Positions 1 to 34,331 of a DNA stretch of 34,331 bases are shown here, piece after piece. A program made the position numbers and the translations under genes. Numbering within the stretch: the stretch's first letter is position 1; each line of letters begins with the position of its first letter. Source of the stretch: Candidatus Poribacteria bacterium (GTDB lineage Bacteria > Poribacteria > WGA-4E > GCA-2687025); assembly GCA_016866785.1 (NCBI GenBank), contig VGLH01000032.1:1-34331 (forward strand), given 5' to 3'. The notes under the pieces were generated by a model that saw only the letters and a list, made by a program, of their open reading frames with translations, did no database searches and had not been told where the DNA came from.

Positions 1-555
1 GAAGTCGTCGAGCGTATCTGCTTCGAAGACGACATCGCCCAGAACGAGGTCGGGGACGCGGATCGTCTGGCTCTCGACCTTGAGGCGCACGACGCGCGTT
101 CTGCCCTCCCGCTCGAACGCGGCGCGCTCGTCGGCGGTGAGGTCGCGGCATCTGCCGTCGTAGCGATACGGGCGCTTGGCTTGCTCCGCCTCTTTGCGCT
201 TGGCTTCGAGTTCGTCCTTGGTGCAGTAGCAGTAGTAGGCGGAACCCTCGTCGAGGAGCCTCCGCGCGCATTCCTGATGGCGCGCGACGCGTTCCGACTG
301 GAAGTAGGGCTCGTGGGGCCCGCCGACGTCGGGACCCTCGTCCCAATCGAGACCGAGCCAGCGCATCGAGTCGAAAATGGCAGTGGTGGAGGCTTCCGTG
401 CTGCGCTGTTCGTCCGTGTCGTCGATCCGCAGGATGAAGGTCCCGCCGTGGTGGCGCGCGTAGAGCCAGTTGAACAGGGCGGTGCGGGCGCCTCCGATGT
501 GGAGGTATCCGGTGGGCGACGGTGCGAATCGGACGCGAACGGAGCTCGAGTTCAC
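1..555 (-). CDS. gltX: Glutamyl-tRNA synthetase (GluRS), N-terminal part, cut by window edge
   Basis: Charges tRNA-Glu (and often tRNA-Gln in bacteria lacking GlnRS) with glutamate in the cytoplasm. The visible 185 residues begin with the class I synthetase core: [20 protein letters not shown] carries the HIGH-type signature (HIGG), followed by [13 protein letters not shown], a strongly conserved GluRS stretch, and a [10 protein letters not shown] segment. The KMSKS loop and anticodon-binding domain lie outside the window. I chose a GTG start because the nearest upstream ATG runs straight into TGA, and an AGAGGA ribosome-binding site sits at suitable distance. The gene lies downstream of the KAP NTPase on the same strand with a gap of 135 bp, so read-through is possible but shared function is unlikely. 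A GlnRS is less likely given the DTD/E pattern; sequence beyond the edge would settle it. Confidence 0.93.
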
Positions 556-690
556 GACATCCTCTCTTCCGCGGGGTCGGGGGATTCGACCCAATAGTGC
601 CTCAGGATGCTGGGGATTAGGAAGGAACTGCGCGGCGGGTTAGCCCCATCGCTGCTTGGCGCAGGCCGCAGGAGTCACGGGAAGAGATGA

Positions 691-3417
691 TCAGGCCGTC
701 GGGTCGGCTGGGGTTTCCCGCGACTCCACGAACGACACCATTTGCTCGAACTTGGTGAAGTTATTTTGCAGCAGGCGAGACTCGAACGCTCTCATCACCT
801 TGAGCACATGCTGGAACCCAGACTTCATCAGCTCCGGATCAGCCAACCAGTTCTCAGCCTTGTCCGCAGTGGGGAAACCACGGATGCCGGTCTGCTCGAG
901 GGCGCATTGGAGCAGACGGCGTATCTTAGCCATCAGTTGCTGGCCATCCTGCGCTGGTGTAAGCCGAGACAAGAGCCTTTCAACCAGGCGGTACTTGACA
1001 GCCAGCGATGCCACCGTTGTGTCCAACTCGTGGGGTGTAACGTTGACGTAAGTATTGAACCCATGCCGACCGTCCCGCGATTCAGGTGTGGCGGCAAGTT
1101 CACGCGCGCCACCTCCATAGGCAAGCAGACAGAGGAACCAAGCTGCTCTGATGTTAGAGATGTAAGGACCGAGGGCGAACATGATCCCGTCTGTCGCCAA
1201 CCTGCTGAGGGCAGTCTCTGCCGATCCGCACGTCTGCTCGGACCAATCAGGCAATGTGAGATCGAGTAGCTGAACAAGAGCCCGGGGGACGGACTGTTTG
1301 TCGCGTCGAACATCGTTCCGCAGGAAGATGTCCACTCTTTCGACGAGTGGCGACCAGTCCCAGCCCTTGCCAACTGTGAATAGAGTCCGGATGAGGTCTG
1401 TATCCTTGAAGGAGTCGTCCGTGAAGTCCCATGCTACCGCGGCGGATGCCACCAACTCCGTGCCGCTCTCCGGTGTGAAGTAGCTGGCAAGCGGCTCGCT
1501 TTCCGTGCTGCGGATCATCTTGCCGATCCCGCCCAGAAACCCCTTGCATGTATCCAGGTCTTGCGGGAGTGTGAAGTGCGCCAGTGCGTTGTGGAGCCCC
1601 GGTTGCTCATGGAGGGCACTGAACAGGCGCCAAACCGCCTGAGCGAAACTGCCAAGGTCTGAAGGCGGCTTGGATGCCGTGTCCGTCTGCAGGGACCTGG
1701 CAAGGTTGTCGACGATGCGCTCCACAAAACCGACCCGGTCCGTCTCGATCTCGGCGGAGTTCACGAGAGCAAAAATCCCGTCTGCCAGATTCCCGTCGTC
1801 GCCATCCCAGCGCTCGATCCTCATTGCGTCTTGCCGAAGCATCTGCCACGACTGCGGGTCGGTGATGCCTGCCTGTTGCAGAGCCACGGCGGCGTTGGGG
1901 ACGAGCCCGGGTTTGTCAGGCGACTCGGTCCGATTGTCGAACCGGTGCAAGACGACTGTCTGGAGCACGGCGTTGAATCCGACTAACTGCTTGTCTTCAG
2001 CAAGAGACTCGCCGTCGGCTGCATCGAGCGCGGCAGCGATCTTCGATTCGAAGATGGGGTGGAGTGCCTCTTCGGCGGGCAATGCGAAGTGGAGCGATGC
2101 CAGCGATGTGCGCAGATCCTCGCCAAGAAACGCGGTGTATCGGCGAATCTCGTTCGAGTACTCCGTCAGGCCTTTCTCGAAGCTAGCAGCGCTGAACGAG
2201 CGGTCGTTGCGCAATGCGATGTACAGAGCTTGGTGTGTGATGGGGATGCTATTGACCCACTGCCGCCACGAGGTCGAAAGGTCATCGACGAAGCGAGAGA
2301 TGTCACGTGGTGTCGGTCGGTTCGTCCCGACCGATCCTGGCACCGCCTTACGCGTAGAGGCAAAGACGCGGCGTATGTCTGACGTGTCTCCGGCAGATAG
2401 GTCGGGTATGGCTTCTTGGACTCTTTTCTCAAGAAACTCGTGCCAGCGGATCAAGGTCGGATTCGGCAAATGGAAGCGGTACCGGAACAGACGATCGACA
2501 AACGCGATCGTCTTCTCGCCGTTGCCTGTATCAGCCTGGCGCACAATGTCTTCATCAAACGGGACGATCAGCCAATAGCGTTTGAACCATTCGTATTGGC
2601 TCCATGCCTCGAACTGGTAGAACGTACGGAGAATTGTCCATATGTGGAGAGCGTCGGAGGAGTCGAGTCGATCGATGTTCTCAACCACAATGACTAGCGT
2701 TCGGCCGTCGTTTCTGTCAAGGGACGAGCGAAGCAGCTTCACGAACTGATCGCGGAACTCCACAGACGTTGGCAGCAGAGAGGTGTTGCTCACATACTGA
2801 AACCTGAGTCGATCCAGATTCTTCTGGAATGACTCATGTTGCCTCTTCAGAGCACTCCTGTTCACTCCGACTATCAACAATGCGCCGAGTAGTAGCAGCC
2901 AACCACCGATGCACGTGGCCCAGACGCTCTGGGCGAAAGATTGTATGACGGCGACTCCTGCCGGCACCAGGACAGACGCAGCTAGCGTCACACCTACGTC
3001 GGTCTTTTCCCGTTTCTCACACGGAAGCTTGTCCTCCCGCCGGTGCGTTCGTACTGTATCGAGGGCCTCATGCGTTGTGTCGGCAGTGACCTGATCTATC
3101 CAGTTCCTACGGTTGAGCAATCCCGTTAGGTCGTGAAGAAAGGCGCGGGCCAGCGAGTCCCCCTGGTGAGCCCATGCATCGAAGAGGAACACACAGTACT
3201 CGCGACCGTTGGTGTGGTCGTCTTCCAAGACGCTTTTCACGTCTTTGAGTGTGAATGTCTTCCCGCTCCCCCATGCCCCCGTGAGAGCGATCGCGCGTCC
3301 TGGCTTTGTTTCGTCCTGGATTGTGTTGACGATTGCGTCTGCGATGCGGGTGTGCTGACCAAAGGCATCCTCGTCCTCAAACCTCCTATCCGCACTCCCC
3401 GAAGTTCGCTTGTCCAT
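691..3417 (-). CDS. KAP-family P-loop NTPase with membrane insert
   Basis: A 908-residue predicted NTPase. Walker A is LTGAWGSGKT (residues 45-54). It is followed by FLFDAWAHQGDSLARAFL (about 78-94), the aromatic-Asp/Trp region typical of KAP proteins. A hydrophobic segment at about 141-187 probably forms two membrane helices between Walker A and Walker B, the arrangement known for KAP NTPases. Walker B is LVIVVENIDRLD (241-252), with Glu-Asn in place of the more usual Asp-Asp. The remaining 650 residues are helical and unrecognised. The start has a GAAGGGG ribosome-binding site. Base composition is visibly lower in G+C than the neighbours, which suggests horizontal transfer. KAP proteins include the phage-exclusion protein PifA, so a defence role is possible but is only an inference; no partner defence gene is adjacent. 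Confidence 0.82.
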   Translation of the reverse strand: MDKRTSGSADRRFEDEDAFGQHTRIADAIVNTIQDETKPGRAIALTGAWGSGKTFTLKDVKSVLEDDHTNGREYCVFLFDAWAHQGDSLARAFLHDLTGLLNRRNWIDQVTADTTHEALDTVRTHRREDKLPCEKREKTDVGVTLAASVLVPAGVAVIQSFAQSVWATCIGGWLLLLGALLIVGVNRSALKRQHESFQKNLDRLRFQYVSNTSLLPTSVEFRDQFVKLLRSSLDRNDGRTLVIVVENIDRLDSSDALHIWTILRTFYQFEAWSQYEWFKRYWLIVPFDEDIVRQADTGNGEKTIAFVDRLFRYRFHLPNPTLIRWHEFLEKRVQEAIPDLSAGDTSDIRRVFASTRKAVPGSVGTNRPTPRDISRFVDDLSTSWRQWVNSIPITHQALYIALRNDRSFSAASFEKGLTEYSNEIRRYTAFLGEDLRTSLASLHFALPAEEALHPIFESKIAAALDAADGESLAEDKQLVGFNAVLQTVVLHRFDNRTESPDKPGLVPNAAVALQQAGITDPQSWQMLRQDAMRIERWDGDDGNLADGIFALVNSAEIETDRVGFVERIVDNLARSLQTDTASKPPSDLGSFAQAVWRLFSALHEQPGLHNALAHFTLPQDLDTCKGFLGGIGKMIRSTESEPLASYFTPESGTELVASAAVAWDFTDDSFKDTDLIRTLFTVGKGWDWSPLVERVDIFLRNDVRRDKQSVPRALVQLLDLTLPDWSEQTCGSAETALSRLATDGIMFALGPYISNIRAAWFLCLLAYGGGARELAATPESRDGRHGFNTYVNVTPHELDTTVASLAVKYRLVERLLSRLTPAQDGQQLMAKIRRLLQCALEQTGIRGFPTADKAENWLADPELMKSGFQHVLKVMRAFESRLLQNNFTKFEQMVSFVESRETPADPTA

Positions 3418-3634
3418 CTACAGCCCCTTCGCATTGCACGCCGCACCAGACGACGAGCCCACCAGACAGCGGCAACGACCCGATCTACCATCCGGGTCAC
3501 TGGGTATCCTATCATGTCATGCGTTCGAACGGCCTTGTTGCTGAGGCAGATGGCAGCTGTCTGACGTACCGTGTCCTGAAGCCAAGCGCTCGTCTCCAGC
3601 CCCAAGATGATCCGCGCTCCTCGCCCAAAACCGC
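3418..3634. other. Intergenic region between divergent KAP NTPase and speH
   Basis: Divergent spacer upstream of both the KAP gene (leftward) and speH (rightward). A TAGGAT -10-like hexamer for the KAP gene can be seen on the minus strand near 3505-3510, but no good -35 lies 16-18 bp before it. Short open frames here have no ribosome-binding sites and no recognisable protein. I see no RNA gene or repeat. Confidence 0.4.
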
Positions 3635-3662
3635 TTGACTTCCGGTCGCGCGGTGCTACCAT
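3635..3662 (+). promoter_or_regulatory. Sigma-70-type promoter for speH
   Basis: TTGACT and TACCAT are separated by 16 bp. Transcription would start near 3669 and give an untranslated leader of about 230 nt before the speH start, which contains the stem-loops described separately. Confidence 0.5.
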
Positions 3663-3672
3663 CCAAAGCTGT

Positions 3673-3780
3673 GTTCCCACTAAGTTTGCGGGGACTCTCG
3701 CCCGGCGTGAGCGCTCGACCTAGCCAGTCGTAGTCTTCCGCCCGGACGGGGGAAAGCGAGACTTGAAGCGAACATAAGTC
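3673..3780 (+). promoter_or_regulatory. Structured 5' leader of speH, possible RNA switch
   Basis: Several stems can be drawn by eye. GTTCCC (3673-3678) pairs with GGGGAC (3690-3695). CTC/GAG with inner pairs forms 3697-3711. A longer stem pairs AGTCT (3732-3736) with AGACT (3759-3763), TCC with GGA (3751-3753) and CCCG (3741-3744) with CGGG (3747-3750). An alternative stem, GACTT (3760-3764) with AAGTC (3776-3780), uses the same bases as the outer AGTCT:AGACT helix, so the two are mutually exclusive. That is the layout of a switch or attenuator. It matches no SAM riboswitch class I can recall. A separate small RNA, or chance pairing in G+C-rich sequence, remains possible. Confidence 0.35.
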
Positions 3781-3902
3781 AACCCTTACAAGGATGGTGT
3801 TTGGCGCTTCCACAAAGGCGAGCCGGAGCAACGTCCCCGGGACACTCGCGCTCCTGACCACGGACCTCCGTGTGTTCTGGGAGGCTACGGAAATTGATCA
3901 GA

Positions 3903-4343
3903 ATGGGCTTCGGGCCGCATCTGGTGCTGGATGGTTACGGTTGCGAGTACGATCGCCTCACGGACCTGTCGCTCATCTATCGCTTTCTGGACGAATGTCC
4001 TAACCAGATCGGCATGACGAAGATCATGCCGCCCTACGTGTTCAAGTACACCGGGGCGAACCCCAAGGACTGGGGCGTGTCGGGCTTCGTGCTGATCGCC
4101 GAGAGCCACATCAGCATCCACACCTTCCCCGAAAAGAACTACATCAGCCTCGACATCTTCTCCTGCAAGGAGTTCGATCCGCAGGAGGCAGTGCGCCTCG
4201 CCGAAGAGATGTTCGGCATGCAGCGCTACGAGCATCAGATGTTGAGCCGTGGTCACGACTTCCCGCACGACCTCATCCGATCCGCCCAGATCGTCGAGAC
4301 GGAGCGGCTGCAGTTCACGGACACGCAGCGCCAGGTCGTGTGA
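3903..4343 (+). CDS. speH: S-adenosylmethionine decarboxylase proenzyme
   Basis: Decarboxylates S-adenosylmethionine to provide the aminopropyl donor for spermidine synthesis. The 146-residue protein has the prokaryotic class 1B length. The self-cleavage site is in GVSGFVLIAESHISIHTFPE: Ser68 of ESH would become the pyruvoyl group, and the following IHTFPE is the usual continuation. The N-terminal MGFGPHLVLDGYGC matches the family opening (GRHLxxxxYxC), so I start at this ATG rather than the in-frame GTG 33 bp upstream, although no strong ribosome-binding site stands before it. No spermidine synthase gene (speE) is adjacent. A perfect hairpin lies just after the stop. Family assignment is firm. 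Confidence 0.92.
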   Translation: MGFGPHLVLDGYGCEYDRLTDLSLIYRFLDECPNQIGMTKIMPPYVFKYTGANPKDWGVSGFVLIAESHISIHTFPEKNYISLDIFSCKEFDPQEAVRLAEEMFGMQRYEHQMLSRGHDFPHDLIRSAQIVETERLQFTDTQRQVV

Positions 4344-4365
4344 TTCATCGCGTTATACGGAACCA

Positions 4366-4385
4366 GCCGCCCATCCGTGGGCGGC
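4366..4385 (+). terminator. Hairpin after speH
   Basis: A perfect 8-bp stem (GCCGCCCA with TGGGCGGC) closes a TCCG tetraloop 23 bp after the speH stop. There is no T-run behind it, so efficient intrinsic termination is uncertain. The loop is identical to that of the flagellin terminator. Confidence 0.5.
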
Positions 4386-4468
4386 TTCGCCGTGCTCGGC
4401 GCGTTGCGCGGCGGCGGCGGCTCCGCGATAATGACCGTCCACTCGTGAGGGACACCAAGGAGGGTTCC

Positions 4469-5263
4469 GTGCCATCCTCGCACCCGATCCATGTCTCCGA
4501 CGCGGACGTGCAGTTCTGGGAGGACGAGGGCTACTTCGTCTACCAGCACCCGCTGTTCCCGCAGGCGAAGTTCGAGGAACTCGCCGCCTACTTCGAGCAG
4601 ATGCTCGCCGACCTGCCGCCGGGGGCGCGTCCCGAAGCGATGGACGTGCCGCACTTCGCCCATCCGAAGCTGTTCGATTGGCTGCTCGCCGACGAGGTTC
4701 TCGACTTCGTGGAGCGGTTCGTCGGACCCGACATCGCCCTGTGGTCGAGCCATTTCATCTGCAAGCCCGCCGGAGACGGCAAGGCGGTTCCCTGGCACGA
4801 GGATTCCGCCTACTGGTCGGGGCGGCTGGACGAGCAGAACGTCCTGACCGTCTGGCTGGCGGTCGACGCATCGACGACGGAGAACGGGTGCATGCGCGTC
4901 GTGCCGAGGACGCACCATTACGGGTTCTCGGAATACGAACCGGTGGACCGCGAGACGAACGTCTTCGGCACGCGGATCAAGCCGGATCAGTTCGACGAGG
5001 GCTCGGCGGTCGATCTGGAACTGCGTCGCGGCGAGTGCCACATCCATCACGCCAAGCTGATCCACGCGTCCAACGCGAACACGAGCGCCAAACGCCGGTG
5101 CGGCTACACGATGCGCTACATGCCGACCAGCGTGAAGCTCTTCCCGCGCGACAACTTCCCGCATGCGATCTACCTGGCGCGTGGGCGCGACATCGCGGGG
5201 AACCAGTACGGTGAGCCGTTCCAGGTCTTCGAACCGGGCGTGCGGGCGATCTATCGGCGATAG
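4469..5263 (+). CDS. Phytanoyl-CoA dioxygenase (PhyH) family protein 1
   Basis: A 264-residue predicted Fe(II)/2-oxoglutarate-dependent oxygenase. The metal site is visible as WHED (His110, Asp112) and a distal His in KLIHASNAN (His199); Arg209/Arg210 in the following SAKRR would bind 2-oxoglutarate. WLAVDASTTENGCMRVVPRTHH is the usual PhyH core. I start at GTG because AGGAGG lies 6 bp before it and the frame further upstream is low-complexity arginine coding. The substrate cannot be read from sequence; bacterial PhyH enzymes hydroxylate lipids, amino acids, ectoine and natural products. It lies before a second, divergent PhyH gene with a palindromic repeat between them, so the two may or may not be co-transcribed. 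Confidence 0.88.
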   Translation: MPSSHPIHVSDADVQFWEDEGYFVYQHPLFPQAKFEELAAYFEQMLADLPPGARPEAMDVPHFAHPKLFDWLLADEVLDFVERFVGPDIALWSSHFICKPAGDGKAVPWHEDSAYWSGRLDEQNVLTVWLAVDASTTENGCMRVVPRTHHYGFSEYEPVDRETNVFGTRIKPDQFDEGSAVDLELRRGECHIHHAKLIHASNANTSAKRRCGYTMRYMPTSVKLFPRDNFPHAIYLARGRDIAGNQYGEPFQVFEPGVRAIYRR

Positions 5264-5290
5264 AGCGGTCCGGACGGGCTCGCGCCCACA

Positions 5291-5366
5291 TGTCATCCTG
5301 AGCGTTAGCGAAGGACCTGCATGGCGCGTGTTCGTCGAGATTCCTCGCCTGCGGCTCAGAATGACA
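5291..5366. repeat. 76-bp imperfect palindromic intergenic repeat
   Basis: The outer arms TGTCATCCTGAGC and GCTCAGAATGACA pair over 13 bp with one G.U-type mismatch. The interior contains AGCGAAGGACCT and GATTCCTCGC. This TGTCATnCTGAGC...AATGACA design is a common dispersed palindrome in many bacterial genomes. It fills the gap between the two PhyH genes, and its RNA would form a long hairpin. Confidence 0.75.
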
Positions 5367-5436
5367 TCGTTACGCGGGGATCGGTGAGGTGAGAGCATCT
5401 CTGGCGGAGATGCCGAGGTTCGATGAGAGGGAGGCT

Positions 5437-6297
5437 ATGCGCAAGATCACGGATGCGGAGATTCAGTTCTTCGACGACAACGGGTTCGTCATCTGCCGGA
5501 ACGTCCTGAACGCCGACGAACTGGAGAACTACCAGAACGGCTCGTGGGAGCTCATCGAACGGGTCCTAGCAGGCGGCACGCGCGAGGATCGGATGTGCGG
5601 CAGGGGCCCAGAAGGCATCCCGTACTACCTGAACTACCTGCACTATCAGGACAACGACTTCTCGCTACGTCTGCTGGCGCATCCGTTCATCGGCGACCTG
5701 CTGACCCGCATGGTCGGACCCGACTTCATCCCGTGCTACGAGTCGCTGGTGTTCAAGCTGCCGTCGAACGGCTCGTCGGTTCCGTGGCATCGCGACGGGA
5801 ACCCCGCCGCCGGCATGGAGCGCATCTTCAACATCGACATCTACCCGGACAGATCGACCGTGGACAATAGCTGTGTCTGGGCGGTTCCCGGCAGCCACAA
5901 GTGGGAACCGCAGAAGGCGGCGGAGTGGGTGCGCCGTGGACGCGAGGACTTCTACTCGCTGGAGGGCGCGGTTCCCGCTGAGATGGAACCGGGCGACGTG
6001 CTGCTCCACCACGTCAAGGTGCTCCACGGGAGCACGACGAACCAGAGCCCGGAGCTCCGACGAGTCGTCTACTTCGACAACCGCGCGTGGAGCTGGAATG
6101 AGAACTACCACTGGTTCTCGCACGAGACGCTGGAAAAGCGCTCCTGCCTCTACCAGCATGCGCTCCACATGCGCAAGACGAACCCCTATCCGTCGGACGA
6201 CGAGACGTTCGACTACACGCCGCCGGAAAGATTCCCGCGCTGGAACCCCGGCGACCCCATCGATCTGCACGCGCCGCGCGAGAACTGGGTCGGCTAG
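5437..6297 (+). CDS. Phytanoyl-CoA dioxygenase (PhyH) family protein 2
   Basis: A 286-residue predicted Fe(II)/2-oxoglutarate oxygenase. PWHRDGN holds the HxD pair (His118, Asp120). HHVKVLHGSTTNQS provides the distal His (197), and Arg208/Arg209 in ELRRVVYF follow. The N-terminus TDAEIQFFDDNGFVICRNVL is a standard PhyH opening. I chose the ATG preceded by AGGGAGG rather than the GTG 48 bp upstream. It is clearly a paralogue of the preceding gene, but the two differ throughout outside the core motifs, so they are not a recent duplication and probably act on different substrates. The substrate is unknown. Confidence 0.87.
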   Translation: MRKITDAEIQFFDDNGFVICRNVLNADELENYQNGSWELIERVLAGGTREDRMCGRGPEGIPYYLNYLHYQDNDFSLRLLAHPFIGDLLTRMVGPDFIPCYESLVFKLPSNGSSVPWHRDGNPAAGMERIFNIDIYPDRSTVDNSCVWAVPGSHKWEPQKAAEWVRRGREDFYSLEGAVPAEMEPGDVLLHHVKVLHGSTTNQSPELRRVVYFDNRAWSWNENYHWFSHETLEKRSCLYQHALHMRKTNPYPSDDETFDYTPPERFPRWNPGDPIDLHAPRENWVG

Positions 6298-6317
6298 CGA
6301 CGATCCGCTGGGCGTGC

Positions 6318-6385
6318 AGCAGTAGGGAACCCGCTGCTCGTGACCTTGCTGTGCTGTGGGGGGGGGTGGGCTTGACGCCTGCCCC
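6318..6385. repeat. Two hairpins between convergent genes
   Basis: The first hairpin pairs AGCAG (6318-6322) with CTGCT (6334-6338) around a GGG/CCC inner stem and could end the PhyH transcript. The second pairs GGGGTGGGC (6363-6371) with GCCTGCCCC (6377-6385) with two wobble pairs and is followed by TAC. The CCCCTAC end fits the GTAGGG/CCCTAC palindromes found elsewhere in the window. It lies between convergent PhyH 2 and the beta-lactamase-family gene. Confidence 0.5.
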
Positions 6386-6416
6386 TACAGCCTCAGTCGG
6401 ACCCGCCTCTTCGCCT

Positions 6417-7601
6417 TCACTGCCACTCGGCGAACGAATCGCCGTTGTGCCAATCGGTGACGCGGTTCGCGGCATCGTGGAGCATCGAATCGATCTCTCC
6501 GGAGGGAGGCAGCCCTGGCGTATCCTCGGAGCGCTGGTTGAACAACGCCGCCCAACTCAGACCATCCCACCTTCGGACGACCAGCGTCGACGTCCCCGGC
6601 ATGCTCCCGCCATGCCACGTGTTCCGATCACCCTTGTCCGGCAGAGGTCGGACCATCCAGCCGAGCCCGTAGAACGCGTCGCCGGGCGGTTCGGGAGATG
6701 GATACGGCGACCACATCGCGTGGATGCTCTCCGCGGACAGAGTCGGGCAATGCGAAGGGTCGTCGAAGGCGCGCGCGAACCGAAGCAGGTCCATGGTCGA
6801 CGAGATCCATCCGCCGTGTGCGTCCATCGCGCGAAGGTTTTCAGAACCATACGGTTGGCGCACCATGCCGGGTCGTTCCGCTCCGAACACGCTCGGATAC
6901 ATGCGTCCCGTCGGGTCCGAATAATCGACCTCTCCGGCTCGCCGGTTCGCGTAGAGCGCATCGCCGAGCTGGGTTCGTGTGATTCCCAGTGGCGCGAGCA
7001 CGTGCGTCTTCACGTAGGACTCGTAGCCCTCGCCGGACGCCGCCTCGATGACGCGTCCGAGCAACAGATATCCGTAGTTCGAATACGCATAGCGTTCGCC
7101 GGGGTCGGCATCCAGCGGGAAGCGTTTCATGAACTCGATGATGTCCCACACCGTCGTCGGCAGGCGCACGCCGAGGGTGTCGCGGATGCGCGCGTCCTGG
7201 ACCATCGGGTCCAACGACGCCGCGCGGTCGTATCCGCCTCGGTGCTGGAGCAGTTGCCGGATTGTCACGCGGAACACACGCGGATCATCGGAACCGGAGA
7301 CGTCGACGAAATCCGAGAACGGCTGGTCCAGACCGACCCGGTTCCTTTCGACGAGCTGAAGGATCGCGACCGCTGTCAGCGGCTTCGAGATGCTGGCGAT
7401 GCGGAAGAGCGCGTCTGGGATCGTCGGCGTCGTGCTATCCGTCGCGAACGTGTACCCTCGCGCGAACACGAGCCGCCCATCCTTCGCGACGCCGAGGGTT
7501 CCTCGCGGCACGCCTCGCGCGCGCATGTAGGTTTCCATGACTTCATCAAAGGAACCCAGCGCCGCGATCTCTCGCCCGGTGATCGAAAAAAGCGATTTCA
7601 T
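6417..7601 (-). CDS. Serine beta-lactamase/esterase-family protein (class C fold)
   Basis: A 394-residue protein of the Beta-lactamase (PF00144) superfamily. It has the active-site triad: SISK (Ser70-x-x-Lys73), YSN (Tyr173-Ser174-Asn175) and WHGG (His330-Gly-Gly), the last at the KTG position. HGG in place of KTG is usual for EstB-type esterases and D-aminopeptidase-like members rather than true beta-lactamases. No signal peptide is visible at the start used, which suggests a cytoplasmic hydrolase. The upstream ribosome-binding site is weak, so the true start could differ. It stands alone, convergent with PhyH 2 and divergent from the flagellin gene. The substrate is not predictable; antibiotic resistance should not be assumed. 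Confidence 0.85.
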   Translation of the reverse strand: MKSLFSITGREIAALGSFDEVMETYMRARGVPRGTLGVAKDGRLVFARGYTFATDSTTPTIPDALFRIASISKPLTAVAILQLVERNRVGLDQPFSDFVDVSGSDDPRVFRVTIRQLLQHRGGYDRAASLDPMVQDARIRDTLGVRLPTTVWDIIEFMKRFPLDADPGERYAYSNYGYLLLGRVIEAASGEGYESYVKTHVLAPLGITRTQLGDALYANRRAGEVDYSDPTGRMYPSVFGAERPGMVRQPYGSENLRAMDAHGGWISSTMDLLRFARAFDDPSHCPTLSAESIHAMWSPYPSPEPPGDAFYGLGWMVRPLPDKGDRNTWHGGSMPGTSTLVVRRWDGLSWAALFNQRSEDTPGLPPSGEIDSMLHDAANRVTDWHNGDSFAEWQ

Positions 7602-7720
7602 TGCGCGATGTCTCGATGGGTTTGGCGTTCGTTACGACGTAGCGCCGAGTGTAGCGCATAACGACCGTCGGGCACAGAACGAGTCACCCCGCCGGTGGAA
7701 CCGGTGGAAGAGGGCGCACC

Positions 7721-7736
7721 TGGCATGGTCGTTGCT
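7721..7736 (+). promoter_or_regulatory. Sigma-54 (-24/-12) promoter for flagellin
   Basis: TGGCAT, five bases, TTGCT: the invariant GG (7722-7723) and GC (7734-7735) have the required 12-bp register. Transcription would start about 70 bp before the flagellin ATG. Its match with the site before flgF supports a shared RpoN regulon. Confidence 0.75.
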
Positions 7737-7815
7737 TGCCTTCGAGCAGCATACGGACGGAGCGAGTCCCGCGTCCTTGGGGGCACCGCGTCGATACACA
7801 CGGAGGCGTACGGTC

Positions 7816-8688
7816 ATGTTCCGGATCAACACGAACATCATGTCGATCAACGGACAGCGGAACCTGTTCCGATCGAGCCGCGACGCTACGTCCGCGATGG
7901 AGCGGCTCGCATCGGGCTTGCGGATCGTCCATGCGGCGGACGACGCGGCGGGGCTGACGATGTCCGAAGGCATGCGTGCGCAGCTCGCCGGAGCCCGTCA
8001 GTCGAACCGGAACATCTCGCAGGCGATCTCGATGCTCCAGACCGCCGACGGAGGCTTCGAGCAGATCGGCAACATGCTCATCCGCCTCAAGGAACTCGCC
8101 GTCCAGGCGGCAGATTCCACGGTCAACGCGGCGAACCGTTCGGCGATCCAACAGGAAGTCACCCAGCTCCTCGTCGAGATCGACCGCACGGCACAATCGA
8201 CCACCTACAACGGCATGACGCTCATCTCCGCCGGATCGACAGCGAACGCCTCCATCCCGCTCAGCTTCTACGTCGGCGACGGATCGCTGACCTACAGCCA
8301 AATCATCTTTTTCACGATGAAGGGCGTCGCCAGCGGATTGACGAACGGCATCTCCATCGGCGGGCTGCTCTTCACGGTCGGAGTGGGGTCGTACGCTTCG
8401 CTGACCGAGGCGGCGAACGTCGTGAATAATATGGACGCTGCCGTGCGCGAACTGGCGTCGCTGCGAACGAGCGTCGGAGCCGTCGTGAACCGGCTCCAGC
8501 GCGCCCAGGCGAACATTCAGATCATGGCGGAGAACACCGCCAACGCCGAGTCGGTTATCCGCGACGCCGACTTCGCCCAGGAGACCGCCGCCCTGACTCG
8601 CGCTCAGATCCTCGTTCAGGCGGGAACCTCCATCCTGCAGCAGTCCAACCAGCTCCCCATGAACGCGCTGATGCTCCTCCAAGGCTAG
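7816..8688 (+). CDS. fliC: Flagellin
   Basis: Filament subunit, exported through the flagellar type III system. The 290-residue protein has the conserved D0/D1 N-terminus (INTNIMSINGQRNL, then SGLRIVHAADDAAGLTMSE) and C-terminus (RDADFAQETAALTRAQIL, ending SNQLPMNALMLLQG). The central part (about 140-210) is short, so the variable outer domains D2/D3 are reduced and the filament should be thin and smooth. LIRLKELAVQAAD resembles the D1 region that TLR5 recognises in other flagellins. The ATG is preceded by GGAGG at 9 bp. A sigma-54 promoter precedes it and an intrinsic terminator follows it, so it is probably a single-gene unit. Confidence 0.96.
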   Translation: MFRINTNIMSINGQRNLFRSSRDATSAMERLASGLRIVHAADDAAGLTMSEGMRAQLAGARQSNRNISQAISMLQTADGGFEQIGNMLIRLKELAVQAADSTVNAANRSAIQQEVTQLLVEIDRTAQSTTYNGMTLISAGSTANASIPLSFYVGDGSLTYSQIIFFTMKGVASGLTNGISIGGLLFTVGVGSYASLTEAANVVNNMDAAVRELASLRTSVGAVVNRLQRAQANIQIMAENTANAESVIRDADFAQETAALTRAQILVQAGTSILQQSNQLPMNALMLLQG

Positions 8689-8721
8689 CCAGACCGCCTC
8701 GGAGTATCGCTCGTCCCCCTA

Positions 8722-8748
8722 GGCTCCCATCCGTGGGAGCCGTTTTTG
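8722..8748 (+). terminator. Intrinsic terminator of flagellin
   Basis: An 8-bp perfect stem (GGCTCCCA with TGGGAGCC) with a TCCG tetraloop is followed by GTTTTTG, 33 bp after the flagellin stop. This is a strong classical terminator. Confidence 0.88.
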
Positions 8749-8799
8749 CGCTCAGTCATCCATCTCGCCAGCATCGTGTTCTACGGGAATCCGTGCGGG

Positions 8800-8911
8800 C
8801 CCTCACCTAACCTCTCCCTGAAGGGAGAGGGACCAGACATACCCTCGACCGGAGAGGAACCAGAGAGGACAGTCTCCTTCTCCGTTCAGGGAGAAGGCGG
8901 GGATGGGGGCT
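8800..8911. repeat. Bipartite hairpin repeat, copy A
   Basis: The first hairpin pairs CCTCTCCCT (8811-8819) with AGGGAGAGG (8822-8830). The second pairs CCTTCTCC (8876-8883) with GGAGAAGG (8890-8897). CCCTCACC flanks on the left. The same two-hairpin layout recurs at 24327-24408 before purD. It fills the gap between the flagellin terminator and the flgF promoter. Confidence 0.65.
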
Positions 8912-9042
8912 CGTCCGGTGGGTAATGTTTTCCGCACGCCGGTTCTGCCGCGGCGTTCCTTTCCTCCCAACGAGCCTCCGCAAGACCCACCGAGTCGCCG
9001 AGAACCCAGCAATCATCGGCGTCTGGGGCAGTCCGAGGCGGA

Positions 9043-9058
9043 TGGCACAAAGGTTGCT
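9043..9058 (+). promoter_or_regulatory. Sigma-54 (-24/-12) promoter for the flgF operon
   Basis: TGGCACAAAGGTTGCT is an almost perfect match to the TGGCAC-N5-TTGCW consensus, with GG and GC exactly 12 bp apart. It lies 30 bp before the flgF ATG, so the transcript leader is about 20 nt. It would drive at least flgF to flgI. Confidence 0.85.
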
Positions 9059-9087
9059 CCAACGGTTCCGACGAAGGGAGTGTCTTC

Positions 9088-9828
9088 ATGCTGCAAGGCA
9101 TATACACCGCGGCCTCTGGCATGCTCGCGCACGATGCCATCTCAGAGGTCATCACGAACAATCTCGCGAACGCTTCGACGCCCGGATTCCGTCAGGACTT
9201 CGCGACGTTTCACACGGCCGCCGACGCCCCGCATCCGCAGGATTCGCGGTATCTGGCGCCCGTCCTGACGTTCAAAGCCTACACGAACTTCGATATCGGC
9301 TCCCTGAAGCCAACGGGCAACCCGTTGGACCTGGCGTTCAACGACGGGGGAGAGAACTTCTTCGTCGTCCAGACGCCGCAGGGAATCCGCTACACCCGCG
9401 CCGGCAACTTCACCCTCAACGGCTCCAACACCATCGTGAACGCCCAGAACTACCCGGTTCTCGGCGAGAACGGACCCATCCAAGCCAACGGCAGCAAGAT
9501 CGAGATCGGCGCGGCTGGGGATGTCGTCGTGGACGGCGTCCTCGTCGACCGTCTGCGCGTCATCCAGTTCGACCCCATCAACGGCAGAACGCCGCTCCAG
9601 AAGGACGGCTACACGCTCTTCCGACCCATCGGGAACAGCGCGACGCCTCGGAACGCGAGCAATCCGCGCGTCCAGCAGGGCGCTCTGGAAGGCTCCAATG
9701 TCAGCCTCGTCAACGAAATGGCGCAGATGATCCACATCACTCGCGGCTTTGAAGCCTATCAACGGGCGATCCAAGTCAGCGACGCCACGCTCAACACCCT
9801 CATCCACCGAGTCGGAGGAGCCGGCTGA
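9088..9828 (+). CDS. flgF: Flagellar basal-body rod protein FlgF
   Basis: A proximal rod component, exported by the flagellar type III machine and assembled in the periplasm. The 246-residue protein has the rod/hook signature near the start ([12 protein letters not shown], then [12 protein letters not shown], the ANxxTPGF form) and the shared C-terminal helix ([25 protein letters not shown] split by VxxME-like spacing), which forms coiled coils in the rod. It is shorter and less standard than the following gene, which is the better FlgG, so I call this one FlgF. GGGAG precedes the ATG. Its TGA overlaps the ATG of flgG by one base, which suggests translational coupling. Confidence 0.88.
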
Positions 9829-10616
9829 TGATTCGCGCACTCTATTCCGCCGCATCGGGCATGAACGCCCAAGAACTCAACATCGACACGATCGCCAACA
9901 ACCTGGCGAACGTGAACACCAACGGGTTCAAGCGGGTCCGCGTCGACTTCCAAGACCTCATCTACCAGACGCTCCAATCGCCCGGCACGGCGTCCGGCGC
10001 TGGAACCGAAATCCCGACCGGCATCCAGGTCGGTCACGGAAGCCGCGCCGCCGCGACCCAGCGCATCTTCAGCCAGGGCGAATTCAAGCAGACGGAAGCG
10101 CCGCTCGACCTCGTCATCGAAGGTGAAGGGTTCTTCCAAATCCTCAACAACGACGGCGAACTCACCTACACGCGCGCCGGTTCCTTCAAGCTCGACGGCT
10201 CCGGGCGCGTCGTCACGTCGGACGGTCTGCCGCTCCAGCCGCAGATCACGATCCCTGCGGATGCGACGAACGTCTCGATCAGCAAGGACGGCATCCTCGA
10301 AGTGACGACCCCCGGCTCCAACCAGGGGCAGCAGCTCGGTATCATCCAGCTTGCGCGCTTCTCGAACCCGGCGGGACTGGAAGCCATCGGGCAGAACCTG
10401 TTCAAGCCGACCAACTCGTCGGGCCAGGCGCAGATCGGGAACCCCGCGACGGACGGCTACGGCTCGCTCTTGCAGGGCTTCTTGGAACTGTCCAACGTGA
10501 AACTCGTCGAGGAGATGGTCAGCATGATCGTCGCGCAGAGGGCTTACGAGATCAGCTCGAAGTCCATCCAAGCCGCCGACGAGATGCTCAACGTCGCCAA
10601 CAACCTGCGGCGGTAA
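9828..10616 (+). CDS. flgG: Flagellar distal rod protein FlgG
   Basis: The distal rod subunit that passes through the P and L rings. The 262-residue length is typical. [20 protein letters not shown] opens it, [13 protein letters not shown] is the rod/hook family motif, and [17 protein letters not shown] and the C-terminal [15 protein letters not shown] and QRAYE match FlgG closely. GGAGGAG lies before the overlapping ATG within the end of flgF. flgA follows after 27 bp. This is among the most secure identifications in the window. Confidence 0.95.
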
Positions 10617-10643
10617 TAGACCGTCTGCGCGGAGGGAATCCCG

Positions 10644-11753
10644 ATGACCAGACACGCCTACGCGGCAGCCGGAAAAAGATGCCCGTCGCGCGGCGGACGC
10701 GGAAAAGATTTCCGCGGCAACCGCGCCCGGGTCGCCGGTCCGGCTCTCGTTGTCCTGCTGGCAATCGGGGGATTGGGAATTGCTCGCGGAGCCGAAGCCC
10801 CCAAGGCGACGCTCCGCTTCGTCGAAGACGCCGCGTTGTCGGGCGGGAAGATCCGCCTGTCCGACGTCGCCGTCATCGAGTCCAGCGACACCGACCTGAA
10901 GGCGAAGCTGGAAGCGATGGCGCTGGGTCCCGCGCCCCGCGTAGGTCAAGCGTTCACGTTCCGACCGGAGAGCGTGCGCCTGCTGCTGCGACGCGACAAG
11001 CACCTGCTCGGCGTCAGCGACAAGGACATTGCGTTCGAGGGTTCCGGCTCGACGCGCGTCCGAGTCGAGAGCCAGGAGATCGAGCCGTCCGCGCTTCTGC
11101 AGCGCCTGACGGCGTGGATCGAAGGGGAAGCCGCGACGACCTTCGGCGCCGAGCGCGTCGAGGTGAGCTTCTTGACGAAGCCCCCGAAGGTCGCGGTTCC
11201 CAAAGGTGAATGGACGGCGAAGCCGGCGATGAACCGTCTCCCGTCGCGCCTGACTTCGATCCTCTCGGTGCCAGTGAGCGTCGCCGTGGATGGGGAGACC
11301 TTCCAGACGCTGACCCTGGCACTGAAGTTGCGAGCCTTCGCCACAGCCGGTGTCGTCACGCGGGCGATTCACCGCCATGAAACGCTTGATGCGGACGCCA
11401 TCGACTGGAAGGAACTCGACATCACGACCCTCAACGGAGAGGCGCCGATCAGCGAATCGCAGGACATCTCGGGATGGCGCGCGACGCGCAGCCTGAGCGT
11501 CGGCGATCCGCTGACCCAGCAGAGCATCGAATCGATTCCGATCATCCAGAAGGGCGACCCGATCACCGTCTACCTCGAAGCCCCTCAACTGCGGATCACC
11601 ATGGCAGGTGAAGCCCAGCAGGACGGTCGCCTCGGCGATGTGATTCGATGCTTGAACCTCCGTTCCGGGAAGATGATTCGCGGGATCGTCGCCGGCGAAC
11701 GGCTCGTGCGGATCGACATGCGGACGCTGCTGACGACCGCAATGGTTCCCTAG
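10644..11753 (+). CDS. flgA: Flagellar P-ring assembly chaperone FlgA
   Basis: A periplasmic chaperone for P-ring formation. The 369 residues are longer than common FlgA proteins of about 220-240. The N-terminus has basic residues and a hydrophobic stretch (GPALVVLLAIGGLGIARG, about 32-49) that reads as a signal peptide with cleavage near GAEA. The C-terminal half has the SAF-like and FlgA domain pattern: VVTRAIHRHETLDADAIDW (about 235-255), a LSVGDPLTQQSIE segment, the GDPITVYLE strand and LNLRSGKMIRGIVAGE, equivalent to the N-x-x-S-G-K-x-x-x-G-x-V FlgA ending. The first 200 residues after the signal are an extended N-terminal domain. GGAGGG precedes the ATG. A sigma-54-like sequence lies inside the gene. 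Confidence 0.88.
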   Translation: MTRHAYAAAGKRCPSRGGRGKDFRGNRARVAGPALVVLLAIGGLGIARGAEAPKATLRFVEDAALSGGKIRLSDVAVIESSDTDLKAKLEAMALGPAPRVGQAFTFRPESVRLLLRRDKHLLGVSDKDIAFEGSGSTRVRVESQEIEPSALLQRLTAWIEGEAATTFGAERVEVSFLTKPPKVAVPKGEWTAKPAMNRLPSRLTSILSVPVSVAVDGETFQTLTLALKLRAFATAGVVTRAIHRHETLDADAIDWKELDITTLNGEAPISESQDISGWRATRSLSVGDPLTQQSIESIPIIQKGDPITVYLEAPQLRITMAGEAQQDGRLGDVIRCLNLRSGKMIRGIVAGERLVRIDMRTLLTTAMVP

Positions 11754-11779
11754 CGGCGAACCCAGTGCAGGAATGAGGC

Positions 11780-12394
11780 ATGGACATGGACACGTGTTTC
11801 CGCCGCTTGACAAACGGCATACCACTTCGCCTGATCGGAGCGGCTGCCACAGCTCTCCTGGTCGGCGCGATGACGGCTCAGGGCGCGCCGGTGCGCTCGC
11901 TCTATTCGGACCCGAAGGCGTCGCAAGTGGGTGACCTCCTGACGATCATCGTCATCGAGTCCACGCAGGCGAGCCGCTCGGCGTCCACCCAGACGAGCAA
12001 GACGAACAGCATCGGCTTCGCGGCGGGGCTGGAGACGAAGCCGCGCGGCGGCAGGGCATCCGGCAGCGGGAGCACGCAGACCGCGCTGAACGGAGCCGGC
12101 ACGACGCGCAGCAGCGGTGAACTGACGACGACCGTCACGGCGCTCGTCACGGAAGTCCTGCCCAACGGATATCTGAAGGTCGAGGGATCGCGCGAGCTGA
12201 CGATCAACAACGAGAAGGAGACGCTCCGGGTCTCCGGCATCTGCCGGACGGAAGATATCCAGCCGGATAACGTGCTCCTCTCGAACCAGTTGGCGAACCC
12301 GTCGATCAGCTACACAGGCGACGGCTGGATTGCGAAGCAGCAGAAGCCCAACATCGTCCTGCGGGTTCTCGCCAGCATTCTCCCGTTCTTTTAG
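11780..12394 (+). CDS. flgH: Flagellar L-ring protein FlgH, apparently without lipobox
   Basis: The outer-membrane L-ring subunit. The 204-residue protein has the conserved SLYSDPKASQVGDLLTIIVI segment after the signal peptide, the LTTTVTALVTEVLPNGYLKV and EGSRELTINNEKE strand region, and VSGICRTEDIQPDNVLLSNQ, which are diagnostic. FlgH is usually a lipoprotein with a cleavage-site Cys. Here the signal-like region (about 20-36) ends TAQGAPVRSLYSD and contains no Cys, so lipid attachment looks absent. Two ATG codons 6 bp apart are both usable. FlgH with FlgI shows that the cell has an outer membrane and a peptidoglycan ring pair. Confidence 0.92.
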   Translation: MDMDTCFRRLTNGIPLRLIGAAATALLVGAMTAQGAPVRSLYSDPKASQVGDLLTIIVIESTQASRSASTQTSKTNSIGFAAGLETKPRGGRASGSGSTQTALNGAGTTRSSGELTTTVTALVTEVLPNGYLKVEGSRELTINNEKETLRVSGICRTEDIQPDNVLLSNQLANPSISYTGDGWIAKQQKPNIVLRVLASILPFF

Positions 12395-12415
12395 ACGCCT
12401 TCGGAGGAGTTCTCC

Positions 12416-13582
12416 ATGAGACGTGACAGGCGACCGGTTGATATCGGCGCAATGCTCCTTGCGGCGGCGTTGTTCCTCGGACTCGCGGGAGGCGCGTCGG
12501 CGGCGCGGATCAAAGACATCGCGATCCTGCAAGGGATTCAGAGCTCTCAGGTGGTCGGCTATGGGCTCGTCATCGGCTTGAGCCGCACGGGCGATCAGAC
12601 GACGAACGTCCAGTTCACGCGTCAGGCGATCGAGAACCTGATGCGGAACATGGGCATGACGATCCAGAACGACCGAGGACAGCTCCGGGTCGGGAACGTC
12701 GCCTCGGTGATGGTCACGGCGGACGTGCCGCCCTTCATGCGGCGAGGGAGCCGGTTGGACGTGCTTGTCTCCTCGATGGGCGACGCGACGAGCCTGCAAG
12801 GCGGGACGCTGCTCCCGACTCCTCTGGTGAACGCCCAGGGGCAGATCATCGCGACGGCTTCGGGTCCCATCACGACGGGCGGGTTCCTCATCGAAGCCTC
12901 GGGCAGAGAGCGCACCCAGCGGAACCACGTCACGGCGGGGCGGATCCCCAACGGCGGCGTCATGGATGTGGACGTGAGCGCGGCTCCGTTCGACGCGGCG
13001 GCGGTTCCGCAGATGCTCGTGCTGGGGCTTCAGAACCCCGACTTCACGACGGCGGCGCGCGCGGCGGACGCGATCAACACAGCGCTGGGAGCGAATACGG
13101 CGGTCGCCACGGACGCGGCTTCGATCCAAGTGTCGATCCCGGCGGGCACGGCGGCGGGGCTCGTCCAGTTCATCGCGAATCTGGAAAGCCTCGAAGTGAC
13201 GCCGGATCACCGCGCCAAAGTCATCATCGACGAGCGGACCGGAACGGTCGTCATGGGCGAGAACGTGCGCATCTCGACGGTCGCCATCGCCCACGCGAAC
13301 CTGAACGTCCAGGTGTTCGAGCGCCCGATCATCTCCCAGCCGAGTCCGTTCGGTCAGGGTGAGACGGTCGTCGTGCCGGACACGGAGATCGCCGTGACGG
13401 ACGAGTCGGCGATGTCGCGACTGAACGAGGGCGGCTTGGTTCAAGTGATTCCGGGCAGTGTGTCGCTGAACGAGCTGGTACAGGGATTGAACGCCATCGG
13501 CATCAGTCCGCGCGATTTGATCGCGATCCTCCAGGCGATCAAGCAGGCTGGGGCGCTGCAGGCTGAACTCATCATCATGTAG
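12416..13582 (+). CDS. flgI: Flagellar P-ring protein FlgI
   Basis: The periplasmic P-ring subunit around the distal rod. The 388-residue length is typical. A Sec signal peptide (hydrophobic MLLAAALFLGLAGGASA) is followed by the mature start ARIKDIAILQGIQSSQVVGY, GLVIGLSRTGDQT and later VMVTADVPPFMRRGSRLDV and VIIDERTGTVVMGENVRIS, all close to FlgI consensus. The C-terminal half, LNEGGLVQVIPGSVSLNELV and GLNAIGISPRDLIAILQAIK, is also standard. GGAGGA lies 8 bp before the ATG. It is co-directional with flgH (21-bp gap) and flgJ (14-bp gap). Confidence 0.96.
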   Translation: MRRDRRPVDIGAMLLAAALFLGLAGGASAARIKDIAILQGIQSSQVVGYGLVIGLSRTGDQTTNVQFTRQAIENLMRNMGMTIQNDRGQLRVGNVASVMVTADVPPFMRRGSRLDVLVSSMGDATSLQGGTLLPTPLVNAQGQIIATASGPITTGGFLIEASGRERTQRNHVTAGRIPNGGVMDVDVSAAPFDAAAVPQMLVLGLQNPDFTTAARAADAINTALGANTAVATDAASIQVSIPAGTAAGLVQFIANLESLEVTPDHRAKVIIDERTGTVVMGENVRISTVAIAHANLNVQVFERPIISQPSPFGQGETVVVPDTEIAVTDESAMSRLNEGGLVQVIPGSVSLNELVQGLNAIGISPRDLIAILQAIKQAGALQAELIIM

Positions 13583-13596
13583 GCAGGAGCGGAGCG

Positions 13597-14001
13597 ATGG
13601 CGGGGTTCTCCCTGACGGCGATCTCGGCGGCGACGGTGAAGCCGACGCCCTTCGGCAAGACGACGCTCCCCAAGGAGCAGCAGGAGGCGTTGGACGCGGC
13701 GCGGAGTTTCGAGAGTCTGTTCATCAACAACCTGTTCAAGGCGATGCGGGCATCGGTTCCCAAGTCGGGGTTCCTGCCGGAGACATTCGCCTCGAACACG
13801 TACGAGCAGCTCTTCGACGAGCATCTCAGCACCGAGCTCTCGAAAGGAACCGGGCTGGGGCTGTCGGAGATGCTCTACCGCGAGTTCATGCGGCGCGAAT
13901 CGAGGGCTGCGGACACGTCATCGGCGGGTCTGCGTCCCTTCGAGCGGTCGCTTGTAGTCTCGCGTGTCGCGGACGGGTCGGTAGGCTGGCGGGACGGCTA
14001 G
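13597..14001 (+). CDS. flgJ: Rod-binding protein FlgJ, N-terminal domain only
   Basis: The rod-cap-like protein. The 134 residues contain the Rod-binding domain (PF10135): ARSFESLFINNLFKAMRASV (about 34-53), then ASNTYEQLFDEHLSTELSKG and TGLGLSEMLYREFM. No glucosaminidase domain follows, so a separate hydrolase must open the peptidoglycan, as in many non-enterobacterial flagella. Residues after about 105 are unconserved. The start has AGGAGCGGAG nearby. It sits 14 bp after flgI. Confidence 0.85.
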   Translation: MAGFSLTAISAATVKPTPFGKTTLPKEQQEALDAARSFESLFINNLFKAMRASVPKSGFLPETFASNTYEQLFDEHLSTELSKGTGLGLSEMLYREFMRRESRAADTSSAGLRPFERSLVVSRVADGSVGWRDG

Positions 14002-14098
14002 ATCCGCCCGGTAGCCGATCTCAGGAACGATTGCGCTCTGGAGAATCGGGCTTCAGAGGGTCGTCGAACTCTCCGATAGAAGGATTGAGCAACCCAGA

Positions 14099-14437
14099 AT
14101 GGATCGCGCAATGATCATCGAGCACTTCAAGCGCCTCAATTCCTACACCTCGGAGCTTCGAGCCTCCCAGACCTCTCTGCGCGGGACGCGATCCGCGTCG
14201 TCTTCGTCGTCGGTTGCTCCGCCATCCTCGGTGGCAAACGGCGAAGATGAAGTGATCGTCTCCCCGGAAGCCCTCTTGTTCAGCCGCGCCAAGGACGCGC
14301 TGACCGGCGTTCCTGAGACCCGCGACGGGTTGATTCAGACGCTGCAAGAGGCGATCCAGAACGGCACCTACTCGGTGGACAACGTTCTGATCGCGGAAAG
14401 GCTGATGGAGGCGGTTGCGCGGTTCACGAGGAACTAG
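14099..14437 (+). CDS. flgM: Anti-sigma-28 factor FlgM
   Basis: Binds and inhibits FliA (sigma-28) until it is exported through the finished hook-basal body. The 112-residue protein has a Ser-rich, likely disordered centre (about 28-47) and the FlgM C-terminal pattern: DEVIVSPEALLFSRAKDAL, then VPETRDGLIQTLQEAIQNGT, then YSVDNVLIAERLMEA. These match the V-S-[LI]-S-x-x-A and I-x-x-G-x-Y-x-[VI] core of the family. The ATG used has AAGGA at a long distance; a second ATG four codons later is possible. Its presence implies a sigma-28 tier of late flagellar genes elsewhere. Confidence 0.82.
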   Translation: MDRAMIIEHFKRLNSYTSELRASQTSLRGTRSASSSSSVAPPSSVANGEDEVIVSPEALLFSRAKDALTGVPETRDGLIQTLQEAIQNGTYSVDNVLIAERLMEAVARFTRN

Positions 14438-14458
14438 CGCGACCTCAAGACGAGGCTC

Positions 14459-15043
14459 ATGGCAACCCAACATCCTCAACGGAATACCTCTGCGCCGGGG
14501 AATGCCTCTCCGCCGCGCTCCGGCACGTCTGCTGGCGTCGCTCCTCTGAGCGCCGACGCTCGGACGCGCCAGGCGCTCGACGACGTGCTCGTCGTGCTGG
14601 AAAAGGAGCGCGCCTGCACCCACGCTCTCTTGGAGCAGGCGAAGCAGATCCAGAAGCATCTGCTGAGCGACGACTACATGTCGCTGCTCGTCGCCGCGCA
14701 GGAGCAGGAGATCCACGCTCAGCAGTTGGCGCAGTGGGAGCATCGGCGTCTGCTCTTGACCCGGCAGCTCGCCAAGACGTTCCCGGCGGTGTCGCGGACG
14801 CGGCTCTCCCTGTGGGCGAACGTTCTCCCGGAGCCGCACGCGACGCGTCTGCACACGATCCAAGCGACGCTACAGAGGGTGACGGAGCAGCTCCAGACGG
14901 TGAACCGACAGAACATGGCGCTCGTCCAGCGGTCGCTCCGGTTCGCGGAGATGGCGCTGGGCATCGATTCGTCGGCGTATGGCGTGCCGCATACCCGCGT
15001 TAACCGAGACGGCTTGCCGCAGTTGTTCGACAAGACGCTTTAG
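14459..15043 (+). CDS. flgN: FlgN-like flagellar export chaperone
   Basis: The predicted cytoplasmic chaperone for FlgK and FlgL, in the expected place between flgM and flgK. The 194-residue protein is mostly alpha-helical after a 30-residue unconserved start. VVLEKERACTHALLEQAKQI and EIHAQQLAQWEHRRLLLTRQ are typical of the long helices of FlgN (PF05130), and a later coiled segment (about 130-165) ends NRQNMALVQRSLRFAEMAL, like the usual N-x-x-N-x-x-L-x-x-x-x-x-x-x-x-x-x-L ending. Sequence identity in this family is low, so position carries weight in the call. GACGAGG precedes the ATG. Confidence 0.78.
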   Translation: MATQHPQRNTSAPGNASPPRSGTSAGVAPLSADARTRQALDDVLVVLEKERACTHALLEQAKQIQKHLLSDDYMSLLVAAQEQEIHAQQLAQWEHRRLLLTRQLAKTFPAVSRTRLSLWANVLPEPHATRLHTIQATLQRVTEQLQTVNRQNMALVQRSLRFAEMALGIDSSAYGVPHTRVNRDGLPQLFDKTL

Positions 15044-15070
15044 CGGTAAGTGTGACTGGGATTCGTGGTT

Positions 15071-15099
15071 GTACGGGCGGGTCTGAGACCCGCCCGTAC
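15071..15099. repeat. 29-bp perfect palindrome, GTACGGGC type
   Basis: GTACGGGCGGGTCT is followed by one G and its exact reverse complement, giving a 14-bp perfect inverted repeat. It lies 27 bp after flgN and could act as a terminator-like hairpin. Its core CGGGCGGGT/ACCCGCCCG is shared with the palindrome at 33189-33207. Confidence 0.8.
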
Positions 15100-15365
15100 A
15101 GAACCCAACCCATCGACGGAACGAACCGCTAACCAGTGCAGAGCATCGGGCGGGCAGCGACCCGTCAGCAGAGAAGGAGACGCGCGGGCTTCGCAATTTC
15201 GTCCAAAGGAGGGGCTTCGAGGCGAGAGGCTGCCCATCCATCCCGGAGCGGGGTCCTGGCGGGGAACCCGGTTCGGCGGAAGCGAGCCTTTCGTTGCCAA
15301 CGAGAACGCAGGTCGCCGATCTCGACGGCTTGCGGGAACGTACTCCTGAGACGAAAGGCGCTTCG
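15100..15365. other. Spacer between the flgN palindrome and flgK
   Basis: This is the only long gap inside the flg series. It holds two orphan Shine-Dalgarno-like strings (AGAAGGAG near 15173 and AAGGAGG near 15206) without a matching start and open frame. I found no convincing promoter: a GCCGATCT string near 15314 resembles a sigma-28 -10 but has no TAAA at -35. It may hold an unrecognised promoter for flgK-flgL or be debris of the repeat insertion. Confidence 0.35.
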
Positions 15366-16721
15366 ATGAGCACGTTACTGAACAGCCTCGGACTGTTGAA
15401 CAGTCTGAACACGGGGCGGCGAGCCGTCAATGCACAGCAGGCGGCGCTCCAGATCACCGGGAGGAACATCTCCAACGTCAACACGCCTGGGTACACGAGG
15501 CAGCGCGCCGTCACCCAGGTGAGCGACCCGCGCACGGAAGTGCTCCTCGGCGAAGACCGTACGCGGGTGCAGCAGGTTCGCGACGAGCTCGTCGAGCGCC
15601 TTTTCCTACAAGAGCGCCAGCGATTCGCCTCGCTGGACAAGAGCGCCCAACTGCTCTCCCAGGTGGAGACCGCATTGGGCGAACCCTCCGATTCCGCGCT
15701 CAACGCGCAACTCAGCCGGTTCTACGACGCGTGGGAGTCCCTGGCGACCTCGCCGGAGAGCGCTCCGCCCAAGAACGTCGTCATCGAACGCGCGCGCACG
15801 CTGAGCGCCACCTTCGGGTCGCTGACCCGCCATCTCGAATCGCTTCAGCAGCAGAACCTCACCGACGCTGCCGACCTCATCAAGAGCGTGAACCTCAAGC
15901 TGGGGCAGATCCGCGCGCTCAACGAGCAGATATCCCAGGAGTTCACCGTCGGCGGGGATCATCTCGAGCTGCGCGACCGTCAGGACGAGATCATCCGCGA
16001 GCTGGCGGACCTGGTCGCCGTGCGGGTCACCGAGGGCGTCAACGGGATGCGGACGGTTCAGGCGAACGGCTTGGCGCTGGTCGAGGGTCACGAGGCGGGT
16101 TCCGTCCAGTTGGTCACGGGTCAGAACGGGCGGTTCACCGTGCAGGCGGTCCTCGACGGGAGCCGGTTCGACCTGACGCCGATGGGCGGCGAGCTCCACG
16201 GCTTGATGACCGTCCAGAACGAGGCGCTCCCGGCGATCCTGAACGATCTCCACAGCACGGCGCGTACGCTCATCTCGCAGGTGAACGCGCTCCATCCGAA
16301 CTTCTTCCGCACGTTGACGACGGAGCAGAGCGCGCGGGCGGCTCTCTTCGTCGAGATTCTGCCGACATCGCCGTCCGACGTGAGGGCGACCGCATCGGGA
16401 CGGGCGGGAGCCAACGAGATCGCGCTGTCCGTGGCAGGGCTTCGGAACGCGCGGCAGACGGATTTGGCGGATCAGTCGGTCATCGGGTTCTACCAGGAGC
16501 TGGTGTCGGCGGTCGGCGCGCGGGTTCAGGAGGCGGGGGAACGGCGCGACACGTCGAACCTGCTCGTGGAACAGATGCGTCAGCGGCGCGAGTCGGTTTC
16601 CGGCGTCTCGCTCGACGAAGAGGCGACCGACATGATCACGTACCAGCGCGCGTTCCAGGCGGCGGCGCGGTACATCCAGGTCGTGGACGATCTGATGCGG
16701 ACGATCATCGAGCGCGTCTGA
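15366..16721 (+). CDS. flgK: Flagellar hook-associated protein 1 FlgK
   Basis: The first hook-filament junction protein. The 451 residues are at the short end of the family. The N-terminus contains LNTGRRAVNAQQAALQITGR and NISNVNTPGYTRQR, the hook-family ANxxTPGYxR motif in FlgK form. SQVETALGEPSDSALNAQLS, FYDAWESLATSPES and LRDRQDEIIRELADLV are further FlgK landmarks. The C-terminus, SGVSLDEEATDMITYQRAFQ followed by AAARYIQVVDDLM, is the standard D0 helix. I start at the ATG after GAAAGG; the frame upstream is not FlgK-like. The middle domains are small, as in the flagellin. flgL follows after 20 bp. Confidence 0.94.
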   Translation: MSTLLNSLGLLNSLNTGRRAVNAQQAALQITGRNISNVNTPGYTRQRAVTQVSDPRTEVLLGEDRTRVQQVRDELVERLFLQERQRFASLDKSAQLLSQVETALGEPSDSALNAQLSRFYDAWESLATSPESAPPKNVVIERARTLSATFGSLTRHLESLQQQNLTDAADLIKSVNLKLGQIRALNEQISQEFTVGGDHLELRDRQDEIIRELADLVAVRVTEGVNGMRTVQANGLALVEGHEAGSVQLVTGQNGRFTVQAVLDGSRFDLTPMGGELHGLMTVQNEALPAILNDLHSTARTLISQVNALHPNFFRTLTTEQSARAALFVEILPTSPSDVRATASGRAGANEIALSVAGLRNARQTDLADQSVIGFYQELVSAVGARVQEAGERRDTSNLLVEQMRQRRESVSGVSLDEEATDMITYQRAFQAAARYIQVVDDLMRTIIERV

Positions 16722-16741
16722 GCGTAGAGAGGGAATGACCG

Positions 16742-17662
16742 ATGCAGCTACGAGTAACGCTCCAATCGCGAGCCCTCCAGATGCGCGACGCGATCCAGTC
16801 GCGGGGCAGCGACGTCCAGCGCACCCAGGAGGAGGTCACGACGGGTCGGCGACTGCTTCGACCGTCGGACGATCCGGTGGCGGCGCGTCAGGCGCTGCTC
16901 CATCGCGCGCAGCTCGCCCAGATCGAGCAGTACAAGAGCAACATCGACCTTTCCATCGGCGACCTGAACGCCGCCGACTCCTTCCTCGACGATGTGAACC
17001 TGCGCATCACGCGGGCGAAGGAGGTCGCCATCCAGATGGGCAGCGATGCGAACAGCCCCGGCGCGCGCAAAGCCGCCGCGTTCGAGATCGACGCGCTCAT
17101 CGACGATCTGATCGCGCTGGGCAACAGCTCGTTCCGGGGGCGTTCCATCTTCGCCGGGGAGAACACGACCGCCGCCGCCTTTACGCGGTCTGGCGACACG
17201 GTGACCTACCACGGCACGGACACGGGAGCCCAACGGCGGATCGCCGAGGACACGCCGCTCGTCGAGACGACGATCCCGGCGTCGCAGTTCCTCTTCTCGA
17301 CGCGCGACGCGAGCAACGTCGTGACGGACGGCATTTTCCGCACGCTGGCGACGCTCAAGACCGCGCTCAACGCGAACGACGCCAACGCCATTCGGGATTC
17401 CATCCAGAGCCTGACGGCGGATCAGAGCCGCGTGCAGTCGGCGCGGACGGTCATCGGCGGTCGGACGGAGCGGGTGCAGCAGACGCGCGTCCGGCTGGAG
17501 AATACCGAGTCGGAGATTCGGAGCCTGCAATCGACCATCGAGGACGCGGACCTCGCCGAGTCGATCAGCGAGATGCAGCTCCGCCAGACGGCGCTTCAGG
17601 CGACGCTGGGCGTGGCATCGCAGACGATCCCGCTGTCGTTGATGGATCTGCTGACGAGGTAG
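16742..17662 (+). CDS. flgL: Flagellar hook-associated protein 3 FlgL
   Basis: The second hook-filament junction protein, flagellin-like in its ends. The 306-residue protein has an N-terminal coiled helix with QEEVTTGRRLLRPSDDPVAA (about 30-49), the FlgL signature, and FRGRSIFAGENTTAAAFTRS in the middle. The C-terminus, TESEIRSLQSTIEDADLAES through ISEMQLRQTALQATLGVASQ, is the family D0/D1 helix. GAGAGGGAATG-type spacing precedes the ATG. The last 123 bp, including the stop, are present a second time about 640 bp downstream as a non-functional copy, with a toxin-antitoxin-like module in between. Confidence 0.94.
   Translation: MQLRVTLQSRALQMRDAIQSRGSDVQRTQEEVTTGRRLLRPSDDPVAARQALLHRAQLAQIEQYKSNIDLSIGDLNAADSFLDDVNLRITRAKEVAIQMGSDANSPGARKAAAFEIDALIDDLIALGNSSFRGRSIFAGENTTAAAFTRSGDTVTYHGTDTGAQRRIAEDTPLVETTIPASQFLFSTRDASNVVTDGIFRTLATLKTALNANDANAIRDSIQSLTADQSRVQSARTVIGGRTERVQQTRVRLENTESEIRSLQSTIEDADLAESISEMQLRQTALQATLGVASQTIPLSLMDLLTR
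17540..17662 (+). repeat. flgL 3'-end direct repeat, intact copy
   Basis: The last 41 codons of flgL (from GAG-GAC-GCG to TAG). It is 117/123 identical to 18306-18428. All six differences are transitions. Confidence 0.95.
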
Positions 17663-17737
17663 GCGCGCAATCGCTCGATCCCTCCAGGCGTTTTCAGGCA
17701 TGGCAAGGGATCGGACTGCATCGACTCCCACACGGAG

Positions 17738-17756
17738 CACGTACCGTCCGTACGTG
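17738..17756. promoter_or_regulatory. Inverted repeat, candidate operator of the DUF4258-YgiT module
   Basis: CACGTAC and GTACGTG are exact inverted repeats around a 5-bp centre, 25 bp before the proposed start of the DUF4258 gene. Zinc-finger antitoxins commonly bind such palindromes to repress their own operon; this role is inferred. Confidence 0.45.
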
Positions 17757-17781
17757 GTGAGCACAGTGGCAGGGCCATGAC

Positions 17782-18072
17782 TTGTCGGCGTACCGGCTGA
17801 TCTTTCGGATGCACGCGATTCGGCGGATGTTCCAGCGCGCCATCGCGTATGAAGACGTGTCCCACGTTCTGGACAACGGCGAGACGATCGAGGAGTATCT
17901 TAGCGATCGACCGTACCCGAGCCGCTTGATACTCGGATGGTCGGGCGGCCGCGCGTTGCACGTCGTCGTCGCGACCAATGCCGTCGAGCAGGAATCGATC
18001 GTTATCACCGTGTACGAGCCCGACCCGGACAAGTGGGAGCCGGGATTTCGACACAGGAAGCCCAAAACATGA
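17782..18072 (+). CDS. DUF4258 protein, probable toxin-like partner
   Basis: A 96-residue protein with the DUF4258 pattern: RMHAIRRMFQRAIAYEDVSH (His and Arg-rich first helix, as in R-x-x-x-R-x-[IV]), DNGETIEEYLSDRPYPSRLI, GWSGGRALHVVVATN and IVITVYEPDPDKWEPGFRHR. This small fold resembles RelE/BrnT-like toxins, and members are commonly coded beside YgiT-type zinc-finger proteins, as here. A TTG start with AGGG nearby gives the full domain; an internal ATG at 17809 would lose only nine residues. Its stop overlaps the next start (ATGA). Toxicity is inferred from the family and context and is not visible in the sequence. Arrival with the duplicated flgL end suggests mobility. Confidence 0.75.
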   Translation: MSAYRLIFRMHAIRRMFQRAIAYEDVSHVLDNGETIEEYLSDRPYPSRLILGWSGGRALHVVVATNAVEQESIVITVYEPDPDKWEPGFRHRKPKT

Positions 18073-18296
18073 AGTGCGTCATCTGTCGGCACGGCGAGAC
18101 GCAAACCGGTACCGCCACGGTTATGCTCACGCGGGACGCGATGACGCTCGTGTTCCGAGGTGTACCCGCCCAGGTCTGCGCCAACTGCGGCGAGGAGTAC
18201 GTCGACGAAGAGACGACGGCACGCCTGCTTCAGGTCGCTGAGGACGCTGCGCAAGCCGGCGTGCAGGTGGACGTGCGGGAGTTCGTCGCGGCGTAG
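18069..18296 (+). CDS. YgiT-type zinc-finger protein, probable antitoxin
   Basis: A 75-residue protein related to the N-terminal zinc domain of MqsA/YgiT. Two CxxC pairs are present, MKCVIC (Cys3, Cys6) and VCANCGEEYVDEET (Cys37, Cys40 approximately), with FRGVPAQVCANCGEEY being the strongest family signature. No helix-turn-helix domain of the full MqsA follows, so DNA binding would depend on this short form or a partner. The ATG overlaps the DUF4258 stop, which fits a translationally coupled pair. The order is putative toxin first. Antitoxin function is inferred. Confidence 0.8.
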   Translation: MKCVICRHGETQTGTATVMLTRDAMTLVFRGVPAQVCANCGEEYVDEETTARLLQVAEDAAQAGVQVDVREFVAA

Positions 18297-18305
18297 TGTG
18301 GGCGG

Positions 18306-18428
18306 GAAGATGCGGACCTCGCCGAGTCGATCAGCGAGATGCAACTCCGCCAGACGGCGCTTCAGGCGACGCTGGGCGTGGCATCGTAGACAATCCCGCT
18401 GTCGTTGACGGATCTGCTGACGAGGTAG
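18306..18428 (+). pseudogene. Decayed duplicate of the flgL 3' end
   Basis: A second copy of the last 41 flgL codons. Compared with flgL, the changes are GAG>GAA, GAC>GAT, CAG>CAA, CAG>TAG, ACG>ACA and ATG>ACG. The CAG>TAG change gives a premature stop 13 codons before the normal TAG. Five of six changes are GC>AT, which fits unconstrained drift. There is no start codon or ribosome-binding site, so it is a fragment. It starts 10 bp after the YgiT stop. Confidence 0.92.
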
Positions 18429-18524
18429 TCAGACGCCTCTACGCAATCCCGACTTACAGTCTGTCGCCAACGAAGTGGATTTGGCGATAGCTCCTCTGAG
18501 TTCGTCCATGCAGGAGTCTATCGC

Positions 18525-18638
18525 GTGAGAACGACCGACAACACTCTACCGGAACCGACGATCTGGGCGGTTCCCGACGACGTAACGCCGTGCCCACGCT
18601 GCGCGCTCTTTCCCTGCTCCTACGGTCCCGCGCGTTGA
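18525..18638 (+). CDS. Possible 37-residue Cys-containing peptide
   Basis: A GTG start with AGGAG at 8 bp begins a short frame containing TPCPRCALFPCSYGPAR at its end, with three Cys in a CxxC...C pattern. The frame is open back to the stop of the flgL duplicate, so it may instead be the tail of a broken gene. The TTGACT of the purF promoter overlaps its stop. I do not recognise a family; it may be chance. Confidence 0.25.
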   Translation: MRTTDNTLPEPTIWAVPDDVTPCPRCALFPCSYGPAR

Positions 18639-18663
18639 CTTTGCCCTACCCCGCTAGTAGCAT
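18635..18663 (+). promoter_or_regulatory. Sigma-70-type promoter for the purF region
   Basis: TTGACT and TAGCAT are separated by 17 bp, the optimal spacing. Transcription would start near 18670, about 65 bp before the membrane-protein gene that overlaps purF. No PurR-like palindrome or purine riboswitch was seen in the leader. Confidence 0.6.
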
Positions 18664-18733
18664 GATTTCGTAGTCGATATCGGTTCCCGCGCCCGACCAC
18701 CCCTGGCGAGGCGCGACCCCACGGAGGGTTCAC

Positions 18734-19336
18734 GTGGCGCTACGGATGCCCTTGCGCGCCGTGGCAACGGACTACCTGATCGGTCTCGCCGGAGCGGTCG
18801 GCGGCGGGGGCGTCGCCTACGGCATCGGCGAGCTCATCCTGCGCCGTCTGGCAATCGGCATCTGGGGAGCGACCCTCGCGGGCGGACTGGCAGTCGCCCT
18901 GCTGATCCTCGGCGTCGTCGGAGGCGCTGGCGAGCCCATCTTCCGTCGCGCTCGACGTTCCGACCCGACCCTCGGCTCCTACGCCCGCAAACAGCTCTGG
19001 AAAGGCGCGTTCCTGGGCGCGCCGACGGTGATCGCCCTCCTGACCGTCGCGGAGATGGACTGGACGGCGATCGTCGCTTCGGAGCAGCCTTTCCTGCCGT
19101 TGCGTCTGCTCATCCTGCTGGCAGCCGTCGTACAGTTCGTTGCAACGGCTCCGGTGCGCTTCCTCGTATATGCAGTTGGGCTCCCGGCGGAACTCGTCAT
19201 GATGCTGGCGGCGCCGATCGGTGCGGTTGTCGTGCGCCATCGTTCCGAGCTCCTCCCGTTGTCGGTGGACGGGACCGGCTCTGCCATCCCCACGGAAGAC
19301 CCAGCGGCTCATGATCGACCAGCCTCCGCGCGATGA
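18734..19336 (+). CDS. Unknown membrane protein overlapping purF
   Basis: A 200-residue protein of no family I recognise. A GTG start has GGAGGG at 7 bp. Hydrophobic segments at about 12-30, 42-64, 92-105 and 122-165 suggest four or five membrane helices, and charged RRARRSD and RHRSE stretches lie between and after them. The C-terminal 30 residues are polar. Its last 26 bp overlap the purF start, so the two are probably translated in a coupled way. It may be a regulator, transporter subunit or unrelated membrane protein; the sequence gives no basis to choose. Confidence 0.65.
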   Translation: MALRMPLRAVATDYLIGLAGAVGGGGVAYGIGELILRRLAIGIWGATLAGGLAVALLILGVVGGAGEPIFRRARRSDPTLGSYARKQLWKGAFLGAPTVIALLTVAEMDWTAIVASEQPFLPLRLLILLAAVVQFVATAPVRFLVYAVGLPAELVMMLAAPIGAVVVRHRSELLPLSVDGTGSAIPTEDPAAHDRPASAR

Positions 19337-20747
19337 CTCCGACGACAAGCCGCATGAGGAATGCGGCGTGTTCGGCGTCTTCGGGCACCCGGAAGCCGCG
19401 AAGCTGACCTACCTTGGGCTCTACGCCTTGCAGCATCGAGGGCAGGAAAGCGCCGGCATCGTCACCTCCAACGGCAACTCCTTCTTCCAGCATCGCGGCA
19501 TGGGCTTGGTCGTCAACGCGTTCAGCAACGGCGCACTCGACCATCTCGACGGAACCATGGCGGTCGGTCACAACCGCTACTCGACCTCCGGCACGAGCAC
19601 GCTCCAGAACGCCCAGCCGTTCGTCGCGCAGTACCAGCGAGGACCCCTCGCCATCGCTCATAACGGGAACCTGGTCAACGCGTTCCGCATCCGGCGCGAG
19701 CTCGAAGAGCAGGGGATGATCTTCACGACGACCTCGGATACCGAGGTGCTAACCCACCTGATCGCCCGTTCGCGCCAGGAATACCTCGAAGACCGCCTGA
19801 TGGACGCCCTCAAGGAGGTGCGAGGAGCCTATTCCCTGCTGGCGCTGGGCAAGCGGGTGCTCGTCGGCGTGCGCGATCCGAGCGGGTTCCGCCCGTTGTG
19901 GATCGGCAGAATCGGCGACGCGACCATTCTGGCGTCGGAGACGTGCGCCCTCGACGCCGTGGAGGCGGAGGTCGTCCGCGAAGTGGAACCCGGCGAGCTG
20001 ATCCTCGTCACCGACGAGGGCATCAAGTCGATTCATCTGCCGATGCTGGCTCCCCATTCCCACTGCATCTTCGAGTTCCTGTATCTCGCGCGGGCGGACA
20101 GCGTCATCTTCGGCGAGACGGTCGTGGGGCGGCGGATGGGGTTCGGAAGGCAGCTCGCGCGGGAGTGTCCCGCCGACGCGGACATCGTCGTCCCGATGCC
20201 GGATTCGGCGAACCTGGCGGCGCTGGGCTATGCCGAGGAATCGGGTCTGCGGTTCCAGTTCGGGCTGGCGAGGAATCAGTACGTGGGCAGGACGTTCATC
20301 CAGCCGAACCAGCAGGATCGGAGCTTCCAGGTCGGCATCAAGATGAACCCCATCCGCGAGGTCGTCGACGGCAAGCGGGTGGTTCTCATCGACGACTCAA
20401 TCATGCGCGGCACGACGCTGCGCAAGATGGCGAAGCAGATCAAGCTCGCGGGAGCCACCGAGGTCCACGTCCGCATCGCCGCGCCGCCAACGAAGTACCC
20501 CTGCTTCTACGGCATCGACACGCCGACGCGCCAGGAGCTGATCGCCAGCACCCACACACTCGACGAGGTGCGCCAGTACATCCGCGCCGACTCCCTCGGC
20601 TACCTCAGCATCGAAGGCATGCTCAAGTGCGTGCGCTACCCGTACAGCTTCTGCACGGCTTGCTTCGATGGCTCCTATCCCATAGAGTTTAGCGGTCAGA
20701 ACATCCAGCAACTCAGCATCGACTTCACGCGAGATCGACAGCGATAG
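19311..20747 (+). CDS. purF: Amidophosphoribosyltransferase PurF
   Basis: The first committed purine step: PRPP + glutamine to phosphoribosylamine. The 478-residue protein has a propeptide of 17 residues ending at HEE, then Cys18 of CGVFGVFGHPEA, the N-terminal nucleophile of the glutaminase domain. LQHRGQESAGIVTSN and GHNRYSTSG complete it. The PRPP-binding motif VVLIDDSIMRGTT lies in the C-terminal domain. Cysteines in SHCIFEFLYLAR, YPCFYGIDTP and SFCTACFDGSYP correspond to the ligands of the [4Fe-4S] cluster of the Bacillus-type enzyme, so it is the cluster-containing, propeptide-processed class. Its start lies inside the preceding membrane-protein gene, with a weak ribosome-binding site. 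Confidence 0.96.
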   Translation: MIDQPPRDDSDDKPHEECGVFGVFGHPEAAKLTYLGLYALQHRGQESAGIVTSNGNSFFQHRGMGLVVNAFSNGALDHLDGTMAVGHNRYSTSGTSTLQNAQPFVAQYQRGPLAIAHNGNLVNAFRIRRELEEQGMIFTTTSDTEVLTHLIARSRQEYLEDRLMDALKEVRGAYSLLALGKRVLVGVRDPSGFRPLWIGRIGDATILASETCALDAVEAEVVREVEPGELILVTDEGIKSIHLPMLAPHSHCIFEFLYLARADSVIFGETVVGRRMGFGRQLARECPADADIVVPMPDSANLAALGYAEESGLRFQFGLARNQYVGRTFIQPNQQDRSFQVGIKMNPIREVVDGKRVVLIDDSIMRGTTLRKMAKQIKLAGATEVHVRIAAPPTKYPCFYGIDTPTRQELIASTHTLDEVRQYIRADSLGYLSIEGMLKCVRYPYSFCTACFDGSYPIEFSGQNIQQLSIDFTRDRQR

Positions 20748-20785
20748 CGCGCCCTCGCAGACGTCAGAGGTCCGGCACACGACGC

Positions 20786-21139
20786 ATGAGCCCGCGCCGT
20801 TCCCCACGTGGAGCCGTGAAGATCTCCGTCAACGTCGGCGGGAGCCCCGGCTCCGCCCGTCTACCCCGTGGAACCGCGAAGATTCTCCTCAAGGGAACCG
20901 GGAGCCCGCATTTTCGTCCCGTCGCCGTGGGTGGACTGGCGCTCTTCGTGCTGACGCTCATCCTCGTCCGCACGTTCCGCCTGGACACCGGTGTCATCGC
21001 CGTCGTGGTGGGCGCATGCGCCCTGGTCGGCTTGCTGATCTACCTGCGGCTGTCGGCGCGGCGCGCCCGAGAAGAGCTGGAACGGAAGCGGTCGGAGTTC
21101 TATAGCCGATTCGAGGATACGGACCCGCATGACTCCTGA
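20786..21139 (+). CDS. Small two-helix membrane protein between purF and purM
   Basis: A 117-residue protein of unknown family. Residues 1-40 are basic and made of two 20-residue repeats (PRGAVKISVNVGGSPG and PRGTAKILLKGTGSP). Two membrane helices follow (about 45-60 and 68-87), then a charged helix RRAREELERKRSEFYSRFED. The repeat-coded start may be an intergenic repeat captured into the frame, and the real start could be further in, though no internal ATG or ribosome-binding site is obvious. The stop overlaps the purM ATG by 11 bp, and GAGGA for purM lies within it, so it is probably expressed in the purine operon. Function unknown. Confidence 0.55.
   Translation: MSPRRSPRGAVKISVNVGGSPGSARLPRGTAKILLKGTGSPHFRPVAVGGLALFVLTLILVRTFRLDTGVIAVVVGACALVGLLIYLRLSARRAREELERKRSEFYSRFEDTDPHDS
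20801..20910 (+). repeat. 60-bp tandem repeat inside a small membrane-protein gene
   Basis: Two units with a 60-bp period, about two thirds identical by eye, include CGTGGAGCCGTGAAGATC and CGTGGAACCGCGAAGATT. The period is 20 codons, so the reading frame is kept and the protein carries PRGAVKI and PRGTAKI repeats. Confidence 0.55.
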
Positions 21140-22166
21140 ACAGCCGTTGCTCACGTATCGAGACGCCGGGGTCGATTTCGACGCCAAGGAACGCGCGTTC
21201 TCCCAGATCAAGAGCCTGGCGCGAAGCACCCACGGGCCCGAAGTCCTCAGCGACCTGGGGAGCTTCGGCGGGCTCTATGCCCTGGGGCGGTATCGAGAGC
21301 CGGTTCTCGTTTCGAGCGTGGACAGCGTCGGCACGAAGCTCAAGATCGCCTTCGCGCTGGGGGTCCACACGACTGTCGGGTACGACATCGTCGCCCACTG
21401 CGCGAACGACATCCTCGTCCAGGGGGCGGAACCCCTCTTCTTCCTCGATTACATCGGCATCGGCAAGCTCGACCCGGACGTGGTGCGCGACCTGATCGAC
21501 GGTCTCGCGCGCGGCTGTCGCGACGTCGGATGCGCCCTCATCGGCGGCGAGACGGCGGAGCTCCCCGACCTCTACGCCGTCGGCGAATACGACCTGGCAG
21601 GAACCATCGTCGGCGTCGTCGAACGTTCCGACGTGCTGACGGGCGCGGAGATCGTCCCCGGCGATGTGCTGTTGGGACTTCCGTCCGTCGGGCTCCACAC
21701 GAACGGCTACTCGTTGGCGAGGAAGGCGCTGTTCGACGTCGGCGGACTGACGGTTCACGATCCGCTGCCGGGGCTGGACATCAGCGTCGGCGAAGAGCTC
21801 CTGAAGCCGCACAAGAGCTACGTGCGCGACGTACTGGCTCTGCGGCGGGAAGTGTCGATCAAGGGTCTCGCCCACATCACGGGCGGCGGGCTCCAAGACA
21901 ACGTCGTGCGCGTGCTGCCGGAGGGCTGCAGGGCGCGGATCCGCCGGGGTTCGTGGTCGGTTCTTCCGGTCTTTGGCGCGCTCATGGAGATCGGGAACAT
22001 CGCTGAAGACGAGATGCTGCACGTCTTCAACATGGGAGTCGGGATGGTTGTCGTCGTGTCGGATGAGGATCGGGAGCGGGCGCTCCGGTTCCTCGGCGGA
22101 CGCGGCGAATCGCCCGTCGTTATCGGGGAGGTGCTCGCAGGAGAACGCGGGGTCGAGTTCATCTGA
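21129..22166 (+). CDS. purM: Phosphoribosylformylglycinamidine cyclo-ligase (AIR synthetase)
   Basis: Closes FGAM to AIR with ATP in step 5 of purine synthesis. The 345-residue protein is of normal length. It has VSSVDSVGTKLKIAFALGVH, followed by GYDIVAHCANDILVQGAEPL with FFLDYIGIGKL, the AIRS N-terminal core. CALIGGETAELPDLY and GDVLLGLPSVGLHTNGYSLA, then LAHITGGGLQDNVVRVLPEG, match PurM throughout. GAGGA lies before the ATG inside the upstream membrane-protein gene. purH follows after 51 bp with its own ribosome-binding site. Confidence 0.96.
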   Translation: MTPEQPLLTYRDAGVDFDAKERAFSQIKSLARSTHGPEVLSDLGSFGGLYALGRYREPVLVSSVDSVGTKLKIAFALGVHTTVGYDIVAHCANDILVQGAEPLFFLDYIGIGKLDPDVVRDLIDGLARGCRDVGCALIGGETAELPDLYAVGEYDLAGTIVGVVERSDVLTGAEIVPGDVLLGLPSVGLHTNGYSLARKALFDVGGLTVHDPLPGLDISVGEELLKPHKSYVRDVLALRREVSIKGLAHITGGGLQDNVVRVLPEGCRARIRRGSWSVLPVFGALMEIGNIAEDEMLHVFNMGVGMVVVVSDEDRERALRFLGGRGESPVVIGEVLAGERGVEFI

Positions 22167-22217
22167 CCGGACTCGCCGCGCGGCAAGACACGACCGGAGA
22201 AACAGGAGACTCTCACC

Positions 22218-23786
22218 GTGGCGAAGATTCAGCGAGCCCTCATCAGCGTGTCCGACAAGGCAGGCGTCGCGGCGTTCGCCAGAGGTCTGGCGGAGCTCGG
22301 CGTCGAAATCCTCTCCACCGGCGGCACGGCGCGTCTTCTCAAGGACGAGAAGGTTCCCGTGCGCGACGTGTCCGACTTCACCGGCTTCCCAGAGATGATG
22401 GATGGGCGTGTCAAAACGCTCCATCCGAAGGTCCACGGCGGCATCCTGGCGATGCGAGGCAACCCGGAGCACATCCGCCAGGCGAAGGAACACGGCATCG
22501 GGCTGATCGACCTGGTCGTCGTGAACCTCTACCCGTTCCGGCAGACGGTCGCCAAGCCCGACGTCACCTACGAAGACGCCATCGAGAACATCGACATTGG
22601 CGGTCCCACGATGGTGCGCTCCGCCGCCAAGAACCACGCCGACGTCGGCATCGTCACGAGTCCGAGCCAATACGGCGGCGTCCTGGCAGAGCTCAGCGAG
22701 AAGGGCAAGCTCTCCGAGGCGACGCGCCGGAGCCTTGCGCGCGCAGCCTTCGAGCACACGGCGGAGTACGACTCCGCCATCGCGACCTACCTCTCCACGC
22801 AGGACGACGAGGCGAAGTCGGACCTGCCGCCGCGCCTCGCGGTTCATCTCAAGCGCGCGCAGAGCCTCCGATACGGCGAGAACCCTCACCAGAAGGGCGC
22901 GTTCTACCACGTCGTCGATGGGCAGAGCCCGTGGGAGCGGATGGAGCAGCTCCACGGCATGGAGCTCTCCTACTGCAACTTCCTCGACGCCGACGGCGCG
23001 TGGTCGGCCGCGTGCGACTTCGACGAGCCGACGGCTGCCGTCATCAAGCATTCGACGCCCTGCGGACTCGCCAGCGACGAGGACCTTATCGCCGCGTGGA
23101 AGCGCGCGTTCCTCGGCGATCCCGTGAGCGCCTTCGGCGGCATCGTCGCGTTCAACCGACCCGTGGACGACGACCTCGCCAAGGCGATCCGCCTAAGCAA
23201 GCACCCGACCAGCGGCGACCGGCTCCTGCTCCACATCATCATGGCTCCCGATTACACGCCGGACGCGCTGGAACGCCTCTCCAAGAGCCGTGATCTGCGC
23301 ATCCTCAAGTTGCCCGTGATGAAGCCGCCGCGCTGGACGTACCGAAGCGTCTCCGGCGCGATGCTCGTCCAGGAGTCCGACAACCCCGATCCGAGCCGCG
23401 TCGGCTGGAAGGTCGTCACGAAGCGTGAGCCGACCGAAGCGGAGACCGCCGATCTCCGGTTCGCATGGAAGTGCGTCAAGCACGTCAAGTCGAACGCGAT
23501 CGTCGTCTGCAAGAACCGGACGATGCTGGGAATGGGCGCGGGTCAGCCGAACCGCGTCAACTCGGTGCGGCTGGCGCTGGCGCAAGCGGGCGAGGAGGCC
23601 GGCGGAGCGGTACTCGCGTCGGACGCGTTCTTCCCGTTCTTGGACGGCGTCGCCATCGGGGTTGCGCACGGCGTGACAGGGTTCATCCATCCGGGCGGCT
23701 CTCTGCGCGATGCGGATTCCGTCGCGGTCGCCGATGCCGCCGGAGCGACGATGGTGTTCACCGGCATGCGCCACTTCCGCCACTGA
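22218..23786 (+). CDS. purH: Bifunctional AICAR formyltransferase/IMP cyclohydrolase
   Basis: The last two steps of IMP synthesis. The 522-residue protein has the IMP cyclohydrolase (MGS-like) domain first: ALISVSDKAGVAAFARGLAE, STGGTARLL, then MMDGRVKTLHPKVHGGILA and NLYPF. The AICAR transformylase part has LRYGENPHQKGAFY and the catalytic Lys-His in AAVIKHSTPCGLA; here S-T replaces the usual x-N before PCG. SDAFFPFLDG and FIHPGGSLRDADSV close the protein. A GTG start follows AGGAG at a good distance. A GNAT gene follows in the same direction. Confidence 0.95.
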   Translation: MAKIQRALISVSDKAGVAAFARGLAELGVEILSTGGTARLLKDEKVPVRDVSDFTGFPEMMDGRVKTLHPKVHGGILAMRGNPEHIRQAKEHGIGLIDLVVVNLYPFRQTVAKPDVTYEDAIENIDIGGPTMVRSAAKNHADVGIVTSPSQYGGVLAELSEKGKLSEATRRSLARAAFEHTAEYDSAIATYLSTQDDEAKSDLPPRLAVHLKRAQSLRYGENPHQKGAFYHVVDGQSPWERMEQLHGMELSYCNFLDADGAWSAACDFDEPTAAVIKHSTPCGLASDEDLIAAWKRAFLGDPVSAFGGIVAFNRPVDDDLAKAIRLSKHPTSGDRLLLHIIMAPDYTPDALERLSKSRDLRILKLPVMKPPRWTYRSVSGAMLVQESDNPDPSRVGWKVVTKREPTEAETADLRFAWKCVKHVKSNAIVVCKNRTMLGMGAGQPNRVNSVRLALAQAGEEAGGAVLASDAFFPFLDGVAIGVAHGVTGFIHPGGSLRDADSVAVADAAGATMVFTGMRHFRH

Positions 23787-23811
23787 TCGCCTGGAAGCCC
23801 TGCGAGGAATC

Positions 23812-24315
23812 ATGCCCGAATCCTATACGGTGCGCGACGCGACGCCCGACGACGACGAGTTCATGCGAACCCTCCGTCGGCGCAACCATATGCTGAACGC
23901 TCCCATCCTACGCATCGCCGGGTTCACCCGCAAAGAGGTGGACGAGGCGATGGAGGACTGGATCCGGCGCAGCGTCGAGGAGATAAGGCAGGTCGAGTCG
24001 ACGCAGACCTACATCGCCGAAACGGCGGACGGGACGCGCGTCGGCTACATGATCGTCTCCTGGGGCGTGCGTGACGACTTCTCGCAGCATCCGCAGGGGT
24101 TCATCTGGGATGTGGGTGTCGCCCGCGAGCATTGGGGAACCGGCGTCGCCAAGATGCTCATGGACAAGGCGGAGGACTTCGTCCGCAGCCAGGGCGGACT
24201 CTTCGTCTCCCTGAACGTCAACGCGAACAACGGGCGCGCCGTCGCCTTCTACAAGAAGCTCGGATACGTCGAGGAGTGGAAGACGATGGGCAAGCTTCTC
24301 ATCGACGTCGAATGA
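23812..24315 (+). CDS. GNAT-family N-acetyltransferase
   Basis: A 167-residue predicted acyl-CoA-dependent acetyltransferase. The acetyl-CoA loop is in FIWDVGVAREHWGTGVAKML (a Q/R-x-x-G-x-G/A-like V-A-R-E-H-W-G-T-G-V-A), followed by VSLNVNANNGRAVAFYKKLG and YVEEWKTMGKLL, the typical GNAT end. The ATG is preceded by GAGGA at 5 bp and follows purH by 25 bp, so it probably belongs to the purine transcript. The substrate is unknown. It is not obviously RimI, although tsaB lies 3.4 kb further on. Confidence 0.85.
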   Translation: MPESYTVRDATPDDDEFMRTLRRRNHMLNAPILRIAGFTRKEVDEAMEDWIRRSVEEIRQVESTQTYIAETADGTRVGYMIVSWGVRDDFSQHPQGFIWDVGVAREHWGTGVAKMLMDKAEDFVRSQGGLFVSLNVNANNGRAVAFYKKLGYVEEWKTMGKLLIDVE

Positions 24316-24326
24316 ACCCGGAAGCT

Positions 24327-24408
24327 CCCTCTCCCCAGCGTGGGAGAGGGTCGGGGTGAGGGGGCGGCTGAACCCCTCGTCCTAGCTTTTTCCCACAAGG
24401 GGAGAAGG
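24327..24408. repeat. Bipartite hairpin repeat, copy B
   Basis: The first hairpin pairs CCCTCTCCC (24327-24335) with GGGAGAGGG (24342-24350). The second pairs CTTTTTCCC (24386-24394) with GGGGAGAAG (24399-24407), with two wobbles. The layout matches 8811-8897. It lies between the GNAT gene and purD. Confidence 0.65.
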
Positions 24409-24473
24409 AAGCGGACTCCTTTCGTTGGAGCGGCGGGACACGATCCGATGAGCCACCCCACGGAGCCAGCATC

Positions 24474-25754
24474 GTGAACATCCTCGTCATCGGAAGCGGC
24501 GGACGAGAACACGCCTTCATCTGGAAGCTGGCGCAGAGCCCGCGCGTCTCCAAGCTCTACGCCGTGCCGGGGAACGCCGGTATCGCCGCCCAGGCGGAAT
24601 GCTACGGGGTTCCTGTGAATCCGCCCTTCGACGAGATCGTGCGCTTCGCCCTCGAACGCGAGATCGACCTGACCGTCGTCGGGCCCGAAGCGCCGTTGGT
24701 CGCGGGCATCGTGGACGCCTTCGAGGCGCGCGGTCTGCGCATCTTCGGGCCCTCGAAGGACGCGGCGCAGCTCGAAGGGAGCAAGGATTTCGCTAAGCGC
24801 ATCATGGCGCGCTGCGGCATCCCGACGGCGGGGAGCGCCACGTTCGATGACGCGGAGTCGGCGCGTGAGTACATCCGGCGCGTCGGAGCCCCCATCGTCG
24901 TCAAGGCGGACGGTCTCGCCGCCGGCAAGGGCGTGCTCCTCTGTGACACGGTTCCCGAAGCCCTCGATGCCGTCGATCTGACGATGGTGGAGAAGCGCTT
25001 CGGAGGGGCGGGGAGCCGCGTCGTCGTCGAGGAGTATCTCGTCGGCGAGGAGGCATCATTCATGGCGGTCTGCGACGGCACGACCGCCCTCCCGATGGCG
25101 AGCTCCCAAGACCACAAGCGGATCGGCGACGGCGACACGGGGCTCAACACCGGCGGCATGGGAGCCTACTCCCCCGCGCCCGTCGTGGACGATGCGCTCG
25201 CCGACGAGATCATGTCGAGGATCGTCCATCCGACGCTCCGGGGCATGGCGGAGATCGGGCTGCCCTATCGGGGTATCCTCTACGTCGGTGTGATGGTCAC
25301 CGAGTCGGGTCCGAAGGTGCTCGAGTTCAACTGCCGCCTGGGCGATCCGGAGGCTCAGGCGCTGCTGCCACGGCTGGAGACTGACCTGGTTCCGCTGCTG
25401 GTCGCCGCGACCAAAGGGACCCTCGACCGCGCGAAGATGCTCTGGCGAGCCGACCCGTGCGTGTGCGTCGTCATGGCGTCCGGCGGCTACCCGGACGCCT
25501 ACCCGACCGGGCTCCCGATTCGTGGGCTCGACGCGGCGAACGCTCGACAGGACACGGTCGTGTTCCACGCAGGAACCGCCCTGCGCGGCGGCGAGACGGT
25601 GACGAGCGGCGGGCGCGCCCTCGGCGTCACGGCGCTGGGACCGGACATCCGAAGCGCCATCTCGAATGCCTATGCCGCCGTCGGTGATATCGGGTTCCAG
25701 GGAGCCCACTACCGGCGCGACATCGGGCATCGGGCGCTCGCGCGTCTGGCGTAG
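24474..25754 (+). CDS. purD: Phosphoribosylamine-glycine ligase (GAR synthetase)
   Basis: Joins glycine to phosphoribosylamine in step 2. The 426-residue length is standard. The N-terminal domain opens MNILVIGSGGREHAFIWKLA with GNAGIA; the ATP-grasp core has VVKADGLAAGKGV and EYLVGEEASFMAVCDG, SSQDHKRIGDGDTGLNTGGM with GAYSPAP, and LEFNCRLGDPEAQALLPRL. The C-terminal domain ends GDIGFQGAHYRRDIGHRAL. A GTG start with GGAG is used. A repeat separates it from the GNAT gene, so it may have its own promoter. Confidence 0.96.
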   Translation: MNILVIGSGGREHAFIWKLAQSPRVSKLYAVPGNAGIAAQAECYGVPVNPPFDEIVRFALEREIDLTVVGPEAPLVAGIVDAFEARGLRIFGPSKDAAQLEGSKDFAKRIMARCGIPTAGSATFDDAESAREYIRRVGAPIVVKADGLAAGKGVLLCDTVPEALDAVDLTMVEKRFGGAGSRVVVEEYLVGEEASFMAVCDGTTALPMASSQDHKRIGDGDTGLNTGGMGAYSPAPVVDDALADEIMSRIVHPTLRGMAEIGLPYRGILYVGVMVTESGPKVLEFNCRLGDPEAQALLPRLETDLVPLLVAATKGTLDRAKMLWRADPCVCVVMASGGYPDAYPTGLPIRGLDAANARQDTVVFHAGTALRGGETVTSGGRALGVTALGPDIRSAISNAYAAVGDIGFQGAHYRRDIGHRALARLA

Positions 25755-25841
25755 TGGCTCCTTACCCCGTCGCTGTCCGCCGCATTGGGTTTGGGATAGA
25801 CTAGAGGCGAGCCAACTGCTTTGCCACCGCAAGGAACGCCC

Positions 25842-26120
25842 ATGGACGAACTCCATTCCACGCCTCGGCTGATCGAGGTCCGACCACTCCCCCAGTATTG
25901 CCTTCACCTGGTCTACGCTGACGGGGTCGAAGGCGTCGTGGATCTGTCGGAGCTCGTCGGGCGCGGCGTGTTCAAGTCCTGGGTTGACCCTGAAGCATTC
26001 CGAAAGGTACGCATCGGAAAGCGCGGACAGCTCGTCTGGGGACGCCACATCGACATCTGCGCGGAAGCCATGTGCCAGCGGGTTTCCGGACACCCGGCGC
26101 TCGCGCGGCTCGGTAACTAG
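25842..26120 (+). CDS. DUF2442 domain protein
   Basis: A 92-residue protein. RLIEVRPLPQYCLHLVYADG and VEGVVDLSELVGRGVFKSWV, followed by AFRKVRIGKRGQLVWGRHID and ICAEAMC, match DUF2442, a small fold sometimes coded beside DUF4160 in toxin-antitoxin-like pairs. No DUF4160 partner is present here, so it stands alone. The ATG has AAGGA at 7 bp. It sits 87 bp after purD and 14 bp before the hemerythrin-like gene. Function unknown. Confidence 0.78.
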   Translation: MDELHSTPRLIEVRPLPQYCLHLVYADGVEGVVDLSELVGRGVFKSWVDPEAFRKVRIGKRGQLVWGRHIDICAEAMCQRVSGHPALARLGN

Positions 26121-26134
26121 CGAGGCGATCTGAC

Positions 26135-26713
26135 ATGGCGCTCCTCATCGGCGTACCGGCTGGGAGCGACTTCACGGAACCGCTCGCGCTCATGTCTGAG
26201 TGCCACCGGCGCGTCGAACGGTTCCTCGGCGTTCTGGTCCGAGCCGCCGACGAACTCAGCGGCAAGCCTCTGAACCCCGAAGAGCGCGAAGCGATCGCCA
26301 CGTCGCTTCGCTACTTCCGCGACGCGGCTCCGAAACACACGCAGGACGAGGAAACCTCCGTGTTCCCCCGCCTCCGCGCATTGGGGGAACCTGCGCGGGA
26401 AGCCTTCGAGACGATGGATCGCCTGGAGGGCGACCACGCCGTCGCGGACTCGGCGCATGCAGAAGTCCAGCGGCTGGGATGGCAGTGGGTCGAGCAGGGG
26501 GAACTCGCGTCCGAAGAAGCGGAGCAGCTTCGGCGTCTCTTGACGGGCTTGCGGCAAATCTACGAACGCCACATCCAGGTCGAGGACGAGGTACTATTCC
26601 CACTGGCGGAACGCCTGCTCCCGGCGGCGGCTCAGACGGAGATCGGCAAGGAGATGGCGGCGCGACGTGGCGTTCGCTTCGCCTCCTCTCTTGGCGACAC
26701 CCCTCCACGTTGA
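26135..26713 (+). CDS. Hemerythrin HHE-domain protein
   Basis: A 192-residue predicted four-helix non-haem di-iron protein. Ligand candidates in order are His24, the HTQDE set (His68, Glu72), His101 in EGDHAVAD, and the HIQVE set (His146, Glu150), matching the two H-x-x-x-E units and single His residues of hemerythrin HHE domains. Such proteins bind oxygen, NO or iron, or act as sensors. The substrate or role here is not known. It may be co-transcribed with purE, 13 bp downstream. Confidence 0.85.
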   Translation: MALLIGVPAGSDFTEPLALMSECHRRVERFLGVLVRAADELSGKPLNPEEREAIATSLRYFRDAAPKHTQDEETSVFPRLRALGEPAREAFETMDRLEGDHAVADSAHAEVQRLGWQWVEQGELASEEAEQLRRLLTGLRQIYERHIQVEDEVLFPLAERLLPAAAQTEIGKEMAARRGVRFASSLGDTPPR

Positions 26714-26726
26714 CAGGAACACCATC

Positions 26727-27251
26727 ATGGACGCATCGCCCCTCGTCGGGATTCTCATGGGCAGCGACTCCGACCTGCAGACGATGACCGAGTGCGCCTC
26801 GGTTCTCGAAGACTTCGGTATTGCGTATGAACTGAACGTCCTGTCGGCGCATCGCTCGCCGCACCTCGCGGCGGAATACGCCACGAGCGCGCGGGAACGG
26901 GGTTTGAAGGTGCTCGTCTGCGGAGCCGGCAGAGCGGCGCATCTCGCGGGCGTCATCGCGGCACACACGACGCTGCCGGTTCTCGGCGTTCCCATCGACG
27001 GCGGACCCCTCAACGGCGTGGACGCCCTCTATGCGACCGTGCAGATGCCGCCGGGAATCCCCGTCGGGACGCTCGCCATCGGTTCCCACGGGGCGCGGAA
27101 CGCGGGTATCCTCGCGGCGCAGATCCTCGCGCTGTCGGACGACGCCCTCGCCGAGAAGCTCGTCGCCTACAAGAAGTCGCTGGAGGAAGGTGTCGCCAAG
27201 AAGAACCGGCGGCTCCAAGAGACCGGCTGGAAGCACTACAACCCCGCATGA
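26727..27251 (+). CDS. purE: N5-carboxyaminoimidazole ribonucleotide mutase PurE
   Basis: Converts N5-CAIR to CAIR in step 6 (class I). The 174-residue protein has VGILMGSDSDLQTM, the catalytic His in LSAHRSPHLAAEYA, AGRAAHLAGVIAAHTTLPVL and LYATVQMPPGIPVGTLAIGS. The GxAAHL and MPxGIPVxT patterns are those of PurE class I, which needs PurK, but no purK is in the window. The ATG is preceded by AGGA. The stop overlaps the start of tsaE (ATGA). Confidence 0.93.
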   Translation: MDASPLVGILMGSDSDLQTMTECASVLEDFGIAYELNVLSAHRSPHLAAEYATSARERGLKVLVCGAGRAAHLAGVIAAHTTLPVLGVPIDGGPLNGVDALYATVQMPPGIPVGTLAIGSHGARNAGILAAQILALSDDALAEKLVAYKKSLEEGVAKKNRRLQETGWKHYNPA

Positions 27252-27721
27252 GGCGCACCCTCGCCACCCATTCCGCCGACGAGACGGAACGCCTCGGAGC
27301 GTCCATTGGAACGCGCTTGCGCGGCGGCGATGTCATCGCGCTGACGGGCGACCTGGGAGCCGGCAAGACCTGCCTGACGCGCGGCATCGCGCGTGGCATG
27401 GGCATCGACCCCGACGTGGTCAGCAGCCCGACGTTCGTTCTGATCCACCAGTACGCCGCGCCGCCCGGCTGCGGCGATCTGCCGGGGCCCCTCGTTCATA
27501 TCGACCTCTACCGGCTCGACTCGCCGGATGAGTTCGAGGACATCGGCGGCGAGGAAGCCTTCTCGAACGACACCGTCTGCGTCATCGAGTGGGCGGAGCG
27601 CATCGACGCGCTGCTGCCCGACTCGACGCTCCGCATCGCCATCCGACTGACCGGCGAGGAGTCCCGCGAGTTCGACTGCGCGGCGAACGGCTCCTGTTTC
27701 GACTGGCTGAACCGACTGTGA
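27248..27721 (+). CDS. tsaE: tRNA threonylcarbamoyladenosine biosynthesis ATPase TsaE
   Basis: The ATPase of the TsaBDE complex that makes t6A at position 37 of ANN-decoding tRNAs. The 157-residue protein has Walker A GDLGAGKT (34-41), SSPTFVLIHQY (about 59-69), the HIDLYRLDSPDEF motif and VIEWAERI, all diagnostic for TsaE. It overlaps purE by 4 bp and precedes tsaB by 13 bp, the usual tsaE-tsaB pairing. tsaD and tsaC are not in the window. Confidence 0.94.
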   Translation: MRRTLATHSADETERLGASIGTRLRGGDVIALTGDLGAGKTCLTRGIARGMGIDPDVVSSPTFVLIHQYAAPPGCGDLPGPLVHIDLYRLDSPDEFEDIGGEEAFSNDTVCVIEWAERIDALLPDSTLRIAIRLTGEESREFDCAANGSCFDWLNRL

Positions 27722-27734
27722 GGAACCGCGCGTC

Positions 27735-28415
27735 GTGAAGGTCATCGGCATCGACACGTCCGCCAAGACCGGCAGCGTCGCCCTTTGCGACGGTGATCGG
27801 CTCGTCGCGGAGGTTACGCTCGACATGGAGCGCACCCACTCCGAACGGCTGATGCCTGCGCTGGACGCTGCGCTCAAGCTCGTCGGATGGGAGATCGCCG
27901 ACGCGGAGCTCATCGCCGTCGCGACGGGCCCCGGCTCGTTCACCGGCTTGCGGGTTGGGGTTACGACGTCGAAGTCGCTCGCGTTTGCGCTGGGCGTTCC
28001 CGCCGTGGGTGTCCCAACGTTCGACGCGATCGCCCACCGATGGCGCTATCGCGACGGCGAGCTTTGCATCCTGCTGGACGCTCGGAAGCAGGAGGTCTAC
28101 GCCGCCCGGTACCAGTGCGGCGACGGCAGCGCACGCTTCATCGGGGAGTTCCGCTGCCTGCCCGTCGACGACCTGTTGGCAGAGATCGAGCATCGCGTGC
28201 TGTTCGTCGGCGACGGGGTTCCGCCCTATCGGGATCGCATCGGCGAAGCGCTGGGCGACCGCGCGGTTTTCGCCGACGCGGAAGCCGGAATGAGCCGAGC
28301 GTCGGCGGTCGCCTGGATCGGGGCGGAACGCGCCGACGCCACCCCTGCCGATGCTCACGATCTCGCCCCGCTCTACATCCGCCGTCCCGAAGCCATCGTG
28401 CGCGCCAGCCAATGA
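27735..28415 (+). CDS. tsaB: tRNA threonylcarbamoyladenosine biosynthesis protein TsaB
   Basis: The scaffold partner of TsaD in t6A synthesis, with an ASKHA fold but no catalytic site of its own. The 226-residue protein begins VIGIDTSAKTGSVALCDG, then ERTHSERLMPALDAAL and the hallmark GPGSFTGLRVGVTTSKSLAF. LLDARKQEVYAARYQ is the usual middle segment and DLAPLYIRRPEA the usual C-terminus. A GTG start with GAGGA is used. It overlaps the next gene by ATGA, which couples an unknown protein to the t6A genes. Confidence 0.94.
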   Translation: MKVIGIDTSAKTGSVALCDGDRLVAEVTLDMERTHSERLMPALDAALKLVGWEIADAELIAVATGPGSFTGLRVGVTTSKSLAFALGVPAVGVPTFDAIAHRWRYRDGELCILLDARKQEVYAARYQCGDGSARFIGEFRCLPVDDLLAEIEHRVLFVGDGVPPYRDRIGEALGDRAVFADAEAGMSRASAVAWIGAERADATPADAHDLAPLYIRRPEAIVRASQ

Positions 28416-29710
28416 CCGCCGCGTCCCACACCCCATCACAGACGCCCCTCGCCTCGGCATCGGAGCCGTTCTGCAAAGTCATTGCGCCGGAGGCAGCCCC
28501 GTGGTCGGAGCTGGCGCACCGGTTCTGCGTGCGCGTGCGGGAGTTCACGCGCTCGGAGCCCGCGCAGGTCACGCCGGACGTCCTCACGGACGCCGACTGG
28601 CGGGACTATCACCTCGTCCTGCTCGGTTCCATCGTGAACAACCCGGAGATCCTCAAGCTCTACGCGCGCCATCAGTGCTTCACGGACGCGCGCTATCCCG
28701 GACGTGGCGGCGTTGAGATTCGGACGATCGTGAACCCGCTGGGAACCGGAAAGAACGTCCTGCTCTTGGGCGGAACCGACTTTCCCCAGGTGAACGAAGC
28801 GGTCATCGGGCTGCATCGGAGCTTTCGCGACGTGACCTTCGAGGCGGAGGGCGTTCTGACGCTCCGGCGGCTCAACTTCTGCGCGTCGTCGGCAAACCAG
28901 CGTTGGGTTCCGTCGGAGCAGGAGCGCGAGCGCATCTTGTCACTCGTCACACCGGAGACGCGCTTGGCGCGCGCGGCGGACTTCGCGCTCTTTCACTACC
29001 AGACGGATCACGAAGTCTGGGCGCGACTCTTCGAGACGCTCATCGGCGTCAGCGCGGCATCGCCGGTGGGCCCGCGCGACGCGGAGAAGCTCGCCCTCGC
29101 TTGGACGCTCGTTCAGTGGAGCCCGCGCTTCGCGCCGGAGTTCCGCGATGTCGTCGATGACCTGCTGCTGCGGTTCGGAGAGCGGATCGCCGCCGACTGG
29201 ACGCCGGTCGCCGAGGGTGGACCCATTTCCTGGGAACGCACGTCAGCCGCGCTGGCGATCCGGCGGATCGGCGACCACTTCCAGCGGACGCATGGGCGAA
29301 GCCCCTTCGAGCACTATCTGCCGGTCGCTGACGCGGCGTTCGACGTCCCATCGTCGGCGTTCATCCATGACGGCATCCGCGACTGGCGGGCAACCGACGA
29401 ATGGTTGGGCGTTCTCTTGGAGATCGAAGCCTACGACCGGATCGATGCCGCCGATCTGCCGTCGCTCGCGCAAGAGGCGAGCGGCACGCTCGCGTCCGCC
29501 GACGATCTGACGCGCCGTCACGCGGCGAACGTCCTGACGAAGGCGGCGGCGTTCCACGACGACGGCGGCTATCTGTGGATTCGCCGGCTTCTGATCGGCG
29601 ACGATCCCATCGAGTACCCCGTCGATGCGCCGGTTCCCGCATGGAACTGGTACACGGGCGCGTATGAGCCCGATCTTCTGCCCTCGCCACCTTCGTTCGA
29701 CGTCGCATGA
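28412..29710 (+). CDS. Unknown 432-residue protein coupled to tsaB
   Basis: I do not recognise a firm family. Residues about 25-140 look like an alpha/beta domain: DYHLVLLGSIVNNPEILKLY, GRGGVEIRTIVNPLGTGKNV and LLLGGTDFPQVNEAVIGL. This resembles the N-terminal domain found before several glycoside-hydrolase and polysaccharide-active proteins (inference, weak). GTGKN is not a P-loop. The rest is rich in alpha helix with aromatic residues (ALFHYQTDHEVWARLFETLI, VQWSPRFAPEFRDVVDDLLL), compatible with a toroid. There is no signal peptide. The ATG overlaps the tsaB TGA by 4 bp, so translation is coupled; the functional link is unproven. Confidence 0.7.
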   Translation: MTAASHTPSQTPLASASEPFCKVIAPEAAPWSELAHRFCVRVREFTRSEPAQVTPDVLTDADWRDYHLVLLGSIVNNPEILKLYARHQCFTDARYPGRGGVEIRTIVNPLGTGKNVLLLGGTDFPQVNEAVIGLHRSFRDVTFEAEGVLTLRRLNFCASSANQRWVPSEQERERILSLVTPETRLARAADFALFHYQTDHEVWARLFETLIGVSAASPVGPRDAEKLALAWTLVQWSPRFAPEFRDVVDDLLLRFGERIAADWTPVAEGGPISWERTSAALAIRRIGDHFQRTHGRSPFEHYLPVADAAFDVPSSAFIHDGIRDWRATDEWLGVLLEIEAYDRIDAADLPSLAQEASGTLASADDLTRRHAANVLTKAAAFHDDGGYLWIRRLLIGDDPIEYPVDAPVPAWNWYTGAYEPDLLPSPPSFDVA

Positions 29711-29742
29711 GCCGGTTCATGGGGCGTATCCCTTCTTAGCCG

Positions 29743-29771
29743 TTGTGTACGAAGCTGCGTACCCGTACGAT
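29743..29771 (+). promoter_or_regulatory. Weak sigma-70-type promoter before the 29866 gene
   Basis: TTGTGT and TACGAT are 17 bp apart. The -35 is poor; the spacing and position (about 90 bp before the start) are the only support. Confidence 0.3.
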
Positions 29772-29865
29772 TCATCGCCCTGGGAGCCGGTCTGCCAACC
29801 GCTCCGGGCGCTGATTCGGCGCTGTGGAAGCCCGAGACGCGAGCCGTTCGGCAAGAGGAACCGCC

Positions 29866-31041
29866 ATGCTCCGGATCGCCGCCCTCGTCACGGAATACCG
29901 CTACCTGTCGCACGCTCAGGTCATCTGCGACCGCTTCCTGGGCGGCTACTCGATTGACGGGAAGTGGCATACGCCGGACTTCCGCATCGTCTCGATGTAC
30001 GTCGATCAGTTCCCGGAGACGGATCAGAGCCGCGACCGCGCCGAGGAGTTCGGATTCACCATCCATCCGACGATCCCGGCGGCGCTCCGGAACGGGTCGA
30101 GCGTCCTCGCCGTCGATGGCGTGCTGCTCATCGGCGAGCACGGGAACTACCCGCGCAACGAGAAGGGGCAAATCCTCTACCCGCGCCACGACTTCTACCG
30201 GCAGGTCGTCGAGGTGTTCAAGCGAGACGGGAAGGGCATCCCCGTGTTCGTGGACAAACACCTGTCCTACAGCTTCGAGAAGGCGGCGTGGATGGTCAAA
30301 GAGGCGCGGCGGCTCGATTTCCCGCTGCTCGCCGGTTCGTCGATCCCCGTTGCGTTCCGCCTTCCCGAGCTCGAACTGCCCCTCGGATGCGAGATCGAAA
30401 GCGCCCTCGCCGTCGGCTACGGAGGTATCGACAGCTACGACTACCACGCGCTCGAAGGGCTCCAGTGCATGGTGGAGCGACGGCGCGGCGGCGAGACGGG
30501 CGTCGAAGCCGTCGAGTACTTCGAGGGCGATGCCGTCTGGCGAGCCGGCGAAGAGGGCGTCTGGTCGTACGAGCTCCTGGAATCGGCGCTCTCCCGGAGC
30601 GACACTCCCGGCGGCGAAGCCAACATCGACGGTCGGACGCAAGACCTGGTCGGGCTGGGGCTCCTGCCGTCGCTCGTCCAACAGCCCGGCGCGTACGTCA
30701 TCCACTACCGCGACGGGCTCCGCGCGACGATGCTGCTCCTGAACGGCGCGACGAAGGACTTTCTGTTTGCGGCACGGCTGCGAGGCGTGGCGGAACCCGT
30801 CTCGACGCAGTTCTTCCTGACGCCCATTCCCAGCGTGAACCACTTCAGCGGCCTATGCGCCAAGATCGAGGAGATGATCGTCACGGGAACCGCGCCGTAC
30901 CCGGCGGATCGGACGCTGGTGGTGTCCGGCGCGCTGGAAGCTTGCCTGACGGCTCGCGCCGAGAGCGTCCGTCGGCTCGAAACGCCGGACCTGGATGTCG
31001 TCTACGAACCCTCTCCGGCTTCGCATTTCATGAGGGCTTAG
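29866..31041 (+). CDS. Unknown oxidoreductase-like protein (391 residues)
   Basis: I do not recognise a named family. The N-terminus (MLRIAALVTEYRYLSHAQVI) and the segment VDGVLLIGEHGNYPRNEKGQ with GIPVFVDKHLSYSFEKAAWM read like a Rossmann-type fold in the style of Gfo/Idh/MocA proteins (x-P-V-F-x-D-K-x-L-S). No typical GxGxxG dinucleotide-binding loop is present near the start, so cofactor use is doubtful. Later conserved-looking parts are YGGIDSYDYHALEGLQCMVE and SVNHFSGLCAKIEEMI. The ATG has AAGAGG at 5 bp. It lies beside a ManD-like dehydratase, which suggests sugar-acid metabolism. Confidence 0.7.
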   Translation: MLRIAALVTEYRYLSHAQVICDRFLGGYSIDGKWHTPDFRIVSMYVDQFPETDQSRDRAEEFGFTIHPTIPAALRNGSSVLAVDGVLLIGEHGNYPRNEKGQILYPRHDFYRQVVEVFKRDGKGIPVFVDKHLSYSFEKAAWMVKEARRLDFPLLAGSSIPVAFRLPELELPLGCEIESALAVGYGGIDSYDYHALEGLQCMVERRRGGETGVEAVEYFEGDAVWRAGEEGVWSYELLESALSRSDTPGGEANIDGRTQDLVGLGLLPSLVQQPGAYVIHYRDGLRATMLLLNGATKDFLFAARLRGVAEPVSTQFFLTPIPSVNHFSGLCAKIEEMIVTGTAPYPADRTLVVSGALEACLTARAESVRRLETPDLDVVYEPSPASHFMRA

Positions 31042-31060
31042 CGGGATTGGGTGGCGGAGC

Positions 31061-31122
31061 GTAGGGGTGACTCGCCGAGTCGCCCTCGACGCGGAGCGGG
31101 CGACGCACCGCGTCGCCCCTAC
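31061..31122. repeat. 62-bp double-hairpin palindrome, GTAGGGG...CCCCTAC type
   Basis: The outer ends are GTAGGGG and CCCCTAC. Inside, GGGTGACTCG pairs with CGAGTCGCCC (one wobble), and GGGCGACGC pairs exactly with GCGTCGCCC around ACC. It lies between the 29866 gene and the ManD-like gene, and its RNA could act as a terminator or stability element. Confidence 0.75.
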
Positions 31123-31189
31123 GATGCGGCGTCCGTCGCCCCAGCGTCTACGAATCAGACCTCTGAGGGACGCGGTAGGAGCGGAACAC

Positions 31190-32392
31190 ATGGCAGCGGT
31201 CACGATCCAGGACGTGCAGACGATCACGACGCAGCCCGCTGGTTCACGACTGGTCGTCGTCAAGATCATCACGTCGGAGCCCGGGCTCTACGGACTGGGC
31301 TGCGCGACGTTCACACAGCGCTACCACGCCGTCGTCGCCGCCATCGAGCACCATCTGAAGCCGTTCCTCATCGGGCGGGACGTGTCCCGGATCGAAGAGC
31401 TCTGGCAGATGGCGATGGTTCACGGCTATTGGCGGAACGGGCCCGTTCTGAGCAACGCCATCTCCGGCGCGGATCAGGCGCTATGGGACATCCAGGGCAA
31501 GCGAGCGGGAATGCCCGTCTACCAACTCCTCGGCGGGAAGTGCCGCGAGGGAGCCGCCGTCTATGGACACGCCGACGGCGGATCGCCGCAGCAGGTCGCC
31601 GAGAACGTCCGTCGGTACATGGAGCAGGGATACCGCTACATCCGCGTCCAGATGGGCGGGTACGGCGGCAGGGCGACGCGGCTCCCCAAGCCCGAAGGCG
31701 CGCCGGACGGAGCCTACTACGACCCGCGCGAGTACTGCCGACGTATGCTGGGCATGATCGAGCACGTCCGCACGGAGGTCGGAGACGACGTCGAGCTGCT
31801 CCACGACATCCACGAGCGGCTCCATCCCAGCGACGCTGTCCAGTTCGCCAAGGACGTCGAGAGGTTCAAGCTCTTCTTTCTCGAAGACCCGCTGGCTCCC
31901 GAAGACCTCGAATGGTTCCAGAGCATCCGCCAGCAGTGCGCGACGCCCATCGCGATGGGCGAGCTCTTCAACAACCCGCGCGAATGGCAACCGCTCATCG
32001 CCGGACGGCTCATCGACTTCCTTCGCATGCACGTGAGCCAGATGGGCGGTCTGACGCCCGCGCGGCATGTCGCGGCGTTCGCCAACTTCTACGCCGTGCG
32101 GACGGCGTGGCACGGGCCCGGCGACACGTCGCCCGTCGGACACGCGGCGAATCTGCATCTCGACCTGTGGGCTCCCAACTTCGGGATTCAGGAGTGGTGC
32201 CGGTTCCCGGAGCACGTCTACGAGGTGTTCCCCGGCACACCCGAAGTGCGGAACGGCTACATGTACCCTAACGACCGTCCGGGACTCGGAATCGAAGTGA
32301 ACGAAGAGCTCGCCGCCAAGTTCCCGTGCAAGGACGAGGTCGAGTGGTGGACGCAGACGCGCTTGCCTGACGGCAGCCCAGCGCGTCCGTGA
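31190..32392 (+). CDS. Enolase-superfamily dehydratase, D-mannonate dehydratase (ManD/RspA)-like
   Basis: Predicted to dehydrate a sugar acid such as D-mannonate or D-gluconate. The 400-residue length matches ManD. Visible metal and catalytic residues are Asp206 and His208 in LLHDIHERLHP, Glu232 in FLEDPLAPED, Glu258 in MGELFNNP and His308 in WHGPGDTSPVGHAA; the D-x-H plus E, E and H set is that of ManD-type enzymes. AISGADQALWDIQGKRAGMP is the N-terminal capping signature. TAGGAG lies 8 bp before the ATG. Substrate within the ManD subgroup cannot be read from sequence. A double-hairpin repeat precedes it. Confidence 0.85.
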   Translation: MAAVTIQDVQTITTQPAGSRLVVVKIITSEPGLYGLGCATFTQRYHAVVAAIEHHLKPFLIGRDVSRIEELWQMAMVHGYWRNGPVLSNAISGADQALWDIQGKRAGMPVYQLLGGKCREGAAVYGHADGGSPQQVAENVRRYMEQGYRYIRVQMGGYGGRATRLPKPEGAPDGAYYDPREYCRRMLGMIEHVRTEVGDDVELLHDIHERLHPSDAVQFAKDVERFKLFFLEDPLAPEDLEWFQSIRQQCATPIAMGELFNNPREWQPLIAGRLIDFLRMHVSQMGGLTPARHVAAFANFYAVRTAWHGPGDTSPVGHAANLHLDLWAPNFGIQEWCRFPEHVYEVFPGTPEVRNGYMYPNDRPGLGIEVNEELAAKFPCKDEVEWWTQTRLPDGSPARP

Positions 32393-32452
32393 CCGCATCC
32401 GCAGCCTGCCAGCCCCGCACGGGAGGGCTCTCGTCTGTGCGGTTCTCTGCAC

Positions 32453-32481
32453 TTGACGGATCGCAACACTGTGCCTATGCG
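32453..32481 (+). promoter_or_regulatory. Sigma-70-type promoter for the vWA gene
   Basis: TTGACG and TATGCG are separated by 17 bp, about 80 bp before the start codon of the vWA gene. The -35 is good and the -10 moderate. Confidence 0.45.
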
Positions 32482-32559
32482 CCGTCACTTCGGTACCGCG
32501 TACTGCGGCGAGCCGGGAACCAGCGTCGCCTGTCCTTCCCAACTCATAGGAGAGCCACC

Positions 32560-33177
32560 ATGTCGAAGGAAGCCACACCACAGGACCGCATCGAGATCGT
32601 CTGCGTCATCGACCGCTCCGGGTCGATGGAGGCGACCAAATCGGACGCCATCGGGAGCTTCAACGGATTCCTCAAGAAGCAGAAGGCGCTCCCCGGAGAG
32701 GCGAACATGACGATCGCCTTGTTCAACCACCTCTACACGCTGCTGGCGACGAACGTTCCGGTGGCGCAGGTCTCCGAGTTCACGGAGGACACTTACGTCC
32801 CCGACGGGATGACCGCGCTGCTGGACGCCGTCGGGCTGACCATCGAGGCGGTGAGCGCGCGGCATGCAGGGCTGCCCGAGGCGGACAAGCCGTCGGTCAT
32901 CTTCGCCATTCTCACCGACGGGATGGAGAACTCGAGCCGCCGGTTCAGCAAGGGAGACATCGCCGACATGATCGGTCGCATGGAACGCGACGAGGCATGG
33001 GAGTTCATCTACCTCGGCGTCGGGATGGAGGCGATCCACGAGGCGCACGCGATGGGCGTTCACCATGCGCGCGCGTACCAGTCGCGTGAGGCATATGTCG
33101 AGGGCTGGACAACTGACATGAACGCTGCCGTCAGCGCGATGCGAATGGCGCCACCGCGTCGTCGGCGCAGCGACTAG
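32560..33177 (+). CDS. von Willebrand factor A-domain protein
   Basis: A 205-residue protein that is almost only a VWA domain. The MIDAS metal site is complete: DRSGS (Asp18, Ser20, Ser22), Thr85 in PDGMTALLDAV and Asp120 in ILTDGMENS. No signal peptide or membrane helix is seen, so it is probably cytoplasmic. TAGGAG lies 7 bp before the ATG. Cytoplasmic single-domain VWA proteins often work with MoxR-type ATPases or as metal-dependent scaffolds, but no such partner is nearby. A promoter-like sequence precedes it and a palindrome follows, so it is probably transcribed alone. Confidence 0.85.
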   Translation: MSKEATPQDRIEIVCVIDRSGSMEATKSDAIGSFNGFLKKQKALPGEANMTIALFNHLYTLLATNVPVAQVSEFTEDTYVPDGMTALLDAVGLTIEAVSARHAGLPEADKPSVIFAILTDGMENSSRRFSKGDIADMIGRMERDEAWEFIYLGVGMEAIHEAHAMGVHHARAYQSREAYVEGWTTDMNAAVSAMRMAPPRRRRSD

Positions 33178-33186
33178 CAGCGCACC

Positions 33187-33211
33187 ATGGCGGGCTCCAA
33201 ACCCGCCCTAC
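33187..33211. repeat. Short palindrome, GGCGGG...CCCGCC(CTAC) type
   Basis: GGCGGG (33189-33194) and CCCGCC (33202-33207) form a 6-bp stem after the vWA gene, followed by CTAC. It resembles a degenerate member of the GTAGGG/CCCTAC palindromes. The rest of the gap to the next gene holds nothing I recognise. Confidence 0.5.
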
Positions 33212-33354
33212 GCCTTCCGGTCTGTGGCCCCTCATTGCCGACGTCTGGGAGTGGGCGAAGCCCCTTCGCGAGTCCGCAAGTGGGTGGCCACCAAGGCATT
33301 CTCCCCGCGGAAGGCGAGGAAGATGCTCGCGCAGCGCCAGACCGGCGGTGAGTG

Positions 33355-33648
33355 TCAGTCGGCGGACTCGGCGATCGCCATGGCTTCGGCGGCGGTCACG
33401 ACCGGTGTGGTGGTCGCCGAGCCGATCCGCAGCACGGGCCAGAGGAACTTCTGCACATCGGCGACGCTCTGGGCGCTCAGGACCATGTGGGCAGTATGCG
33501 CCGGCGCATCGATCCAACAACCCACGACTTCGACACCGCACGCTTTCTGGTGCGCAGCCTGCATGAGACGGCCAAACGTGCCAGCGACCTCCTTATTAAC
33601 GGCTGGGCAGGTGGCGTGCGTGTGGACGTGCGTGACCAGGAAGGTCAT
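33355..33648 (-). CDS. Small unknown protein, ferredoxin-like fold suspected
   Basis: A 97-residue protein. MTFLVTHVHTHATCPA at the start and WIDAPAHTAHMVLSAQSVAD, then VQKFLWPVLRIGSATTTPV, suggest a dimeric alpha/beta-barrel-like small protein (DUF3303/GYD style), though I cannot name the family. His and Cys near the N-terminus (HVHTHATC) could bind metal. AAGGAG lies 7 bp before the ATG and a promoter-like sequence stands further upstream, so the gene is probably real despite overlapping frames on the other strand. Confidence 0.6.
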   Translation of the reverse strand: MTFLVTHVHTHATCPAVNKEVAGTFGRLMQAAHQKACGVEVVGCWIDAPAHTAHMVLSAQSVADVQKFLWPVLRIGSATTTPVVTAAEAMAIAESAD

Positions 33649-33717
33649 CTCAGTCTCCTTGTCGAGGTACCTGGACTTGCGATACTTGAAACACCGGTAT
33701 CACAGCGGATGCGAATT

Positions 33718-33746
33718 ATCCTACGCGCGGTAGAGCCCAGGCACAA
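33718..33746 (-). promoter_or_regulatory. Sigma-70-type promoter for the small 33648 gene
   Basis: On the minus strand TTGTGC and TAGGAT are 17 bp apart, about 70 bp before the start codon at 33648. Confidence 0.4.
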
Positions 33747-33847
33747 TACCAAATCCATAGTACGACCGAGCTTTTCACACCGGAGAGGAATCGATCTCGA
33801 CCGACGCGATGTGCAGGCAGAGTTCCCACGGAGCGCCGGGCAGTCGA

Positions 33848-34331
33848 CTAGACATCGCTGAGGGCGCGCGCCAGCTCGACCCACTCGCGCGTTCTCGCCG
33901 CCGGTGTCCGAGGCGTGACGGGGCTTCCCAGCGACGTGACGAACCGCCCGTGTCGCCGACCCACGCCGATCTGCCGGGCGTGTTCCGCCGCGATGGCTTC
34001 GGGGGAACCGGTCTCCAGCAACCGGATCGCGTCGTAGTTCCCGAACAGGCACGATCGGTTCCCAACGACGGCGTCCACCTGAGCGATGTCGATCTCGAAG
34101 CCCTTCTTGCTCTCTTCGAGGGCGATCGCGTGGGGCTCCATCCGCACTAGGTCTTCGAGCCGATCCGCGACTTCCCCGCAGAAGTAGTAGATGCTCTTCA
34201 TCCCCAGCCGATTCGTCTCGGCGACGAGACGTTCCGCGTAGGGAGCGGCATAGCGTCGGAACTGCGGCAGCGAGATGAGGTCCGACGACGCGTAGCAGTC
34301 TTCGATCCAGATGCCGTGGAACCCGACCTCC
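33848..34331 (-). CDS. UROD-family protein, C-terminal part, cut by window edge
   Basis: The C-terminal 160 residues of a protein of the uroporphyrinogen decarboxylase superfamily. GFHGIWIEDCYASSDLISLP, then QFRRYAAPYAERLVAETNRL and GMKSIYYFCGEVADRL, follow the pattern of the family's corrinoid methyltransferase-like branch, with HAIALEESKKGFEIDIAQVD and CLFGNYDAIRLLETGSPEAI after it. True HemE proteins have different C-terminal motifs, so a methyltransferase-like or other role is more likely. The N-terminus lies beyond the window. TAG ends the gene and 199 bp separate it from the small gene on the same strand. Confidence 0.8.
   Translation of the reverse strand, partial: EVGFHGIWIEDCYASSDLISLPQFRRYAAPYAERLVAETNRLGMKSIYYFCGEVADRLEDLVRMEPHAIALEESKKGFEIDIAQVDAVVGNRSCLFGNYDAIRLLETGSPEAIAAEHARQIGVGRRHGRFVTSLGSPVTPRTPAARTREWVELARALSDV

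Follow-up and report, generated by a model that had tools for sequence, protein, structure and literature searches.

Sigma-54-type promoters before a flagellin gene and the flgF operon of a Candidatus Poribacteria genome, and a predicted sigma-54 chaperone regulon in its class

In Campylobacter jejuni the flagellin genes flaB and flaA are split between sigma tiers. Its rod and hook genes are driven by FlgSR together with sigma-54, as stated in passages of PMC7064773. For Vibrio cholerae, passages of PMC7064773 and PMC6504787 describe a class III controlled by FlrC and sigma-54, which comprises the flgB, flgF and flgK operons as well as flaA, while the other flagellins belong to class IV and are transcribed with sigma-28. 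Here we analyzed a flagellar gene cluster from Candidatus Poribacteria. The window, i.e. the whole stretch of 34,331 nucleotides under study, is the entire contig C32 of a 4.345-Mb genome in 291 contigs that is rated 95.42% complete.

The flagellar genes of the window are all located on the forward strand in the order fliC, flgF, flgG, flgA, flgH, flgI, rod-binding protein, flgM, flgN, flgK and flgL. The first gene, fliC (7816..8688), encodes a flagellin of 290 aa that matches PF00669 and, under the curated cut-offs in every case, the NCBIfam flagellin models. Its start codon, ATG at 7816, follows a ribosome-binding site GGAGG read from the sequence (7802..7806). flgF (9088..9828, ATG at 9088) encodes the proximal rod protein, its TIGR02490 score of 177.5 bits lying just under the cut-off (178.5), and is likewise preceded by a readable ribosome-binding site (AAGGGAG, 9074..9080). 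The distal rod protein FlgG (9828..10616) carries FlgE/F/G domains and shows 78–80% identity to three proteins from Candidatus Poribacteria MAGs, the next matches being at 62%. Further downstream follow flgA, flgH, flgI and the gene for a rod-binding (FlgJ-type) protein (10644..14001; PF13144, PF02107, PF02119 and PF10135, above cut-off), a borderline flgM for the anti-sigma-28 factor (14099..14437; TIGR03824, 40.7 bits, just under the cut-off of 40.75), and flgN, flgK and flgL (14459..17662; PF05130, PF22638 and PF00669/PF00700, above cut-off). The last of these codes for a flagellin-family protein and was named flgL from the gene order. Genes resembling those of purine synthesis, judged by eye, lie 3’ of the flagellar cluster. 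Also by eye, we noticed that GGGAGAGG / CCTCTCCCT stretches recur in the interval from fliC to flgF (8809-8905), and that two small ORFs at 17827-18296 have the look of a toxin gene paired with one for a zinc-finger antitoxin. The gene caller was trained on the 19 genes of the window and is thus rough; for AT-rich genomes the longest downstream ORF was taken instead.

A first-pass annotation of this DNA had proposed matched sigma-54 promoters at sensible distances before fliC and flgF, and this two-site observation is confirmed. The site of fliC, TGGCAT-N5-TTGCT (TGGCATGGTCGTTGCT), is located at 7721..7736 and that of the flgF operon, TGGCAC-N5-TTGCT (TGGCACAAAGGTTGCT), at 9043..9058, both on the coding strand. 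Both fit the sigma-54-type pattern TGGCAY-N5-TTGCT exactly, with GG at -24, GC at -12 and 10 bases between them, and a scan of the window found no further exact match. According to the gene calls both sites are intergenic; they end 79 nt (fliC) and 29 nt (flgF) before the start codon. If transcription begins 12 nt after the GC, the leaders would measure about 69 nt and about 19 nt, respectively. From the rate in the reversed control, the chance of finding the exact pattern is approximately 7e-5 per upstream region of 150 nt. A sigma-28-like match upstream of flgF, scoring 13.1, shares positions with the sigma-54 site; we regarded it as chance.

We then considered the distribution of the motif across the genome. 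As a control we scored the same DNA in reverse, and the weights and thresholds (11.5 of 12.8 for sigma-54, 14 of 17.8 for sigma-28) are our own. Counted over both strands of the 4.345 Mb, there are 15 matches to the exact 16-mer and 4 to the pattern read backwards. When one mismatch was allowed, using a closely related pattern ending in W, the counts were 132 against 242. Since this is no enrichment, only near-perfect sites are informative and one-mismatch sites were left out. One such match inside flgA (11317) recurs in relatives; it falls in coding sequence (LALKLR, by eye) and was put down to coding constraint. In support of the first-pass interpretation, further exact sites are present, several of them before genes typical of sigma-54: a glutamine synthetase gene (a tandem pair), an ammonium transporter gene and a flgB-like gene. 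The last was named by eye, without a Pfam match, and carries the exact site TGGCACGAAGATTGCT. An exact site also stands before the cluster on contig C79 that runs into two flagellin-type genes, and one each before a sigma-70-family gene, an ECF sigma gene, groES-groEL and clpB. The remaining ones lie inside a gene (C38), lack a clear target (C15) or precede genes of unknown function (C148, C18). The tandem sites at L054:10494-10531 are followed by the glutamine synthetase gene and then by a gene that looks PII-like by eye.

The regulators that such promoters call for are encoded in the genome. The gene for sigma-54 itself, rpoN, is present on contig C125 (PF04552, E 7.7e-57; TIGR02395, 370.2 bits, above cut-off). 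Across the class we found rpoN in 55 of 58 genomes, including 46 of the 48 without a FlgF match. The sigma-54 activator domain PF00158 has 16 matches in the genome, 14 of them strong. With regard to the FlrC/FlbD-type activators that had been suggested, a response regulator on contig C61 (L158:3792-5132) scores best against the AtoC, NtrC and FlbD models, every score being below cut-off; it is located just upstream of a flagellin gene (L158:5579-6454). The flgM of the window, a borderline match, had been taken to imply a sigma-28 tier. A fliA gene, which scores above cut-off, is located on contig C199 after an flhA-like gene, with a second FlgM gene beside it (L060:3461-3715).

We consider it probable, at roughly three in four, that the fliC and flgF sites are working sigma-54 (RpoN) promoters within a hierarchy split between class III and class IV in the manner of V. 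cholerae. Transcription from both sites would then start from sigma-54 RNA polymerase waiting at -24/-12 as a closed complex, which an ATP-driven activator of the NtrC/FlbD/FlrC type would open. The best candidate for this activator would be the C61 response regulator. Judging from Vibrio and Campylobacter, opening would probably occur once the early export apparatus exists, which would amount to an assembly checkpoint. The same sigma-54 tier would drive the flgB-like gene and those behind it on C79. The fliC of the window would have joined this tier, and the C61 flagellin would keep its sigma-28 promoter under FliA and FlgM. By motifs and gene content, the predicted sigma-54 set comprises rod operons and one flagellin, and another flagellin would belong to sigma-28, with FliA and FlgM encoded in the genome; this is the arrangement by which a split hierarchy is defined.

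As in V. cholerae, sigma-54 sites are found at the flgB-like gene, at flgF and at one flagellin, a sigma-28 site is found at another, and FliA, FlgM and an NtrC/FlbD-type regulator are present. Unlike V. cholerae, the organism belongs to a different phylum, flgK and flgL follow within the flgF cluster, the candidate regulator adjoins the sigma-28-type flagellin, and no enhancer site was recognized. A search for a shared enhancer dyad among nine flagellar sigma-54 promoters, six of which were flgF sites picked for having a site, gave none that stands out; leaving aside an artefact of the inserted N spacer, the best, GGAA-N5, occurred in 3 of 9, and shuffles reached at most 2. The likeness to C. 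jejuni lies in rod genes on sigma-54 and a sigma-28 tier for a flagellin. Gene order and the set of flagellins in C. jejuni differ from those described here. By itself, the two-site finding is nothing unusual for a polar-type flagellar programme, and what was unexpected came from beyond these coordinates.

The flagellin promoters were assessed in the genome itself and in relatives. The genome contains nine Flagellin_N matches, one of which is the flgL of the window. Upstream DNA was readable for 7 of the own flagellins, and only that of fliC contains a direct sigma-54 site. The C61 flagellin carries a near-consensus sigma-28 site, TAAAGATT-N11-GCCGATAC, which scores 16.6 of 17.8 and lies about 345 nt before the start. 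In relatives, a sigma-54 site of at least 11.5 was found at 0 of 22 flagellin upstream regions, with 1 of 22 in the reversed control (L287, 12.05). A sigma-28 score of at least 14 was reached at 6 of 22 (G001, G007, G008 and three in G029), with 0 of 22 in the control. Two more flagellins have sigma-28 sites of the form TAAAGTTT-N11-GCCGATAC (L078) and TCAAGTTT-N11-GCCGATAC (L077). The 22 regions derive from 30 loci, of which 26 were scored and 19 had a start; 3 duplicates and 2 wrong starts were removed and 8 rescored loci added. The count covers loci only, and many further flagellin matches had no locus. Most flagellin upstream regions carry neither type of site. From the 0 of 22 in relatives, the sigma-54 promoter of fliC appears to be a private feature of this lineage as far as sampled.

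This distribution also bears on an alternative that we regard as unlikely, though the strongest of those considered: only the flgF site would be genuine, the match before fliC would be inert or due to chance, and transcription of fliC would depend on a sigma-70 or sigma-28 promoter that went unrecognised. It would fit the lack of sigma-54 sites at the 22 flagellins of relatives and the sigma-28 sites at the C61 flagellin and at several flagellins of relatives. However, the fliC site is an exact 16-mer at a sensible distance, and the control rate gives a probability of about 1e-3 for one such site within 350 nt of any of the 7 own flagellins. In addition, no good sigma-28 site of the type TAAAGTTT-N11-GCCGATAA was found upstream of fliC, the best scoring only 10.5 of 17.8.

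The first-pass annotation went further and considered flagellin itself to be sigma-54 driven and the hierarchy to be rearranged. The first part probably applies to fliC with its exact site, but is not supported for the other six own flagellins with readable upstream DNA or for the 22 of relatives. The second would require that the entire flagellin tier has shifted from sigma-28 to sigma-54, which we consider very improbable. Besides the site at fliC, it can draw on the sigma-54 site of the C79 cluster, which lies 2.7 kb upstream of the first of the two flagellin-type genes. Against it stand the near-consensus sigma-28 site of the C61 flagellin, the similar sites at several flagellins of relatives, and the retention of fliA and flgM. 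A move of flagellin as such is not supported by these sites; the pattern is instead that of a tier split between both sigma factors.

The sigma-54 site of the flgF operon, by comparison, recurs in relatives. FlgF of the window has a match in 10 of the 58 genomes searched, own genome included; the one in G003 is weak and lies within a frame of 657 residues. A good sigma-54 site was found at the best flgF match in 5 of the 8 relatives with a readable FlgF-type start, namely G005 (TGGCACGCATGTTGCT), G004 (TGGCACGCATGTTGCG), G009, G007 and G008, with scores of 12.1–12.8 of 12.8. The site in G011 is borderline (11.8, without the first T; reversed control 11.6), and in G001 the upstream region has only a poor one (9.8). 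In G029 the site is lacking at the best FlgF match (9.05) and perfect at a second FlgF-type copy. Scores of at least 11.5 in the reversed control occurred at 1 of 8 (G011, 11.6). The two FlgF-type genes of G029 are located on C17 and C25 (L181, L179), and this genome has 21 flagellin-type matches. That flgF is merely read through from the adjacent and co-oriented fliC, its own upstream site being irrelevant, is scarcely credible, given that several relatives carry a sigma-54 site at flgF and none at their flagellins, and given a terminator-like hairpin 3’ of fliC (8722-8741, followed by GTTTTT; 8722..8747 in all; 1 found against 0.2 expected in shuffles), owing to which flgF plausibly needs a promoter of its own.

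Apart from flagellar genes, we followed the chaperone genes through the class. groES has a match in 56 of the 58 genomes, and in 52 of these 56 the 250 nt upstream contain a sigma-54 site that scores 11.5 or more of 12.8, against 0 of 56 in the reversed control. The site in the own genome is located at L066:6429-6444 and the groES loci of relatives are L201-L258; the four genomes without a site are G003, G011, G029 and G054. Eight second or third groES copies comprise 5 without a recognised start and 3 without a site. In 14 representative groES sites TGGC and TTGC are invariant and the flanking columns reach 0.29–0.64, the invariance of TGG and GC being partly built in because the representatives were picked for having a site. 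For clpB, 55 genomes have a strong match; 50 were examined and one was dropped with only 7 nt of upstream DNA, leaving a sigma-54 site in 41 of 49 genomes (24 of 29 plus 17 of 20), against 0 of 49 in the reversed control (own site at L063:4345-4360; relatives at L296-L325 and L436-L455). The clpB genes of G004 and G005 fall just under the threshold (11.4). As most of the genomes belong to just two genera, these counts overstate the independence of the observations.

The sigma-54 site of the own groES overlaps a CIRCE-like element with two changes. A perfect CIRCE without a sigma-54 site was seen at the only groES copy found in G011 (L203) and at second copies in G007 and G008 (L256, L257). Within the family of the window (L201, L202, L205, L209, L226, L237), CIRCE-like elements with up to 5 changes overlap the sigma-54 site of groES, lie next to it or take its place.

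Three genomes that consist of a single contig contain the exact pattern 49, 30 and 32 times and the reversed one 13, 5 and 7 times, so part of these exact sites is due to chance. Genes behind exact sites in more than one of the three include clpB, Hsp20 (3 of 3), glutamine synthetase, a sigma-70-family gene and rsmH/mraW. G025 additionally has exact sites before dnaK (301 nt away) and before a receiver-less sigma-54 activator (L397:258-1358). The sigma-54-like sites before rsmH/mraW lie 26 nt (L395) and 23 nt (L328) from the gene in two of the complete genomes, the gene at L328 being assigned by similarity to L395.

Upstream of the chaperone promoters we found a palindrome, TGCCA-N3-TGGCA (TGCCAAAATGGCA). 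In the dyad search it was present in eight gene-genus combinations, against at most two in 20 shuffles that preserved base composition only. Its relaxed form TG[CA]CA-N3-TG[GT]CA occurs upstream of groES in 39 of 52 cases, of clpB in 25 of 43 and of hsp20/dnaK in 2 of 4, counted on the same promoters on which the palindrome was discovered. Of the 110 loci with exact sigma-54-like sites in the three genomes, 5 carry it, four of them being groES, clpB, hsp20 and dnaK of G025; as these loci (111 exact sites) include the G025 chaperone genes, the comparison is only partly independent. Elsewhere the palindrome is rare, with 8 occurrences in 757,918 bp; this background is likewise only partly independent, being made up of overlapping loci with the chaperone loci included. 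The palindrome is absent upstream of fliC and flgF in the window, and none was found at the own groES and clpB. Most simply, the palindrome can be read as a candidate site for a single activator that, in much of the class, would be dedicated to the promoters of chaperone genes. Together with the -24/-12 motif at groES and clpB, it leads us to predict a chaperone regulon that depends on sigma-54 and has an activator of its own.

Sites of the -24/-12 type at chaperone genes have been predicted or described in other bacteria. PMC12316311 (2025) predicts, in the passages concerned, sigma-54 control of GroEL, GroES, IbpA, GrpE, DnaJ and DnaK in Planctomycetota and Bacteroidota; its main text nowhere contains the stem Poribacter. 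RpoN dependence is given for Bradyrhizobium groESL3 in a passage of PMC4842269, and a tandem promoter for Chlamydia hrcA-grpE in one of PMC8762339. The corresponding part of PMC3224663 places the chaperone genes of Xylella under sigma-32, and passages of the broad survey PMC3162934 name neither groE nor clpB. The sites at groES, clpB, hsp20 and dnaK reported here resemble the predicted and described cases in Planctomycetota, Bacteroidota, Bradyrhizobium and Chlamydia. They differ from the predictions in the passages of PMC12316311 in that 52 of 56 genomes carry the site at groES, often accompanied by a palindrome that is largely confined to the promoters of chaperone genes. While the theme of sigma-54 chaperone control is known, neither its occurrence in Poribacteria nor the palindrome turned up in our searches of open-licence papers, which also gave no report on sigma-54 in Poribacteria.

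Taking these observations together, we lean towards a reading in which sigma-54 would serve as a heat-shock sigma factor of this Poribacteria class. Transcripts of groES-groEL, clpB, hsp20 (3 of 3 complete genomes) and dnaK (1 of 3) would start from -24/-12 promoters, and in much of the class a single activator bound at TGCCA-N3-TGGCA would be dedicated to opening them. The flagellar sites of the window would belong, as one branch, to a sigma-54 network of unusual width in which chaperone synthesis needs ATP-driven activation, and in the window’s family the CIRCE-like overlap at groES would add control by a repressor.

For flagellar biology, the predicted promoters would extend the sigma-54 rod-gene programme of the Vibrio/Campylobacter type to a deep, uncultured lineage, in which one flagellin may have been captured by this programme and others stay on sigma-28. 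If the chaperone part is true, most sampled genomes of the class, many without a FlgF match among them, would run their heat-shock response with sigma-54, and a DNA operator that can be named would make the search for the activator direct and testable.
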